Source: Gammaproteobacteria bacterium (lineage in GTDB: Bacteria > Pseudomonadota > Gammaproteobacteria > DSM-16500). From it: a stretch of 64,000 bases of DNA. Location of the stretch: assembly GCA_013287025.1 (NCBI GenBank), contig JABDEN010000003.1, forward strand, positions 4,355 to 68,354, read 5' to 3'. Shown piece after piece: positions 1 through 64,000 of this stretch. Every line of letters starts with the position of its first letter. Position 1 is the first letter of the stretch. The translations under genes were made by a program, and so were the position numbers. A model generated the notes under the pieces. It saw only the letters and a program-made list of their open reading frames with translations. It had not been told where the DNA came from and searched no databases.

Positions 1-222
1 ACCGCATTATTATCAAAGGCACCTGGCATTAGAGTAAATGAAGGCGAATTTCCTTACGCGACACCTGTTAAAGATGCAGCAGGAAAAGATGAAGTTTTCG
101 TTGGGAGGATACGCGAAGACATTTCATGTGAAAATGGTTTAGATCTTTGGATTGTTTCTGATAATGTTCGAAAGGGCGCTGCATTAAATGCAGTACAAAT
201 TGCAGAAGCGTGGATGGAATAG
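1..222 (+). CDS. asd: Aspartate-semialdehyde dehydrogenase, C-terminal part
   Basis: Only the last 73 codons lie in the window, open from base 1 in frame 1 to a TAG at 220-222. The translated tail has the features of the Asd C-terminus: the VGRIRED segment, a LDLWIVSDNVRKGAA strand and an NAVQIAEAW helix. The enzyme makes aspartate semialdehyde, the branch point to lysine/diaminopimelate, threonine and methionine. The asd - fimV - truA order downstream is the usual gammaproteobacterial one and supports the call. The active-site cysteine lies upstream, outside the window. Confidence 0.93.
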   Translation, partial: TALLSKAPGIRVNEGEFPYATPVKDAAGKDEVFVGRIREDISCENGLDLWIVSDNVRKGAALNAVQIAEAWME

Positions 223-232
223 GAGATTTCCT

Positions 233-490
233 ATGTTCCTTCAAATTTTTAAAAAATGGTTATATCCAAAGACAGAACCTTCACACATTAAAAATAATGT
301 TACCGTTATTACCAGTCGTGATATTAAAGCCATCGCAGGTGACAGCGTGATGGCAACGCAATTAGATTTAGCACGCGCTTATATTGAATTAGGCAAAAGA
401 AATCTAGCGAAACAAATTTTAAATCATGTCATTCAACACGGCACATCGAGCGAAAAGGATACCGCGCTACAACTCATGGCTTATTTATGA
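233..490 (+). CDS. FimV C-terminal-domain protein, greatly shortened
   Basis: An 85-residue protein starting at the ATG at 233, eight bases after AGGAG (221-225). A GTG-like start further upstream would overlap asd and is less likely. Residues 35-85 carry the TPR-like FimV C-terminal domain (MATQLDLARAYIELG, then AKQILNHVI). In gammaproteobacteria fimV sits exactly here, between asd and truA, but normally encodes a large peptidoglycan-linked hub with signal peptide, LysM domain, membrane segment and long acidic region. None of those is present. The stop overlaps the truA start (ATGA), so translation is probably coupled. Either this is a relic kept for its TPR module or a minimal family form; context makes the relationship fairly secure, the function is not known. 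Confidence 0.75.
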   Translation: MFLQIFKKWLYPKTEPSHIKNNVTVITSRDIKAIAGDSVMATQLDLARAYIELGKRNLAKQILNHVIQHGTSSEKDTALQLMAYL

Positions 491-1281
491 GGATTGCTTT
501 AGGAATTGAATACAATGGCCATGGTCTTTATGGTTGGCAATCTCAAGCACATTTGCCTACCGTTCAAAGTCATCTTGAAAACGCATTGTCGATTATTGCT
601 GATCACCCCATTAAGCTTACTTGTGCGGGAAGAACCGATGCAAATGTTCATGCGACAAATCAAGTTGTGCATTTTGATACGGATGCAAAAAGAATTGAAC
701 GCGCCTGGATACAAGGCACTAATACACATCTACCAGAAAATATTTCGGTGTTATGGGCAAAAGAAGTCAATCACGAATTTCACGCAAGATATTCAGCGAC
801 TAGCCGACGTTACCGCTATATTATTTATAATATTTTAAGCCGTCCTGCATTACTTGCTCATCGCGTGACTTGGCAATACGATGATTTAAATATTGCAACC
901 ATGCAAACCGCTGCAAATTATTTATTAGGCGAAAAAGACTTTAGTTCTTTTCGTTCTGCAGAATGCGAATCCCGAACACCGATGAGAAATGTAAGTGAAA
1001 TTACTATCTTTCGTCAACATCCCTTTATCATTGTCGAAATTGAAGCTAACGCATTTTTACATCATATGGTTCGAAATATTATGGGAGTATTGATCCGTAT
1101 TGGACGTGGTTTTGAAGAACCAGAATGGATGCAAGAAGTATTAGATGCGCGCGATCGTCGAGAAGCCGCCGACACTGCACCTGCAAGTGGATTGTATTTA
1201 ATAAAAGTAGGGTATCCGGAGCGTTTTGCACTGCCACAACAGCCTGCCCGTCATCAACTATGTCATGCTAGCATGCTTTAA
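487..1281 (+). CDS. truA: tRNA pseudouridine(38-40) synthase TruA
   Basis: 264 residues, the usual TruA size. It isomerises uridines 38-40 in the anticodon stem-loop of many tRNAs. The catalytic aspartate is in CAGRTDANVHA; the family usually has G where N stands after the Asp-Ala. Other family features are the N-terminal GIEYNGHGLYGWQ, FHARYSA, and HHMVRNIMG near the end. The start overlaps the preceding stop by four bases. The last residues (ARHQLCHASML) are encoded by the first arm of a palindromic repeat that also provides the stop codon, so the natural C-terminus has been altered by repeat insertion. Confidence 0.97.
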   Translation: MRIALGIEYNGHGLYGWQSQAHLPTVQSHLENALSIIADHPIKLTCAGRTDANVHATNQVVHFDTDAKRIERAWIQGTNTHLPENISVLWAKEVNHEFHARYSATSRRYRYIIYNILSRPALLAHRVTWQYDDLNIATMQTAANYLLGEKDFSSFRSAECESRTPMRNVSEITIFRQHPFIIVEIEANAFLHHMVRNIMGVLIRIGRGFEEPEWMQEVLDARDRREAADTAPASGLYLIKVGYPERFALPQQPARHQLCHASML

Positions 1282-1309
1282 TGCCACCTTTAAGCATGCT
1301 GGCATGACA
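1261..1309. repeat. Palindromic repeat, family A (TGTCATGC...)
   Basis: Inverted arms of about 20 bases (1261-1281 and 1290-1309) with one mismatch around an 8-base spacer. The arm begins TGTCATGCtAGCATGC. Related copies are at 12831-12910, 20662-20740 and 43132-43164. This copy overlaps the end of truA and can fold as a strong hairpin between truA and the convergent kinase gene. Confidence 0.85.
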
Positions 1310-1318
1310 GTGAGTCAT

Positions 1319-2671
1319 TCAAACCGAAACCGTAGCTTCAACTTGGTAGGGGAGCAATACTGTCACCGCGGTTCCTTTATTGACTCCTTCCGAAAAAATT
1401 TCAATTTTTCCACGCATTTCTTGTGCGGCAATGCTACTAGAATGTAATCCGAATCCATGCCCGTTGTTTTTTGTCGTAAATCCAGATTTGAATAATTTTT
1501 TCAAATCTTCTCCTGAAATCCCAATGCCGTTATCTTCGACTTCAATGGTAAACATCCCATTCAAAGGTGCCGTAATTTTAAGTGTTAATATTTTATTTTC
1601 ATTTGTTGAATCGACTAATGCGTGCTTTGCATTAATAATAAGATTAATCATAATCTGTAATAATTTAATTTTGTTAACGACAATAGGTTTAAGTTCCGCA
1701 TAATCACGTTTAATCGTAATGTGGTGGAAACTAAAATCATCACCACTAATTTTTAAGGCGTCTTCTAGTATCGATTTTACATCAATCGATTTTTCAAATT
1801 CTGGAATTGAAGTGAGGGATTGGTGTGTCATAATAATATCATTAATCACTTGCACGTTTTTGCGAAAGCCATTAATTTCGTTTAAAATCATTTCGAAATC
1901 AGTTTTTAGCGTTTCGATAAGTTCTGAAATGTATTGCGGTAAAATAGAACCTTTTGGATCTTTTGTTAAAAATGCAACGATATTATTTTTATTTTTTTCG
2001 AGCAGTTTCTGACATTCCTCTAAACTATTTAATTCTGATTCTTGAATTTTACCGGCCATAATGGATGCAGAGACATTCAAGCTATTTAAAATATTAGAAA
2101 CATTATGAATCATTCCCATGGCAACTTCTGCCATACCAGTTAAATGCGCGGTTTTTAATAATTCTTTTTGTGATTTTTCTAATGCATCCGTTCTTTCAAT
2201 GACTTTAAGTTCTAAAGTTTCGTTCAGATTATGTAAAACTTTTGTCTTTGCTTGTAATTCATCTAATAACTCGCGATTAGACTTTTCTAAGCGATAAAGT
2301 TTAATAGCATTATCAAGAATATGTTTAACTTCATTTTCATTCCAAGGCTTAGTGATATAAGAAAATATTTTTCCTGCATTGATCGCACTGATGATACATT
2401 CCACATCAGTGTAGGCTGTCATAATAATGCGGATAGGGTAAGGATATTTTTCTAATACTTTTAATAAAAATTCGATGCCTGTCATATTTGGCATTCTTTG
2501 ATCAGTTACTATCACTTCGATTGGTTCTGATTCAAGAATTTTTAAGCCTAAATCAGCACTTAAGGCTGTAAAAATTTTATAATGATGACGAAAAGTTGCA
2601 GCAAACATCATTAAATTGGTTTGTTCATCATCAACATACAAAATACAAGGTTTTTCTTTATCCTGTTTCAT
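1319..2671 (-). CDS. Hybrid response regulator / histidine kinase
   Basis: 450 residues. Residues 8-125 form a receiver domain: acidic pocket at D14-D15, phosphoacceptor D57 (VIVTDQRMP), conserved lysine K108. A coiled coil (about 125-175) leads to a dimerisation/phosphotransfer helix with H189 in the MIHNVSN motif. The C-terminus is an HATPase domain with N box (NLIINAKHAL), G1 box (EDNGIGIS) and a glycine-rich lid (GHGFGLHSS). There is no membrane segment. Its start overlaps the stop of the upstream membrane sensor by four bases. That sensor lacks an ATPase domain, so this protein probably supplies the catalytic function. No output domain is present; the signal may pass to another regulator. 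Confidence 0.88.
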   Translation of the reverse strand: MKQDKEKPCILYVDDEQTNLMMFAATFRHHYKIFTALSADLGLKILESEPIEVIVTDQRMPNMTGIEFLLKVLEKYPYPIRIIMTAYTDVECIISAINAGKIFSYITKPWNENEVKHILDNAIKLYRLEKSNRELLDELQAKTKVLHNLNETLELKVIERTDALEKSQKELLKTAHLTGMAEVAMGMIHNVSNILNSLNVSASIMAGKIQESELNSLEECQKLLEKNKNNIVAFLTKDPKGSILPQYISELIETLKTDFEMILNEINGFRKNVQVINDIIMTHQSLTSIPEFEKSIDVKSILEDALKISGDDFSFHHITIKRDYAELKPIVVNKIKLLQIMINLIINAKHALVDSTNENKILTLKITAPLNGMFTIEVEDNGIGISGEDLKKLFKSGFTTKNNGHGFGLHSSSIAAQEMRGKIEIFSEGVNKGTAVTVLLPYQVEATVSV

Positions 2672-4440
2672 ATTATTGCTTCCATCCGACTATTAACCTT
2701 TAGATTTTTTACAATTTCTGCAATTTTATTAGCATTTTGTTGAATTTCATCAATGATTTGTTTAGTTTCCTTAAAATCATTGGTAATGTCTGCATTTTTT
2801 TCAAATTTCTCAATATTCATCATATCATTATTTTCTTTGATTTCTGAATATTTTTTAAGAATGGCCAATGATTCTTTTATGTAATTATTAAGAAGCAGAA
2901 CCTTTGATAGAATAACCTCCGTAGGTTGGCCAATTTCTACAACAACATCATGCATTAGCATACCGATTGCAGATAATTTTTTTGTTTTTTCAATTTGATT
3001 TTCCATTTTCGTACGCTCAGTAATATCATCAATACGAATGGCCAAAATATTTTGTCCATGACGAATTAAAGGATAAATTGCAACATTTAAGTATTCAATT
3101 TTAGTTGTACTCATTCTTGAAATTTTATGAATAATTTCTACTTTTTTATCAAATAAGGCAGCGCGAAATTGATTCTCGTATTCTTGCAAATACGGAAAGA
3201 TTTTAAATAATGGTTTTTGTAATGCTTGATTAAATTTAGTTTTACCTATTATTTTTTCAGCAAAAGAATTCATCGTTGTAATATGCAAAAGATCATCGAC
3301 TAAAATAATAAGAGAAGGCATCGCATTAATGATATCCATTAACATAATTTTCATATCTTCAATGGACATTAGCATTTTATTAATTTCCGTCGAAATAAAT
3401 GTCAATTCATCATTGCCATCTAAACGAATACGATTAGTAAAATCTTCTGTTTTGGTAACATGTAGAATCTCATTATTAATGATGCTTAGACGTTCGATGA
3501 CTAATATTTTTATTAAGTAGAACAATACAATACTAAATAATAATCCACCGATAAAAAATGCATAGTTAAAATATTTAATTGCTTCATTTCCCAATGCATT
3601 AAGCTCTCGCGGCATAACAACTTGTGTCATTCCAATATTTTCACCGTTAATATCTTTGAGTAACTCAAATAGCCACAATGTTTGAGAATCAATGGGAATT
3701 ATTTTTTTATCTTGCTGAATCAGATTCATATAATCATTTTTTAACTCCGCATCTTCATTAATGTTATTTATTGTATATAAATTTGCGTTCAATTTTATGG
3801 TATTTAACATATCAGTCCATACCGATTTTGTAAGATATCTTGCGAAAATTAAGGTACCATGCGACTCGCCCTCGCCACTAGATTTACGTACACTATGTGT
3901 AGTTAAAATAAGTAAACCTTTACTCGTCGGCAGTAATCCTTTGGCATCACTATTTTTCCCCGCAGGAGTTACAATATATCGTAATTTTCCTCCTTCGTTA
4001 AATAATGCCGTTAATTCTTCGGGAATTGGACCAAAAGTAGTATGGTTATTAATAATGGCGGATGAATAGTTGGGATTAAGTGTACCTTCTTTTGTATATA
4101 ACATCACAAAATCAATATAATTAGGTGCATTTACTTCGAATTGTTCAGGCAGAAAGGATTCAAGAAATTTTGCATTTTTTTCCATTTTTGTATCATCATT
4201 ATATTCGATTGCATAATCATACATTTCGTCCCAAAGCGCAGATCCCAATAAAAGTGAATTGGTAACATTAATGATCGAAGTCAATGCATTACCAATTTTA
4301 TTTAGATTAATTTCTGCTTGCTCATCTTCAAGATATTGATAGCTATTTTTGAAAATAAAAATGGAGCCTAAATAAATAACCACCATCATGAAACACCATG
4401 AAAAAATGATAGCGAGCATGACTTTTGTCCATAATTTCAT
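2668..4440 (-). CDS. CHASE4-HAMP-PAS membrane sensor without kinase ATPase domain
   Basis: 590 residues. There is a membrane segment near the N-terminus (residues 8-30), a periplasmic region resembling CHASE4 (about 40-280, with a LWDEMYDY element), a second membrane segment (FFIGGLLFSIVLFYLIK), a HAMP linker and a PAS-like domain (about 360-470). It ends with an H-box-like helix (IGMLMHDVVVEIGQP) and a helical tail. Ordinary kinases have H-E at the phosphoacceptor; here it is H-D, and the protein stops before any HATPase domain. It is a paralogue of the complete kinase at 4656-6905, with which it shares the MKL.TKV.LAIIF start. It probably senses a signal and passes it to the overlapping downstream REC-kinase. 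Confidence 0.82.
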   Translation of the reverse strand: MKLWTKVMLAIIFSWCFMMVVIYLGSIFIFKNSYQYLEDEQAEINLNKIGNALTSIINVTNSLLLGSALWDEMYDYAIEYNDDTKMEKNAKFLESFLPEQFEVNAPNYIDFVMLYTKEGTLNPNYSSAIINNHTTFGPIPEELTALFNEGGKLRYIVTPAGKNSDAKGLLPTSKGLLILTTHSVRKSSGEGESHGTLIFARYLTKSVWTDMLNTIKLNANLYTINNINEDAELKNDYMNLIQQDKKIIPIDSQTLWLFELLKDINGENIGMTQVVMPRELNALGNEAIKYFNYAFFIGGLLFSIVLFYLIKILVIERLSIINNEILHVTKTEDFTNRIRLDGNDELTFISTEINKMLMSIEDMKIMLMDIINAMPSLIILVDDLLHITTMNSFAEKIIGKTKFNQALQKPLFKIFPYLQEYENQFRAALFDKKVEIIHKISRMSTTKIEYLNVAIYPLIRHGQNILAIRIDDITERTKMENQIEKTKKLSAIGMLMHDVVVEIGQPTEVILSKVLLLNNYIKESLAILKKYSEIKENNDMMNIEKFEKNADITNDFKETKQIIDEIQQNANKIAEIVKNLKVNSRMEAII

Positions 4441-4469
4441 GTATGTTTCTCTGAATCTAAACTATCTTT

Positions 4470-4528
4470 GTCATCCCCGTGAAGACGGGGATCCATACGA
4501 ATGGATTCCCACTTTCGTGGGAATGACA
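4470..4528. repeat. Double hairpin repeat (GTCATCCCCGTGAAGACGGGGAT...)
   Basis: Two adjacent hairpins, TCCCCGTgaagACGGGGA and TTCCCACtttcGTGGGAA, lie inside weak outer arms GTCATcCC...GGaATGAC. The element sits between the divergently transcribed sensor genes, about 130 bases before the start of the rightward one. Its GTCAT/ATGAC ends resemble other palindromic repeats here. Confidence 0.7.
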
Positions 4529-4655
4529 CGTTATTTCGCGACAACTGGCTAAATATTTCAAATTTGCTTTTAATTCTGCCATCCATTTAATTATTATAAA
4601 CTAATTTAAAGGTTATGATATGATAATAAAATAAGCATTTTATTAGGTACTTAGA

Positions 4656-6905
4656 ATGAAATTAAGAACGAAAGTCATTCTTGCCATTATTTTTTGTTGG
4701 TCCATTATTCTCGGCAGTACTTACTTTGGTGCGATTAAGATTTTAGAAAAAAGTTATTCTGCGCTTGAAGATAAACGAATTCAAAATAATTTAAGTTTAG
4801 TGAATGAAGCGATCGAAAATCTCAAAGCAAAAAATGATGCAGTGATTGCTACATGGTTTAACTGGGATACACTCTATGAATATATGGCAACTCCTTCGTA
4901 TGAATTGAGTAATGATCAAAATAAAAATTTTTTTAATGACCTCATTACGCCAGGTGCACTTAATAATTCTAACGTAGATCTTTATCTCGTCTTCGATACC
5001 AATGGCAATCTTATTTATGGAAAAGCATTAAATGAAAATAAAACGGTCGTCAATGAACCTTCGCCCGAAACGCTTCAGTTATTTACATCAAAAGGTGAAT
5101 TTTGGAATATTATTATTCCATCACACGACAGTTCGGGTTTAATTTTAACTTCAAAAGGTATATTGGTATTATCCGCCCATCGAATATTACCTACGATCGG
5201 GGAAGGAGTATCGCGTGGAACCGGAATTATAGGCACTTATTTAACGGATGCCATTTGGAATAAAGTTAGCGCGGATTCAAAACTTGATTTGAAACTTTTT
5301 CCTTTATCTAATAAAAATCAATTGCATGATTTTAACCTCATTTTAGAAGAAGCATTACAACATCAATTTTATAAATTAAATAATGATGAAGATAATTTAA
5401 AAATATATACATTGCTAAAAGATATTAATGAAAAACCTATTGCAATTATTCAAGTCATCGCAAAGCACAATTTACTTCTCTTAGGATTGCAAACTATTCG
5501 ATATTTTAATTTTGCATTTGTGTTATTTGGATTGTTTTTTGCATTCATTTTATTTTATCAATTCAGTTACCTTGTCATTAATCGATTAGATCGAATTAAA
5601 AATACTATTACTCAAATAATTAAAACTAAAAATTTTACATTAAAAATCCCAGAAAAAGGTAAGGATGAAATTTCATTATTAACCAAAGAAACAAACAATC
5701 TTCTGTCCACCGTTAAAGAAATTGAGTCTCATTTAAATGATATTATTAATTTTATGCCTTCCAGCATTCTTATTGTGAATAATGAATTTGTTGTCACAAA
5801 TTTAAATGAATTAGCCTTGAAAGAATTGCATCTGCTTCGCGCAAAAGCGATCAATAAAAATTTATTTGATTTATATCCTTTCTTGATTGATTATAAAGAA
5901 TCATTCGAAAAAAGTCTTAAGCTTAAAACACTGGAAAAAGTAAATAATATTGTTGATGTTCATAATAAAAAGCATTATCACGCGATCATTTATCCACTGA
6001 AACAAAGTAATGATGCAAGTTTAAGTGTTCGCTTAGACGATATCACTGAAAATATGCAGATTGAAACTTCCTTGATTGAACATGAACGTTTATCTGCCAT
6101 CGGGGTTTTAACTGCCGGGTTTGCTCATGAAATCAATAATCCCGTTAATTTTATCACTTCATCAATTAATCCTTTAAAAAAAGATTTACAAATTTTGGAA
6201 GTTATCTGGAAAAAATATCAGGAATTAAAAAATAACGATAGCGATTCCATTTTACAAAACAAGATCGAAATAATCGAAAAATTTAAAAAAGAAGTCGATT
6301 ATGATTATGTGATTGAAGAAATAATGCAACTCGTCGATGGTACGGTGGAAGGTATTCGACGGACAAATGAAATTACAAAAGACCTTAAATCTTATGCGAA
6401 TGAAAATAAAAGCAGTTTTAAAAAAATGGATATTGAAAAAAATATTGATACGACTATTTCATTGTTAAAACCAAATTTCAAAAATAAAATTGTTATCACA
6501 ACACAATATGGAAAAATACCTCAAATAGAAGGTATCAGTAGTAAGCTTAATCAAGTTTTTATGAATGTCATCGCTAATGCCATCGACGCTATTATTCCAA
6601 AGTTTGGAGAAATTATTATTAAAACAAAGAAAGAAGGTGATTATGTCAAAATTTTTATTAAAGATAATGGGGTGGGAATTAGCGATAGCAACATTACTAA
6701 AATTTTCGATCCCTTTTTTACGACGAAAAGCGTAGGAAAAGGCACAGGCCTTGGACTATCAATTACATTATCTATTGTTCAAGATCATAGTGGTAATATT
6801 GAAGTCATCAGTAAAGAAGGAAAGGGTGCTGAATTTATTATTACACTACCCATCACACATGCCAAACAGACGGTTTCAAAAACCACGGAAAATTTAAGTG
6901 TATGA
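4656..6905 (+). CDS. CHASE4-HAMP-PAS sensor histidine kinase
   Basis: 749 residues: first membrane segment (about 8-28), CHASE4-like periplasmic domain (about 40-270), second membrane segment (FVLFGLFFAFILFYQF), HAMP, PAS-like region (about 360-460), HisKA and HATPase. The phosphoacceptor is H491 in FAHEINNPVNF. The ATP-binding motifs are complete: N box VIANAIDAI, G1 KDNGVGIS, F box DPFFTTK, G2 GKGTGLGLS. The start is set by alignment with the paralogous sensor on the opposite strand. No response regulator follows; the REC-kinase at 1319-2671 and the Hpt protein at 14249 are candidate partners. Confidence 0.92.
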   Translation: MKLRTKVILAIIFCWSIILGSTYFGAIKILEKSYSALEDKRIQNNLSLVNEAIENLKAKNDAVIATWFNWDTLYEYMATPSYELSNDQNKNFFNDLITPGALNNSNVDLYLVFDTNGNLIYGKALNENKTVVNEPSPETLQLFTSKGEFWNIIIPSHDSSGLILTSKGILVLSAHRILPTIGEGVSRGTGIIGTYLTDAIWNKVSADSKLDLKLFPLSNKNQLHDFNLILEEALQHQFYKLNNDEDNLKIYTLLKDINEKPIAIIQVIAKHNLLLLGLQTIRYFNFAFVLFGLFFAFILFYQFSYLVINRLDRIKNTITQIIKTKNFTLKIPEKGKDEISLLTKETNNLLSTVKEIESHLNDIINFMPSSILIVNNEFVVTNLNELALKELHLLRAKAINKNLFDLYPFLIDYKESFEKSLKLKTLEKVNNIVDVHNKKHYHAIIYPLKQSNDASLSVRLDDITENMQIETSLIEHERLSAIGVLTAGFAHEINNPVNFITSSINPLKKDLQILEVIWKKYQELKNNDSDSILQNKIEIIEKFKKEVDYDYVIEEIMQLVDGTVEGIRRTNEITKDLKSYANENKSSFKKMDIEKNIDTTISLLKPNFKNKIVITTQYGKIPQIEGISSKLNQVFMNVIANAIDAIIPKFGEIIIKTKKEGDYVKIFIKDNGVGISDSNITKIFDPFFTTKSVGKGTGLGLSITLSIVQDHSGNIEVISKEGKGAEFIITLPITHAKQTVSKTTENLSV

Positions 6906-7009
6906 TATATTAGACCATTCAAAGCGAATGTTTTAATTTTTAGCACTATTCAAACACGAAAAATACAAATATAATAATGAAGATTTTTTCATAAGAAAGA
7001 GCAACAAGC

Positions 7010-7882
7010 ATGAGTTGGTTTAAAAAATTATTACCCTCTCGCATCCGTACCGAAGCGATCAGCAAAAAAGGCGTTCCAGAAGGACTCTGGTCTAAATGCG
7101 ATAAATGTGGCGCGGTTTTATATCGATCCGAGCTTGAGCGTAATTTAGAAGTATGCCCTAAATGTCAATATCACATGCGAATTTCTGCGCGTAAACGCTT
7201 AGAATATTTCTTAGATCCAGAAGCGCAGATTGAATTAGGCGCTGATATTTTACCGATAGACTATTTAAAGTTTAAAGATTTAAAAAAATATAAAGACCGC
7301 ATAGCAGCGGCTCAAAAAGCCACCGGCGAAAAAGAAGCCTTAATTGTCATGCGGGGCCAGGTGCTAGGTCTACCGCTTGTTACCGCGGCTTTTGAATATG
7401 GCTTCATCGGCGGTTCTATGGGTACCGCAGTTGGTGAAAGGTTTATTCGAGGCGTTAATACGTCACTAGAATTCAATATCCCATTTGTATGTTTTTCAGC
7501 CAGTGGTGGCGCAAGAATGCAAGAAGCATTGTTGTCTTTAATGCAAATGGCCAAAGTTAGCGCGGCCCTTGCTCGACTTTCTGAAAATGGAATACCTTAT
7601 ATTTCCGTTTTAACAGATCCTACCATGGGCGGAGTCTCCGCGAGCCTTGCGATGCTCGGAGACGTTATTGTCGCAGAACCCAAAGCGCTTATCGGTTTTG
7701 CGGGCCCCCGTGTGATAGAACAAACCGTACGGGAAAAGTTACCAGAAGGGTTCCAAAGCAGCGAATTTTTGCTTCAACATGGTGCCATTGACATGATTGT
7801 CGCTAGAGGGGACATGCGCCGCATTCTCGCGAGAATACTGGCGAAACTGACACGTCAAAGAGCGATTGATCAAATAGCGTAA
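7010..7882 (+). CDS. accD: Acetyl-CoA carboxylase carboxyltransferase subunit beta
   Basis: 290 residues, typical AccD length. The N-terminal zinc ribbon has two CxxC pairs (CDKCGAVLY...CPKCQYH). The body has the crotonase-type carboxyltransferase fold with [18 protein letters not shown] and [12 protein letters not shown]. With AccA it transfers carboxyl groups from biotin to acetyl-CoA, the first committed step of fatty acid synthesis. In many gammaproteobacteria accD is followed by folC and then dedD; here a dedD-like gene follows directly and folC is absent. Confidence 0.97.
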
Positions 7883-7916
7883 CATTTAACATTTTTTTAA
7901 CTTTTGAGGTACATTT

Positions 7917-8765
7917 ATGGATAAAAAAAGGACACAAAGGATACTAGGTATTCTCGTCATTATTGCCCTGGTAATCATTCTTTTCCCATTACTTTCTGGA
8001 AAAAGTGAACAACCGACCGGCGATACCACCGCATTAAAAAATCCGCAATTTCCTGAACCACCGCCACCACCTTCGGCGATTGCTGCGGAAGATAACACTC
8101 AGGATAACGCACAAGATAGTACCCAAGACGTCACGCCTTCTGTACCTACAGATACCACAGCATCTGCAAATCCAGGCACAAACCCTGATGAAGAAAATAC
8201 AGTAGCGCCGCAAGATCTCTCCCAAGCGACGCCTAACTCTCCTCTTCCAGAAGCACAAACGTCAGAAGATGTCGCGCCTGCCATTTCCATGGATATGAAA
8301 AATCGTCCTAATACCGAAATCAGCGCGTTACAACCTAGCACGAGTGCCAATGCTCCTGCAGCGGCTCCTCCCGTTAAAATAATGGATGCACCCGAAAAAG
8401 TCATCGAAAATGCGACTCCTCCTAAAGCGAAAGCCGTTGTTTCTCAAAAAAAACGTATTTCTGATCCCACTAAATCAGTGCATAAAACTGAAAAAGATTT
8501 AGCACAATTAACTGCAAAAGCTTGGGTTGTGCAAATGGGTAGCTTTAAAGATAAATCCAATGCAAAACATCTCGCTGATACTTTGCGTTCAGCAGGTTAC
8601 AAAGCGTTTACCCATGATGTCAAATCCCGAAATGGTACGATGCGTACACGCGTTTACATTGGACCGGAATATAAACAAACCGCTGCCATGAATTTATCAA
8701 CAAAAATCGAGCAAGAAATGATGTTGCATGGGATCATTGTGGCTTATCAGCCGTTGACGATGTAA
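7917..8765 (+). CDS. dedD: SPOR-domain cell-division protein, DedD-like
   Basis: 282 residues. A short cytoplasmic basic start is followed by one membrane segment (ILGILVIIALVIILFPLLS), a long low-complexity Pro/Ala/Thr/Asp linker (about 35-190) and a C-terminal SPOR domain beginning WVVQMGSFKDKSNAKHLADT. SPOR domains bind denuded septal peptidoglycan, so the protein should act in the periplasm at the division site. Position after accD matches dedD. GAGGT at 7905-7909 precedes the ATG. The linker is longer than in E. coli DedD. Confidence 0.88.
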   Translation: MDKKRTQRILGILVIIALVIILFPLLSGKSEQPTGDTTALKNPQFPEPPPPPSAIAAEDNTQDNAQDSTQDVTPSVPTDTTASANPGTNPDEENTVAPQDLSQATPNSPLPEAQTSEDVAPAISMDMKNRPNTEISALQPSTSANAPAAAPPVKIMDAPEKVIENATPPKAKAVVSQKKRISDPTKSVHKTEKDLAQLTAKAWVVQMGSFKDKSNAKHLADTLRSAGYKAFTHDVKSRNGTMRTRVYIGPEYKQTAAMNLSTKIEQEMMLHGIIVAYQPLTM

Positions 8766-8771
8766 AGACTG

Positions 8772-8858
8772 TGTCATCCTGAGCGTAGCGAAGGATCAGT
8801 TTACGACCCGCATTTAGGTGGTGAATTAAACCGATCCTTCACTTCGTTCAGGATGACC
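8772..8858. repeat. Palindromic repeat, family B (TGTCATCCTGAGCG...)
   Basis: Left arm TGTCATCCTGAGCGtaGCGAAGGATC and right arm GATCCTTCacTTCGTTCAGGATGAC are inverted around a spacer of about 40 bases. Further copies are at 14842-14944 and 31313-31434 with different spacers, so the arms rather than the centre are conserved. This copy fills the gap between dedD and yjbQ. Confidence 0.88.
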
Positions 8859-8880
8859 CCTGAATTATGCAGGAGCCAGC

Positions 8881-9297
8881 TTGACGCTCACCCAAGAAAG
8901 CTTTACCGTTTCCACTCCCGGCCGTGGTTTAATCGATATCACGTCCGTACTCAATGAAATCATTGCTAAAAAAAATATAACAGAAGGCCTCTGTAATATC
9001 TTTTTACATCACACGAGCGCTTCTCTTACGTTATGCGAAAATTTCGATCCAACAGTACAAAAAGATCTCGAATCTTTTATGCAAAAATTGATACCGGATG
9101 GTGATCCTTTATTTCAACATGTTGAAGAAGGCCCTGATGACATGCCGTCCCATGTACGAAGTGTACTAACTCAGAATTCAATTAGTATCCCAATTCAAGG
9201 GAAAAAATTAGCGCTAGGAAGATGGCAGGGGATTTATCTCTGGGAACATCGTTTTAAATCCTATGAACGACGTATGACCATTTCAATTATTGGTTAA
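8881..9297 (+). CDS. yjbQ: YjbQ family protein (UPF0047)
   Basis: 138 residues, full length for the family. Conserved features are FLHHTSASLTLCENFDP, EEGPDDMPSHVRSVL and LGRWQGIYLWEHR, with the histidines of the family. E. coli YjbQ has a weak thiamine-phosphate synthase activity; its true role is unsettled. The start is TTG at 8881, six bases after AGGAG (8871-8875). The nearby ATG at 8867 is out of frame, so the rare start codon is well supported. Confidence 0.92.
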   Translation: MTLTQESFTVSTPGRGLIDITSVLNEIIAKKNITEGLCNIFLHHTSASLTLCENFDPTVQKDLESFMQKLIPDGDPLFQHVEEGPDDMPSHVRSVLTQNSISIPIQGKKLALGRWQGIYLWEHRFKSYERRMTISIIG

Positions 9298-9319
9298 AAA
9301 TAAGCCGTCATTGCGACAT

Positions 9320-10183
9320 CTATTTAATAGCATCAACAAGAGCTGAAAAATATAGCGGCGTTTCATATCGCGGGTACCAAGCGAGTGATAGGGTGTTTTC
9401 GTAAACTTTACCTTCGTTCAAAATAATTAATTGTTTTTCTTGAATATAAGGCTGACTAAATTCCTCCGTTAATACGCCATATCCATAACCTGCGATCAAC
9501 ATCATAGCGAGTGCATCGGTTCTATTGGCAAAATGACGCTCATGTTTTGCAAAATCAAACAAATCAAAATATCTTAAATAATGAAAAGTCATTTGATCAA
9601 AAAAATCGTAATCTATGATCCGTTCTTTTTGCAGAATATCTTGCAACGTTCGGTCTTTCCATTGTTCGCAACAAACCAAAACATATTTTTCAGGTTTTAA
9701 AATTTTCTGATCCATTTCTGCTGTCACATCTTCTTTTCGCACTACTGCTAATTGACTATCACCAGAAATGAGCGAGCGCACACGCGAATCCAAATCGTTA
9801 ATATCAAATTGCATTAATAAATTAGGAAAAGAGTGAAGAACAGAAAAACATTGTGAAATAATACGTGAGCGCATGATACTACTTGGACCTGTAATACAGA
9901 TACGAACTTCTGAATCATGTCCCGCACCTCTAATTTTTGCGAGCGCTTCACCTTCAAGTTCATGCACTGCCTGACAATAACGCAATAATGCTTCGCCTTC
10001 TTGCGTCAATAACATACCGCGTCGTCCGCGAATAAATAAAGTAGTTTGTAATTTTGCTTCTAAAGTCCGAATACGTTGTGTGACTGCAGTTTGTGTAATA
10101 TGAATTGCTTTCGCCGCCGCATGGACGGTTTTAAGTTTCGCAACCGCAACAAAAGCTTGTAAAGACGGACTTAACAAACTCAT
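9320..10183 (-). CDS. LysR-family transcriptional regulator, ArgP-like
   Basis: 287 residues with an N-terminal winged helix-turn-helix (FVAVAKLKTVHAAAKAIHIT, then TAVTQRIRTLEAKL) and a C-terminal substrate-binding-like effector domain (about 90-287). The HTH and the following LRYCQAVHELEGEAL helix resemble the ArgP/IciA branch, but the target is not evident. The gene overlaps the end of lpxH by four bases and is probably co-transcribed with it rather than divergent from its target. The effector is unknown. Confidence 0.85.
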   Translation of the reverse strand: MSLLSPSLQAFVAVAKLKTVHAAAKAIHITQTAVTQRIRTLEAKLQTTLFIRGRRGMLLTQEGEALLRYCQAVHELEGEALAKIRGAGHDSEVRICITGPSSIMRSRIISQCFSVLHSFPNLLMQFDINDLDSRVRSLISGDSQLAVVRKEDVTAEMDQKILKPEKYVLVCCEQWKDRTLQDILQKERIIDYDFFDQMTFHYLRYFDLFDFAKHERHFANRTDALAMMLIAGYGYGVLTEEFSQPYIQEKQLIILNEGKVYENTLSLAWYPRYETPLYFSALVDAIK

Positions 10184-10905
10184 AGGGGTATTTCCAAAAA
10201 TTCATTTTTTCCATCAGAGTTTAAGATCAATGCATTTCCTTTATCGTGCCAAGCACCCAAAACCGTTCTGACATATTGTTTTCCATGAGATTCGAAATGA
10301 TGAATGCGTGGTCGGTGCGTATGACCGTGAATAAGAGAAAAAACATTGTGTTTTTGCATCACTCGCAAAACTTCTGATTCCGTAACATCCATAATATATT
10401 CAGGCAAGGTACTGACATGCGCAAGACTTGCTTCACGATATCTTTTCGCCATTTCTTGCCGGACTTTTAATGGTTTTAACAAAAACAATTTTTGCATAAA
10501 CCAATTACGTGCTTTTTTTCGAAACTTTATATATTTCACATCCTGCGTACAAAGGGTATCTCCATGCATCATTAAAGTGGGCGTGCCATAAACATCGGTG
10601 ACAAATTCATCTGGCAGTAGTTGGCAACCGGTAGCTTTTAAAAAACGTTTGCCTATCAAAAAATCGCGATTGCCATGCATGAAATAAATGGGGAATCCTT
10701 TATTTGTCTCCGTTTTTAGCGCCCTAATAATACTTTGGTGAAAGGCAGAATCATCATCATCGCCAATCCAGGACTCGAAAAAATCCCCTAAAATATAAAG
10801 GGCTTCGGCATGCTTTGCATCCGTTTGCAGAAATTTTAGAAATAACTCATTGATTTCTGGTCGGTTTTCTTGCAAATGAAGGTCGGAAATAACAATTATG
10901 GACAT
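10180..10905 (-). CDS. lpxH: UDP-2,3-diacylglucosamine diphosphatase LpxH
   Basis: 241 residues from the ATG at 10905 (MSIIVISDLHL); an in-frame start eight codons upstream is possible, but the family begins at this strand. It hydrolyses UDP-2,3-diacylglucosamine to lipid X in lipid A synthesis. Calcineurin-like metal motifs are all present: SDLHL, GDFFESWIGDDD, MHGNRDF, MMHGDTLC and HGHTHRP. Its presence indicates an ordinary lipid A pathway. Confidence 0.95.
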   Translation of the reverse strand: MSIIVISDLHLQENRPEINELFLKFLQTDAKHAEALYILGDFFESWIGDDDDSAFHQSIIRALKTETNKGFPIYFMHGNRDFLIGKRFLKATGCQLLPDEFVTDVYGTPTLMMHGDTLCTQDVKYIKFRKKARNWFMQKLFLLKPLKVRQEMAKRYREASLAHVSTLPEYIMDVTESEVLRVMQKHNVFSLIHGHTHRPRIHHFESHGKQYVRTVLGAWHDKGNALILNSDGKNEFLEIPL

Positions 10906-10985
10906 ATTATGGTCACCAAAATCGCACAAAATCTTAATTTTATTCTATACTTAAATAATGGAAATAGAAAATCGAGGAGGAGGCT

Positions 10986-11510
10986 ATGGCCTTGTTACAT
11001 CAATCCAACTCCGTTCAATTATGGCATGATCTTATCACAGATGCAGAAAAAATCTGCGATATTTCCTTAAAAGAAGAGGTTGAATCATACCTGGTTTTTT
11101 TATTAATACGTTATGTTGCGTCTCCTGATATTGCCAAAAGGATTATCGCCACAGAATTTTTGCAAGGCGTTCAATTAACACGCAATATGCGTGAAATAGC
11201 ACTTCAGGGCGTTGGGGATAAATGTTTACTAATGTCAGGTTTATTCCCAACCATTGCGAAAAAAAGATTGGTTAAAATCAGCTATTTTGTCAAATTAGGG
11301 CAATCTTCCTATGCCACTATTTCTAAAACACAAAATGATATCTATAGCTTACTTGCTCATCAATTCGTCCCTTTGATGGACATTTTACAGTCAGTCAAAA
11401 ACCACGATTTATTACCGCTCGATGCCTACGAACTCTGGAATGAGACAGGAAGCCAACGCGCCTTCACACTTTTGAAAAAATATAGCGTTCATAAATCCCC
11501 CAAACAATGA
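10986..11510 (+). CDS. Conserved-looking protein of unknown function
   Basis: 174 residues, predicted mainly helical, with no signal peptide or membrane segment and no family I recognise. A very strong ribosome binding site (GAGGAGGAG, 10975-10983) precedes the ATG. It diverges from lpxH and precedes adk, separated from it by a palindromic repeat. The balanced composition and strong translation signal suggest a genuine housekeeping-type cytosolic protein. Features worth noting are a hydrophobic YLVFLLIRYVASPDIAK helix and a Lys/Arg-rich centre (IAKKRLVK). Confidence 0.72.
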   Translation: MALLHQSNSVQLWHDLITDAEKICDISLKEEVESYLVFLLIRYVASPDIAKRIIATEFLQGVQLTRNMREIALQGVGDKCLLMSGLFPTIAKKRLVKISYFVKLGQSSYATISKTQNDIYSLLAHQFVPLMDILQSVKNHDLLPLDAYELWNETGSQRAFTLLKKYSVHKSPKQ

Positions 11511-11563
11511 AGTGGGTATTGTTTATATTTCACTAGCCTTTGATGGCCCTTTTTTACTAAAAT

Positions 11564-11636
11564 ATACCCATCGCGCTTCAAGATGTGAGATTTTAACGCC
11601 GATGTTAAAAATTGCATCTTGAAGCGTGATGGGTAT
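11564..11636. repeat. Palindromic repeat, family C
   Basis: Arms of 22 bases (11564-11585 and 11615-11636), beginning ATACCCATCGCGCTTCAAGATG, are inverted with one mismatch. A second, inner palindrome TTTTAAC...GTTAAAA sits within the loop. It lies just upstream of adk, and no other copy was noticed in the window. Confidence 0.82.
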
Positions 11637-11671
11637 AGACTATATTTTTCAATTCTGGAGCATAACAATAA

Positions 11672-12334
11672 ATGCGCGTCGTTTTACTCGGCTGCCCGGG
11701 TGTTGGTAAGGGCACACAAGCAAAATTAATCAGCAAACATTATGATATTCCACAAATTTCAACTGGCGATATTTTGCGAACTGCAGTTGCAGCTAAAACC
11801 GAACTGGGTCTCAAAGTAAAAAAAACCATGGATGAAGGTCATCTCGTATCAGATGACATTATGATTGAATTAGTAAAGGAACGCATAGCGGCACCTGATT
11901 GCAAAAAAGGTTTTTTATTAGATGGATTTCCGAGAACCATTCCGCAAGCCGAAAGCCTTCAAAAAAATCACATCGATATCGATTATGTGATAGAAATTAA
12001 AGTATCAGATGAAGAAATTATTAAACGTTTAACGGGTCGTTTAGTGCATCCCGCTTCCAATCGTATTTATCATATTCTTTATAACCCTCCAAAAATTGCA
12101 GGGAAAGATGACATCACTGGCGAAGATCTCATTCAACGCCCTGATGACGAAGAAAATACCGTACGTCGACGTTTAACTGTTTTTCATGAATTAACGCGCC
12201 CTTTAATTGAATATTATAAAAATTCTCACAAAACACACTTTATTTCCATTGATGGGATAGGAGAGGTGGATGAAGTCAAAAATCGAATTTTTGCAGCACT
12301 AGAAACACCGCGGGAGAAGACATCTTTATTTTAA
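11672..12334 (+). CDS. adk: Adenylate kinase
   Basis: 220 residues, long-form bacterial adenylate kinase, interconverting ATP + AMP and 2 ADP. It has the P-loop [10 protein letters not shown], the AMP-binding TGDILR and [10 protein letters not shown], and a long LID domain ([13 protein letters not shown]...QRPDDEE) of the zinc-less type. A 13-base gap separates it from the DUF2147 gene, so the two may be co-transcribed. Confidence 0.97.
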
Positions 12335-12347
12335 AGGAGTAAAAACC

Positions 12348-12824
12348 ATGGAACGAAAGCTACTGTTATCTCTGTTCTTCGGAGTATTTTGTATTTTAAT
12401 CTCCATAGTGACACATGCAGCGGAAGTATCGATGCAATCACCCATTGGTTACTGGAAAACCGTTGATGAAGTCACTGGTAAACCAAAAAGCATCGTGCAA
12501 ATATGGAGAACAAATGACAACAAATTGATGGGAAAAGTCATTAAAGTTTTTGCTAAAGATTCAAAAAAATCTTCGATTTGCACAAAATGCACTGGGGAAA
12601 ATTTAAATCAGCCAATTGTAGGCATGGTAATTATTTCTGGATTACAAGCCAAAGAAAAGCAATGGATCAATGGAGAAATTCTTGATCCTGAAAACGGAAA
12701 AAAATATAGCTGCAATCTCCGCACTTTAGAAAACGGCAAACGATTACATGTTCGTGGATATGTTGGATTACCATTATTGGGTCGATCACAAACATGGGAA
12801 CGCGTGGATTTGATGTCGGGTTAG
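12348..12824 (+). CDS. DUF2147 secreted protein
   Basis: 158 residues. Residues 1-25 are a signal peptide (hydrophobic core LLSLFFGVFCILISIV, cleavage near THAAE). The mature part matches DUF2147: GYWKTVDEVTGKPKSIVQIW, a two-cysteine CTKC element, GLQAKEKQW, GEILDPENGKKY and the closing RSQTWERV. These small periplasmic or outer-membrane-associated proteins have no settled function. AAGGAG precedes the ATG. The end abuts a palindromic repeat. Confidence 0.85.
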   Translation: MERKLLLSLFFGVFCILISIVTHAAEVSMQSPIGYWKTVDEVTGKPKSIVQIWRTNDNKLMGKVIKVFAKDSKKSSICTKCTGENLNQPIVGMVIISGLQAKEKQWINGEILDPENGKKYSCNLRTLENGKRLHVRGYVGLPLLGRSQTWERVDLMSG

Positions 12825-12830
12825 AAACTT

Positions 12831-12910
12831 TGTCATGCCAGCATGCTTTCCGCTTCCATCCAGTTGGCATCTAGCGGAGCTCCTTAGATGCCCAACATGC
12901 TGGCATGACA
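12831..12910. repeat. Palindromic repeat, family A
   Basis: Ends TGTCATGCCAGCATGCTT... and ...CATGCTGGCATGACA are inverted, with an imperfect inner palindrome (GGCATCTAGCGGAGCTCCTTAGATGCC). It matches 20662-20740 in length and layout but differs in the middle. It lies between the convergent DUF2147 and lipase genes. Confidence 0.87.
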
Positions 12911-12917
12911 GCCCAAA

Positions 12918-13946
12918 CTATTCCCCTAAAGTGCTAACTATAATTTTTCCTAAAACTTTGTGAATAACCGCTGTTGGATGCATATCATCCCAAAAAAGAT
13001 AATCATCTGGATTTGAACAAGGTTCTAAATTGTCATTTTGCGAATAAGCATTTTTAAATGTAGGATTTGCAAGAATCATTTCGCTCAAATTATTCAGTTC
13101 GATATTTTTACCTAAAATCGTTCCGATATGATTTTCGCTTAACGCTTTCATCACTTCTGATTTATCTCGTCCTAACATATCACCCATCCAACAAGACCCT
13201 GTTAAATTAGTAATGTGCGTACCATATTCTTGATTATAAACATCTGGGTTTTTTAAAATATCTAAGAAAATATTATAAACATCGACATAGATAAATTCTG
13301 CATTTGGATATTGCACTCGTAAGTTTTTAACAGCAGCATCAAGTTTTTGATTATGCAGTCGACTAAGTCTCCCTAAACGTTCTTCCATATTATTATTGTG
13401 CGCAAACGGAATTTGTGACAAATCAGGTAAATTGAGAATAAAAAAGCGTTTACCGCCACTGTTTAAAACGGTCGTCACCGCCCACATCATTTTTTGGACG
13501 ACTTGATCCGTTAATAAATCGATATCTTCCATGCGCTCATATAAATAATCATTCGCGCCAATCCAAAGACCATACACGGTTTGACTTTTATCTTTATTTT
13601 TGGAATGTAATAAATAACTTTCAATTTCTTCACTCAAAAGAACGGGGGCAATAAAACTATCGGTTCTTAGATGATGTAAAATAGCAGTAGCACCACCGTA
13701 AGCATAATTGGAATAGGAAGCAAAAGATTTTTGATAATAATAATTTCCGATATATTCTGCCCACGTTGGTCCATTTGAAAATCTTCCAAGATAATAAGGT
13801 GGAGACTTAGGGAGAATTTTTAAATAGCGATATAAGTTACCATCATCACTTAAACTATCCCCAAAAAAAACCACTTCTTTTATTGGGCTTGCAAAAATAT
13901 TGGTACAAAAGAAAATAAGAAATAAAAAGAGAAAAAACTTTTTCAT
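12918..13946 (-). CDS. Secreted GDSL (SGNH) lipase/acyltransferase, PlaA-like
   Basis: 342 residues with a signal peptide (LFLFLIFFCTNIFASP). SGNH blocks are in order: block I FFGDSLSDDGNLY (nucleophile Ser), block II glycine in YGGATA, block III GANDY (Asn) and block V DDMHPTAVIH (Asp and His). The layout matches the Legionella PlaA/PlaC/PlaD lysophospholipase A and glycerophospholipid:cholesterol acyltransferase group, so it probably acts on host or bacterial lysophospholipids after export. The Shine-Dalgarno GGAG is buried in a hairpin just upstream (see 13947-13979). Confidence 0.88.
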   Translation of the reverse strand: MKKFFLFLFLIFFCTNIFASPIKEVVFFGDSLSDDGNLYRYLKILPKSPPYYLGRFSNGPTWAEYIGNYYYQKSFASYSNYAYGGATAILHHLRTDSFIAPVLLSEEIESYLLHSKNKDKSQTVYGLWIGANDYLYERMEDIDLLTDQVVQKMMWAVTTVLNSGGKRFFILNLPDLSQIPFAHNNNMEERLGRLSRLHNQKLDAAVKNLRVQYPNAEFIYVDVYNIFLDILKNPDVYNQEYGTHITNLTGSCWMGDMLGRDKSEVMKALSENHIGTILGKNIELNNLSEMILANPTFKNAYSQNDNLEPCSNPDDYLFWDDMHPTAVIHKVLGKIIVSTLGE

Positions 13947-13979
13947 AAAAAAAAAGACTCCATGTCAAAAAGAAGTCTT
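13947..13979 (-). promoter_or_regulatory. SD-sequestering hairpin plus T-tract upstream of lipase
   Basis: On the minus strand an 8-bp stem pairs AAGACTTC (13979-13972) with GGAGTCTT (13961-13954) across a 10-base loop. It is followed by nine T residues and then directly by the lipase ATG. The 3' arm holds the only visible Shine-Dalgarno (GGAG). The same structure looks like a factor-independent terminator, so it could act by attenuation or by thermosensitive or ligand-dependent opening. Confidence 0.55.
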
Positions 13980-14248
13980 AATATACAGAAAATAGCAATG
14001 AAAGTCGCGATTTTTAATTTCGAAATATTCTATTCGGCTCCTAGAAATTGATTCGAACTCGCTGTTTGACTACAGCATTGTGACGCATAAAAAATTCCTT
14101 TTATTTTCAACTTACTTTCAATTTTATTTCATTAAAAAAAACCATCTAATAATAAACTGATCAATATTTATACCTACTGAATCTCCTAAAACATAGTAAA
14201 ATAATGAGAAGAGCACTATAAAAATATTTGATGACAAAGGAGATAGTC
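13980..14248. other. AT-rich intergenic region, no gene seen
   Basis: This gap between the divergent lipase and Hpt genes has no supported ORF or RNA gene. A short stretch near 14040-14060 resembles a tRNA T-loop (TTCGAA) on the minus strand but does not fold as a tRNA. It probably contains the promoters of both flanking genes. Confidence 0.5.
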
Positions 14249-14608
14249 ATGGCAGAAACCATTAATGATAAACGTTTAATTGATATGGTAAGAATTCACG
14301 ATATTTTTGGTGAAGATAAACCCGCCATTCAGGAATTTTTTACCAGTTTTGTGGATGCAACCAAAGTACTATTAGTCGATATTAAAACGGCGATTAGAAA
14401 TAAAGACGAAACTTTAGCAAAAGTTTCATTTCATCGTTTAAAAGGTTCTTCAGGGAATAGTGGGGTTATGCCAATCCATCAACTTTGCATCCGTGCAGAA
14501 GATCGCGTACTTGCTAAGGATTGGGACGAAGTTGAAAACTTATTTAAAGAAATTGAAAATACTTTTAAAAAGTTACAGGAACGATTAGCGGATCAAAGCA
14601 TTATATAA
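14249..14608 (+). CDS. Hpt-domain phosphotransfer protein
   Basis: 119 residues from the ATG at 14249, with AGGAG seven bases upstream; an upstream in-frame ATG at 14228 lacks such a site. It is a single helical bundle with the histidine phosphotransfer signature FHRLKGSSGNSGV. Such free-standing Hpt proteins shuttle phosphate between hybrid kinases and response regulators. The REC-kinase at 1319-2671 is the only candidate partner visible, at some distance. Confidence 0.85.
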   Translation: MAETINDKRLIDMVRIHDIFGEDKPAIQEFFTSFVDATKVLLVDIKTAIRNKDETLAKVSFHRLKGSSGNSGVMPIHQLCIRAEDRVLAKDWDEVENLFKEIENTFKKLQERLADQSII

Positions 14609-14841
14609 AGAAATATTATTTAAAGTGATAGAAATCAAGGATTGATGTTTCATAAAAATATGCTAGCATTACTCAGAGTATAAACCAATACAAAAAGAAA
14701 TGGATAAAAAATATTAGAAAAATACGACAAAGATTATCAATATTTACATGAAAATGATTTGTTTTTATGTGTGGCTAAAGATCCTTCTGAAAGTACAAAT
14801 GTGTCATTCCGGATTCTTCCTTAGGACCAAGCCATCAAAAC
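14609..14841. other. Intergenic region with possible gene remnant
   Basis: No complete gene. A frame open at 14708-14824 would read ILEKYDKDYQYLHENDLF... with protein-like composition but has no start codon, and it ends as the family-B repeat approaches. It could be the decayed end of a small gene. Nothing else is recognised. Confidence 0.3.
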
Positions 14842-14944
14842 TGTCATCCTGAGCGCAAGCGAAGGATCAACCTAATTTAAATAAACGTTTATTTTAGTTA
14901 GTCATGCATTGGATAATGATCCTTCGCTTGCGCTCAGGATGACA
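14842..14944. repeat. Palindromic repeat, family B
   Basis: Left arm TGTCATCCTGAGCGcaaGCG AAGGATC and right arm GATCCTTCGCttgCGCTC... are inverted; the spacer is about 45 bases. The right arm overlaps the end of the next minus-strand gene and supplies its last codons and stop. Confidence 0.88.
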
Positions 14945-15758
14945 AATTTTTTATTAAAGTAAAAACAAATAAAATTAATTGACTGATAATAATAAACAAC
15001 AACCCCCATTTCCCCGGTCTATGGTAATGATAAACTATGATTAATAATAAAATGGGAATGATAAAATCGAATAAAGATGTTGAATGCCTTAGTATGACAA
15101 TATAACTAACAATAAAAAACAGCGTCAATAGAACCAACCATCGATCATTCCATGAAAAAAATGCATTGGGTTTGAAAGTTAAATCTTTTACTTCCAAAAA
15201 TAAACCACACTGAAAAGCGCTACTTCCAGAATGAGAAAAATGAATTAAGCGTGAATGACATTTAAAATAAAATTTTAACAAATATTTTAATTGTTTATTT
15301 TCATGTTTTGACATATTACTTGCCATGATTATTGTGTTTTTTTTACATATATTATATAAATAACGCATCGATTTTCGCAAAGAAAAGGTGTTTTTATAAA
15401 TATAAAATAAAATCGCGAGAGGAATCGTGATGGTCCGTAAATCAGGGTGTTCGAAATAAATGATATCAAATTTTTTATTTGTATTTTCTAAAAAACCCTG
15501 CAAAGTCGAAATTATCCACTCAAAATGAAACAATGAATTATTTTTAAGAGCCTTATTTATTTTATACTGACAAGGTTCAATCAATGTAAAATTAATTTTT
15601 TTAACATCGGTAAATTTTTGCAGAATAATCGATTGAAATGCAAAAAAACTCGGGAAACTTCCTGCACAAACGACAAGAATATCGAGACATGTAACATCAC
15701 CATCTATTTCCGCATAAGAAAATAATTTTCCTAACAAACGTTCTGCCGCCGATAACAT
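14934..15758 (-). CDS. Unrecognised protein: Rossmann-like domain plus membrane segments
   Basis: 274 residues. The N-terminal part (about 20-180) looks like a class I methyltransferase or Rossmann fold: LDILVVCAGSFPSFFAFQS in the position of motif I, then NFTLIEPCQ and FDIIYFEHPD as later strands. The C-terminal third has about three hydrophobic membrane segments (WLVLLTLFFIVSYIVIL, FIIPILLLIIVYHY, GLLFIIISQLILFVF). It starts one base after the stop of the recombinase gene upstream, so the two are probably one transcript. The last codons and TGA come from a family-B repeat, so the original C-terminus may have been longer. A methyltransferase role is only an inference. Confidence 0.55.
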   Translation of the reverse strand: MLSAAERLLGKLFSYAEIDGDVTCLDILVVCAGSFPSFFAFQSIILQKFTDVKKINFTLIEPCQYKINKALKNNSLFHFEWIISTLQGFLENTNKKFDIIYFEHPDLRTITIPLAILFYIYKNTFSLRKSMRYLYNICKKNTIIMASNMSKHENKQLKYLLKFYFKCHSRLIHFSHSGSSAFQCGLFLEVKDLTFKPNAFFSWNDRWLVLLTLFFIVSYIVILRHSTSLFDFIIPILLLIIVYHYHRPGKWGLLFIIISQLILFVFTLIKNLSS

Positions 15759-15759
15759 A

Positions 15760-17001
15760 TCAATCTGCGGCTTCTGAAAGAGGATTTTTAAGTTTTTTAT
15801 TTTTCGCAGATTTATATCGTGCTTTTAACTCAATATTATTATATCGATCAGTGATTGCACTGGAACTATGTCCCGCATCATCTCGCACATGCGCAATAGG
15901 ACGACCACGTTTATTAATATCATCTGAAATACCGGTATGTCGCAACCAATGTACCGTTGCAACAGAAAGCGCATCAGCATCCGAATGATTTTGTTTTTCT
16001 CTCAATTTTTCGATCGTTTTATCAAAACATACTTGCATCATTCGTCTAATATGCCTTACATCCGTCATCGCACCTTTACCTTTTTCTTTTGGAATTAAAG
16101 GTGTTTTATCTTGGGAGGAGGGCAGGGAAGTTAAATCCATGCTCAATCGAAAACGTGTTAACGCCGCCAACATATCATCGCTGACAGCAATATTTCGCAT
16201 TTTATTCCCTTTCCCTACGGTTTTAAACCACCAAGAATTATTAGCATCCTTAAAAAAATGTTTCATCATTGGTACCCAATGAACATTTGCGACTAATTCA
16301 GAAATTCGTAAATACAAAAGATAAAGTGTTGAAATAATAAATAACGTGCGCTCGTGTTTTGCTGGATTTTCCATTGCCATTTCTTTCACAGTCTCTAAAC
16401 AACTTTGCCATTGCGTTTCTGATAAACGCATGACAGGCACTTCATGCTGGCTTTTTTGCAAATATTTGCTTTTTTGACGTATTAAAGCGATTGGGTTATG
16501 CTGCGCTTTTTCTTCCAACACTAAATAATTATAAAAACTGCTTAATATAGTAAATATTTCGCGAAGTGATTTTTGGGAAAGTTGATAGGCATTGATATTG
16601 GGCTTTTCACCTTTTTTGAAAGCATGTTTGCTAACAGTTGCAACATACGGTCGCCATTTAGGATTGGGAACACGAACCCCACCTTTGTTGATAAAACGCA
16701 GCACGCGCTCCGTACCAATCCAATGCTGTGGCGGATTGATACAAAAATCAATATAGTTTTCCATGTCTTGTCGACGAAGCTCTAAAATAGATTTTTCTTT
16801 CACATACCACGCCCATTGAAAAAGCCTTTCAATTTCACGACGATAAGATTCAAAAGTCGCTTTGTTTGCACGGTATTGTAGTAAAAAATCGGTGGCAGCA
16901 GAGAGATCATAAAGACCGAAAGCGGGGGATTGAATGGTTTTGATCGTATTTTCCCATTCTTCTAAACTATCGAACAAAGGCTTCGGAAGATTTGATGCCA
17001 T
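15760..17001 (-). CDS. Tyrosine recombinase / phage-type integrase
   Basis: 413 residues. The N-terminal SAM-like core-binding domain (about 20-180) is followed by the catalytic domain with the full set of residues: Arg in YLRISEL, Lys in VGKGNKMRN, HxxR in VHWLRHT, a GHSS motif and the nucleophilic Tyr in DRYNN. Such enzymes integrate or excise mobile DNA or resolve replicons. It is longer than XerC/XerD. No attachment site, tRNA or phage genes are visible nearby, so it may be a leftover of an older element. Confidence 0.9.
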   Translation of the reverse strand: MASNLPKPLFDSLEEWENTIKTIQSPAFGLYDLSAATDFLLQYRANKATFESYRREIERLFQWAWYVKEKSILELRRQDMENYIDFCINPPQHWIGTERVLRFINKGGVRVPNPKWRPYVATVSKHAFKKGEKPNINAYQLSQKSLREIFTILSSFYNYLVLEEKAQHNPIALIRQKSKYLQKSQHEVPVMRLSETQWQSCLETVKEMAMENPAKHERTLFIISTLYLLYLRISELVANVHWVPMMKHFFKDANNSWWFKTVGKGNKMRNIAVSDDMLAALTRFRLSMDLTSLPSSQDKTPLIPKEKGKGAMTDVRHIRRMMQVCFDKTIEKLREKQNHSDADALSVATVHWLRHTGISDDINKRGRPIAHVRDDAGHSSSAITDRYNNIELKARYKSAKNKKLKNPLSEAAD

Positions 17002-17083
17002 AGGAATCCCTAAAATAAGCTTAATTTTACTAAAAATTAATATTTTTGTCAGTAAATATTAATGGGAAGAGAATTGCTAAAAA

Positions 17084-17185
17084 CCCTCACCCCAACCCCT
17101 CTCCCATAAATGGGCGAGGGGATTTAATGATGAATAATTCCCCTCTACCGGAGCGTCAGCGAGGGGAGAGGGGTTGGGGTGAGGG
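17084..17185. repeat. Palindromic repeat, family D (CCCTCACCCCAACCCCTCTCC)
   Basis: An almost perfect inverted repeat: CCCTCACCCCAACCCCTCTC at the left pairs with GAGAGGGGTTGGGGTGAGGG at the right, and inner segments GGCGAGGGGA and TCCCCTCtacc also pair. It is GC-rich against the AT-rich surroundings and about 100 bases long. It lies between the divergent recombinase and 17259 genes. Confidence 0.88.
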
Positions 17186-17258
17186 TCTTTAGTAAAATAT
17201 CTTGCGTTTCCATCATTTCGATATAGAATTCAAAAAAATAAAACAAGGAAATATTACT

Positions 17259-17984
17259 ATGACCCAAGTTCGGACTCTTGCAAATGGACATTTATTATGG
17301 GATTCAGAATTTATTTTTATATTGCGTCAATTAAGAAATTTAGCGACTAATGACCCACCAACCTTAAAAGCCATCATCAAAAAATGTATTTATCCCGAAT
17401 ATAATTTTTCAACTTTAGAAATATTAATGCTGAAACAAGCAAAATTAATATTTGAATCTGAACATACGGTTGAAAAGGGTATTTACACATTTGATAAAGT
17501 CAACAATGTTATTTTAAGTGAATTGAAAAAACTGCACATTGATAAAATACCAGAATTAAGAGAAGTTTTGAAAAGCTATTCCGGCCCCGCGGGATTAGAT
17601 ACTTTAATCGAAAGATTACATCTAAACTTAAAAGGTTTTTCCTGGACCCGAGATCCATCTGGAGATCTTGTCACTATTATTGCCGACGAAATAAATAAAT
17701 TAGAAACTAAAAAAGCGATGCGGCTCATTCGAAAATCAGACTTTCCACCCGTCTCAAATTTAATGATCGCAAAAATGAATGACTATTTAACTGAACATAA
17801 ATATCACTTATTATTGTTAACCATTATAATAAGTGCAGGTATTTACGATCATTATCATGAAAACTATCTCGGCAAATTAAAAAATGCGATAAAAACACAG
17901 CTATTTTCATTTTGGCAAACCGATGCGAAAGAGAATAAAGATAATTTTAATGATTACGGACTGTCGTTTGTGGGGCCGTTTTAA
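17259..17984 (+). CDS. Unrecognised protein
   Basis: 241 residues from the ATG at 17259, which follows AAGGA (17245-17249); an earlier in-frame ATG at 17202 lies next to the repeat and has no ribosome site. The protein is mostly helical and Lys/Leu-rich, with one weak hydrophobic stretch near the C-terminus (YHLLLLTIIISAGIYD). No family recognised. The low complexity, composition and neighbourhood of other orphan proteins fit an accessory or effector gene, but nothing in the sequence shows its role. Confidence 0.6.
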   Translation: MTQVRTLANGHLLWDSEFIFILRQLRNLATNDPPTLKAIIKKCIYPEYNFSTLEILMLKQAKLIFESEHTVEKGIYTFDKVNNVILSELKKLHIDKIPELREVLKSYSGPAGLDTLIERLHLNLKGFSWTRDPSGDLVTIIADEINKLETKKAMRLIRKSDFPPVSNLMIAKMNDYLTEHKYHLLLLTIIISAGIYDHYHENYLGKLKNAIKTQLFSFWQTDAKENKDNFNDYGLSFVGPF

Positions 17985-18015
17985 ATTGGAACTCGAATTT
18001 GAGCGTGAGGGAGGT

Positions 18016-18101
18016 CGCCGCGTTTTTTTGCGGCGGGTGGGGGGAAATCTTCGGATGAAATAATTCAATATAAACATATGCCAGAGTATATTGGCATATG
18101 T
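18016..18101. terminator. Two hairpins between convergent genes
   Basis: 18016-18035 pairs CGCCGC with GCGGCG around a T-rich loop. 18074-18101 has a perfect 10-bp stem ACATATGCCA/TGGCATATGT with an 8-base loop. They lie between the ends of the genes at 17259 and 18140 and could terminate both, though neither has a T-tract placed as in a classical terminator. Confidence 0.4.
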
Positions 18102-18139
18102 TATCGTTTAACCACATCTCACGTTATAATCACCGCGAA

Positions 18140-20293
18140 TCAATGGGGCGCAGGGGAATAAGCCTTAACGCCCTCCGTGGTTGCGTTTCCAACTTCTTCT
18201 TTTACTTGTTCTATTTGTCCAGACATCGTTTTTTGTTGTTCCAGTTTCTTCTTACGCGTATCAAATTCAAAAAATCCATCCCTACTAGTTCTTATATTCA
18301 TTTGATTAAGTTTATCAAAGTAATTTTTTGCATTTTGGCAAGGCTCCAAATTTTTTAAATAATAATCCGTTGGCCTTTTATATTTCATAAAACTTCCAAC
18401 GCCAAGACCAGCAGTTATACCCAAACCACATAGCCCTGATAAAAATGCAAGAATTGACGTAGCTTTAACGGCAGTTATCGTTAAAACAATTGCCATTAAC
18501 GGTGGCAAAACAAGAGAAGCAACAGCTATAGCGCTAAAGAAAACAACTGTTGCGGCTAACCCTAAAAATAAATTCCAATTTCGTTTTTTACGAGATTCAT
18601 TCATATAATCCGGGGGATACATACCAACATATTTTTCAAATGCATCTTTTGTTAAGTGATCAACTCGTTGATGCGGATTCTGTGCTTTAATTATCAATTT
18701 ATGAAGAGCATCGACTGCTCGGACTGCTGGTAAAGCATCACCTGGACGAAATCTAAGTAGCTCTGTATCGCGCACCCTATTGGAAGTCGAGAATATAGAA
18801 GCATGTATCATAGCTCGCATTTCTTCAACAAATGATAATGATGGATCGCGATATAATTCACTTTCAGCTTCATCAACGCCTGCGCCCTTAGATTCAACAA
18901 TACTTTGTTCAATAAAAAGTGTGCTATGATGAGGATATCTTTTCTTTAATTGTTTTTTTAATTTTGCTTCATTCTTCACATCACTCGTCTCATTATTATT
19001 GCTCGTATCGCTGTTATGACTAGATCGAGATTGAGATTGCTCAAGATTATTAGCAGAAGGGACTGTCTCCTTTATTTTACTCAAATCTTTTAGCATAGGA
19101 AGCATAATAATTTTAGTTATTCTTCGCGTACGCTCCTGAGCTCCAAAATCTCTTATTGCGCGCCGATCTTCCGATTTTGGAAGTTCTTGAAGACTATGAC
19201 TAACCCATTTTGAATGTGTTTCCTTCCAGTCTGATGTTTTACTAATATTTTCTTCGAGTTTATTACTTTCATCCATTAAAAATTTGAGTGCTGTATCGAA
19301 TAACATTGGATTAGTCAGGCGGCTCATTGCCATTAAAGCTTTACCTAAACGCAATGCTTCTTCATCATCGAATTCGATATTAATTCCATCACGAATAATA
19401 CGATGCAAAATGCCTGGTGTAACACATGAAGCAAAAAGTTTTTGGATTAGCGTCTTATAATAATTTTCATTTGTCCCTAGCTTACCTTCTTTTGTTTGGT
19501 AATAGTTAATCGCGTGTTCCAGTATCGATATTTCTGCAAGTACTTGTTCCGTACCATAATCAATATTTCCGTCACCGATAATATTAATAAAAGGTAAAAA
19601 TATTTCTTCAGAAACAGGTTTTTGTTCTACTATTTTCTTTTCATTTTTTTTCTTAAACTCACTTTCATCTGTAGCTGTAGATTTCAGCGTTAATTGAAAT
19701 GCTGTTGGAGTTGCTTTTTTTGTTTTTGAATCAGTATGTGCTTGAATGCTTATAACATCTTTCATTACTGATTTATAATCATCTAACTTGTTTAATTGGG
19801 GATAAACAACGTACAATAATGCACTAGATGCTTTAAGTAAAAATGCTTGATCACTCTTATTGTTAGCATCTAACATTCCTATTAGCCTACGTAATTCCTT
19901 TTCATGTTCTTGATTTTTGGAAATACAGAGCGTTACTATAAGACGAACAATTTCTCTATGCGTATCGTTTAATCCACCTAAGTAAACAGAAAATTCTGAT
20001 AGATAATCTTGAAAGGCTGCAATAACATTCTTTAATCCTTTTTCTTCTTTTAATTCTTTTTCTTCTTTTAATTCTGTTTCACCTACTTTAGAAAGTTCAA
20101 AAGTAAGGTCATCTGACGATAAATTGACTATTTTACTTTCAAAAATAACCTTAGTTCGTTCTAAGTCAGCAGGAACTCGACGCCTTATTTCATCCGAATT
20201 ATAAACTTTCTCTTTAATGAGACTCATATTATCTCTCACTAACTTAAGTTCACTAACGCTCATGCTTATCTTGATAGGTTCGCGTGTATTCAT
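18140..20293 (-). CDS. Large unrecognised protein with C-terminal membrane segments, effector-like
   Basis: 717 residues. It is a largely helical, charged protein with a short tandem ELKEEKELKEEKGLKN repeat near residue 75. A Ser/Asn-rich linker is near 420-435 (SRSSHNSDTSNNNETSD). Two or three hydrophobic segments lie at about 590-650 (LFLGLAATVVFFSAIAVASL, then LAFLSGLCGLGITAGLGVGS). No signal peptide or known domain. A large cytosolic part followed by a hydrophobic hairpin is common among Legionella and Coxiella type IV effectors that insert in host membranes. That is an inference from architecture only. It diverges from the 2046-residue protein. Confidence 0.65.
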   Translation of the reverse strand: MNTREPIKISMSVSELKLVRDNMSLIKEKVYNSDEIRRRVPADLERTKVIFESKIVNLSSDDLTFELSKVGETELKEEKELKEEKGLKNVIAAFQDYLSEFSVYLGGLNDTHREIVRLIVTLCISKNQEHEKELRRLIGMLDANNKSDQAFLLKASSALLYVVYPQLNKLDDYKSVMKDVISIQAHTDSKTKKATPTAFQLTLKSTATDESEFKKKNEKKIVEQKPVSEEIFLPFINIIGDGNIDYGTEQVLAEISILEHAINYYQTKEGKLGTNENYYKTLIQKLFASCVTPGILHRIIRDGINIEFDDEEALRLGKALMAMSRLTNPMLFDTALKFLMDESNKLEENISKTSDWKETHSKWVSHSLQELPKSEDRRAIRDFGAQERTRRITKIIMLPMLKDLSKIKETVPSANNLEQSQSRSSHNSDTSNNNETSDVKNEAKLKKQLKKRYPHHSTLFIEQSIVESKGAGVDEAESELYRDPSLSFVEEMRAMIHASIFSTSNRVRDTELLRFRPGDALPAVRAVDALHKLIIKAQNPHQRVDHLTKDAFEKYVGMYPPDYMNESRKKRNWNLFLGLAATVVFFSAIAVASLVLPPLMAIVLTITAVKATSILAFLSGLCGLGITAGLGVGSFMKYKRPTDYYLKNLEPCQNAKNYFDKLNQMNIRTSRDGFFEFDTRKKKLEQQKTMSGQIEQVKEEVGNATTEGVKAYSPAPH

Positions 20294-20661
20294 AGGACTC
20301 AGACTCTCTCGTTTTGCTAATTTTACTAATAAGCAAATTGTATACTAAAATATTCTTAATGTGTATTGTTTATTCACAAATTTTATCGAACTTGACTAAA
20401 TTTTGTACTTTTTTGAGTATTTATACGCCATAAATGAACAAAAATGAATCATTTCAAGACGTAACATCAAAAATGACTGAAAAATTGGGGGTAAAAAGGT
20501 TCATTTGGAACGAAAATCGAGGTTTTCATGGCAAATTTTCGGTTAAAAAAGAATTTATTGATTTTTCGCGATAAAAAATAGTCATAACCTATTGAATGTT
20601 AATAAAATTAACTATTAGAGCGTCATGAAAATAGGGCAGAGGTGGCCTAGTTAGTGGATCA
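20294..20661. other. Intergenic region, no convincing gene
   Basis: AT-rich gap upstream of the minus-strand 18140 gene. A 46-codon frame (20434-20574, starting MNKNESFQDV) is open, but it has no ribosome site and no recognisable features. Promoters for the flanking divergent genes are expected here. Confidence 0.4.
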
Positions 20662-20740
20662 TGTCATGCCAGCATGCTTTTAGCTGGCATCTACCAGAGA
20701 GGCCCCGCTGGATGCCAGCTAAAAGCATGCTGGCATGACA
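20662..20740. repeat. Palindromic repeat, family A, near-perfect copy
   Basis: Arms of about 32 bases, TGTCATGCCAGCATGCTTTT and AAAAGCATGCTGGCATGACA outermost and AGCTGGCATC/GATGCCAGCT inside, with a short GC-rich centre. It is the most symmetrical copy in the window and may be the most recent. It reads as an in-frame extension of the following gene, which is why that gene's start must be chosen downstream. Confidence 0.92.
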
Positions 20741-20828
20741 AGCAGGGTCGAACTTCTTCAAAAAAAAGGTCTAGATTTACCAAATATAGAACAAAAAAAA
20801 CACTTTCTGTTTATATTTCTCTCTTTTA

Positions 20829-20837
20829 TGATATAAT
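20829..20837 (+). promoter_or_regulatory. Extended -10 promoter for the 2046-residue protein gene
   Basis: TGATATAAT (TG at 20829-20830, TATAAT at 20832-20837) lies 31 bases before the ATG at 20869. No good -35 box is seen, which is tolerated with a TGn extension. It supports the downstream start. Confidence 0.55.
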
Positions 20838-20868
20838 CTGCAGCATTTTTAAGAATGTTGAGCAAATT

Positions 20869-23800
20869 ATGTCGAATCCTCGCCATACATTATCAGATAG
20901 CAAAGATTCATCCCCACCAGGGATTGTATCAAATTTCTTTCGTTTTGAAGGCGAAACTGAAATCCTTTCTGATGATGCAGTTGCGAACGCAGCCTACTTA
21001 GAAGGTAAGGAACTTTTTAAAAAAGAAGAGTACCTAAAAGCATTTAATCAATTCAGTGAAGCAAGAAAGAAAATAGCGACGAATTTAGAAAATGTAAAAT
21101 CTCAACAATTGTATTTAAAAATAGCTTTTTATATCGGACAATGTTACATAAGGAAAAAACAGCCTGATAAAGCAGTAATTTTTTTAGATAATATTTTAAA
21201 AAAGTTTTCAGAAGAAAAAGAATTATGGTCATACGTAGAAAAGTTAGAGCTATTGTCCTTTGTTGGAAAACAATCAAAACTCGTCACAGAAATACCGGAA
21301 ATTAAAAAATCCCCGCATGGAATATTAGCCACACTTAAACGCGCCCTGGAATTATTGGTGGAAAACAAGATCACTGAAGCTTGTGAACTCCTTATCCCTC
21401 TCATGCCTTTGTCGCAGTCAACCATTAATGAATATATCGAAATCGGACCTATTGATACTGCAGAAGACTATTTATTCGTTGTTAATCTTTATCAATGGAT
21501 TGATGATAAAATTAAGAACTACGAAAAATCTGAAAAAAACGATGCAATGCTTGATAACTATTGCAAAATTCTAATCAACATTAGCCCATTTTCATTATCG
21601 TTTCGAGAAGGCGCTTACTATCTGCAAGGTACATTTTTTGCAAAGCAAGATCAGTATGAAAAAGCTGTCCAATCCTTTAGCAAAGCAATTAAAATCAATC
21701 CAGAGGAAACAAATTTTTATCTTTGCAGAGCGAAGACATATAAATATATAAAAAAATATGCGGAGGCAAAGGCTGATCTCCAATATGTATTAAAAAAAAT
21801 TTCTAATGACCCTGATCACCCTCATAACGAAGTAGCTCTAAAAGAACTTTCAACCGTTGAAGGTCTAATAAAATTGCAAAGCAATTCCAGAAGTATGTCA
21901 GATATAAAAATGGATAAAACACTAAAGGAAAAATTAATTCAACGTAATAAAGATTTTTTTAAGTTAAATGAATCTAAATTTAATGAAATGGTTTACTATA
22001 CTCAGGGCATTTTATTGTTACGCGATTCTAAATTTAAAGAAGCATTAACCTATTTTTCTCCAATACTTCCTTTATCCAAAGAAGTAGAAAAAAAATATCA
22101 AGAAACTGTTTTAGTTCATGATAATTCAACGCATTTGACAGCTTGCGAAAATTTATGTAGCCATATTAAAAAACAAGCCGATCAATTCGAGAATCAGAAT
22201 CCCCTAGCCCCTAGCGTTGTGCGATTGACAGACGAATTTCTTTTGCAAGCTAAAATTTTATTTCAGATAGCTTGGACAGATACAGACAAAGCATTCGCTT
22301 TATATTTTCAAGCAATGTTTTATCATAGTCACCAAAATCACGCTGAGGCTATTAATTTCTTTGATCAAAGTAGTGCTTTAATACCTAACCGACCTAGATT
22401 ATATTATCTTAAAGCATTATCATATTTGGCACTTAACAACCACCAACTCGTTAAAGAAAATTTAGAAAAAGTCCTACAACTAAATCCAAAATATAGTTTA
22501 GCGCGAGAAATGCTTGTTAACATCAATAAAGTATTAAAAAAAGAAAAATCAAACCCACCTGTTGTTAAAAAAGAAGTTCCAGAAATAAAAAAACCTTCAA
22601 AAAATCCTAAAAATAAAAAAGCGGTGAAAGCCGAATTGCCGAAACCCCAAGTTGTTGCCAAAAAAGATGATGAAATGAAACTCTCAAAGGAAAAAATTCA
22701 TGAACTCAGCCTTATGGATAGCAAACATTTACCCTCATCAACGGCTACATTCAATTACTTTGCTTTTGAAGGCGCAACCGAACTTCTCTCTGATGATGAC
22801 GAAGCGAATAAAGCCTACTTAGAAGGTAAGGAATTTTTTAAAAAAGAAGAATACCTAAATGCATTTAATAAATTCAATAAAGCAAGAAAGAAAATAGCGA
22901 CGAATTTAGAAGATGTAAAATCTCAACAATTGTATTTAAAAATAAATTTTTATCTCGCACAATGTTACATAAAAAAAAACCAGGCTAATCAAGCGCTACT
23001 TCTTTTAGATAATATTTTAAAAAAGTTTTCACAATGTAAAAAAGAATTATTTCCATATTTAGAGGTGTTAGAATTTTTATCCTTTATTGGAGGACAATCA
23101 AAAACCGACGCAAAAACGCCAGAAATTAAATCCTCCCCGCAAGATATATTATTACTCACCATTAAACGCGCCCTGGACTTATTGGGGGAAAACAAGATCA
23201 CTAAAGCTTGCGAACTCCTTACTCCTCTCATGCCTCTGTCGCAGTGGACTGTTAATGAATATATCGAAATCGGACCTATCGATACCACAGAAGAATATAC
23301 ATTCATTGTTAATCTTTATAATTGGATTGATGATAAAATTAAGCACTACGAAAAATCTGAAAAAAACGATAAAATGCTTGCTAACTATTGTGAAATTATG
23401 ACAAACATAAGTCAATTTTCATTGCCATATCACCCAGACTCTTACTTTCTGCAAGGTAAATTTTTTTCGAAACAAGATCAGTTTGAAAAAGCTATTCAAT
23501 CTTTTAACAAAGCAATTGAAATCAACGAAAATGGAATGGATTTTTATCTTTGGAGATCTAGGGCATATAAAGATATAAAAAAATATGAGGCTGCAAGGGC
23601 TGATCTCCAACATATATTAAAAAAATTTCCTAATAACAAAATAGTCAAAAATGAACTTTCAACCATAGAATGTCTAATAAAATTTAAAAACCTCACACCT
23701 AGCACACCAGATAAAAAAATGGATAAAGTACTTCCATATAATCAAGATTTTTATAAGACTCAATATACTCAAGGTATTTTATTGCTAAAAGACTCTAAAT

Positions 23801-26800
23801 TTGAAGAAGCATTAACCGTATTCTCTCCAATACTTCCTTTATCTAAAGAGGTAGAGAAAAAATATCAAGAAACTGAATTAACTAATGACAATTCAACACA
23901 TTTGACAGCTTGTAAAAATTTATGTAGCTATATTAAAGAACAAACCCATCAATGGGAGGCTAGACAAAAAATTAAAAGCAGAAACTCGACGCAATTAACG
24001 AACGACTATCTTTTGCTAGCTAAAATTTTATTTCAGATAGCTTTGAGTGACGAGGTCAAATCAATCGCCTCAACTTCTCAAGCACTGTTTTATTATAGCA
24101 GGCTAAATTATACCGAGGCTATTAATTTCTTAAATCAAAGTATTGCTTTAGCACCTAATCTACCCAATTTATATTATTATAGAGGATTGTCGTATTTAAC
24201 ACTTGAAAACCTCCAGCCCGCTAAAGAAAATTTTGAAAAAGCCATACAAATAGATCAAAAAAATAATTATGCGCGACAAATGCTTGATATCACCAATAAA
24301 AAATTAAAAAAATCAAAATCAAATCCGCCAGTTGTTAAAAATGAAAAAAAAGAAGTTCCAGAAATAAAAAAACCTCAAAAAAAATCTAAAAAGAAAAAAA
24401 ATAAAATGATGGCGAAAGAAGAATTACCGAAATCGCAAGTTGTTGCAAAAGTTGATGATGAAATTGAAAAAAATAAAATAGAGGAGGAAAAGCAAAAAAT
24501 TACTGAACAAACATTAATGGTAAAAAAAATTCAAGAATCAGTGGATGTCATTGCATCAAACATCCGATCACAAACAACTGAAATTGAAAAAATCACAAAA
24601 AATGCTGAAAGAAAAGTTGCAAAGATTTCTGAAGCTGGCAAGATCGAAGAGATAAAAAAGTATATTACCACGTTAATCCAATCGAAAATCGAGAAAATTT
24701 TAGCGTTTATTGAGGATTTAAATAAGATTATATTACTAGACAGCTTTGTCACACCTTCATTAAAAGAAACACATGATGAAATTGTTAAAGCAATAAATAC
24801 ATTAAAAGAAAAAAACACCTCGACACAATTAGAAATGATGCAAAATGCTTGTATAGATAAAATTGATAAACGTGTTATAAAAAAAGAACAGAATAAAGAA
24901 GAGCAGGCTAGATTAGCAGAAGAAGCAAAAATTGAAAAAGAAAATATTTTAAAAAAAGAATTAGAAGAAAAAGCAAAGTGGGAAATTGATAAAAAATTAG
25001 AAGATGAAAGCAATAAGTATATCGATAGCATCACAGAAGAGCATCAAAAAATCAAAAAAATTGAAGAAGATATCAAACAAGCTTTTGAAACATTTAAAAA
25101 ATTAACGAATGACGTTTCATTAGTTAACATTCATACTCCTGATAACATACAACATTTAGATAATATTAAAAATGATTTTGAAAAGCATACAAACACTTTA
25201 CCAAAATTATTAGACAAACTTTCAGAGAGTATAACCCAATCTTCGACACTCCTTTCTTCTCCTGTTGTTTCTAAAAAAACAATAAATACCATTAAAACCT
25301 TAACCGCTGATCAAGAAGTAATGGCGAGCTGGTGCAAAAACCTTAGTGATGAAGCAAACAAACATAACGAAAACTTTACACAGAACTATCAAAATAAATT
25401 GTCGGAAATTCAAAAAAATAATAACAAAATAAAAATCCTGCAAGAAAAATTTAATAAAATAAGCCTTAACCTTCAACAAATTAATCCCGAAGAAAATAAA
25501 ACGCTTGCTGAGTTAAATGACGACACCAAAAAAATATCAGATATCCATGCCGAATTAATACAGGTTCAAGAAGAATCAAAAAATTATCCTATCGATGATA
25601 ATTTCAAAGAAGATATTAAAACACAAATAAATATAGCCGCAGATAAACTTACACTTTCACAAAATATTGTTCCTAACATATACGAAGCTGCTCATTCCCA
25701 AGGAAAAATGGAATATTTATTTGATTTTTGTGATAAATATAATACAGGTTGGAAAGGAGGGGATTCACAACTCGCCGGCGCATTGTTGTATTCAGATATT
25801 CACACCGCATCAAAAGTTAAAATTAAAGATTCAGATGGATTCATTGAAAGCGAAACATTAATTCCATTCGCGAATCGACTTGCTATGACCGATTGCTTAT
25901 CATCCGAACCTTGTTTATACCCATCAGATGAAAAGCTTGATAAAACACCTGGTAAAATCTATATCACTAAAAATTCTCGTTTTGAACCACTTCAATATTT
26001 GGTTTACAATAAAAATACCGAATTTCCTATCACTGGCGATATCAAATACCTTGATATTAAGGGTGATTTAGAGCAAATTGAGTCTTATCAACCACATTTC
26101 AATAAAATTTTGCAAGAAATTCAATTAGAAGCTTCCAAAAATTCACAGGTTCTTTATCCTGCTGAACCATTCTACGATTTCAAAAATCAATTACAATTTA
26201 TAAAATTGAGTCATTTTGTTAATGGAAAGGAATTCGACCTTACCATTCATGATAAAAATTATAAGGGTAATCAATTCATTACAGGGTTTGCGAGCGGAAG
26301 GGTAGTTTACAGCAAAACACCGCTTGATGAAAAATTATTTGATGTACTTAAAATTAGTGATAATCGATATGTAGGTATAGATAAAAAAGATCAGTATTAT
26401 GAGGATTTTAAATATGCTTTTACACATCGATCTTATTTAGTCGCACCTTACCAATTTGGTGTGCACAGTAAACATTCTGTGGTTGTTGTGAAAAATTTCA
26501 AAAAAATGAACCAATTATTCTCTGATCTCAAAATCGATGATAAACCCAGAGTAGCGGGCGATGGAGTCACAAAACTAGTGGGATATAAAGACTTTTTAGA
26601 AAACCTACCCACACAATTCAAAACTGAAATGAAAAATCAGTTAAATGAAAATGCTTGTTATCAAGAAATTAATGCTTTAATCAAAGCATTTGATGGCAAA
26701 TTTAATGATTTAGATATTCAACCTTTTTTAACTGCATTTTTTGATGCTGTTATTTTCAAACAATCCGGCATTAAAAATGCGGATTTGACAAAAAAAATCA

Positions 26801-27009
26801 TTGCATCATTGAGTAACTCTTATCAAAAAGATCCTACTAAATATGATTTAAAATCCAAGGAAATGCGATTCTTTTTTGAGAAAGAGATTAGACGACTGAC
26901 TGCTCTTCACTTAAAAGATGCTCCGCAATTTTTTGTGAATAACGAATCGTCATCAGCGACCATGTCTGTATCAACGACGGCGTCAATATCAAGTACAAAT
27001 CAACCTTAG
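20869..27009 (+). CDS. Giant TPR and coiled-coil protein with internal tandem duplication, effector-like
   Basis: 2046 residues from the ATG at 20869, just after a good extended -10 box; a longer frame reaching into the repeat upstream is rejected. Residues about 20-600 and 625-1200 are two copies of one module. Both open with FEG.TE.LSDD, share LEGKE.FKKEEYL.AFN.F, contain TPR units (YY.QG.FF.KQDQ.EKA.QSF.KAI) and a PLMPLSQ element, and end in a Lys/Pro-rich linker. A long Lys/Glu coiled coil follows (about 1200-1600), then a globular C-terminal region (about 1610-2020) that I cannot assign. The tail is Ser/Thr-rich. No signal peptide. Size, TPRs and coiled coil fit a secreted host-acting protein, but that is inference. 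Confidence 0.8.
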   Translation: MSNPRHTLSDSKDSSPPGIVSNFFRFEGETEILSDDAVANAAYLEGKELFKKEEYLKAFNQFSEARKKIATNLENVKSQQLYLKIAFYIGQCYIRKKQPDKAVIFLDNILKKFSEEKELWSYVEKLELLSFVGKQSKLVTEIPEIKKSPHGILATLKRALELLVENKITEACELLIPLMPLSQSTINEYIEIGPIDTAEDYLFVVNLYQWIDDKIKNYEKSEKNDAMLDNYCKILINISPFSLSFREGAYYLQGTFFAKQDQYEKAVQSFSKAIKINPEETNFYLCRAKTYKYIKKYAEAKADLQYVLKKISNDPDHPHNEVALKELSTVEGLIKLQSNSRSMSDIKMDKTLKEKLIQRNKDFFKLNESKFNEMVYYTQGILLLRDSKFKEALTYFSPILPLSKEVEKKYQETVLVHDNSTHLTACENLCSHIKKQADQFENQNPLAPSVVRLTDEFLLQAKILFQIAWTDTDKAFALYFQAMFYHSHQNHAEAINFFDQSSALIPNRPRLYYLKALSYLALNNHQLVKENLEKVLQLNPKYSLAREMLVNINKVLKKEKSNPPVVKKEVPEIKKPSKNPKNKKAVKAELPKPQVVAKKDDEMKLSKEKIHELSLMDSKHLPSSTATFNYFAFEGATELLSDDDEANKAYLEGKEFFKKEEYLNAFNKFNKARKKIATNLEDVKSQQLYLKINFYLAQCYIKKNQANQALLLLDNILKKFSQCKKELFPYLEVLEFLSFIGGQSKTDAKTPEIKSSPQDILLLTIKRALDLLGENKITKACELLTPLMPLSQWTVNEYIEIGPIDTTEEYTFIVNLYNWIDDKIKHYEKSEKNDKMLANYCEIMTNISQFSLPYHPDSYFLQGKFFSKQDQFEKAIQSFNKAIEINENGMDFYLWRSRAYKDIKKYEAARADLQHILKKFPNNKIVKNELSTIECLIKFKNLTPSTPDKKMDKVLPYNQDFYKTQYTQGILLLKDSKFEEALTVFSPILPLSKEVEKKYQETELTNDNSTHLTACKNLCSYIKEQTHQWEARQKIKSRNSTQLTNDYLLLAKILFQIALSDEVKSIASTSQALFYYSRLNYTEAINFLNQSIALAPNLPNLYYYRGLSYLTLENLQPAKENFEKAIQIDQKNNYARQMLDITNKKLKKSKSNPPVVKNEKKEVPEIKKPQKKSKKKKNKMMAKEELPKSQVVAKVDDEIEKNKIEEEKQKITEQTLMVKKIQESVDVIASNIRSQTTEIEKITKNAERKVAKISEAGKIEEIKKYITTLIQSKIEKILAFIEDLNKIILLDSFVTPSLKETHDEIVKAINTLKEKNTSTQLEMMQNACIDKIDKRVIKKEQNKEEQARLAEEAKIEKENILKKELEEKAKWEIDKKLEDESNKYIDSITEEHQKIKKIEEDIKQAFETFKKLTNDVSLVNIHTPDNIQHLDNIKNDFEKHTNTLPKLLDKLSESITQSSTLLSSPVVSKKTINTIKTLTADQEVMASWCKNLSDEANKHNENFTQNYQNKLSEIQKNNNKIKILQEKFNKISLNLQQINPEENKTLAELNDDTKKISDIHAELIQVQEESKNYPIDDNFKEDIKTQINIAADKLTLSQNIVPNIYEAAHSQGKMEYLFDFCDKYNTGWKGGDSQLAGALLYSDIHTASKVKIKDSDGFIESETLIPFANRLAMTDCLSSEPCLYPSDEKLDKTPGKIYITKNSRFEPLQYLVYNKNTEFPITGDIKYLDIKGDLEQIESYQPHFNKILQEIQLEASKNSQVLYPAEPFYDFKNQLQFIKLSHFVNGKEFDLTIHDKNYKGNQFITGFASGRVVYSKTPLDEKLFDVLKISDNRYVGIDKKDQYYEDFKYAFTHRSYLVAPYQFGVHSKHSVVVVKNFKKMNQLFSDLKIDDKPRVAGDGVTKLVGYKDFLENLPTQFKTEMKNQLNENACYQEINALIKAFDGKFNDLDIQPFLTAFFDAVIFKQSGIKNADLTKKIIASLSNSYQKDPTKYDLKSKEMRFFFEKEIRRLTALHLKDAPQFFVNNESSSATMSVSTTASISSTNQP

Positions 27010-27040
27010 TGACTACAAGTCAAGGCTAACTAACCTTATG

Positions 27041-27175
27041 AGTCAATAATGAGTACCTTCGGTACAAAATTTAAGTTTTAGGTGGAGAATGAACTCCACC
27101 TAAAACTTAACGCTACCAAACAAAACTTCGTTAAATTTATGGTAGCGGTATCCAACCGTTTAAGGAAGTTTTGAT
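27041..27175. repeat. Repeat E, long form with nested hairpins
   Basis: The outer segments 27041-27074 and 27152-27175 match, in reverse complement, the continuous sequence at 40009-40066. The 77 bases between them (27075-27151) are absent there. They contribute to two hairpins: AAGTTTTAGGTGGAG with CTCCACCTAAAACTT (27073-27108), and CGCTACCA with TGGTAGCG (27111-27147). Confidence 0.85.
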
Positions 27176-27216
27176 AAAATAGAAAAACATACTGAATGCG
27201 CGGAAGAGTGTAACCC

Positions 27217-27251
27217 AAAAAGCCCGATAGTTGATACTATTGGGCTTTCTA
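27217..27251. terminator. Bidirectional intrinsic terminator
   Basis: AAAAAGCCCGATAG and CTATTGGGCTTTCT form a strong stem with one G-T pair. A's on the left and T's on the right let it work on both strands. It separates the convergent genes ending at 27009 and 27269. Confidence 0.75.
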
Positions 27252-27268
27252 TATAAAGTATATTTTAT

Positions 27269-28276
27269 TTAAGTTTTTAGCTTTTTATGAGGATTTCGAT
27301 GTTTATCCCCTTTGGTTAAATCAACTTCTATTTCTTGTGGCTGTTGTTGCCACATTCTAGAATTGTATGTGGTGGAGATTGGTTTGGGCGTAACTATTTG
27401 ACCGTTTATTCGCAAAGATACATCATGTGCAGTTTTCTTATCTTGCATGGATTTAATAAAATTTTTAAAATTATCGAATTTACTTTCGAGGTAATCTCTA
27501 GATAATTTACTGTCAAATAAATCATGCTTAACCCAAAGTTGGTGAATCACATCAGTTTGTTTTAACATAACAGATAAATATTCCTCGACAAATTGCGACT
27601 TCTTGCTATTCGTCCAAGTATCACTCCAGCTTTCTTTGATGGTAGACGTATCAAATTCTAAACTAGGTAGCTCCACTTTGTAAGAGATATTCTTATCATC
27701 AGAGATATTCTTATCATTTGCCTTTGACATACCAAAAGCCATCATATCAAATAAAAAAGCAAATAATTCTATTGAGAATTCATGCAAGATATCGTCATAC
27801 GGTAGTTTGTGCTCGCCTATATTCTCGAGCAAAAATCGTACGCAACTCTGAAGTGTAATACGAAGATTTTGCCAATATTTATTATAGTCGAACGAGGCTT
27901 CATAAAACATGTCGAGTGTATTAGTCATCTTGTCAGTGAGTAATTTAAATTCATCACTCGTAGGGTTTATCTTCGCTACAAACTTATCGATATCTAAGCT
28001 GAAACTTGCGCCCTTATTATTGGACTCATCATGTTTTGATGCTACGCGATGACTAGTGAAAGTATAGGAGGAGCCATCCCGGTCTTCCTTTTTATTTTCC
28101 ACCATCTTCTCTTCATGGAGCTTGAAGTGATATTTCTTAACTAGCTTAACCGTACCATAAAATTTATTATCTAGAATAATTTGGTGGATATCATTTCGCT
28201 TACATTCAATGCCGTTAACAAAATACTTTGTCCATTCTTCTCGTACGGGTTCAGAACGTTTTTCTATTCTTTGCAT
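27269..28276 (-). CDS. Unrecognised protein
   Basis: 335 residues, soluble, charged, without signal peptide or membrane segment. The middle (about 110-190) is helical and hydrophobic (RFLLENIGEHKLPYDDIL). A short tandem duplication (DKNISDDKNIS, about residues 191-201) comes from a direct DNA repeat near 27690-27715. The C-terminus is basic (KHRNPHKKLKT). No family recognised. It lies between a terminator and the toxin-antitoxin pair and may be an effector or mobile-region gene; the sequence does not tell. Confidence 0.6.
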   Translation of the reverse strand: MQRIEKRSEPVREEWTKYFVNGIECKRNDIHQIILDNKFYGTVKLVKKYHFKLHEEKMVENKKEDRDGSSYTFTSHRVASKHDESNNKGASFSLDIDKFVAKINPTSDEFKLLTDKMTNTLDMFYEASFDYNKYWQNLRITLQSCVRFLLENIGEHKLPYDDILHEFSIELFAFLFDMMAFGMSKANDKNISDDKNISYKVELPSLEFDTSTIKESWSDTWTNSKKSQFVEEYLSVMLKQTDVIHQLWVKHDLFDSKLSRDYLESKFDNFKNFIKSMQDKKTAHDVSLRINGQIVTPKPISTTYNSRMWQQQPQEIEVDLTKGDKHRNPHKKLKT

Positions 28277-28404
28277 GTATTATTCCTTTGATTGTATATT
28301 CCCTAATCTTTAATTTTAAATTCGATCCTAAGATAAAATAATTCAAATGTTTTTTCAATTAATAAAACTTGGTTACCCAACCAATTCGTATTCAATAGGA
28401 AATG

Positions 28405-28674
28405 TTATTTAAACAAATCGGAATGTGTTCCTGTTCGGATAAATGTAATGCTATTGCCTTTTATGAGATATATAAGGAGCCAATCGGGTTCGATATGACA
28501 CTCTCTGCAGTCACTATATTCACTCTTTAACGGATGATCTACATGTTTTTTTGCTAATGGTTTTTGGTCAATTAAATCAGAGATAATATTATATAATTTT
28601 TTAATATCTTTTCCTCTTTTCTTTATAAGTTTTAAATCCTTTTTAAAACTAGTTTTATATCCAGGAGTTAACAT
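28405..28674 (-). CDS. yafQ: YafQ-family type II toxin (mRNA interferase)
   Basis: 89 residues of the RelE/ParE superfamily, YafQ branch: FKKDLKLIKKRGKDIKKL, ECHIEPDWLLIY and RTGTHSDLF, including the C-terminal His of the family. YafQ cleaves ribosome-bound mRNA; the antitoxin neutralises it. Its start overlaps the antitoxin stop by one base, the usual antitoxin-first order. Confidence 0.92.
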   Translation of the reverse strand: MLTPGYKTSFKKDLKLIKKRGKDIKKLYNIISDLIDQKPLAKKHVDHPLKSEYSDCRECHIEPDWLLIYLIKGNSITFIRTGTHSDLFK

Positions 28675-28934
28675 TACTTTTCCAATTCTTTAAATAAATC
28701 GTCCACATCTTTACAAACGTTTATACCCTTTCCTTTCCTTGCCTCTCTAATTGCACGAGCAGTTTTTGCGTTTGGAATTTTTAACTCTAATGGCCATTCA
28801 TGCTCACGCGCAATGCGGGTGTATAACATTGTTATAGCCTGCGTTGGTGTAATGCCAAGTTCACTCAAAACATGCTCTGCGATTAGTTTTAATTTAGGCT
28901 CCACACGTGCCCTGATAAATGCTGCTTTGCTCAT
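28674..28934 (-). CDS. dinJ: DinJ/RelB-family antitoxin
   Basis: 86 residues from the ATG at 28934, eight bases after AAGAGG; a GTG three codons upstream is possible. It has the RelB/DinJ ribbon-helix-helix start (FIRARVEPKLKLIAEHVLSE) and the GITPTQAITMLYTRIA helix. The C-terminal tail (ARKGKGINVCKDVDDLFKEL) should wrap the toxin. It should also repress its own operon by binding the promoter. Confidence 0.92.
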   Translation of the reverse strand: MSKAAFIRARVEPKLKLIAEHVLSELGITPTQAITMLYTRIAREHEWPLELKIPNAKTARAIREARKGKGINVCKDVDDLFKELEK

Positions 28935-28997
28935 AATTATCACCTCTTAAATAATTGTATCCCAAATGAGATACAACTACAAGTTCAATAGGAAATG

Positions 28998-29285
28998 TTA
29001 TTTAAACAAATCGGAATCGGAATGTGTTCCTGTCCTTTCAAAAATAATCTCTTTTGATTCAGGTTTGTAAATTAGCAACCAATCTGGTCCAATATGGCAT
29101 TCGCGGCGATCGTTATAATTACCTGTTAGCCAATGGTCAAAATACTTATGAGGAAGTTTTTGTCCTTCCAATAAAAGAGTCATGACAGTACGCAATTTGG
29201 AAAGGTCTTTTCCTCGTTTACGGGCTAATTTTACATCTTTTTCAAATCGGTTGGTGGTTACAATTGCTAGGATCTTTACTTTCAT
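28998..29285 (-). CDS. Second YafQ-like toxin without antitoxin
   Basis: 95 residues, another YafQ-type protein (TTNRFEKDVKLARKRGKDL, ECHIGPDWLLIY, RTGTHSDSDLFK). No antitoxin gene precedes it; the upstream sequence instead encodes a signal-peptide-like start in another frame (29242-29361). The ATG at 29285 has no Shine-Dalgarno, and family members begin nearer to ..IVTTNRF. It may be translated only by coupling, or be silent. The DinJ downstream could cross-neutralise it. Confidence 0.75.
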   Translation of the reverse strand: MKVKILAIVTTNRFEKDVKLARKRGKDLSKLRTVMTLLLEGQKLPHKYFDHWLTGNYNDRRECHIGPDWLLIYKPESKEIIFERTGTHSDSDLFK

Positions 29286-29361
29286 CTATACACGCCGCGT
29301 AGCCCAAATTACTTATTCCCATCATCATGGTAAATAGAATAATAAAAATGATTTTTTTCAT
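29242..29361 (-). CDS. Small secreted peptide overlapping the orphan toxin
   Basis: 39 residues: MKKIIFIILFTMMMGISN..A is a clear signal-peptide core, and the mature part would be only about 17 residues with two cysteines. GAGGAA lies seven bases before the ATG, and a TATAAT-like box (29395-29400) lies 34 bases upstream. The last 44 bases overlap the toxin in another frame. It could be a real leader or peptide, or the front end of a secreted gene joined to the toxin by a deletion. Confidence 0.4.
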   Translation of the reverse strand: MKKIIFIILFTMMMGISNLGYAACIDESKDPSNCNHQPI

Positions 29362-29499
29362 AAATATTTCCTCATTAATTCACTATATGTATAAATTATA
29401 ATCAAAAATGAAGATTCTGCTAGAACTATTAAGTTATTGATATATCTGTATAAAATTCCTATTTATGAATTATTTTCCGACTTTACAATACTCATTATC

Positions 29500-30249
29500 T
29501 CACATCACTAAACACTTACCGCTTACACCTTTTTCATTATTATCTTCACTCTTTTGCTCATTTGTAAAAAGTCTCAGCGAGACATATTGAATTTCAGGGG
29601 ATTGTTTTCCTAAGATTTTATTTATGATTTCTATTTCATCATTTCGTAGTGCTTTACTCATAAACATCATTGAATTTGTATTTCTATTCATTTCTTTAAT
29701 CTTTACTTTTTCATTAATGCGTAGCAATGCCTCAAAAGCGGGTTTTTTTCCCAAATTATTATTATCTTCTATAAGGATCTTATACAAAGTTCGCACATCA
29801 GAATCACTATAAGATTCTAAATTAAGTTCAGCGCCGGCAATTAACAGCAAACGCACGCATTCACTTTGTTGATTGCTGGATTTTGCAATTAAACCTGCGG
29901 CAAAACCAAGTGCTGTGTTTCCATGCATATTTAGTGTATTCACATTTGCTTTTGCTTCGATTAATAATTTTAAACAATCTGAATAACCTTCATACGCAGC
30001 CCAATGCAATGGGGATAACATGCATTCCTTTGGTTTAGCATCGACATCTGCTTTTGCATCAATCAGTATTTGAACGCATTCTGGATAATTTCCATGTACA
30101 GCCGCAGTAAGCGCGGTATCTTTGTCATAAACAACGTCAAGGATTTTTGGATCAGAAAGATTTTTAACATATTCCTTCACAAGTTCTGCTTTTTCACTGG
30201 ATTCCAACTTTTTGTCTGTAATAATTTCTACAATATATCTTGCTTCCAT
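29500..30249 (-). CDS. Ankyrin-repeat protein with C-terminal CaaX box
   Basis: 249 residues from the ATG at 30249, preceded by AAGAAG; a longer form from 30279 overlaps the previous gene and lacks a ribosome site. Three ankyrin repeats cover about residues 44-142 (TALTAAVHGNYPECVQILID, SPLHWAAYEGYSDCLKLLIE, NTALGFAAG...CVRLLLIAGA). The protein ends ...GKCLVM. Cys-Leu-Val-Met is a textbook CaaX sequence for farnesylation, checked codon by codon at 29503-29514. Bacteria lack the prenylating enzymes, so this points to a protein delivered into a eukaryotic host and lipid-anchored there, as Legionella AnkB is. It lies at the end of the transcript starting with the 31270 oxidoreductase. Confidence 0.85.
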   Translation of the reverse strand: MEARYIVEIITDKKLESSEKAELVKEYVKNLSDPKILDVVYDKDTALTAAVHGNYPECVQILIDAKADVDAKPKECMLSPLHWAAYEGYSDCLKLLIEAKANVNTLNMHGNTALGFAAGLIAKSSNQQSECVRLLLIAGAELNLESYSDSDVRTLYKILIEDNNNLGKKPAFEALLRINEKVKIKEMNRNTNSMMFMSKALRNDEIEIINKILGKQSPEIQYVSLRLFTNEQKSEDNNEKGVSGKCLVM

Positions 30250-30268
30250 TAAGAATCTTCTTTCCTGT

Positions 30269-31270
30269 TTAGACAGCATATTCGGGTTGTTTAGTTTTAC
30301 TTTTTACTTGCTGCAGCCATGTCTCTAAAACAACGGTATTACCGAGGCTATGCATTAATGATTTTTCACTAAAGCTTTCTACATCTTTATTTATTATTCT
30401 CGAATTAACGAAATCAATTTGATAAGTGTAAAGCGATTTCTCTGACTTTACATTAATTTCTATTGGAGAAGTTTCATTATTTAAATAAATATGAAACGTA
30501 TTATCTTCATCACTGGGAAACCAAGGGTTAGAAACCACTTTGAGAACCCCTTTTGTCCCGTACACATCAAATTGCCAAGCCATTTTGATATCATCTGCAG
30601 TTGAAACGACGCCAACGCTATCATCAGCAAACTTCAATATCACACTCGCCTGATTATCAGTATTATTACCATGATTGAATCGTCCTGTGCCTTGTATTTC
30701 AATAGGTTCTTTATCTGCAAGTAATCGGACGAGAGAGATGGGATAACAGCCTAAATTGCGAATACTTCCACCCGCGACAGGATTTGCAATATCAGCGATG
30801 TGCGCAGTATAAGTCGCATTATATAATTTCACTTCTCCTATTATTTTATTTTGAATGATTTCTTTTATTTTTTCGGCATAGGGATGGAATTGATACATCA
30901 AAGCTTCTACGCAAAATAGATTTGATTTTCGGACGTGAGAGATGACTTCACGCGCGTCGGAAATGCTAATTACGAAGGGTTTTTCGCATAAAATATGTTT
31001 GCCTGCCTCTAAACCACGAAGTATCCATTCTTTATGTAAATGATTGGGTAAACCGATATAAACAGCATCAATACCATCGTCATTTAATAAATCTTGGTAA
31101 TTTTCGTAAATTTTTGGGATTGAAAATTGTTGAGAAAAATTTTTGGCGGTTGCAATAGATCTACTTCCAATTCCTAACAATTGGCTCGTTGCAGATTTAT
31201 GAATAGCATTCGCCATCACTTCAGAAATATAACTCGTACCTAAAATTCCCCAATTAATATTTTTATTCAT
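30269..31270 (-). CDS. Gfo/Idh/MocA-family NAD(P)-dependent oxidoreductase
   Basis: 333 residues. The N-terminal Rossmann domain has WGILGTSYISEVM as nucleotide loop, GIGSRS and IGLPNHLHKEW. The family lysine sits in HILCEKPFV. The C-terminal domain has GGSIRNLGCYPISLVR, containing the family's catalytic-region Gly-Cys-Tyr and similar to dihydrodiol/xylose dehydrogenases. The substrate, probably a sugar or cyclic polyol, cannot be told. It overlaps the alternative start of the ankyrin gene. Confidence 0.88.
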   Translation of the reverse strand: MNKNINWGILGTSYISEVMANAIHKSATSQLLGIGSRSIATAKNFSQQFSIPKIYENYQDLLNDDGIDAVYIGLPNHLHKEWILRGLEAGKHILCEKPFVISISDAREVISHVRKSNLFCVEALMYQFHPYAEKIKEIIQNKIIGEVKLYNATYTAHIADIANPVAGGSIRNLGCYPISLVRLLADKEPIEIQGTGRFNHGNNTDNQASVILKFADDSVGVVSTADDIKMAWQFDVYGTKGVLKVVSNPWFPSDEDNTFHIYLNNETSPIEINVKSEKSLYTYQIDFVNSRIINKDVESFSEKSLMHSLGNTVVLETWLQQVKSKTKQPEYAV

Positions 31271-31312
31271 CTAAATCCCTTTTTTGTCGTTCCTTACTGC
31301 ATACATAATATT

Positions 31313-31434
31313 GAAGCTTTGTCATCCTGAGCGTACGCGAAGGATCAGCTAACATTCGTCACATCATGTTTATCATTTCAATGAATTATAATTGGATAAT
31401 GATCCTTCGCGTACGCTCAGGATGACAAAGCTTC
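31313..31434. repeat. Palindromic repeat, family B, longest arms
   Basis: Perfect arms of about 35 bases: GAAGCTTTGTCATCCTGAGC... at 31313-31347, and its reverse complement at 31400-31434, around a 52-base centre. The inner part GCGTACGCGAAGGATCA matches the other family-B copies. It lies between the genes at 30269 and 31456. Confidence 0.92.
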
Positions 31435-31455
31435 CATTTACACATCGAACAATTA

Positions 31456-31902
31456 TTATCCGCTATAACGAGTATTGGATTTTAATATTGATTTCTTTTC
31501 TTCCCTGTTTATCTTTCCTTCCTTTTTTGGTTCCTTTTTCTTTTTGGAAAATAAACCCGGTTTTTCGTTTATTTTATTAATTGCTTGCTTTACTTCGTTC
31601 TGAAGATTAGTGATATCCAAATCACTTAACGCCTTTCCATCATGACGATAAACAAAAAAGCAGGGGTGATGGTTCCCTTGATCGTTTAATCCAACATCTT
31701 TTGCTCGATAATGATTAAGATGTTGATTAAGGAGTGGCAGGACTTTAATTTTTAAATACTCAATATATTCATCGCAATCTTCAGTGATTGCATTGCCTTT
31801 ATGATCAACAGGGGAACCTTCTTTTGAAGGATGAATGAAAACACACGCTTCGCTATCATTATATGAATTTCTATGCAAATAATTTAATGCTAAATCTGGC
31901 AT
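31456..31902 (-). CDS. Unrecognised protein
   Basis: 148 residues, soluble. The first 110 residues have balanced composition (ACVFIHPSKEGSPVDHKGN, HHPCFFVYRHDGKALSDLD). The last 40 are a Lys-rich tail (FSKKKKEPKKEGKINREEKK). No known domain. The ATG follows AAAGGGATAT. The basic tail could bind nucleic acid or acidic membrane or act as a secretion signal; nothing shows which. Confidence 0.55.
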   Translation of the reverse strand: MPDLALNYLHRNSYNDSEACVFIHPSKEGSPVDHKGNAITEDCDEYIEYLKIKVLPLLNQHLNHYRAKDVGLNDQGNHHPCFFVYRHDGKALSDLDITNLQNEVKQAINKINEKPGLFSKKKKEPKKEGKINREEKKSILKSNTRYSG

Positions 31903-31992
31903 ACTTTATATCCCTTTTAATTATTCCAATAAAACTTTTTTATATTAGAATATATTTTCTTATTTGCAAAGAATCATTCGCGCATTATTAAA

Positions 31993-33492
31993 TTATATTT
32001 TTTTCTCTTTCATTTTCCATATTAAAACACTCGATAAAATAATTGCAGAAAGCAAAAACAAGAACCACATCACACCCGTAAATCCGTGTATAAATGCCGC
32101 ATTAAATAAATCATGAATAGCGTCTGACATAGAAGATTGTAAAGCATGCGTCGGATTTTCAAGCGATTGTTGCAAATGCTGCAAATCTTCATTTGCAATA
32201 TTTTGTTGGCCGACGAATTCTCCCAAAAAGTGATTGCTCCTCCAATGATATATAACAACCGCGATGGCCAATCCCAATGATCCCCCAATATTAAACATAG
32301 TGACAATGGTACCAGTCGCAGCACTTGCTCTATCACTTGGAACAGCAGACTGGCCCGCAATAATCGAAGCTGTATTTCCTATCGCCCACATTCCCCCTAA
32401 GAAAATAAAGGAAATAACGATATACCATAAAGGTGTGTAATGACTGAAAAAGATTTGAGATAGTCCCGCTAAAACCGAGAGACTCATGCCAATAATAATA
32501 GTCGGAATAATCCCAATTAAATGAATTAACCACCCAACAATAAAAGCAACGAAAAAAACAGCGACTGGAATGACAAATAAAACAAATCCTGAATATTCCG
32601 GTGTTTGACCCAAAATCACTTGTAAATAAATTGGATCAAAAAATAATGAACATGCACTCATCACACCTGCGAGCATACACATCATCGCGCCACAATAAAA
32701 TAATAGTTTAGAAAAATCTGCAAAATCGATAAGGGAATTTTCTTTTTTATTTTCAACTTTAAACAAGATAATACTCGAGATAACGCCTACACTTAAAAAT
32801 GTTAAAGTCAAAACATTTGACCATCCATGCGTTTCTGCACGAATTAAACCAAGGACCAACCCACCCATCGTTAACATCAGAAGAAACATACCAGTAAAAT
32901 CAAGATCTCGATTTTTAAGCGTTACTAAAGATTCCTTGACGGATTTCAAACAAAATAAATATCCTAAAATCACAATCGGAATATTAATAAAGAAAATCCA
33001 GCGCCATCCCCAATACGATACAATATAGCCGCCCATCACAGGACCCAGTGCAAGTGCAATACCGCCTAAACTTCCTAACCACGCGATGGATTTTGCAGCT
33101 TGATTCGGTGGAAATATCCCCGGCAACATTGAAGCCCCTAAAGGCAATACAAGCGCCGCCCCTACCCCTTGCAATAATCTTCCGAAAATAATGCATTCGA
33201 TATTAGGCGCAAATCCCGCAATTAATGAAGCAATTCCAAATATTCCCGTGCCGACATAAAAAAGCTTGCGTCGTCCGTACAAATCACCACAACGTCCCAT
33301 AATCGTCGCAAGAACACAAAGCGCTAAAAAATAAATGTTCATGATCCATTGTAAGGAGGTGATGGTAACATTTAATTCTCGTTGAATCGTAGGTAGCGCG
33401 ATATTGACAACGGTATAATCTAAATAACATGCGAAGGTAACTAACGCGATTCCGATAAATGCGAACCATTTTAATGAATAGTTATTTTCCAT
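31993..33492 (-). CDS. MFS drug exporter, DHA2 (14-TM, EmrB/QacA) family
   Basis: 499 residues with about 14 hydrophobic segments. Family motifs are LDYTVVNIALPTIQRELN in TM1, MGRCGDLYGRRKLF (motif A) after TM2, GAALVLPLGASMLPGIFP (motif C region), and GGYIVSYWGWRWIFFINIP. These proton-driven pumps export hydrophobic drugs or metabolites. It follows an aldehyde dehydrogenase gene by 19 bases and is likely co-transcribed, so it may export a related compound. No membrane-fusion partner (EmrA) is nearby. Confidence 0.92.
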   Translation of the reverse strand: MENNYSLKWFAFIGIALVTFACYLDYTVVNIALPTIQRELNVTITSLQWIMNIYFLALCVLATIMGRCGDLYGRRKLFYVGTGIFGIASLIAGFAPNIECIIFGRLLQGVGAALVLPLGASMLPGIFPPNQAAKSIAWLGSLGGIALALGPVMGGYIVSYWGWRWIFFINIPIVILGYLFCLKSVKESLVTLKNRDLDFTGMFLLMLTMGGLVLGLIRAETHGWSNVLTLTFLSVGVISSIILFKVENKKENSLIDFADFSKLLFYCGAMMCMLAGVMSACSLFFDPIYLQVILGQTPEYSGFVLFVIPVAVFFVAFIVGWLIHLIGIIPTIIIGMSLSVLAGLSQIFFSHYTPLWYIVISFIFLGGMWAIGNTASIIAGQSAVPSDRASAATGTIVTMFNIGGSLGLAIAVVIYHWRSNHFLGEFVGQQNIANEDLQHLQQSLENPTHALQSSMSDAIHDLFNAAFIHGFTGVMWFLFLLSAIILSSVLIWKMKEKKI

Positions 33493-33511
33493 ATACTCCT
33501 CACGTTAAACG

Positions 33512-34978
33512 TTATTTCATAACAAAAGGATTTGCTGTACTTTCTTCAGTACTGATAAATACACTTTTTTCCTGTAAATAATCGTAGATAACATTCATGC
33601 CATTCTCACGACCAATACCTGATTGTTTATAACCACCAAAAGGTAAAAGATAACTTACCATGCGATAAGTGTTCACCCACACCGTCCCTGCTTTAATTTG
33701 TTTAGGAACTTGCAATGCTTTTTTAATATCTTCCGTCCAAACACCTGCAGCAAGTCCAAATGGAATATCATTGGCAATCTCAATGGCTTCATCCATACCT
33801 TTAAATTTGATGACAGCGAGTACGGGACCAAAAACTTCTTCTTGCGCAATACGCATGTTATTTTTGACATTTGTAAAAATGGTAGGCTCAATAAACCAAG
33901 GGCAATTGTCCAGACTCACGGATTTTCCTCCCAAGACGCATGTCGCTCCTTCATTTTTTGCAATATCAATATAATCAAGAATTTTCTGAAATTGTGCAGG
34001 TGTCGTGACTGGACCTACTTGCGTATCCGCATTCATTGGGTTACCGAGCTTTGCGGTTTTGGCGAAATTTACGAGTTTTTCAACAAATTCATCATGAATA
34101 TTTTCTTCTAATAATAATCGTGATCCCGCAATACAGGTTTGGCCCGATGCAGCAAAAATACCAGATATCGCGCCTTTGACTGCATTATCAATATTAGCAT
34201 CATTAAAAACAATATTAGGGGATTTACCGCCTAATTCTACAGATACTTTTTTTATGTGTTTTGCGGCTTCCGAATAAATCATCGTGCCCGTTTTCGTTCC
34301 ACCGGTAAATGAAATTTTGGCAACTTTTGGATGGGAAATAAGTGCATTTCCAATATCTGCGCCAAAACCCGAAACGACATTAATCACCCCAGGAGGAAAT
34401 CCCACCTCCTCTACAATTTTTGCCAATTCAAACGCAGTTGCTGAAGTAAATTCTGAAGGTTTAATCACAACGGTATTACCTGCAGCCAAGGCGGGTGCAA
34501 TTTTCCACGTGACTAACATTAATGGAGAATTCCATGCAGTAATCGTAACAACGACACCTAAGGGTTCATATTGCGTGTAAGCAATATGATTTGGCTTATC
34601 CACATTCACCATATTTCCCATGATAGTTTCGCCAAGGCCTGCATAAAAATAAAAATACTGTGGAAGATATTTTGTTTGTGAAGAAGTTTCTGCATATAAT
34701 TTTCCATTATCTTTTGTTTCTATTTCAGCAAGATATGCAGATTTTTCGGCAAGTTTATCGCCTAATTTTCTTAAAATGGCAGCGCGTGCGCTAGGATGCA
34801 TAGACGACCATACTTTAAATGCATCATTTGCAGCGATACACGCATGGTCAACATCTTTTGAGTTACTTTTTGGAATTAATGCCCAAGGTTCGTTCGTATA
34901 GGGATTAAAGGATTCATACCATTCATTATTGTCAGGATTTTGCCATTTACCATTGATGAAAAGTTGATATTTTTTCAC
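33512..34978 (-). CDS. NAD(P)-dependent aldehyde dehydrogenase
   Basis: 488 residues, full length for the family. It has the NAD-binding FTGGTKTGTMIY loop, the catalytic Glu in VELGGKSPNIVF, the nucleophilic Cys in ASGQTCIAGSRLL, EEVFGPVLAV and the C-terminal PFGGYKQSGIGRE. Closest in feel to betaine- or semialdehyde-type dehydrogenases, but the substrate is not determined. It heads a two-gene unit with the MFS exporter; AAAAAGGAC precedes the start. Confidence 0.92.
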   Translation of the reverse strand: MKKYQLFINGKWQNPDNNEWYESFNPYTNEPWALIPKSNSKDVDHACIAANDAFKVWSSMHPSARAAILRKLGDKLAEKSAYLAEIETKDNGKLYAETSSQTKYLPQYFYFYAGLGETIMGNMVNVDKPNHIAYTQYEPLGVVVTITAWNSPLMLVTWKIAPALAAGNTVVIKPSEFTSATAFELAKIVEEVGFPPGVINVVSGFGADIGNALISHPKVAKISFTGGTKTGTMIYSEAAKHIKKVSVELGGKSPNIVFNDANIDNAVKGAISGIFAASGQTCIAGSRLLLEENIHDEFVEKLVNFAKTAKLGNPMNADTQVGPVTTPAQFQKILDYIDIAKNEGATCVLGGKSVSLDNCPWFIEPTIFTNVKNNMRIAQEEVFGPVLAVIKFKGMDEAIEIANDIPFGLAAGVWTEDIKKALQVPKQIKAGTVWVNTYRMVSYLLPFGGYKQSGIGRENGMNVIYDYLQEKSVFISTEESTANPFVMK

Positions 34979-35073
34979 AATCCTGTCCTTTTCTAAAAAT
35001 CGTTGAAATATTTTACATTAGAGAAAATCACAAATCAATGCACTTTGCAATACTGTGTGGAGCTTATTGGATT

Positions 35074-35082
35074 TGATATAAT
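35074..35082 (+). promoter_or_regulatory. Extended -10 promoter of the GNAT gene
   Basis: TGATATAAT, with TG at 35074-35075 and TATAAT at 35077-35082, lies 51 bases upstream of the ATG at 35134. The -35 region is poor. It is the same nine bases as at 20829-20837. Confidence 0.5.
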
Positions 35083-35133
35083 ATCTATATAAGAATAAAA
35101 AACTGCAAAAATCTATTTGATGGATGCACGTTT

Positions 35134-35778
35134 ATGAAAACATTTCATTGGTTATCTCAGCAAGAATTACAAAGTGATATTTCGTGGTGGAACATTTATG
35201 AAAATTCTTTTCCACCTTCAGAGCGTGAACCGCGAGAATTACTTTATTATGCATTAGAAAAAAATATTATTAAAATTGGTTGTTATGCAGAAAATAAAGA
35301 AACCATCGCTATTAGTGTTATTCAACCCATGCATTCACTTCCTTTTGCTTTATTAAATTATTTTGCAATTTCGAATTCTCATCGTAATCGTTCACTTGGT
35401 AGTGATTTATTTTTATATCTCACGATTGCAAGTGAAAACTTTGTAAAAGAATATAGTCAACATTATTTGGGATTAGTATGGGAAGTTGAGAATCCGGATG
35501 CGGAATCTAATCATACAGAAAAATTAATGAAACAACGTCGCATGCAATTTTATAAAAGAAAAGGTGCGCTCGTTTTTAAAAAAATATTTTTCCAACCACC
35601 CATTTCGGGTCACTCTGCATTACCGATGCGTCTTATGTATTTTGCAAATACACCAATTGATTCTGATCTGGAAACTGCTATTACCAAAGCCGTCTATTTC
35701 GAAAAATACCACGCAGTTAACCAAATTAAAAAAGAAATTTTATCTGAACTTTTAACGCAATGTGCGATTGGAATTTAA
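35134..35778 (+). CDS. GNAT-family N-acetyltransferase
   Basis: 214 residues. The acetyl-CoA-binding region is LLNYFAISNSHRNRSLGSDLFLYL, equivalent to motif A with a slightly unusual R-x-x-x-x-G loop. FPPSEREPRELL near the N-terminus and the C-terminal MQFYKRKGA (motif B) are typical of this enzyme group. The acceptor is unknown. The stop is one base before the convergent symporter gene's stop. Confidence 0.8.
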   Translation: MKTFHWLSQQELQSDISWWNIYENSFPPSEREPRELLYYALEKNIIKIGCYAENKETIAISVIQPMHSLPFALLNYFAISNSHRNRSLGSDLFLYLTIASENFVKEYSQHYLGLVWEVENPDAESNHTEKLMKQRRMQFYKRKGALVFKKIFFQPPISGHSALPMRLMYFANTPIDSDLETAITKAVYFEKYHAVNQIKKEILSELLTQCAIGI

Positions 35779-35779
35779 A

Positions 35780-37048
35780 TCATAAATTTTTTGAATTATA
35801 AATTTGTTGATCTAATAATTTTTCATTTTTTGCAACAACACATGCGACAACGGCATCTCCTGTTACATTTACCGCGGTACGTGCCATATCTAATAAACGA
35901 TCGACACCAATAATTAATGCAATTCCTTCGAGCGGTAATCCAACTTGTTGTAACACCATTCCTAGTGTAATTAATCCAACACTTGGTACACCTGCGGTAC
36001 CAATCGATGCAAGTGTCGCCATTAAAACTACTGTAATATAACCACTCAACCCAATATCAATATGATAGGCATTTGCAATAAAAACGGTTGCAACTCCCTG
36101 CATAATAGCCGTGCCATCCATATTAATTGTCGCACCTAATGGCACGATGAATGACGCAACCGAATTATCAACGCCTAATTTATCTTCAAGCGTTTCGAGA
36201 ACAATTGGAATGGATGCGTTACTACTTGAGACGCTAAAAGCAAATAACATAGCGGAAAACATTTTACGAAAAAAAGTAATAGGATTTAAACGCGCAATAA
36301 ATTTTAATAAAAATGGATAGGTTAACGATAACTGTACGACTAACACCAATAAAACAATTAAGAAATATTGTAATAACTCTTTTAAAACATCAAATCCTTG
36401 CTTTGCAAATACCGATGCAAGTAAACAAAAAATTCCATAAGGAGAAAACTTCATGACAATGGTTACCAATCGCATAAGCACTTCATTAAAATTAAAAAAT
36501 ATGTCACGAACTTTTTTTCCGTACGTCCCTGAAATGAGAATGGCAGAGCCTAAAAATAAGGAGAAAACAATCACTTGTAACATGTTACCTGCTGCCATCG
36601 CTTTCAATGGATTACTTGGCACCAGATCGCGAATCACATCGCGGATTGGGGGAGCCGCTCCCGGATTGAATTGATGAGGAACTTCAATATGAATCCCCGT
36701 TCCAATATTCAAAAGAGAAGCAATCGATAATGCAAAAACTAATGCGAGAATCGTGGTAAAAATATATAAAACAAAGGTTTTTAATCCAATACTTCCGAGT
36801 TTACCCACATTTCCAAGGGAGCTACAACCATACACCAGGGATACAAAAACCACTGGAATGACTAGCATTTTCATTAAATCAATAAAAAGACTTCCGCCAA
36901 TTTGTAAAATATTTTCAATAATAAAACTTTGAATGACAGGATCAATGGGCAGATTTTTAATTAATAAACCCGCGATGGTTCCTAATATTAAAGCAATCGA
37001 GATTTGAATGGTTAAGGTATGACTTAAAGGATTAGAATGACGAGACAT
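35780..37048 (-). CDS. Dicarboxylate/amino acid:cation symporter (DAACS)
   Basis: 422 residues of the GltP/DctA fold with about eight membrane helices and two re-entrant hairpins. The HP1 serine-rich tip is AFSVSSSNASIPI, TM7 holds the NMDGTAIMQG cation/substrate motif, and HP2 has GTAGVPSVGLI. It imports glutamate, aspartate or C4-dicarboxylates with H+ or Na+. A second, more divergent family member lies just upstream on the same strand. Confidence 0.94.
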   Translation of the reverse strand: MSRHSNPLSHTLTIQISIALILGTIAGLLIKNLPIDPVIQSFIIENILQIGGSLFIDLMKMLVIPVVFVSLVYGCSSLGNVGKLGSIGLKTFVLYIFTTILALVFALSIASLLNIGTGIHIEVPHQFNPGAAPPIRDVIRDLVPSNPLKAMAAGNMLQVIVFSLFLGSAILISGTYGKKVRDIFFNFNEVLMRLVTIVMKFSPYGIFCLLASVFAKQGFDVLKELLQYFLIVLLVLVVQLSLTYPFLLKFIARLNPITFFRKMFSAMLFAFSVSSSNASIPIVLETLEDKLGVDNSVASFIVPLGATINMDGTAIMQGVATVFIANAYHIDIGLSGYITVVLMATLASIGTAGVPSVGLITLGMVLQQVGLPLEGIALIIGVDRLLDMARTAVNVTGDAVVACVVAKNEKLLDQQIYNSKNL

Positions 37049-37119
37049 AATATCACTTCCTTGTGAGATTATGTCTATTTCATCATAAATTTAGGATTTC
37101 AGCCAGATTTATTAGTTTT

Positions 37120-38373
37120 TTATTGGCTTTCATTCAATACCAATTCAGGATAAGTCTGCAAATTATCATGTGAAACCACCTTCGCAACACATGAATCGGA
37201 CCAAACATTGAGTGAAGTCTCAAGCATATCGATAATGGTATAAAAAGGTAAGATGATTCCCATCAAAACAATCGGGATATCCATACTAGTCAATAAACTT
37301 GCGCTTAAAAAGAAGCACCCCATCGGAACGCCTGCATTTCCTATTGCAGCAATCGTTGCAATAATAACCCACATCGACATTGTCAATGCCGTAATTTCAA
37401 CACCACTATTCTGCATAAGAAAAATGACGGTTGCAAAAATAAATGCCGCGCATCCGTTCATATTCAAACTTGTACATAATGGTAAAACAAATCGGCTAAT
37501 TTTAGGCGAAAGGCCTAATTTCGTTTCTGCAGTATTAATGGTGACTGGTAGCGTACCTGCGGATGATTTTGAAAAAAAGGCGAGTGTTAATGCTGGCATC
37601 ATTTTTTTCATCGTATCAAAAGGTTTAATTTTATTAAAAGAAAGCCATGCAGGTAAAATCACAAAACCTTGAATCACATTGGCAGCAACAATCACTAATA
37701 AATATTCTGCAATGCCGTGAATATTCACGCCATTACGTAATTGGATGACGGTCACTGTCATAAAACCAAAAACACCTAACGGTAAAATAGTGATGACCCA
37801 CTGCGTCATTATAAAAAATATGCCATGAAATCCTTTAAAAAAATGCTTCACAGCAATTTTAGCATCATGATCTGGAATATAACGAATGGCAATGCCAATT
37901 AACATTCCTAACATCAGCACGCTTAATACTTGGTGTTCAATGAAAGGAGAAAATATGTTATTTGGAATAAGTGATGTTAAGTGTTGCCAATAAGTTGTTT
38001 TATTATTTACAACAGTGTCTATATTTTCCGTATTAAATTTCACATTTTTGGGATGTATAAAAACATAAAGCAAACAACTGACCATGGCCGCGATTAATGT
38101 GGTACTAAAAGTATAAAATAAAGTTTTTCGCCAAACGCGAGACATTTCACGATCATTATTTTCATAACTCGACATCGTGACAATGATGGATAATGCAATA
38201 ATTGGCATGCTAATAAATTTGAAAATTTTGATGAAAATATCTGAAATCATCGACCCAAATGAATGTAAAAAATCAACATGAGATAACCCGCAAAACACAC
38301 CTAAGGTCATCATTAAAAAATAGAGAACAAATGGTTGCATCCAAACTGATTTTGTTTTCTTTTGTGAGCACAT
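37120..38373 (-). CDS. Second DAACS-family symporter
   Basis: 417 residues with the same fold as its neighbour: HP1 FSKSSAGTLPVTI, TM7 motif LNMNGCAAFIFA and HP2 GNAGVPMGCFF. The NMDGT motif of most members is NMNGC here, so the substrate or coupling ion may differ. A tandem pair of importers suits a bacterium living on host amino acids. The 71-base gap between the two genes leaves room for a separate promoter. Confidence 0.92.
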   Translation of the reverse strand: MCSQKKTKSVWMQPFVLYFLMMTLGVFCGLSHVDFLHSFGSMISDIFIKIFKFISMPIIALSIIVTMSSYENNDREMSRVWRKTLFYTFSTTLIAAMVSCLLYVFIHPKNVKFNTENIDTVVNNKTTYWQHLTSLIPNNIFSPFIEHQVLSVLMLGMLIGIAIRYIPDHDAKIAVKHFFKGFHGIFFIMTQWVITILPLGVFGFMTVTVIQLRNGVNIHGIAEYLLVIVAANVIQGFVILPAWLSFNKIKPFDTMKKMMPALTLAFFSKSSAGTLPVTINTAETKLGLSPKISRFVLPLCTSLNMNGCAAFIFATVIFLMQNSGVEITALTMSMWVIIATIAAIGNAGVPMGCFFLSASLLTSMDIPIVLMGIILPFYTIIDMLETSLNVWSDSCVAKVVSHDNLQTYPELVLNESQ

Positions 38374-38614
38374 AACATTACCCTTAAAGGAAATTGATAA
38401 AATAATCAGGTGTTTAGGAATATAACAAGAAAGTTGGCTACTGCCAACAACAATGACATAATAATGTTAGGAAAATTTGTTTAAAAATCAACATAGTTAA
38501 CCACTAATTCTCATGTGTTACAAAAAGATGAAAAACAACATGATTAATTTTCGTAATCTTCGTATTATTATGAAAGTATTTAAATAAAGCAACCGTTTAA
38601 AAAAGGATTTTATT

Positions 38615-39190
38615 ATGTATTTATACGCATTAGGTATTTATCCCTACGATTCTTTTACCGGCCAAATTAAAGAAAAAATATTTGTTCAGAGAGAAACCTT
38701 AAATCCCGAAACTCCCACCCAACTCTCTGATCTTGAAAGTAAATTATTGCCAAAGAAGTCTGCGCTTTCATTAGTAGCCAATCGCCTTTATTACAACGAT
38801 GATGTCATTGAATGCCAGTTCTTACAGAGACTAGAGCATACTAATATTATTTTAGCAGTCGTCAGTCGAAATAAAATTAAAGATAAAGAAGATCTTAAGC
38901 TAATTATTATGATATTAAATAACATAACAAATATCTATCTTAAACAGTCTAAATATGGATTTACACTGAAAGATTTACTGTATAACCCCTTGTTAAAAGA
39001 AGATCTTATCGTTGATAAAATAAATAGAACCAATGAAGAAGTAAAAGATGTCATGATAGAAAATCTGAAAATTTTGATTGAACGCGGTGAGAATTTAGAT
39101 GATTTATTAGAAAAAACACATCATTTAAAAGAAGATACCATTAAATTAGAAGATGGTGCTAAAAAGCTTAATACTTGCTGTCGATGGTGA
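38615..39190 (+). CDS. Eukaryote-like R-SNARE with longin-type N-terminus (YKT6/VAMP-like)
   Basis: 191 residues; AAAAGGA lies seven bases before the ATG. Residues 1-115 resemble a longin domain (MYLYALGIYPYDSF start, FLQRLEHTNIILAVVSRN strand region, a following helix). Residues 133-187 form a SNARE heptad helix: EVKDVMIENLKILIER aligns without gaps to VAMP EVVDIMRVNVDKVLER. R157 is at the ionic zero layer, and LIERGENLDDL matches YKT6 LLERGEKLDDL. The tail KLNTCCRW recalls YKT6 KQNSCC followed by its prenylation signal. No signal peptide or membrane helix. The alignments are from memory of the eukaryotic proteins. A protein like this would be expected to join or block host SNARE bundles after secretion. 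The DOT1-like gene follows 13 bases later. Confidence 0.85.
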   Translation: MYLYALGIYPYDSFTGQIKEKIFVQRETLNPETPTQLSDLESKLLPKKSALSLVANRLYYNDDVIECQFLQRLEHTNIILAVVSRNKIKDKEDLKLIIMILNNITNIYLKQSKYGFTLKDLLYNPLLKEDLIVDKINRTNEEVKDVMIENLKILIERGENLDDLLEKTHHLKEDTIKLEDGAKKLNTCCRW

Positions 39191-39203
39191 TATTATTATC
39201 CCC

Positions 39204-39932
39204 ATGATATATAGCTACGGATTAATAAGTTTAAGCGCAATAATACTTATCGCTTGGTGTTGGCGCTATTGTATCAAGCCATATTTTGCTAAAAATGACT
39301 TACACAACTACTTCAATAATCATGCCCGTGGTGACCAATTAAAAAAAACCGAGAAATTACTAAAATTATTATATAAAAATACCCCCTCTGGTTTTATTTC
39401 ATATCGAGAAAGAAAAAGATTAAAAATGGAAGAAGATGCTTTTACCTATGGTGAAATACAATTTTTATCGTTTTTTTCTATTCTTGATATGGTAAAACCA
39501 CAAGCTCATGAAATTTTTTATGATTTAGGATCAGGTGCTGGCAAAGCAGTTTTCGCTACCGCATTTTATGGAGACATTGCAAAATGCTATGGTGTTGAGT
39601 TACTTCCTAAATTATATGAACTATCGAATAATAAAATTTTAAAAGCGAAAGCAAATGCTTTTTCTTTAGAAAAAATTTCTCGCATACAATTCATTAATAA
39701 AAATTTTTTTGATATTGATTTCACGGATGGTGATATTATTTTTATTAATGCAACCTGCTTAAGTTTTACTGCTTGGGAAAAAATCCAACAAGAACTATTA
39801 AAGCTTAAATCGGGAAGTCGAATCATTGTCACTACAAAAAAAATAGTAAGCGATCATTTTTCAATAATATATCAAGGAATGACGCTGATGAGCTGGGGTA
39901 TCAATTCTATTCACATTTATCAAAAAATTTAA
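39204..39932 (+). CDS. DOT1-like class I SAM methyltransferase with N-terminal membrane segment
   Basis: 242 residues from the ATG at 39204; an in-frame ATG at 39153 would overlap the SNARE gene. Neither has a strong ribosome site, so coupling to the SNARE gene is likely. Residues 5-24 are a membrane anchor (YGLISLSAIILIAWCW). The catalytic domain follows the DOT1 pattern: FTYGEIQFL, LDMVKPQ, motif I FYDLGSGAGKAVFATAF, YGVELLPKLYELS, FINATCLSF and SGSRIIVTTKK. DOT1 methylates histone H3 Lys79 in eukaryotes; many bacteria have DOT1-fold enzymes of unknown substrate. Lysine methyltransferase activity on a host or bacterial protein is plausible but unproven. Confidence 0.8.
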   Translation: MIYSYGLISLSAIILIAWCWRYCIKPYFAKNDLHNYFNNHARGDQLKKTEKLLKLLYKNTPSGFISYRERKRLKMEEDAFTYGEIQFLSFFSILDMVKPQAHEIFYDLGSGAGKAVFATAFYGDIAKCYGVELLPKLYELSNNKILKAKANAFSLEKISRIQFINKNFFDIDFTDGDIIFINATCLSFTAWEKIQQELLKLKSGSRIIVTTKKIVSDHFSIIYQGMTLMSWGINSIHIYQKI

Positions 39933-40008
39933 ACACCTCCTCCACTTTGAAAAAATGGTTAGAAAATCGCACATAAACCATTAAATATCCATATTAAATA
40001 CGACCATC

Positions 40009-40066
40009 ATCAAAACTTCCTTAAACGGTTGGTTAAATTTTGTACCGAAGGTACTCATTATTGACT
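40009..40066. repeat. Repeat E, short form, inverted relative to 27041-27175
   Basis: It runs ATCAAAACTTCCTTAAACGG... through TGTACCGAAGGTACTCATTA..., the exact reverse complement of the two outer segments of the copy at 27041-27175, joined without the 77-base hairpin block. It contains the palindrome GTACCGAAGGTAC. Confidence 0.85.
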
Positions 40067-40099
40067 CCATCTATGGCAAAGTTGTACGCAAAAAAAACT

Positions 40100-40145
40100 C
40101 CCTATATTCAATTAATTGTTTAATGATAATATAGAAAATATAGGG
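40100..40145. promoter_or_regulatory. Inverted repeat upstream of the epimerase gene
   Basis: CCCTATATT (40100-40108) and AATATAGGG (40137-40145) form a 9-bp stem around an AT-rich loop containing -10-like TATAGA/GATAAT sequences. It could be an operator or simply a hairpin in the leader. Confidence 0.35.
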
Positions 40146-40173
40146 GTTGTCTTAAGGGATATTGGAGATTCCA

Positions 40174-41154
40174 ATGCATATTTTCGTGACGGGTGGTGCT
40201 GGCTTTATTGGATCACATATCATTGAATTTCATCTTCAAAAAGGTGACACGGTACATGTGGTAGATAATCTTATCACAGGAAATGTCAATAATTTACAGC
40301 CTTTCCTTCATAATCCAAATTTTACTTTTCATGAAGCTGATATTTTAACTTGGCCTGATTTAAAAAAATCACTAGAAAAAGCAGATAGAATTTATCATAT
40401 GGCCGCAATAGTAGGCATTTCTCACGTATTACAACAACCTTCAAGCGTGCTTACTACCAATATTAATGGAACGGAACGTCTATTAAATACATTGCATGAA
40501 ATAAAATCTAAAGCGCATGTGTTAATCGCATCAACCTCTTCCGTCTATGGATTTATGCAAAAGTCCTTATTACGTGAAGACGATAATTTAAATATTCACT
40601 CACTTTCTCATCCATTATGTAATTATACCCTCAGCAAAATCAGTATAGAAGTCATGAGTCTTAACTTTCATCGTTTACATGAAATGCCAATCAGCGTTAT
40701 TCGTTTATTCGATACGTTAGGGCCAAGGCAAACAGGGTGTTATGGTATGGTTGTTCCGCGCTTTATAGAAGAAGCGATTTCGGATAAGCCAATCGTTATA
40801 TATGGAGATGGTACACAAACACGGTCATTTTGTGATGTCCGCGATGCCATTATTGCACTGGATTTATTAGCCAATAATCCTAAAAGTATTGGTGAAATTG
40901 TGAATGTGGGCAATGATCGGGAAATTTCTATTAATAATCTTGCTTACCTCATTAAACGAACCTTACATTCTAATTCAGAAATTAGACATATGCCCCATGA
41001 AAAAATTGATGGAAAAAACTTTGAAGACATAAAAAAAATAAGACCAGATATTACAAAACTTAAAAAATTAACCGGTTTTAATCCACAATGGACACTAGAA
41101 AATACCATTCTCGATTTAACAAAAACCGGAAAGAAAAAAGAAAAAGTACTTTAA
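40174..41154 (+). CDS. NAD-dependent epimerase/dehydratase (extended SDR)
   Basis: 326 residues from the ATG at 40174, six bases after GGAG; a TTG four codons earlier is less likely. It has the NAD loop FVTGGAGFIGSH, VDNLITGN, the catalytic Ser in STSSVYGF and YxxxK in NYTLSKISIE. The later RLFDTLGPRQTG and IYGDGTQTRSFCDV are typical of UDP-glucose 4-epimerase, UDP-xylose synthase and related nucleotide-sugar enzymes. The exact substrate is open. It overlaps the convergent gene at 41151 by four bases. Confidence 0.9.
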   Translation: MHIFVTGGAGFIGSHIIEFHLQKGDTVHVVDNLITGNVNNLQPFLHNPNFTFHEADILTWPDLKKSLEKADRIYHMAAIVGISHVLQQPSSVLTTNINGTERLLNTLHEIKSKAHVLIASTSSVYGFMQKSLLREDDNLNIHSLSHPLCNYTLSKISIEVMSLNFHRLHEMPISVIRLFDTLGPRQTGCYGMVVPRFIEEAISDKPIVIYGDGTQTRSFCDVRDAIIALDLLANNPKSIGEIVNVGNDREISINNLAYLIKRTLHSNSEIRHMPHEKIDGKNFEDIKKIRPDITKLKKLTGFNPQWTLENTILDLTKTGKKKEKVL

Positions 41155-41957
41155 TAAAAAAAGACGAATGTTTTTACATGACGTTGTTCGAAAAAGTAAA
41201 AGGGTTCTTTATTAAATCGCACATACATGCCTGTAGATGAGCCTCCATCAAGATCGAGTGCCATTTTAATTTTTTTGACACCTAAACTTTCTGGAAAATT
41301 TTTTAAAACATTCGCCACTTGAATTAAGGTCGAAGGTGTGGTGACGATTGCAAGTATTTGATGATCTATAGTTTCTGCGAGTATGGTTCGACGATTTTTA
41401 CTAAAAAAAGAATCTAACTTTAATTTTTTATTAACCTGCGGGTAAACTTCGGGACTTATCTCGCCCTGATCAATAATCAACGGTCCTGTTTGCATTGCGA
41501 AATTAGCATCAAGGCAATTTTCACGATTTTTTTCGAGATAAATCTTATTATCACGATTGATTCGAACACAAGTGGTTAATAACTTGCTTCGCGCAATAGA
41601 ATGGACAAAGGTGCCATTTTCAATAAATAAACCAGCAGGTTGAAATGTTTTTGTATAAAAACCACCATTAATTCCAACAATATAACCACCCTGATTTATT
41701 ATCTCATGCAATTGATTCGATTCTATTTGATTAGACATTGGTTGACGGAAAATTTTTGCGTGCATTTTATCATTAAAAATAGTCGCAAAAATATCGATAT
41801 TATCATCCAGAGAATACTGCACGTGCCGAAAAGATCCGATTTGATTTGGTAATTCCCTTTCGGTAAATACGTGAAAATTATTTGTCTCGGGTAATGCACT
41901 CCCTGCAAATGTAAAAAAAATCATAAAGAAAAATAATTTTTTTAATCCACACATCAT
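41151..41957 (-). CDS. Secreted phosphodiester glycosidase (NAGPA) domain protein
   Basis: 268 residues. Residues 1-24 are a signal peptide (LFFFMIFFTFAGSALPE). The remainder matches the NAGPA-type domain: GINGGFYTKTFQPAGLFI, NFAMQTGPLII, a NRRTILAE element and LDLDGGSSTGMYV. In mammals this fold uncovers mannose-6-phosphate; bacterial relatives are periplasmic or secreted with roles in exopolysaccharide or cell-wall phosphodiester turnover. The true substrate is unknown. The convergent stop overlaps the epimerase stop. Confidence 0.82.
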   Translation of the reverse strand: MMCGLKKLFFFMIFFTFAGSALPETNNFHVFTERELPNQIGSFRHVQYSLDDNIDIFATIFNDKMHAKIFRQPMSNQIESNQLHEIINQGGYIVGINGGFYTKTFQPAGLFIENGTFVHSIARSKLLTTCVRINRDNKIYLEKNRENCLDANFAMQTGPLIIDQGEISPEVYPQVNKKLKLDSFFSKNRRTILAETIDHQILAIVTTPSTLIQVANVLKNFPESLGVKKIKMALDLDGGSSTGMYVRFNKEPFYFFEQRHVKTFVFFY

Positions 41958-42047
41958 CCTTTAATTCACTTGTGGTTACGAAAAATTCATCTTATCATAG
42001 ATTAATATTGAATACATTATAGGATTAGGATACAAGGAGGATAATTG

Positions 42048-43046
42048 ATGTTTAGTTATTTTTACAGCTATTCCACCCCTGATTTTAAACAACCCATTTC
42101 TAAAAAAAATGGAATGGAAAAAATTAAAATTAGCAAAAATCATCCTTGTGAGATTATTACTATCGCAGAATTAACCGCGCAAAATCTCAAACTTGGATTT
42201 GCTTACGTACGAATGGATCAACAGCTTTTATATTTTAACAGTAAAAATAATACCTCGACGCATATTGAATTAGAAGATGAACAATTACAATTATTTGATA
42301 AAGAATTTAAACCAAGCACTACGCCACGAAAATTAACACTTGATGAATTAAAGAAAATCACGAACTTAACTGGTCATACGCAAGATTCACTTTATATAGA
42401 ATTACTATATTCTGGATATTATGTCGATCCCAATAAAAATAGCGAATTCACAAAACTATTAGACCGTTTACCATTTCATATCGAATATCATGAGGTTCCA
42501 GCAAAATATTCTTGGAATTTTTTTTATGGAGCGCAACCTGACATTACTGTAGGAATCACCATTCCTTTTACGGATGTTCAAAAAGAAAATGATGCATTCA
42601 TTGAACTGAAGGGTTTTGTCCAGAAATGGCAACCACAATGGTTTCCGATACTTCAAGATCGAATAAATGAAATTATTGAAGAAAAATACGCTTATCAATT
42701 TAAGGATGAAAAACAAATACCCGTGCTTTTTACAAAACAAACTAAAGAAAATATTTTAGTTGCATTTCTCTATAAAGGCAAAGGTATGACAGTTGAAAAA
42801 ACTCAAAAAATCGATGAATTAACAAAAAAACTCGAATTTAATACTGAACAATATTGCTTACCACACGGAGGTCTTGCGCTTGAAGTTCAAATTCCTATTG
42901 TTGATATTCAGAATGAATCAAGCAAATACACGCAATTAAAAACTTTTGTTTTGTTACATGATGAGACTGCGTTGGATAGCATTTTAGCTTATGAAAATAA
43001 TTGGAGAAAAGGAGATCCAATTCTTAGCGCATCACTCATTTTATAA
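42048..43046 (+). CDS. Unrecognised protein with an internal repeat
   Basis: 332 residues from the ATG at 42048, seven bases after AAGGAGG. It is soluble and without known domain. An internal duplication is visible: ITVGITIPFTDVQKENDAFI (about residues 166-190) resembles LALEVQIPIVDIQNESSKYT (about 277-300). The C-terminus, ENNWRKGDPILSASLIL, shares a WxxGDxxLxxxL pattern with a segment of the 2046-residue protein (GWKGGDSQLAGALLY). The lack of a signal peptide and the pattern shared with an effector-like giant suggest a related secreted protein; this is inference. Confidence 0.6.
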   Translation: MFSYFYSYSTPDFKQPISKKNGMEKIKISKNHPCEIITIAELTAQNLKLGFAYVRMDQQLLYFNSKNNTSTHIELEDEQLQLFDKEFKPSTTPRKLTLDELKKITNLTGHTQDSLYIELLYSGYYVDPNKNSEFTKLLDRLPFHIEYHEVPAKYSWNFFYGAQPDITVGITIPFTDVQKENDAFIELKGFVQKWQPQWFPILQDRINEIIEEKYAYQFKDEKQIPVLFTKQTKENILVAFLYKGKGMTVEKTQKIDELTKKLEFNTEQYCLPHGGLALEVQIPIVDIQNESSKYTQLKTFVLLHDETALDSILAYENNWRKGDPILSASLIL

Positions 43047-43131
43047 TCACACAAACGCTCTTTTTCTCATTTATCATTCATGATATATTGCGACACACAT
43101 TAGAAGCTGTTGCGAAATTGAGAAAAGCTCA

Positions 43132-43164
43132 TGTCATGCCAGCTAAAAACATGCTGGCATGACA
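43132..43164. repeat. Palindromic repeat, family A, short form
   Basis: TGTCATGCCAGC and GCTGGCATGACA around TAAAAACAT; the long inner palindrome of the other copies is missing. It looks like the outer ends joined after internal deletion. It lies 48 bases before the tyrosine operon's first start codon. Confidence 0.85.
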
Positions 43165-43212
43165 GATTTCTTGTTTCGCGACATCAACACATTAAACTCG
43201 CGGAGATAACAA

Positions 43213-44262
43213 ATGTCACATTACAATCCTGCAGGTACCGATGGATTTGCTTTTTTAGAATTTACCACCAAAGATTTCTCTACGTTAGACGCACAATTTA
43301 AATCCTTAGGATTTGTTCCTATCACCAAACATCGATCAGCTGACATTATTATTTATCAACAAAATGACATCCGATTTATTATTAATACAACTAAAAATAC
43401 GATAGCGCATCAATTTGCTGAAGCGCACGGGGCTTCCACTTGCGCTATGGGTTTTCGCGTTAAAGATGCTAAAAAGGCATACGAACACGCGCTCGCGAAT
43501 AATGCAAAACCCTACCTCGATGAAAATTTTTACGGCATTCCAGCCATTTTAGGCGTAGGTGGCAGTCTCATTTATTTTGTCGATTACGAAAATGACATAC
43601 CTAATTATGGCAATCAATTCAATGAATTGACAAAGGAATCGCTTAACAACACCGTTGGCTTGACCTATATTGACCATGTCACGCATAATTTATATCGTGG
43701 AAATATGGATAATTGGGCAAATTTTTATGAAGGAATTTTTAATTTTCGTGAAATTCGTTATTTTGATATTGAAGGTAAATTAACAGGTTTAAAAAGTCGC
43801 GCGCTCACAAGCCCTTGCGGTAAAATTCGAATTCCTCTTAATGAATCTTCTGATGATAAATCTCAAATTGAAGAGTTTTTACATTTATTTAATGGCGAAG
43901 GAATTCAACATATCGCCCTCGGCACGGATAATATTTATCAAACTGTCGATGTATTACGCACGAATGATTTACAGTTTTTAGATACACCTGATACTTATTA
44001 TGATTTGATTGATAAACGTTTACCAGATCATGGTGAACCTATGGACGAATTAAAAAGAAATCGAATTTTGATTGACGGCAATACTTATTCTGAAAAGGCT
44101 TTATTATTACAAATTTTCACACAAAATATGTTAGGACCCGTCTTTTTCGAAATCATTCAACGAAAAGGCGATGAAGGATTCGGCGAAGGAAACTTTAAAG
44201 CACTATTCGAATCCATAGAGCTTGATCAAATAAAACGAGGCGTATTAGAGGGTAACACATGA
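43213..44262 (+). CDS. hppD: 4-Hydroxyphenylpyruvate dioxygenase (legiolysin type)
   Basis: 349 residues. It converts 4-hydroxyphenylpyruvate to homogentisate with Fe(II) and O2. The two vicinal-oxygen-chelate domains are present, and the iron ligands fit H155 (IDHVTHN), H233 (GIQHIAL) and E313 (FFEIIQRKGD), followed by the family's GFGEGNFKALFESIE closing helix. In Legionella this enzyme (Lly) makes the homogentisate that oxidises to brown pigment. Here all later degradation genes follow in one operon. The start is preceded by GCGGAGAT. Confidence 0.96.
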   Translation: MSHYNPAGTDGFAFLEFTTKDFSTLDAQFKSLGFVPITKHRSADIIIYQQNDIRFIINTTKNTIAHQFAEAHGASTCAMGFRVKDAKKAYEHALANNAKPYLDENFYGIPAILGVGGSLIYFVDYENDIPNYGNQFNELTKESLNNTVGLTYIDHVTHNLYRGNMDNWANFYEGIFNFREIRYFDIEGKLTGLKSRALTSPCGKIRIPLNESSDDKSQIEEFLHLFNGEGIQHIALGTDNIYQTVDVLRTNDLQFLDTPDTYYDLIDKRLPDHGEPMDELKRNRILIDGNTYSEKALLLQIFTQNMLGPVFFEIIQRKGDEGFGEGNFKALFESIELDQIKRGVLEGNT

Positions 44263-45242
44263 AATTAGGATCATTAAAAAATAACTCACGCGATGGACAA
44301 CTTATTGTTGTCAATCGTGACTTGACGAAAGCAGTAACAGTTCCACATATCGCGGATACTTTACAAAATGCAATTGAAAATTGGGAAGTTAGCGCCGCCA
44401 AATTAAAAGAGTGTTACGAAGCGCTCAATCAAGATGCAGTCGCTGATGCTTTTCCTTTGCGAATGGAATCATTAAATTCACCGTTACCTCGTGCTTATCA
44501 ATGGGCCGATGGATCCGCCTATGTTAATCACGTTGAACTCGTGCGAAAAGCAAGAGGCGCGGAATTACCTAAAGATTTTTGGACAGACCCTCTCATGTAT
44601 CAAGGTGGGTCGGATACTTTTTTAGGTCCTCACGAAAATATTCCGTTGGCAAATATTGAATGGGGATTAGACTTTGAAGCTGAAATTGCGGTGATTACAC
44701 GAGATATCGCGATGGGATCTACCGAATCACAAACAAAAAATAGTATTTGTTTACTGATGTTAGTTAACGACGTTTCACTTCGTAATTTAATTCCCGGAGA
44801 ACTTAATAAAGGTTTTGGTTTTTTTCAAAGTAAACCTTCAACCGCATTTTCCCCTGTCGCTGTCACGCCAGATGAATTAGGAGATGCTTGGGATGGACGA
44901 AAAGTTCATTTACCTTTAGTCACACATTTAAATGAAAATTTATTTGGTCAGCCGAATGCAGGAATAGACATGACATTTGATTTTCCGCAATTAATTGCAC
45001 ATGCTGCTAAAACAAGACATTTAGGTGCAGGCACGATCATTGGTTCAGGTACTGTTTCTAATCTCGACCGCAGCCTAGGTTCTTCTTGTATTGCAGAAAA
45101 AAGAATGCTTGAAATCATTGAAAGCGGAAATCCCAAAACACCTTTCTTACAATTTGGTGATAGCGTTCGCATCGAGATGTTTAATAAGGCAAAGGCCAGC
45201 ATTTTCGGCGCGATTCATCAAAAGGTTATTAAATATGATTGA
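44259..45242 (+). CDS. Fumarylacetoacetate hydrolase family protein
   Basis: 327 residues, overlapping hppD by four bases. It cleaves fumarylacetoacetate to fumarate and acetoacetate, the last step of tyrosine breakdown. The FAH fold motifs are DFEAEIAVITRD (metal-binding Glu), LLMLVNDVSLRN, SKPSTAFSPVAVTPDELGD and GSGTVSNLDRSLGSSCIAE. Context within the homogentisate operon makes the substrate assignment strong among the many FAH-fold enzymes. Confidence 0.93.
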   Translation: MKLGSLKNNSRDGQLIVVNRDLTKAVTVPHIADTLQNAIENWEVSAAKLKECYEALNQDAVADAFPLRMESLNSPLPRAYQWADGSAYVNHVELVRKARGAELPKDFWTDPLMYQGGSDTFLGPHENIPLANIEWGLDFEAEIAVITRDIAMGSTESQTKNSICLLMLVNDVSLRNLIPGELNKGFGFFQSKPSTAFSPVAVTPDELGDAWDGRKVHLPLVTHLNENLFGQPNAGIDMTFDFPQLIAHAAKTRHLGAGTIIGSGTVSNLDRSLGSSCIAEKRMLEIIESGNPKTPFLQFGDSVRIEMFNKAKASIFGAIHQKVIKYD

Positions 45243-45879
45243 GCTTTATGATTACCATCGATCTTCTGCGAGTTTTCGTGTTCGCATTGCATTACATTTA
45301 AAAAATATTGAATATACGAAAAAAGAAATTCATTTAGTTAACAATGGTGGCGAGCAATTATCACCAGAATATGAAAAAATAAATTCGCAGAAATTAGTTC
45401 CGACTCTAAAAGATAATGAAAAAATCATTTCGCAATCACTCGCCATTATTGAATATCTTGATGAAACATATGGCACTCCCATACTTTTACCGAAAGACCC
45501 TTACGAAAAAGCTAAGGTGAAAGCATTCGCACTGCATATTGGGGCAGATATACATCCATTAAATAATTTAAGGGTCATCAATTATTTATTAAATGATTTA
45601 AAAATTTCGAAAGAACAAAAAAGTGCATGGTATCAACATTGGATTCATAAGGGATTTTCCGCTCTCGAAAATGAACTCAAAAAATCGTCATCTTACGATT
45701 ATTGTTTTGGTAATACTCCATCGCTTGCGGATATTTATCTTGTACCACAAATGTATAATGCAAAACGTTTTAACTGTGATCTTTCAGATTTTCCACGATT
45801 AATTAATATTGATGCACATTGCCAACAAAATCCAAGCTTTCAAAAAGCGTGGCCAAATGAACCACCTGTATCATCATGA
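45235..45879 (+). CDS. maiA: Maleylacetoacetate isomerase (zeta-class GST)
   Basis: 214 residues from the ATG at 45235, overlapping the FAH gene by eight bases; a much longer frame upstream is only the shadow of FAH. The N-terminal thioredoxin-like domain has the zeta-class SSASFRVRIALHLKNI signature and the glutathione-binding QSLAIIEYLDETYG. The helical C-terminal domain has TPSLADIYLVPQ. It isomerises maleylacetoacetate to fumarylacetoacetate with glutathione. Confidence 0.95.
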   Translation: MIELYDYHRSSASFRVRIALHLKNIEYTKKEIHLVNNGGEQLSPEYEKINSQKLVPTLKDNEKIISQSLAIIEYLDETYGTPILLPKDPYEKAKVKAFALHIGADIHPLNNLRVINYLLNDLKISKEQKSAWYQHWIHKGFSALENELKKSSSYDYCFGNTPSLADIYLVPQMYNAKRFNCDLSDFPRLINIDAHCQQNPSFQKAWPNEPPVSS

Positions 45880-45899
45880 GAAATTATTGAGAAATTATA

Positions 45900-46997
45900 A
45901 TGAATTACGATTATCGAACGCTTGCAAATCTCTACATTCGTGAATTAACTCCTTATCAACCTGGAAAACCGATTGAAGAATTAGAACGCGAGCTAGGAAT
46001 TTCGAATAGCATTAAACTTGCAAGCAATGAAAATGTATTGGGGCCAAGCCCTAAAGCCATAAAAGCGGCAGGCGATGCATTATTAAAATCGCATTATTAT
46101 CCTGATGGCGGCTGTTTTTTGCTTAAAACTGCATTGGGAGATTTTTTAAAAATTAATCCTAAACAGATTACCGTGGGTAATGGTTCTGAAAATATTTTAG
46201 AACTTATTATTAAATCTTATTTGAGTCATCATGATGAAGCTATCATTTCTCAATATGCTTTCTTAACTATTCCACTTTTGATTAAAAGTTATGGCGGCAA
46301 AATCGTCGAAGTTCCCGCCTTGAATTATGGCCATCATATTCAAGAGATGATAAAGGCAGTCACTGAAAAAACGCGTTTAATTTTTATTGTCAATCCAAAT
46401 AATCCAACAGGCACTTTTACAACTAGCTCCGATTTAACGTTGTTATTAGAATCTATTCCCAGCAATATTATTGTTGTGATCGATGAAGCTTATCATGAAT
46501 ATATTCATGCGCCTGATTATCCAAAAACATTATCGCTTCTCAACAAATATCCCAATGTAATTGTGACCCGCACATTTTCTAAAGTATATGGTTTAGCCGC
46601 ATTACGTTTAGGCTATGCTATTTCACATCTGGAAATTGCTGATATTTTAAATCGCGCACGTTTGCCTTTTAATGTGAATTCGATTGCTGCAATTGCGGCA
46701 CATAGTGCTTTAGAGGATCACGAACACATCACACGCACTATCCAAATGAATAACGAAGGTATGTCACAATTGACGACGGCATTCCAAAAAATTTCCCTGG
46801 AATATATTCCATCGTTAGGAAATTTTATTACAATTAATATGAAACAACCTACCGGAGATTTATATCAACAATTATTGCTTAAAGGTGTTATTGTGCGTCC
46901 ATTGAATCCTTATGGTATGCCCACACATTTACGCGTGACGGTTGGCACATACGAACAAAATGAAAGGTTTTTAAGAACACTCTCATCTCTACTTTGA
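45900..46997 (+). CDS. hisC: HisC-like aminotransferase, probably aromatic
   Basis: 365 residues, class I/II PLP enzyme of the histidinol-phosphate aminotransferase branch. It has SNENVLGPSPKAI, NPNNPTGTF, VIDEAYHEY and the PLP lysine in RTFSKVYGLAALRLGY. Lying between maiA and hmgA, it is probably used as the aromatic aminotransferase turning tyrosine into 4-hydroxyphenylpyruvate, a side activity known for some HisC paralogues. A histidine-biosynthetic role cannot be excluded, but no other his gene is nearby. Confidence 0.87.
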   Translation: MNYDYRTLANLYIRELTPYQPGKPIEELERELGISNSIKLASNENVLGPSPKAIKAAGDALLKSHYYPDGGCFLLKTALGDFLKINPKQITVGNGSENILELIIKSYLSHHDEAIISQYAFLTIPLLIKSYGGKIVEVPALNYGHHIQEMIKAVTEKTRLIFIVNPNNPTGTFTTSSDLTLLLESIPSNIIVVIDEAYHEYIHAPDYPKTLSLLNKYPNVIVTRTFSKVYGLAALRLGYAISHLEIADILNRARLPFNVNSIAAIAAHSALEDHEHITRTIQMNNEGMSQLTTAFQKISLEYIPSLGNFITINMKQPTGDLYQQLLLKGVIVRPLNPYGMPTHLRVTVGTYEQNERFLRTLSSLL

Positions 46998-47007
46998 GGA
47001 TTTCAAT

Positions 47008-48294
47008 ATGCAAGACGAGCTTAACTACTTACATGGATTTGGCAATCATTTCCAAACAGAAAGCATGGCAGGCATTTTTGTCGATAACAGAAATTCCCCA
47101 CAAAAAGTACCATTTGGACTATATGCCGAACAATTAAGCGGTAGCGCATTTACCATGCCGCGTGCGATGAATTTACATAGTTGGTTATATCGCATTCGTC
47201 CTTCCGTCTTGCATAGTGATTTTAAACTATATTCGCAAAATAATTTCTTAACTCCTCCTTTCACATATCCAACCCCGCCAACACAAATGCGTTGGAATCC
47301 GATGCCTTATCCCAAAGAACGTAAAGATTTCATTGAAGGTATTCTCACTTTAGCTGGAAATGGGAGCGCGGCTTTATTATCAGGCGCTGCCATTCATTTG
47401 TATGCATTGAATGCATCGATGGAAGATCGATATTTTTATAATGCTGATGGGGATTTTTTAATTGTACCCCAAGAAGGAAAATTACGTTTTAAAACAGAAT
47501 TTGGAATATTGGATGTTAAACCAGGTGAAATCATTGTCATTCCGAGAGGTATTAAATTTCAAGTCATTTTAAAAAGTGATAAAGCGCGTGGTTATATTTG
47601 TGAAAATTTCGGTTTACCATTTCGTTTACCTGAATTAGGTGTGATAGGCGCGAATGGCCTTGCAAATCCTCGAGATTTTCAAACACCGAAAGCGGCCTAC
47701 GAAGAATTAACTGGTACTTATGAACTAATGACTAAATTTCAGGGAAATCTCTGGACTGCTACACTTTCTCATTCGCCATTAGATGTCGTCGCGTGGCGTG
47801 GCAATTATGTCCCTTACAAATATGATTTAACAAAATTTAATACGATAAATACCGTTAGTTTCGATCATCCAGATCCTTCGATATTTACTGTACTTACTTC
47901 TCCTTCCAAAATAACGGGGACTGCCAATGTAGATTTTGTGATTTTTCCTCCACGCTGGATGGTTGCCGACAAAACTTTTCGTCCGCCATATTATCATCGA
48001 AATATCATGAACGAATATATGGGTTTAATTTACGGTATTTATGATGCAAAGGAAACTGGGTTTCTGCCAGGCGGTAGTAGTTTACATAATTGTATGTCAG
48101 CACATGGGCCTGATGCAGATGCTTTCCATAAAGCAACGAGCACTGAACTTAAACCGGAATATTATTGCGATACCCTCGCATTTATGTTTGAATCAGAACA
48201 AGTATGGCTTGTCACTGAAAATGCGAAAAATTTTCGTCAAGAAAACTATTTAGACTGTTGGCAAGGCTTGAAATCAAACTTTCAAAAAGGTTAA
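47008..48294 (+). CDS. hmgA: Homogentisate 1,2-dioxygenase
   Basis: 428 residues, full length. It opens the homogentisate ring to maleylacetoacetate using Fe(II). The start LHGFGNHFQTES is the usual family beginning. The iron-site region has PPYYHRNIMNEYMGLIYG (His and Glu ligands) and SLHNCMSAHGPD with the distal His. HSPLDVVAWRGNYVPYKY is also characteristic. It is ten bases downstream of the aminotransferase gene, and the permease starts three bases after its stop. Confidence 0.96.
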   Translation: MQDELNYLHGFGNHFQTESMAGIFVDNRNSPQKVPFGLYAEQLSGSAFTMPRAMNLHSWLYRIRPSVLHSDFKLYSQNNFLTPPFTYPTPPTQMRWNPMPYPKERKDFIEGILTLAGNGSAALLSGAAIHLYALNASMEDRYFYNADGDFLIVPQEGKLRFKTEFGILDVKPGEIIVIPRGIKFQVILKSDKARGYICENFGLPFRLPELGVIGANGLANPRDFQTPKAAYEELTGTYELMTKFQGNLWTATLSHSPLDVVAWRGNYVPYKYDLTKFNTINTVSFDHPDPSIFTVLTSPSKITGTANVDFVIFPPRWMVADKTFRPPYYHRNIMNEYMGLIYGIYDAKETGFLPGGSSLHNCMSAHGPDADAFHKATSTELKPEYYCDTLAFMFESEQVWLVTENAKNFRQENYLDCWQGLKSNFQKG

Positions 48295-48297
48295 CAC

Positions 48298-49494
48298 ATG
48301 AAAACAAAAATGCTCGGCGGGATTCTGCTGATCGCAGGTACCTGCATTGGTGGAGGTATGTTGGGATTACCGATTGCAACTGCTAAAGGTGGCATTATTC
48401 ATGCAAGTATATTATTTATTGTTTGTTGGATTTTAATGACTTTCACCGCGCTTTTAACGCTTGAAGTTAATCTATGTTTTCCTAAACATAGCAATGTCAT
48501 TTCCATGGCAAAAGCAACTTTAGGAAAACCAGGTGCGTTCGTATGCTGGACCATCTATTTATTATTTTTATATGCCTTGGTATCCGCCTATATTGCGGGA
48601 GGCCAAGACGTTTTACATGGATTGTTAAATATTGCAGGTTTTTCTATTCCTCTTTGGGTCTCAGGCATTATTTTTGTTTTTCTATTCGGATCTATCGTGA
48701 TGGCTGGCATTAAACACGTAGATATTTTTAATCGATTATTAATGATTTTCAAACTCGGTTCTGTTTTTATTCTCATGCTACTAATTACAGAACACATTGA
48801 TATTGCAAATTATGATACTGGATCTGCTACCTATATTCTTCCCGCCCTCACGGTTGCGATTACTTCTTTTGGATTTTCGATTATTGTTCCAAGTCTCAGA
48901 AATTATTTTCAGGATGATATCAAAAAATTACGCACCGCCATTATCATCGGATCTTTTTTACCTTTATTGTGTTATATCGCTTGGGACGCCGTTATTTTTG
49001 GTTTAGTTCCATTGAGTGGAGATTTCGGTCTCGAACGATTAGTCACTGCAAACCAGCCTGTCACAGAGTTATTAGCTTCCATCAACCATTATGTACCCAC
49101 TGAAAAAATTGTTATTTTATCACGTGCATTTACTTCCATTTGTGTATTGACGGCTTTTGCCTGTGTTTCCTTAGGTTTATCCGATTATCTTGCGGATGGG
49201 TTCAAAATTTCTAAAGAAAATAACGGGAAATTGCTCATTACCATTGCAACATTTTTACCGCCATTGTTAATAGTGATATTTTATCCGAAGGCTTTTATTT
49301 TGTTATTGAGCTTTGCGGGATTATGCTGCGTCATTTTACAGGCATTAATGCCAGCGATGATGGCTTGGCATTGTCGTTATATAAAAAATATGGAGATGTC
49401 CTATCAAGTCATGGGAGGCAAATTTACCCTCATTTTAGCAATTGCGACATCACTTATTGTGATTGCAATTTCGGGCTATCAGTTAATTAGCTAA
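48298..49494 (+). CDS. tyrP: Aromatic amino acid permease (HAAAP family, TyrP-like)
   Basis: 398 residues with 11 membrane helices. The HAAAP start motif LLIAGTCIGGGMLGLPIATA binds substrate in TM1. Other family segments are LYALVSAYIAGGQDVL and TVAITSFGFSIIVPSLRNYF. As last gene of the tyrosine operon it most likely brings in tyrosine (or phenylalanine/tryptophan) by proton symport. A strong terminator follows. Confidence 0.93.
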   Translation: MKTKMLGGILLIAGTCIGGGMLGLPIATAKGGIIHASILFIVCWILMTFTALLTLEVNLCFPKHSNVISMAKATLGKPGAFVCWTIYLLFLYALVSAYIAGGQDVLHGLLNIAGFSIPLWVSGIIFVFLFGSIVMAGIKHVDIFNRLLMIFKLGSVFILMLLITEHIDIANYDTGSATYILPALTVAITSFGFSIIVPSLRNYFQDDIKKLRTAIIIGSFLPLLCYIAWDAVIFGLVPLSGDFGLERLVTANQPVTELLASINHYVPTEKIVILSRAFTSICVLTAFACVSLGLSDYLADGFKISKENNGKLLITIATFLPPLLIVIFYPKAFILLLSFAGLCCVILQALMPAMMAWHCRYIKNMEMSYQVMGGKFTLILAIATSLIVIAISGYQLIS

Positions 49495-49499
49495 TAAAA

Positions 49500-49524
49500 A
49501 AAAGCCGCAGGTGATGCGGCTTTT
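49500..49524. terminator. Bidirectional intrinsic terminator after tyrosine operon
   Basis: A perfect 10-bp stem AAAAGCCGCA/TGCGGCTTTT with a 5-base loop, flanked by A's on the left and T's on the right. It ends the tyrosine operon on the plus strand and the small basic-protein gene on the minus strand. Confidence 0.88.
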
Positions 49525-49538
49525 AATAAAAGAATATC

Positions 49539-49652
49539 TTACTTTCTGGATTTACTTTTGCGGGATTTCTTCTTCATAACTTTTTTAGCGGCTTTACGTT
49601 TTGGTGACTTCTTCGTAACTTTTTTCGCAGATTTTCTCTTCTTGGCTGGCAT
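49539..49652 (-). CDS. Small histone H1-like basic protein
   Basis: 37 residues, start ATG at 49652, stop at 49539-49541. The protein begins MPAKKRKSAKKVTKKSPKRK and is about two thirds Lys/Arg with SAKK/SPKRK/AAKK units, like the C-terminal tail of histone H1 and the small DNA-condensing proteins of Chlamydia and Coxiella. It has AAGGGA 10 bases upstream of the start. It is too short for most gene finders. DNA compaction is the likely role; its terminator is shared with tyrP. Confidence 0.72.
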   Translation of the reverse strand: MPAKKRKSAKKVTKKSPKRKAAKKVMKKKSRKSKSRK

Positions 49653-49875
49653 AGTGGCGTCCCTTAAAAGTGAAGTTCAATGTTAATATAACAGATATAT
49701 ATCACTTTCAACATTCTTGATTATCCTAATAAATTTTAGGGTTTGTACGATTTATGTAGAGCACTATTTGAACAATAATGAAAAAAAATCACTTTTATTT
49801 GATAAAAAATATTTAAAAATAATTTTGTTGTGCTAGGATGAAATTTGTGATGCTTGACAAAAAAAGGTGACGCCC

Positions 49876-51750
49876 ATGACCATAACAACTAAACGGGGAT
49901 TAGAATTAGAGATACCCGAAGCTGAAATTTTCTGCGAATTAAAATCTACCGACCAAAAAGAACGAGAAGAACAAAGGAAAGTCGCGTTCAGATTATTTGA
50001 ACATTACATGGATATCCACAATCACGATAAAGCCGTCAAATACGCCATTCTAGCCACGGGTGGGAAGCCTGCCGATTTATTTAAGTTTAATGCGTCAGAT
50101 GCTTTTAATTGGTATAACGTCCTCCGGGTATTTGTTGGCTCTATTAATCGGCTATTTACCTTTTTCAAAGCAGCATTTTTACCCATTTGGTACCCGATTA
50201 CCGGGTTATTCTATGGGATCCAAGCACTGGTTGCAAAAAAAGAAGGTAATAAAGACAATACATTTTACTGGTCCGCTTGGTTGCTTTTTAACGGATTTGG
50301 AGCACTCGTCCTTTTCGGCGTACTTGCCGCAAGTGGCATCGGACTTCCTATTGCAACTTTAGCTATCGGGCTTTATAGCTTCGTTTTTGACGTCAAATGG
50401 GATGTTTACAAATATGCAACGGAAAGAGGCCAGCATGAAAAGTTATTAAGTAAATTAAATGAAGATATCCTCAAATCCTTAGAAAACAGGTTAGATAAAG
50501 CGACACTTGATAACTTAAAAGATAAATCTAATAAAGAAATACTTTTCATTGTGAAAAATAAGTTAGATTTAGTGAATAAAACTGACGCTAAGTTATACGA
50601 TCAATTACAAAATAAATTAAAAAATGACCCGCATAAAAAATTAAGAGGGTCTTTGATAAAAGACATCAAAAAAATGAAAGGCGATAGAATTGAAGCCGGC
50701 GCAATCGATACTACAATTTTGATTGGAGGTTTTTTATTCTTACTTACACTTTCTTCTTTCTTACCACCAGTGACGGCTGTAATAGGCGCAAGTTTTATTT
50801 TCGGTGCATTCTCGTATCTCGTTGCGAAGAAAACTTATAACTCTTGGACTAGCCCCACGGGTTTTTTAAATCATTATGTGAGACAACCACTCACCAATCT
50901 TTTGACACGATGTGCGTCTCTCGTTAAAAATGCTTTACAAAAACTACCGGAACCAAGTGTTGCGAGCTCGCCTATCGTTATGCAACATGTAAGGCCTGAT
51001 TTACACATTTCTATTCCTCCTAATAATAATTTAACGAGACCTTTACTGCTTGAAGCAGAAAGTCCAGCTTTCTCTTCTACAACTAATATAGAAAGTAAAA
51101 TAGCGGTAGAAACCAAAGCTGTTTCTCAACCTTTAAGCCCTGACATCATACAGAAATTAAATGATGCGAAAAATATTGTTGAAGGTTTTGTGAAACTTAC
51201 ACCGCAAGATCGAAAAAATGTTAAAGAAGTTTTAACAAAAGAAATGGGGATGGATTGGAATCAGGTTCTTCAAGTTTACATACAGAAATATAAAAGCCAA
51301 AAACAAGGAGAATTTTATACTTGCTCAATGAAACAAACGATAAAAACTTGTTTGAATCATTTTCAATCTTTTCTCGTAGACGAGAAAAAGAAAGTTGAAC
51401 TGGATATTGTTGCGATTCAAAAATTAGAAACTGAAATTAGATTTCTAAAAGCAAGGGAAGGAAAATGCACTGGTGAAAAATCAAATGATTTAGGATTAAT
51501 TGCGGTTGATAAAAGTGTTTTTGAGTCTAAAGCAACAGATTTTGATTATGCCAATCAATTCCATTTGTTAAAACTCTTAGGAATTGATAGCTATGAAAAA
51601 TATCAAACCCAAGTGTCTCACTGGGAAAAATATTACAATGATACGAAAAGAATTAATTCACCATTCTTTGATCGTAGCTTACCGTGTGGTTTTGAAGCAG
51701 AAAGAGTGGATAACGCTCCATTTACGCCAAGTATTACTGTTTCAACTTAA
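49876..51750 (+). CDS. Large membrane and coiled-coil protein, effector-like
   Basis: 624 residues from the ATG at 49876 after AAGGTGA; a GTG three codons earlier is possible. No signal peptide. Hydrophobic segments lie at about 80-175 (FFKAAFLPIWYPITGLF, WLLFNGFGALVLFGVLAASG, PIATLAIGLYSFVF) and 275-320 (TTILIGGFLFLLTLSSFLPP, VIGASFIFGAFSYLV). A charged helical region separates them (about 185-270). The C-terminal 300 residues are soluble with a Pro/Ser linker and Lys/Glu helices. The layout resembles that of the 717-residue protein. No family recognised. A host-membrane-inserting secreted protein is one explanation. Confidence 0.65.
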   Translation: MTITTKRGLELEIPEAEIFCELKSTDQKEREEQRKVAFRLFEHYMDIHNHDKAVKYAILATGGKPADLFKFNASDAFNWYNVLRVFVGSINRLFTFFKAAFLPIWYPITGLFYGIQALVAKKEGNKDNTFYWSAWLLFNGFGALVLFGVLAASGIGLPIATLAIGLYSFVFDVKWDVYKYATERGQHEKLLSKLNEDILKSLENRLDKATLDNLKDKSNKEILFIVKNKLDLVNKTDAKLYDQLQNKLKNDPHKKLRGSLIKDIKKMKGDRIEAGAIDTTILIGGFLFLLTLSSFLPPVTAVIGASFIFGAFSYLVAKKTYNSWTSPTGFLNHYVRQPLTNLLTRCASLVKNALQKLPEPSVASSPIVMQHVRPDLHISIPPNNNLTRPLLLEAESPAFSSTTNIESKIAVETKAVSQPLSPDIIQKLNDAKNIVEGFVKLTPQDRKNVKEVLTKEMGMDWNQVLQVYIQKYKSQKQGEFYTCSMKQTIKTCLNHFQSFLVDEKKKVELDIVAIQKLETEIRFLKAREGKCTGEKSNDLGLIAVDKSVFESKATDFDYANQFHLLKLLGIDSYEKYQTQVSHWEKYYNDTKRINSPFFDRSLPCGFEAERVDNAPFTPSITVST

Positions 51751-51770
51751 ATGGTAGGTCATGGCCTCTA

Positions 51771-51960
51771 CGTCGTCCCGCGGCAAGTCCTAAGGGATCC
51801 AGAGCAGCATCGTAGGGCTTTCTGGATCCCGCGAATAAATCGCGGGACGACGGTTGTGAGAAGAATGATTCAAAATCTGCAACAACGCCGGCAAGTCCTA
51901 AGGGATCCAGAAATGCATTTACACTGCTCTGGATCCCTTAGGACTTGCCGCGGGACGACG
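51771..51960. repeat. Palindromic repeat, family F (CGTCGTCCCGCGG...), two adjacent copies
   Basis: The first palindrome is 51771-51852, the second 51888-51960. Ends are CGTCGTCCCGCG and CGCGGGACGACG; inside are GGATCCAGA and TCTGGATCC. The second copy has arms GGCAAGTCCTAAGGGATCCA and TGGATCCCTTAGGACTTGCC. It is GC-rich. A further copy is at 57313-57392. It lies between the convergent 49876 gene and serS. Confidence 0.88.
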
Positions 51961-51978
51961 TTATTGAGTATTAAGCGT

Positions 51979-53253
<1,275 letters not shown>

Positions 53254-53285
53254 TTAAAGTATGTATGGATGGATGTGTGTTCGAA

Positions 53286-53481
53286 CAATCTACCCCCCAT
53301 CCTAACCTTCCCCCACACTGCGTGGGGGGAAGGGACTTTTAGTAGAACTTAAATTCCTTACCCCCTTGTGGGGGAAGGGACTTTTAGTAGAACTTAAATT
53401 CCTTACCCCCTTGTGGGGGAAGGGACTTTTAGTAGAACTTAAATTCCTTCCCCCCTTGTGGGGAAAGGTTAGGATGGGGGG
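53286..53481. repeat. Repeat family G with three 45-bp tandem copies
   Basis: The outer ends CAATCTACCCCCCATCCTAA and GGTTAGGATGGGGGGC are inverted. Between them a 45-base unit beginning AAGGGACTTTTAGTAGAACT is repeated three times (starting at 53330, 53375 and 53420). Each unit holds a hairpin CCCCCTTGTGGGGG. The left 51 bases recur with one mismatch at 53826-53876. Confidence 0.9.
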
Positions 53482-53840
53482 CGGCGCTGATTGCAAATAT
53501 CCCTTATTAATTCCAACACCCCATCTAAATTTACCAAAACTTCATCATTCCAAAAACGCTGAACTCTATATCCTTGTGCCTTTAACCATTCCGTACGTTG
53601 TTCATCATAAACTACTTGTCGAGATTCATTATGTTGTCCACCATCAAGCTCAATGATGAATCGTATCTCATGAGAAACAAAATCTACGATATAATTTCCT
53701 ATGGGTGCTTGTTTGCGGAAGCGAATTCCTTCAATTTGTTTCAAGCGTATTTCTTGCCAAAGTTTTAATTCGGCATCAGACATGCACGTTCTTAAATTTC
53801 GTGCGCGGGCGATGTTTGTTTTGACCAATCTACCCCCCAT
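53469..53840 (-). CDS. DUF559 (Vsr-like endonuclease fold) protein
   Basis: 123 residues from the ATG at 53840. The family core is visible: ARNLRTCMSDAELKLWQEIR, FRKQAPIGNYIVDFV, IIELDGGQHNESRQVVYDEQ with the Asp-Gly-Gly-Gln-His metal-site motif, and YRVQRFWNDEVLVNLDGVL. These proteins resemble very-short-patch-repair endonucleases, but the role is unknown. The first residues (MGGRLVK) and the last (NQRRPPS) are encoded by inverted copies of the same repeat, which supply both the start and stop codon. The gene may therefore move or spread together with the repeat. Confidence 0.82.
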   Translation of the reverse strand: MGGRLVKTNIARARNLRTCMSDAELKLWQEIRLKQIEGIRFRKQAPIGNYIVDFVSHEIRFIIELDGGQHNESRQVVYDEQRTEWLKAQGYRVQRFWNDEVLVNLDGVLELIRDICNQRRPPS

Positions 53841-53876
53841 CCTAACCTTCCCCCACACTGCGCGGGGGGAAGGGAC
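53826..53876. repeat. Repeat family G, second copy
   Basis: 51 bases matching 53286-53336 with one mismatch, beginning CAATCTACCCCCCATCCTAA. On the minus strand it contains AAGGTTAGGATG, the ribosome site and start codon of the DUF559 gene. A more divergent copy is at 56037-56082. Confidence 0.88.
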
Positions 53877-53953
53877 ATCCAATTTTCATATCTCTTTGCT
53901 CTACGTTTCGCGTGGGGAAGGAACTAAATTATAGAATTCGGTTGTCTCCTTAA

Positions 53954-54829
53954 TTAACCACCCAACACTTCCTGCACCTTACGCCCAATTTCTGCAGGAG
54001 AACGGACGGTGTGGACACCAGCCGCCTCTAAGGCCGCGAATTTTTCAGCAGCCGTTCCTTTTCCACCCGCGATGATCGCGCCAGCATGGCCCATACGCTT
54101 ACCTGCAGGAGCGGTGACACCAGCGATGTAAGAAACCACAGGCTTCGTGACATGCTTTTTAATATATTCCGCCGCTTCGTCCTCTGCTGTACCACCAATT
54201 TCACCAACCATGACGATAATTTCTGTCTTTGGATCTTTTTCAAACAAAGCGAGTACATCAACGAAATTCGTGCCTGGAATTGGATCTCCACCGATTCCCA
54301 CACAAGTACTTTGTCCTAAACCTAACTCTGTCGTCTGGAACACGGCTTCGTACGTTAATGTACCAGAACGCGAAACAATACCCACTTTACCTGGTAAATG
54401 AATATAGCCTGGCATAATACCAATTTTACATTGGCCCGGCGTGATAACGCCTGGACAGTTAGGGCCGATTAAACGCACATCTGGATGTTGATCAAGGTAA
54501 GCTTTCACTACCAACATATCTAACGTCGGGATACCTTCCGTAATACAAACGATTAATTTAATACCCGCCTCACACGCTTCAATAATCGAATCTTTGCAAA
54601 AAGGCGCGGGAACATAAATCACAGATGCATCCGCTTTTGTTGCATCATATGCCTCTTTGACAGTATCAAAAACCGGTAGACCCAAATGTGTCTGGCCACC
54701 TTTTTCAGGCGTCACTCCTCCGACCATCTTCGTGCCATAAGCTATCGCTTGCTCAGAATGAAGCGTGCCTTGTTTACCCGTAAAACCCTGACAAATTACT
54801 TTAGTATTTTCATCAATTAAGATACTCAT
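53954..54829 (-). CDS. sucD: Succinate-CoA ligase, alpha subunit
   Basis: 291 residues. It has the CoA-binding domain start [28 protein letters not shown], the GTLTYEAV region, and the phosphorylated active-site His in [10 protein letters not shown]. With SucC it makes succinate and ATP/GTP from succinyl-CoA. It overlaps sucC by four bases. The DUF559/repeat block lies just downstream and may mark the operon end. Confidence 0.97.
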
Positions 54830-55995
54830 TTTGCACCACCTGCCGCTGCTACCACTTTTTTCGCAGCATCAGTAAAACTTTCTGCTGCAATAATATTTAA
54901 ACCACTTTCTTTTAATTTTTTTGCGCCCAATTCCGCGTTATTACCTTCGAGTCGCACAACAACTGGCAAGGAAGTGCCTACTTCAGCCACGGCGCCAATA
55001 ATGCCATCTGCAATCAAATCACAACGGACAATGCCACCGAAAATATTAACGAGAATCGCTTTAACGTTTTCGTCAGACAAAATAATTTTGAAAGCTTCCG
55101 TGACACGTTCTTTAGTTGCGCCACCCCCAACATCTAAGAAATTCGCAGGATTGCCGCCGTGCAATTTCACGATATCCATGGTAGCCATCGCGAGACCTGC
55201 ACCATTTACCATACAACCGATGTTGCCATCTAATGCGATGTAATTGAGTTCCCAATCGCGTGCACGATTTTCGCGTTCGTCTTCTTGTGACGTATCACGA
55301 AATTCACGTAATTCTGGCTGACGATACATGGCGTTGTCATCAATATTGATCTTTCCATCGAGACACAATAAGTTGCCTTGCTCCGTAATCACCAATGGAT
55401 TGATTTCTAATAAACTTAAATCACAATCCTGAAACATTTTGCCTAGACCTAACAAAATTTTAGAAAATTGTTTAATCTGATCGCCTTTCAAACCCAATGC
55501 AAAAGCCAATTGTCTAGCTTGGAAAGCTTGAATGCCAACCAATGGATCGACCACCGCGGTGAGAATTTTTTCAGGTGTTTCGTGTGCCACTTTTTCAATG
55601 TCCACACCACCTTCGGTAGATGCCATGAAAACGACGCGTTGTTTAGCACGATCAATTACTGCGCCTAAATATAATTCTTTCGCAATGTCACTCGTTTCTT
55701 CAATTAATACTTGATGAACGGGTTGGCCTTCGGCAGTCGTTTGATAAGTCACTAAACGCTTACCAATTAAGTTTTTGACGACTTCTGCCAATTCCGCTTT
55801 ATCTTTTACTAATTTAACCCCACCCGCTTTGCCGCGACCGCCAGCATGTACTTGCGCTTTGACAACCCAACGTTTGGTTTTTAATTTATCTGCAATAGCT
55901 GAAGCTTCTTCGATATTCCATGCCACCTCGCCAAAAGGCACTGGTAATCCATATTTCGCCAATAATTTTTTGGCTTGGTATTCATGTAAATTCAT
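54826..55995 (-). CDS. sucC: Succinate-CoA ligase, beta subunit
   Basis: 389 residues with the ATP-grasp domain ([40 protein letters not shown]) and the CoA-ligase domain ([25 protein letters not shown]). Normal length. A repeat of family G lies between its start and the end of sucB, an unusual break in the operon. GAGAGAAAG precedes the ATG. Confidence 0.97.
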
Positions 55996-56036
55996 CTTTC
56001 TCTCCGAATAACTGGATTATTTATTGAGCTCACAAC

Positions 56037-56082
56037 ATCCCCCCATCCCAACCTTCCCCCACGCTCTCGCGAGGGGAAGGGG
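56037..56082. repeat. Repeat family G, divergent copy inside the suc operon
   Basis: ATCCCCCCATCCCAACCTTC... continues with GGGGAAGGGG, matching the ends of the copies near 53300 and 53830. The inner hairpin is CTCTCGCGAG. It lies in the 97-base gap between sucB and sucC. Confidence 0.75.
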
Positions 56083-56092
56083 AATCGAAATT

Positions 56093-57280
56093 TTATATCT
56101 CGAGCAACATGCGCGCGGGATCTTCAAGGAAGTCTTTGATCATCACTAAAAATGTCACGGATTCTTTACCGTCAATGATGCGATGATCATAAGAAAGTGC
56201 AACATACATCATGGGACGAATGACAATTTGTCCGTCAATAACGACTGGTCTTTCTTCAATCTTATGCATACCTAAAATTGCACTTTGTGGCGCATTAATA
56301 ATGGGTGTTGCTAGCAATGACCCGAATACCCCACCATTCGTAATTGAGAAAGTACCGCCCTGCATTTCTTCTAAGGTTAATTTGCCATTACGTGCTTTCG
56401 CTGCATAATCCGCAATTTGCATTTCGATTTCAGCCAGGGATAATTGATCTGCATCTCGGATAACGGGCACCACTAATCCACGATCTGTCGAAACCGCAAC
56501 GCCAATATCATAATATCCATGATAAACAATATCATTGCCATCAATGGAGGCATTCACTGCAGGAGAACGTTTTAAAGCTTCCACAGCCGCTTTCACAAAA
56601 AACGACATAAAACCTAATCGAATATTATGTGTCTTTTCAAACTTATCTTTATATTTGTTGCGTAACTCCATGACATTTTTCAAATTAATTTCATTGAAAG
56701 TTGTCAACATCGCGGTATTTTGCGTCACATCCAATAAACGTTCTGCGATACGTGCACGGATACGAGTCATTGGAACGCGTTTTTCGGTGCGGCCATTTAA
56801 TGCGCCAGCATCTACGGAGATTTGCGGTTTAGCTGTAGTTGCGCCAACGAGATTTTCTTTCGTAATACGACCACCTTTGCCAGTCCCCTCTACTTTAGAA
56901 ACATCAATATCATGTTCTTGCACGACACGACGAACGGAGGGGCTTAAGGCAGGAGCGGATGCTTCTGATTTTTTAGTCGCAGGTGCTTCTTCAGACTTAG
57001 ACGGGGTTTCAGTTTCCGCTTTAGCTTTTTTCGCACCACCACCCCCTTCTTCAATCACCGCAATGATTTGGTTGGCTTGAACAACGTCGCCAGATTTTTT
57101 AATAATTTCCTTTAAAATACCGTCAACTGGCGCTGGAACCTCAAGCATGACTTTATCAGTTTCAAGGTCAACTAAGTTTTCATCTCGGGAAACCGAATCC
57201 CCCGCTTTCTTATGCCATACTGAAACGGTCGCATCAGCGATCGATTCAGGTAACATAGGAACTTTTACTTCGATAGTCAT
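56093..57280 (-). CDS. sucB: Dihydrolipoyl succinyltransferase (E2 of 2-oxoglutarate dehydrogenase)
   Basis: 395 residues. The N-terminal lipoyl domain has the modified lysine in [15 protein letters not shown] Lys/Glu/Ala/Pro linker leads to the E3-binding domain ([20 protein letters not shown]). The catalytic domain ends with [17 protein letters not shown], which has the active-site His and Asp. It transfers succinyl groups to CoA in the TCA cycle. It is separated from sucA by a palindromic repeat. Confidence 0.97.
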
Positions 57281-57312
57281 ATGTGGTTCCTTAACTAATT
57301 TAAAAATTTAAA

Positions 57313-57392
57313 CGTCGTCCCGCGGCTTGTCCGCGGGATCCAGAGCGGCGTCGAAAGTTTTCTGGATCCCGCGGACAAGCCGCGGGACGACG
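57313..57392. repeat. Palindromic repeat, family F, inside the suc operon
   Basis: CGTCGTCCCGCGGCTTGTCC and GGACAAGCCGCGGGACGACG are perfect 20-base outer arms; within them are GCGGGATCCAGA and TCTGGATCCCGC. It fills the gap between sucA and sucB and would form a very stable RNA hairpin in the operon transcript. Confidence 0.92.
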
Positions 57393-57403
57393 GGTTGTAT
57401 TTA

Positions 57404-60220
57404 TTATCCCAACGCATCTTTTAAAATCTTCGCCTGTTCTCTCAAATGCACCGAGTTATATCCACCAGAAGGTGCTGCCATGGAAGGTCGTCCGATATAT
57501 CTTATGTCGCGCTTTTGACCCAAACATTCGCGTAAACTGTATTGAATACTATTCCAAGCACCCTGATTTTCCGGTTCTTCCTGACACCATACGAAATCTT
57601 TCACATGGGCGTAAGGTAGAAGAATGGTCTTTAAAAATTGATCCGGGAATGGATATAGTTGTTCGAGGCGAATCAAAGCAATATTATTTAATTTTTCTTC
57701 ACGTCTTTTTTCTAATAATTCGTAGTATATCTTACCTGAACAGAAAATAACACGTTCGATATTTTTTGCATTCGTGCTTTCTAATTCAGGAATAACTAAC
57801 TGAAACTCGCCTTCTGCCAATTCATCTAAACTGGATACCGCGAGCGGATTACGCAATAAACTCTTCGGTGTCATGATAATTAAAGGTTTGCGATAAGGTC
57901 TAACCATTTGCCGACGAAGCAAATGGAAAATTTGCGCAGGCGTACTAGGCACACAAACTTGCATATTATTTTGCGCGCAAAGTTGCAAATATCGCTCTAA
58001 TCGCGCCGAAGAATGTTCTGGACCAATTCCTTCTTGACCATGCGGAAGCAGTAATACTAACCCACATAATCTTCCCCATTTTTGTTCGCCAGAACTGATA
58101 AATTGATCGATGACCACTTGCGCGCCATTGGCAAAATCCCCAAATTGCGCTTCCCAAATATCCAAATTATTGGGCTCGGTTGATGAAAATCCGTATTCAA
58201 AAGCCATTACCGCTTCTTCGGATAACAAAGAATCGACAATATTAATTTGCGCTTGATTTTCGGAAAGGTTGCTGAGAGGAATATATAAATTATCCGTTTT
58301 TTGATCATGTAATACGGCATGACGATGCGCAAAAGTCCCGCGCGCTGCATCTTGACCACAGAGTCGAATCGGAAAACCTTCTTCGAGCAAGGTTGCATAT
58401 GCCATCGTTTCTGCATATCCCCAGTTTAATGGAGTTTCACCATCCGTCATTTTTTGACGTGCTTCCATCATTTTTTTGACTTGCGGTTGTAACACAAATC
58501 CTTCGGGAAGTGTTTCGAGTTTTTTACTAATTTTTTTCAATTGATTCAAAGGAACTGCCGTCACTGCTTTATCAGTCCATTTTGTGCCGATAAAAGGTGC
58601 CCAACGATTCGTGTACTCATAACCCTCATGATTCGCTGAATTATCAACAACTGATTTACCTTCATCTAATTTTTTACGATAAGCATCAACTAATTCTTTC
58701 TCTTTATTCGCATCAATAACGCCTTGTTCCACCAATTTGGTAGCGTACATTGTCGCAACGGTTGGCATCGCTTTAATAATTTGATACATGATAGGTTGTG
58801 TCGCAGAAGGCTCATCGGCTTCATTGTGGCCATGACGACGATAGCACACGAGATCAATGACGATATCTTTTTTGAAACGGTCACGATAATCTGCCGCAAC
58901 TGATGCTGCAAACACTGCCGCTTCCGGATCATTGCCATTCACATGTAAAACAGGTGCTTGCACCATTTTCGCAACATCCGTGCAATAAATACTTGAACGC
59001 GCGTCTGCCGGATTGCTAATAGTGAAACCAACTTGGTTATTAATCACAATATGTATCGAACCACCGACCCAAAACCAGCGTGCTTGAGACATGCTGAATG
59101 TTTCCATCACCACGCCTTGACCCGCAAATGCCGCATCGCCATGAATCTGGATTGGCATAACGTATTTACGATCGGTATCTTTACGTCTACGTTGACGCGC
59201 ACGTACCGAACCTTGAACGACGGGTGACACAATTTCTAAGTGCGATGGATTGAATGCAAGCGCAACGTGTAAAGCACCATTGTCAGAAGTAAGATCTGTT
59301 GAAAAACCTAAATGGTATTTCACATCGCCTGACTGATCTTCTTGATGCCCCTGATCTTCAAAATGTTCGAAAATTTTGGACGGCGCTTTTCCTAAAATAT
59401 TGACGAGCACATTCAATCGACCACGATGTGCCATCCCGATCACTAAATCTTTTAATCCACTCGCCATCCCTCGAGTGACGATGGTATCCATTAAAGGAAT
59501 TAAGCTATCGCCACCTTCCAATGAAAAACGTTTTTGGCCGACATACTTTAAACCTAAATATTTTTCGAGGCCATCAGCGACCACAAGGCGATCTAAAATC
59601 CGCAATTTTGTAGCTTTATCCAAGGAATAATTCGCCCAACCTTTTTCCATTTGTTCTTGAATAAAAGAAACTTCATCTAATTTCATCATATGCATATATT
59701 CGCAACCAATGGTGCTGCAATATACTTTTCGCAATGATTGATAAATTTCGTTTAACGTTGCAGATGATTTGTTTAATGCCGTATAAGTGCCGACGTCGAA
59801 TACTTGATTCAAATCTTCATTCGTAAAACCATAATACGATAATTCTAATGTAGGATTATCTATACCGCGATATAATCCCAATGGATCAATATTTGCTTGT
59901 AAATGACCTAAAGTGCGATATGCAGAAATTAAATCGATGACTTTTTCTTGTTTTTTTTGATGTTCAAGATTTGCAGGCGCCGCAACGGTTTTGACTTTTT
60001 TAGAATGATGTTTTCCTAATTCTAAAAAATAATTTCGAACCCCTTGATGCGAAACATCCACCGTATTTCCCGCAACACTATTAAAATATTCTTGCCATTC
60101 CGCCGGAACATTTTCGGGATTTTGTAGATAACTTTCATAAAGATTTTCTAAATAGCTATCATTCTCCCCGGAGAGATAAGAATCTTGCCATAACTCTTGC
60201 ATGGATTTTTGTGATTTCAT
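57404..60220 (-). CDS. sucA: 2-Oxoglutarate dehydrogenase, E1 component
   Basis: 938 residues, normal for SucA. The short N-terminal E2-contact region has SYLENLYESYLQNP. The TPP domain has GMAHRGRLNVLVNILGK, HGDAAFAGQGVV and NNQVGFTISNPADARS. The C-terminal domain has GQDAARGTFAHRHAV and LLPHGQEGIGPEHSS. It decarboxylates 2-oxoglutarate and succinylates the lipoyl group on SucB. Its start is five bases after the sdhB stop, so it is in one operon with the sdh genes. Confidence 0.98.
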   Translation of the reverse strand: MKSQKSMQELWQDSYLSGENDSYLENLYESYLQNPENVPAEWQEYFNSVAGNTVDVSHQGVRNYFLELGKHHSKKVKTVAAPANLEHQKKQEKVIDLISAYRTLGHLQANIDPLGLYRGIDNPTLELSYYGFTNEDLNQVFDVGTYTALNKSSATLNEIYQSLRKVYCSTIGCEYMHMMKLDEVSFIQEQMEKGWANYSLDKATKLRILDRLVVADGLEKYLGLKYVGQKRFSLEGGDSLIPLMDTIVTRGMASGLKDLVIGMAHRGRLNVLVNILGKAPSKIFEHFEDQGHQEDQSGDVKYHLGFSTDLTSDNGALHVALAFNPSHLEIVSPVVQGSVRARQRRRKDTDRKYVMPIQIHGDAAFAGQGVVMETFSMSQARWFWVGGSIHIVINNQVGFTISNPADARSSIYCTDVAKMVQAPVLHVNGNDPEAAVFAASVAADYRDRFKKDIVIDLVCYRRHGHNEADEPSATQPIMYQIIKAMPTVATMYATKLVEQGVIDANKEKELVDAYRKKLDEGKSVVDNSANHEGYEYTNRWAPFIGTKWTDKAVTAVPLNQLKKISKKLETLPEGFVLQPQVKKMMEARQKMTDGETPLNWGYAETMAYATLLEEGFPIRLCGQDAARGTFAHRHAVLHDQKTDNLYIPLSNLSENQAQINIVDSLLSEEAVMAFEYGFSSTEPNNLDIWEAQFGDFANGAQVVIDQFISSGEQKWGRLCGLVLLLPHGQEGIGPEHSSARLERYLQLCAQNNMQVCVPSTPAQIFHLLRRQMVRPYRKPLIIMTPKSLLRNPLAVSSLDELAEGEFQLVIPELESTNAKNIERVIFCSGKIYYELLEKRREEKLNNIALIRLEQLYPFPDQFLKTILLPYAHVKDFVWCQEEPENQGAWNSIQYSLRECLGQKRDIRYIGRPSMAAPSGGYNSVHLREQAKILKDALG

Positions 60221-60225
60221 TTTAA

Positions 60226-60927
60226 TTACACACCTTCTTCAAGCATCTGTTCCTTAATGTTATTAATCGCTTTTGTGGGATTTAATCCTTTTGGACACAC
60301 ATCCACACAATTCATAATGCCGCGACAACGAAATACGCTATAGGGATCCGCTAAATCTGCCAAACGCGCTTTTTCTTCTGTATCGCGACTATCTGCAATA
60401 AAACGATACGCTTGTAGCAAACCTGCAGGACCCACAAATTTATCTGGATTCCACCAAAAAGACGGGCACGAAGTTGAGCAACATGCGCATAAAATACATT
60501 CGTATAAACCATCGAGTTTTGCGCGTTCTTCGGGGGATTGTAATCTTTCTTTGGCGGGAACTGGATCGCGATTTTGTAGGTAAGGTTTGACGCTGTTATA
60601 TTGTTCGTAAAACTGCGTCATGTCAACCACTAAATCGCGAATAATTGGTAAACCCGGTAACGGTCGAATCACGATGGGTTCTTTCAAATCACTGAGATTT
60701 GTCGTACATGCTAACCCATTTTTGCCATTCATATTCATGCCGTCGGATCCGCAGACGCCTTCACGACACGAACGACGGAAAGTGAGGGTATCATCCATCG
60801 TATTTTTGATCGCAAGCAAAGCGTCCAGCACCATATGACAGCTGTGCGCATTCACGTCTACGTCATATTCTTGCATGAAAGGTTTTTTATCGGTTTCTGG
60901 ATTATAACGATAAATAGAAAATCGCAT
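60226..60927 (-). CDS. sdhB: Succinate dehydrogenase iron-sulfur subunit
   Basis: 233 residues from the second ATG (60927), six bases after AGAGGA; the first ATG at 60933 directly abuts that site. The three cluster motifs are present: 2Fe-2[18 protein letters not shown], 4Fe-4[16 protein letters not shown] and 3Fe-4[18 protein letters not shown]. It carries electrons from SdhA to quinone at the membrane anchor. Confidence 0.97.
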
Positions 60928-60937
60928 GTGCATTCCT

Positions 60938-62695
60938 CTAGTAATGTCTTTCTTGAGGTTCTATGGGAGCAACTTCATGAGGTTTCATGTTAATGGGACG
61001 AAAATCGATACGACCATCAGCGAAATACAATGTGTGTTTCAACCATTCTTCATCATTTCTTTCAGGATAATCATATCTTGCATGCGCACCACGGCTTTCC
61101 GTGCGCTTATTGGCAAGATTTGCGGTCGCAAGTGCGGTAGCGAGAAGATTATCAAGTTCTAATGCTTCGATACGACTGGTATTGAAGCATTGATTTTTAT
61201 CTTTAATGGCAGCAGTTTGTAAACGATCTTGCAGATCTTTTAATTTTTTGAAACCGCCTTCCATGTGTTCTGCCGCACGAAATACACCAAAATCCATTTG
61301 CATGACTTGTTGTAATTCAGTACGAATCGCGTCAACACTTTCACCTTTTTCGTTTCTATTCCAACGTTCCAAACCTTGAAGTGCAGCTTGAATATCATCT
61401 GGTTTGTAGTTTTTGAAGTGTAAACCTTCGCGAATACTTTGTTGTACATGTAAACCAGAGGATCGACCAAAAACCACGAGATCCAATAACGAATTCGCAC
61501 CTAATCGATTAGCGCCATGTACTGAAACGCATGCGCTTTCACCTGCGGCATACAAACCGTCAATAATGACATCTTGGCCATTTTTAACCGTCAATACTTG
61601 GCCATGTATATTCGTGGGAATTCCGCCCATAATATAGTGACAAGTGGGAACAACAGGAATGGGGTCTTTCAATGGATCGACGCCTGCAAAGGTTTTCGCA
61701 AGATCACGAATACCCGGCAGACGTTTATTAATCACATCTTCACCGAGATGATCGAGTTTTAATAACACATAGTCACCTTTTGGACCACAGCCTCTTCCTT
61801 CTCGAATTTCAATAATACTTGCGCGTGCGACAACATCGCGACCCGCAAGGTCTTTCATGTTAGGCGCATAACGTTCCATAAAACGTTCGCCATCTTTATT
61901 GACGAGATAACCACCTTCACCACGGCTACCTTCTGTAATTAATACACCCGCCCCTGCAATCCCGGTCGGATGAAATTGCCAAAATTCCATATCTTGTAAA
62001 GGAATACCAGCACGCAACACCATACCAAAACCATCGCCCGTACAAATATGTGCATTGGTGGTGGATTGAAAAATACGTCCAGCACCGCCAGTCGCTAAAA
62101 TGACTGCACGTGTATGGAAAAATGCGACTTCACCCGTTTCGATACAAATCGCCATGACGCCCGCGATGCCATTTTCTGTATTGACTAAATCAATTGCGAA
62201 CCATTCGTTATAAAATTTGGTTTTTGCTTCAATATTTTTTTGATAAAGCGTATGCAACATTGCATGTCCGGTACGATCCGCTGCACAACAAGTGCGGTGT
62301 ACAAGCTCTTTTCCGTAATTTCTGGTTTGACCGCCGAAAGCACGTTGATAAATTCTGCCATCATCTAAACGTGAAAAAGGCAATCCCATATGCTCTAATT
62401 CATAAATTGCCTGCGGTGCCACTTTACACATGTATTCGATGGCATCTTGATCGCCTAAAAAATCCGATCCTTTCACCGTATCATACATATGCCAACGCCA
62501 ATCATCATCACCATCTGTATTTCCCAATGCTGCATTCACGCCGCCTTGTGCGGATACGGTGTGTGAACGTGTTGGAAATACTTTTGAAATAACCGCAATA
62601 TTCAAACCTGATTGCGCAAGCTCAATGGATGCGCGGAGACCTGCTCCACCACCACCCACAATGACTGCATCAAACGTGTAAGTAGCTATATTCAT
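60938..62695 (-). CDS. sdhA: Succinate dehydrogenase flavoprotein subunit
   Basis: 585 residues. It has the FAD-binding [20 protein letters not shown], the covalent-FAD His in [31 protein letters not shown] with active-site residues, and [12 protein letters not shown]. The C-terminal [16 protein letters not shown] is typical. It oxidises succinate to fumarate. Gaps to sdhD (3 bases) and sdhB (10 bases) show tight operon packing. Confidence 0.98.
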
Positions 62696-62698
62696 TTT

Positions 62699-63046
62699 TT
62701 AAAAACCCCACAATATAAATAGCCCAGCCAGAAAAAAAGCTACTAGCACTAATAAAACGATTGAATTTATCGTTAAACGTAATATGGAACACTTTATGTA
62801 ATCGGTGATTACTGTCCAAATTCCGATCCAGGCGTGCCATAATAATGACACAATCAGTAGCAAAGTAATAATTTTTACACTCATCGAGCTAAATAAGTTA
62901 TACCAATCGGTATAAGTCACATCAGGATGCGCTACGAAAAAAACTATGATACCTACAAAATATACTGCCATTAAAAGCGCAGAAACGCGTTGTATAATCC
63001 AATCACGTAAACCTACGTGGTTGACACTTGTTACTGATTTCACCAT
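62699..63046 (-). CDS. sdhD: Succinate dehydrogenase membrane anchor subunit
   Basis: 115 residues from the ATG at 63046, eight bases after AGGA; a TTG two codons earlier is the alternative. Three membrane helices (LMAVYFVGIIVFFVA, IITLLLIVSLLWHAWIGIW, SIVLLVLVAFFLAGLFIL). The GLRDWIIQRVSAL start and the heme-ligand-region HAWIGIWTVITDYI identify SdhD. It overlaps sdhC by seven bases. Confidence 0.93.
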   Translation of the reverse strand: MVKSVTSVNHVGLRDWIIQRVSALLMAVYFVGIIVFFVAHPDVTYTDWYNLFSSMSVKIITLLLIVSLLWHAWIGIWTVITDYIKCSILRLTINSIVLLVLVAFFLAGLFILWGF

Positions 63047-63420
63047 AGCCAAATTCCTGCCAAAATCATCAATACAATACTTAGAATCATCGTTATTTGT
63101 GCGGACAATCTACCGCCTTTCAACGCATCCCCAATGTGAACATCCATCAATAGATGGCGTATTCCCGCAATAAAATGAAAAATAAATGCGGCTAATCCAC
63201 ACCAAATAAAGAACTTCAAACAGTTACTGGAAGACATGGCAGACTGAATATCCATAAAATCTTGCTCAGATTTTAGCGATAAATTTAATCCCCACAACAT
63301 GAATGGAATGAATAAAAAAAGTATTACACCAGATATGCGGTGCAAAATAGAAACAATCGCAGGCATCGGAAAATGCATGGTGAAAAGGTTTAAGTTGACC
63401 GGTCTTCTTTCTTTTTTCAC
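63040..63420 (-). CDS. sdhC: Succinate dehydrogenase cytochrome b556 subunit
   Basis: 126 residues. The start is GTG at 63420, and AAGGA lies 12 bases upstream, a long spacing. Three membrane helices follow RPVNLNLFTMHFPMPAIVSI. SILHRISGV contains the quinone-site Ser/Arg and HFIAGIRHLLMD the heme-ligand His. First gene of sdhCDAB-sucABCD. Confidence 0.94.
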   Translation of the reverse strand: MKKERRPVNLNLFTMHFPMPAIVSILHRISGVILFLFIPFMLWGLNLSLKSEQDFMDIQSAMSSSNCLKFFIWCGLAAFIFHFIAGIRHLLMDVHIGDALKGGRLSAQITMILSIVLMILAGIWLW

Positions 63421-63460
63421 GGGGTTTTTTATTCCTTATGCTCAATTTGTTTTGAAATTC

Positions 63461-63472
63461 GTGCAATTGCAC
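63461..63472. promoter_or_regulatory. 12-bp palindrome in the gltA/sdhC control region
   Basis: GTGCAATTGCAC is a perfect palindrome lying between the sdhC -10 box (63496-63501) and the sdhC start, in the untranslated leader. It could be an operator or chance. Confidence 0.3.
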
Positions 63473-63495
63473 AAATTCGCCAAAAAATCCTCATG

Positions 63496-63524
63496 ATTAT
63501 AGCCATCGAGATACGCCAAATCAA
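63496..63524 (-). promoter_or_regulatory. Likely sdhC-operon promoter
   Basis: On the minus strand a perfect -10 TATAAT (63501-63496) with a fair -35 TTGATT (63524-63519) at 17-base spacing. It lies about 75 bases upstream of the sdhC start. Confidence 0.6.
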
Positions 63525-63541
63525 TCATAACACTGATCAGT

Positions 63542-63571
63542 TTGACAACTATCGTTCGAGTTCTTTATAGT
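63542..63571 (+). promoter_or_regulatory. Likely gltA promoter
   Basis: A perfect -35 TTGACA (63542-63547) and -10 TATAGT (63566-63571) at 18-base spacing, about 30 bases before the gltA ATG. It is back to back with the sdhC promoter, only 17 bases between the two -35 boxes, so the two may share regulators. Confidence 0.65.
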
Positions 63572-63600
63572 TGCAGCTACTGATGATGGAGAGGATGAAC

Positions 63601-64000
63601 ATGTCGGAAAAAAAGGCGGTTTTAAGTGTAGAAAATCTAACCACAGCGTTTAATGTGTTAGCTGGTACATTAGGACCACCCGTCATTGATGTCAGCAATC
63701 TTTATAAAAGCGGTTATTTTACCTATGACCCTGGCTTTCTCTCCACAGCCGCCTGTGAGTCTAAAATAACCTATATAGACGGCGAAAAAGGTGTTTTATT
63801 ATATCGCGGCTACCCAATCTCAGAACTTGCCTTAGAATCCAATTTTGTGGAAGTTTGTTATTTGTTACTCAATGGCGAACTGCCTAGTTCCAACCAATAC
63901 ACTGAATTTTACAAAGCCATTAATCGCCATACGATGGTACATGAACAAATTCGCAACTTTTTTAATGGATTTCGGCGGGATGCACATCCCATGGCAGTGA
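63601..64000 (+). CDS. gltA: Citrate synthase, N-terminal part
   Basis: 133 codons lie in the window and the gene runs off the right edge. The start is ATG 63601, six bases after GAGG; an ATG two codons upstream has no spacing to it. The reading frame has the type II citrate synthase features: a short N-terminal beta domain ([20 protein letters not shown]), [32 protein letters not shown] and [11 protein letters not shown]. It condenses acetyl-CoA and oxaloacetate. The place opposite sdhC is the classic gammaproteobacterial arrangement. Confidence 0.97.

What the first reader, a model, noticed from the sequence alone, without database searches (positions are those of the whole stretch)
38615..39190. 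A bacterial R-SNARE with longin-like domain and C-terminal Cys-Cys (YKT6/VAMP mimic)
Residues 142-191 follow the R-SNARE pattern without gaps. EVKDVMIENLKILIER lines up with VAMP EVVDIMRVNVDKVLER, R157 is at the zero layer, LIERGENLDDL matches YKT6 LLERGEKLDDL, and the distance from this Arg to the terminal Cys pair equals that in YKT6. The first 115 residues have longin-like order. YKT6 is anchored by lipids on its CC pair; here the tail is CCRW, not a proper CaaX, so palmitoylation or a drifted signal is possible. A full longin-SNARE in a bacterium implies gene capture from a eukaryote and a protein that joins, diverts or blocks host membrane fusion. Legionella has other SNARE-like effectors (for example LseA, a Q-type mimic), but a longin R-SNARE is a different case.
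Basis: partly seen in the sequence, partly recalled or inferred. Interest (0 to 1): 0.95.

Follow-up and report, generated by a model that had tools for sequence, protein, structure and literature searches.

The report
Bacterial YKT6-like SNARE with Rab-like tail
A bacterial genome carries an intact gene for a protein with the fusion motif of the membrane-fusion proteins (SNAREs) of eukaryotic cells and a predicted front half like that of YKT6, so it would likely be injected into a host cell and take a place in that cell's vesicle-fusion machinery.

Summary
ORF 38615-39190 (191 aa) passes Pfam's cut-off for Synaptobrevin (44.6 against 26.4 bits). R157 sits at the zero layer, with the layers in register. 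Its first 127 residues are predicted to fold as a longin domain like those of Ykt6, Sec22b and VAMP7. It is not alone: three proteins are 56-79% identical, and related longin R-SNAREs were read in 6 of 36 genomes of the order of its nearest relatives and in 20 of 143 Legionellales genomes. The tail is not a drifted CaaX. All 7 members of the window's clade end in paired cysteines (CCRW, CCHW, CCKAW, CCRYW, CRC), which fit the list of Rab-type geranylgeranylation signals; the first cysteine lies at R+31, the place of the lipidated Cys194 of YKT6. The 20 Legionellales relatives instead have an aliphatic CaaX box. T-SNARE profiles are over cut-off in 0 of 36 and 1 of 143 genomes, so partners would be host Q-SNAREs. 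Delivery, lipidation and SNARE assembly are inferred, not shown. Synaptobrevin-domain proteins of Legionella are in print and NCBI names some 'R-SNARE family protein', so the kind is known; the longin architecture, its spread and its change of anchor are the new part.

The parts
38615..39190 (+). longin R-SNARE gene, 191 aa (stop included)
   Evidence: relatives P0002-P0004
38603..38607 (+). Shine-Dalgarno-like AAGGA, 7 nt before the ATG
   Evidence: read directly from the sequence
38615..38995 (+). predicted longin domain, residues 1-127
   Evidence: AlphaFold2 model and structural matches
39011..39169 (+). R-SNARE motif, residues 133-185 (layers -7 to +8)
39083..39085 (+). codon of the zero-layer arginine R157
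   Evidence: R in 33 of 33 aligned sequences
39176..39187 (+). C-terminal tail C188-C189-R190-W191, predicted paired-cysteine anchor signal
   Evidence: 7 of 7 clade members have a paired-cysteine tail
39207..39932 (+). next gene, 16 nt downstream: DOT1-like methyltransferase with an N-terminal hydrophobic stretch; possibly co-transcribed
   Evidence: Pfam DOT1 2.8e-18; no terminator-like site between the two. A functional link is not supported: none of the six genomes with a longin R-SNARE has a relative of it, and the 10 of 36 that do have it elsewhere

Best explanation
The gene at 38615-39190 encodes a 191-residue protein whose C-terminal half matches the R-SNARE family with arginine at the zero layer and whose N-terminal half is predicted to be a longin domain; it is likely injected into a host cell, likely lipid-anchored there on its Cys-Cys tail, and likely takes the R position in host SNARE complexes. 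Shown by sequence: the motif, its layer register, the paired cysteines at R+31 and R+32, and their conservation. Predicted by model: the longin fold. Inferred: (1) delivery by a Dot/Icm type IVB secretion system; (2) lipidation of the Cys pair by a host prenyltransferase that has the RabGGTB subunit (Rab geranylgeranyltransferase, or GGTase-III, which modifies YKT6), because all seven tails of the clade fit the Rab-type list CC, CXC, CCXX, CCXXX and none is an aliphatic CaaX; (3) pairing with host Qa, Qb and Qc SNAREs, because no t-SNARE-type partner is found over cut-off in the order's genomes; (4) the result: vesicles that a host YKT6/VAMP-type R-SNARE would handle are made to fuse with, or are held at, the bacterium's compartment.
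Against: No whole genome is held for the window, so its own Dot/Icm system is untested, and its kinship to the order rests on one gene. Pfam's Longin profile did not match; the domain rests on a predicted model. The Rab-type list is loose: by letters it also fits 2 of 20 Legionellales tails that have a CaaX box and the C-C-A-I-M of YKT6 itself, so it does not by itself name the enzyme. Rab geranylgeranyltransferase needs an escort protein that recognises its substrate (PMC9141697), and GGTase-III acts on YKT6 already farnesylated on its CaaX cysteine (PMC12001115); neither step is evident here. The tail W is not typical of prenylated tails (recalled). Some Legionellales relatives have lost the arginine: K in 2 and Q in 3 of the 26 genomes whose matches were read (by eye). 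PF05739 may miss Q-SNARE mimics of the LseA or LegC type. No assembly, lipidation or secretion was measured.
Confidence: 0.55

Rival explanations
1. A blocking decoy: it enters host SNARE complexes as the R subunit but stalls them, so that vesicles (for example those bound for the lysosome) do not fuse with the bacterial compartment.
For: A likely lipid anchor without a transmembrane segment; relatives with K or Q in place of the zero-layer arginine suggest that productive fusion is not always what is selected; LegC3 of Legionella inhibits yeast vacuole fusion (title and start of the abstract of PMC3577674).
Against: In the window's clade the arginine and nearly all layers are intact, which a pure blocker would not need.
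Confidence: 0.25
2. Same R-SNARE role, but the Cys pair is S-palmitoylated by host acyltransferases rather than prenylated.
For: Paired cysteines are common palmitoylation sites (recalled); two relatives in the order (L084, L089) have cysteine clusters that fit no prenylation signal.
Against: In the clade the pair always lies 0 to 3 residues from the end (7 of 7), a constraint that prenylation needs and palmitoylation does not (recalled).
Confidence: 0.3
3. A chance coiled coil or a bacterial-only protein that resembles SNAREs by convergence.
For: The Synaptobrevin profile has false positives: one of the 6 over-cut-off genomes in the class sample matches across stop codons at a frame that looks, by eye, like a chemotaxis receptor (L117).
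Against: Register-specific layers, zero-layer arginine, longin topology in front and YKT6 spacing behind occur together and are conserved.
Confidence: 0.03
4. Eukaryotic contamination of a bacterial assembly.
For: The protein is eukaryote-like.
Against: The same window holds homogentisate dioxygenase, fumarylacetoacetase and other bacterial genes and, named by eye, suc and sdh genes; the frame is uninterrupted; relatives lie among bacterial genes (by eye) in the six genomes of the order and in Legionellales.
Confidence: 0.01

Closest known systems
YKT6 (eukaryotic longin R-SNARE without transmembrane segment)
   Same: longin fold (predicted here) plus R-SNARE motif, about 190-200 residues, Cys pair at R+31/R+32, no transmembrane segment
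   Different: no aliphatic CaaX box; tail CCRW instead of C-C-a-a-X; only the motif is alike in sequence; it does not join YKT6 in the tree, which has few eukaryotes
Synaptobrevin-domain / 'R-SNARE family' proteins of Legionella species (lha0498, lfa3165 in PMC4256840; NCBI names for L. israelensis and L. erythra)
   Same: same architecture and Pfam family; R+31 cysteine in 17 of 20 Legionellales relatives
   Different: aliphatic CaaX box in 20 of 20; 13 of 20 beside an rdgB-like gene (by eye); the window's clade stands apart (99/95 support with the tail cut off). That lha0498 and lfa3165 belong to this group is assumed, not tested
LseA of Legionella pneumophila
   Same: SNARE mimic anchored through a host prenylation motif (passages of PMC7542358)
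   Different: Qc-SNARE with CAAX motif, not an R-SNARE; King et al. 2015 itself not read
LegC2/YlfB, LegC3, LegC7/YlfA
   Same: injected proteins that enter host SNARE complexes
   Different: Q-SNARE-like coiled coils, listed as transmembrane effectors, that bind VAMP4 (passages of PMC7542358 and PMC12981334)
Rab GTPases
   Same: C-terminal CC, CXC, CCXX, CCXXX tail pattern
   Different: no GTPase domain; only the tail is alike

Membership tests
R-SNARE (synaptobrevin family) | SNARE motif over the curated Pfam cut-off | tested here: met
   44.6 bits, cut-off 26.4
R-SNARE (synaptobrevin family) | arginine at the zero layer and hydrophobic layers in 3-4 spacing | tested here: met
   R157, layers VINVMNLRLLTLTLAL; register peak
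R-SNARE (synaptobrevin family) | assembles with Qa, Qb and Qc SNAREs | not testable with these tools
   needs purified proteins
Longin-domain SNARE | N-terminal longin (profilin-like) fold | tested here: met
Longin-domain SNARE | longin domain recognisable by Pfam's sequence profile (usual, not required) | tested here: not met
   no Longin match at E <= 1
YKT6 orthologue | C-terminal Cys-CaaX tail | tested here: not met
   CCRW; 0 of 7 clade members have an aliphatic CaaX
YKT6 orthologue | groups with eukaryotic YKT6 in a tree | tested here: inconclusive
Rab-type (GGTase-II) dual-cysteine substrate | C-terminal CC, CXC, CCX, CCXX or CCXXX | tested here: met
   7 of 7 in the clade, but also 2 of 20 CaaX relatives; list from PMC9141697
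Rab-type (GGTase-II) dual-cysteine substrate | recognised by Rab escort protein and geranylgeranylated | not testable with these tools
   needs a prenylation assay
Dot/Icm effector | genome encodes a type IVB secretion system | not testable with these tools
   window's genome not held; DotH in 31 of 36 genomes of the order of its nearest relatives
Dot/Icm effector | injected into host cells | not testable with these tools
   needs an assay
Q-SNARE mimic of the LseA or LegC type | glutamine, not arginine, at the zero layer | tested here: not met
   R157

The most novel reading that the evidence does not exclude
Intracellular gammaproteobacteria own a widespread family of YKT6-type longin R-SNAREs that have swapped their membrane anchor at least twice: a CaaX box in Legionellales, a Rab-style paired-cysteine tail in the window's clade, cysteine clusters in others. 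The window's protein would then be a chimera of two host signals, a YKT6-like body with a Rab-like tail, prenylated by host enzymes that carry RabGGTB, and would supply the R-subunit for fusion at the bacterium's own compartment.
Probability: 0.3. Interest if true: 0.85.

Novelty: new variant of a known kind. Interest (0 to 1): 0.72.

Why it matters
The function-tested Legionella SNARE mimics named in the passages that I read are Q-type (LseA, LegC proteins). A full longin R-SNARE with intact layers would let a bacterium supply the R-subunit itself. The family also offers a natural test of which anchor a SNARE needs, since related proteins put CaaX, paired-cysteine or cysteine-cluster tails on one body. 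The R+31 cysteine shared with YKT6 makes it directly testable which lipid sits there and which enzyme puts it there.

Tried and rejected
A pattern scan of the genome collection with the 3-sequence alignment found no relative; scans of viral contigs and plasmids found none. Relatives came from protein searches, whose word filter limits reach, and from whole-genome profile searches. The methyltransferase next door was tested as a syntenic anchor: 10 of 36 genomes have it, none of them a genome with a longin R-SNARE, and in the ten loci (of 11 returned) whose neighbours were read no SNARE lies beside it, so no empty site could be compared. A PmrA-like promoter pattern (recalled) gave 1 match in the window, 13 kb away, 0.5 expected by chance. 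PHROGs and NCBIfam gave no family for the gene. Promoter-like sites: 15 found, 10.9 expected. A first layer script failed on gap characters and mis-placed the zero layer in two rows; it was redone from an alignment, and only one search is used. VIA-align puts TRAPP subunits within one Z unit of the SNARE longins, and adaptor-complex subunits not far behind.

Rows left out of the 33-sequence counts: the tandem-motif proteins of G143 and G145 (K at the first zero layer), the Q-zero-layer proteins of G096, G123 and G102, the 839-residue protein of G046 (zero-layer letters read by eye), the 279-residue protein of G028 (matches only part of the profile), the R-SNARE with a hydrophobic segment and no longin domain of G496 and the weak hit of G283, further coiled-coil proteins of G009 and G020 below the cut-off, a copy in G012 cut short by a stop (L151), and the match of G076, which was not read.

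Print searches: in a library without most subscription journals. I recall, unverified, that Neveu et al. 2020 (Current Biology, Heimdallarchaeota SNAREs) may also mention bacterial SNAREs.

Full report
What is there. The ORF at 38615-39190 on the + strand starts with ATG behind an AAGGA, ends with TGA and encodes 191 residues. Pfam gives one match over its cut-off, Synaptobrevin over residues 133-190 (E 1.3e-11, 44.6 bits, cut-off 26.4). Sequence search of solved structures ranks R-SNAREs first: VAMP4 5.2e-5, YKT6 4.1e-4, VAMP7 2.7e-3; SNAP-25, a Q-SNARE, comes seventh at 4.2e-3. The alignment with YKT6 runs without a gap to the Cys-Cys pair. The scores do not decide which R-SNARE subfamily is nearest; SEC22b is weakest (0.5).

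The motif is a complete R-SNARE. The paired cysteines lie at R+31 and R+32.

Relatives. Among 5.8 billion proteins the searches, limited to those sharing short words, found three more close relatives, 79, 59 and 56% identical. The window's genome is not held. Its 4-hydroxyphenylpyruvate dioxygenase-like gene (named by eye) is nearest to three gammaproteobacterial MAGs (71, 69, 68%), which lie in one order, of which 36 genomes are held; that the window belongs there rests on this one gene. In these 36 the Synaptobrevin profile is over cut-off in 6 (7 at E <= 0.001), and an alignment of the family finds 7. Six of these genomes hold longin R-SNAREs, seven loci in all (one, in G020, below the Pfam cut-off), flanked by bacterial genes by eye. 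In Legionellales the profile is over cut-off in 24 of 143 (27 at E <= 0.001). I read 26 of those 27: 20 are longin R-SNAREs of 175-217 residues, 6 are variants. In a sample of 369 genomes of the class 6 are over cut-off; three of these belong to the two orders, and one match crosses stop codons at a frame that looks like a chemotaxis receptor, so the profile alone is not proof. The Legionellales group is under purifying selection (dN/dS 0.06 to 0.30 in 8 pairs).

The tail. In a tree the window's protein falls in a clade of seven (99/97; 99/95 when the tail is cut off). Their ends are CCRW three times, CCHW, CCKAW, CCRYW and CRC. All seven fit the list given for Rab geranylgeranyltransferase (CC, CXC, CCX, CCXX, CCXXX; passages of PMC9141697), and none has an aliphatic CaaX, while all 20 Legionellales relatives do, such as CVLI, CTLI or CTIL. 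The list is loose: by letters it also takes in 2 of those 20 (CC before a CaaX) and the tail of YKT6. The first cysteine is at R+31 in 7 of 7 and in 17 of 20. In YKT6 this cysteine, Cys194, carries a geranylgeranyl group put on by GGTase-III, an enzyme that shares its beta subunit with the Rab enzyme, and the next cysteine is farnesylated (passages of PMC12001115). So the start of the anchor is YKT6-like, while the end in the window's clade is Rab-like. Four other relatives in the order have longer tails with single cysteines or cysteine clusters. The anchor therefore seems to have been exchanged more than once. Whether any of these tails is lipidated is not shown.

How it would work. Delivery: DotH/IcmK, a core part of the Dot/Icm injection system, is present in 31 of 36 genomes of the order, among them the three with a paired-cysteine relative; the window's own genome cannot be checked. 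Partners: the t-SNARE family PF05739 is over cut-off in 0 of 36 genomes and in 1 of 143 (a short fragment), against 6 and 24 for the R-SNARE family, so the protein would need host Q-SNAREs. This search may miss Q-SNARE mimics such as LseA. Outcome: with intact layers and a likely double lipid anchor I favour a working R-SNARE that steers fusion at the bacterium's compartment; a blocking decoy is the main rival.

Origin. Capture from a eukaryote is the natural reading, but the tree puts the 31 bacterial rows apart from the five eukaryotic ones (97/94), with few eukaryotes in it, so neither the donor nor the number of captures is settled.

What is known. Gomez-Valero et al. 2014 listed synaptobrevin-domain proteins of Legionella hackeliae (lha0498) and L. 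fallonii (lfa3165) and put the first in their table of genes gained from eukaryotes (PMC4256840, passages and one section read). NCBI names proteins of L. israelensis and L. erythra 'R-SNARE family protein'. Function-tested mimics named in a review are LseA (Qc) and the LegC proteins (Q-type) (PMC7542358, passages). I found no paper on a bacterial longin R-SNARE in the searches; the library lacks most subscription journals. I therefore file it as a new variant of a known kind.

Noticed in passing
window 29500-30279 (-): Ankyrin-repeat protein of 259 aa that ends in CLVM, a CaaX box; distant matches to Dot/Icm effectors AnkY and others (far below their cut-offs). A second candidate for host prenylation in the same window.
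   Followed up: partly
L145:525-1259 and L146:463-1248 (Legionellales): Longin-type proteins with two SNARE-like motifs in tandem, lysine at the first zero layer (by eye), CaaX tail CNLI kept.
   Followed up: partly
L148:483-998, L149:544-1059, L150:206-727 (Legionellales): Relatives with glutamine in place of the zero-layer arginine (by eye) and CaaX tails CILI, CILM, CILI: R-to-Q change within one family.
   Followed up: partly
L147:1241-3760 (-): An 839-residue protein with an R-SNARE motif near its C-terminus.
   Followed up: no
L144, L089, L151: Gene order tgt, longin SNARE, MgtC-like membrane protein (names by eye) is kept in three genomes (G009, G020, G012); in G009 and G020 a further coiled-coil protein with a cysteine cluster follows. 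In G012 the SNARE copy is cut short by a stop.
   Followed up: partly
L115:1393-2061: R-SNARE motif followed by hydrophobic segments, without a longin domain, in another gammaproteobacterial genome, 68.5 bits.
   Followed up: no
window 39207-39932 (+): DOT1-like methyltransferase with an N-terminal hydrophobic stretch, 16 nt behind the SNARE gene; relatives in 10 of 36 genomes of the order, in other neighbourhoods.
   Followed up: partly
window 28405-28943 (-): RelE-like toxin frame (28405-28674) with a partner frame (28674-28943); a frame at 28998-29285 looks similar by eye.
   Followed up: no
window 15760-17001 (-) and 20674-27009 (+): An integrase-family gene and, some 4 kb on, a 2111-residue protein full of TPR repeats.
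   Followed up: no
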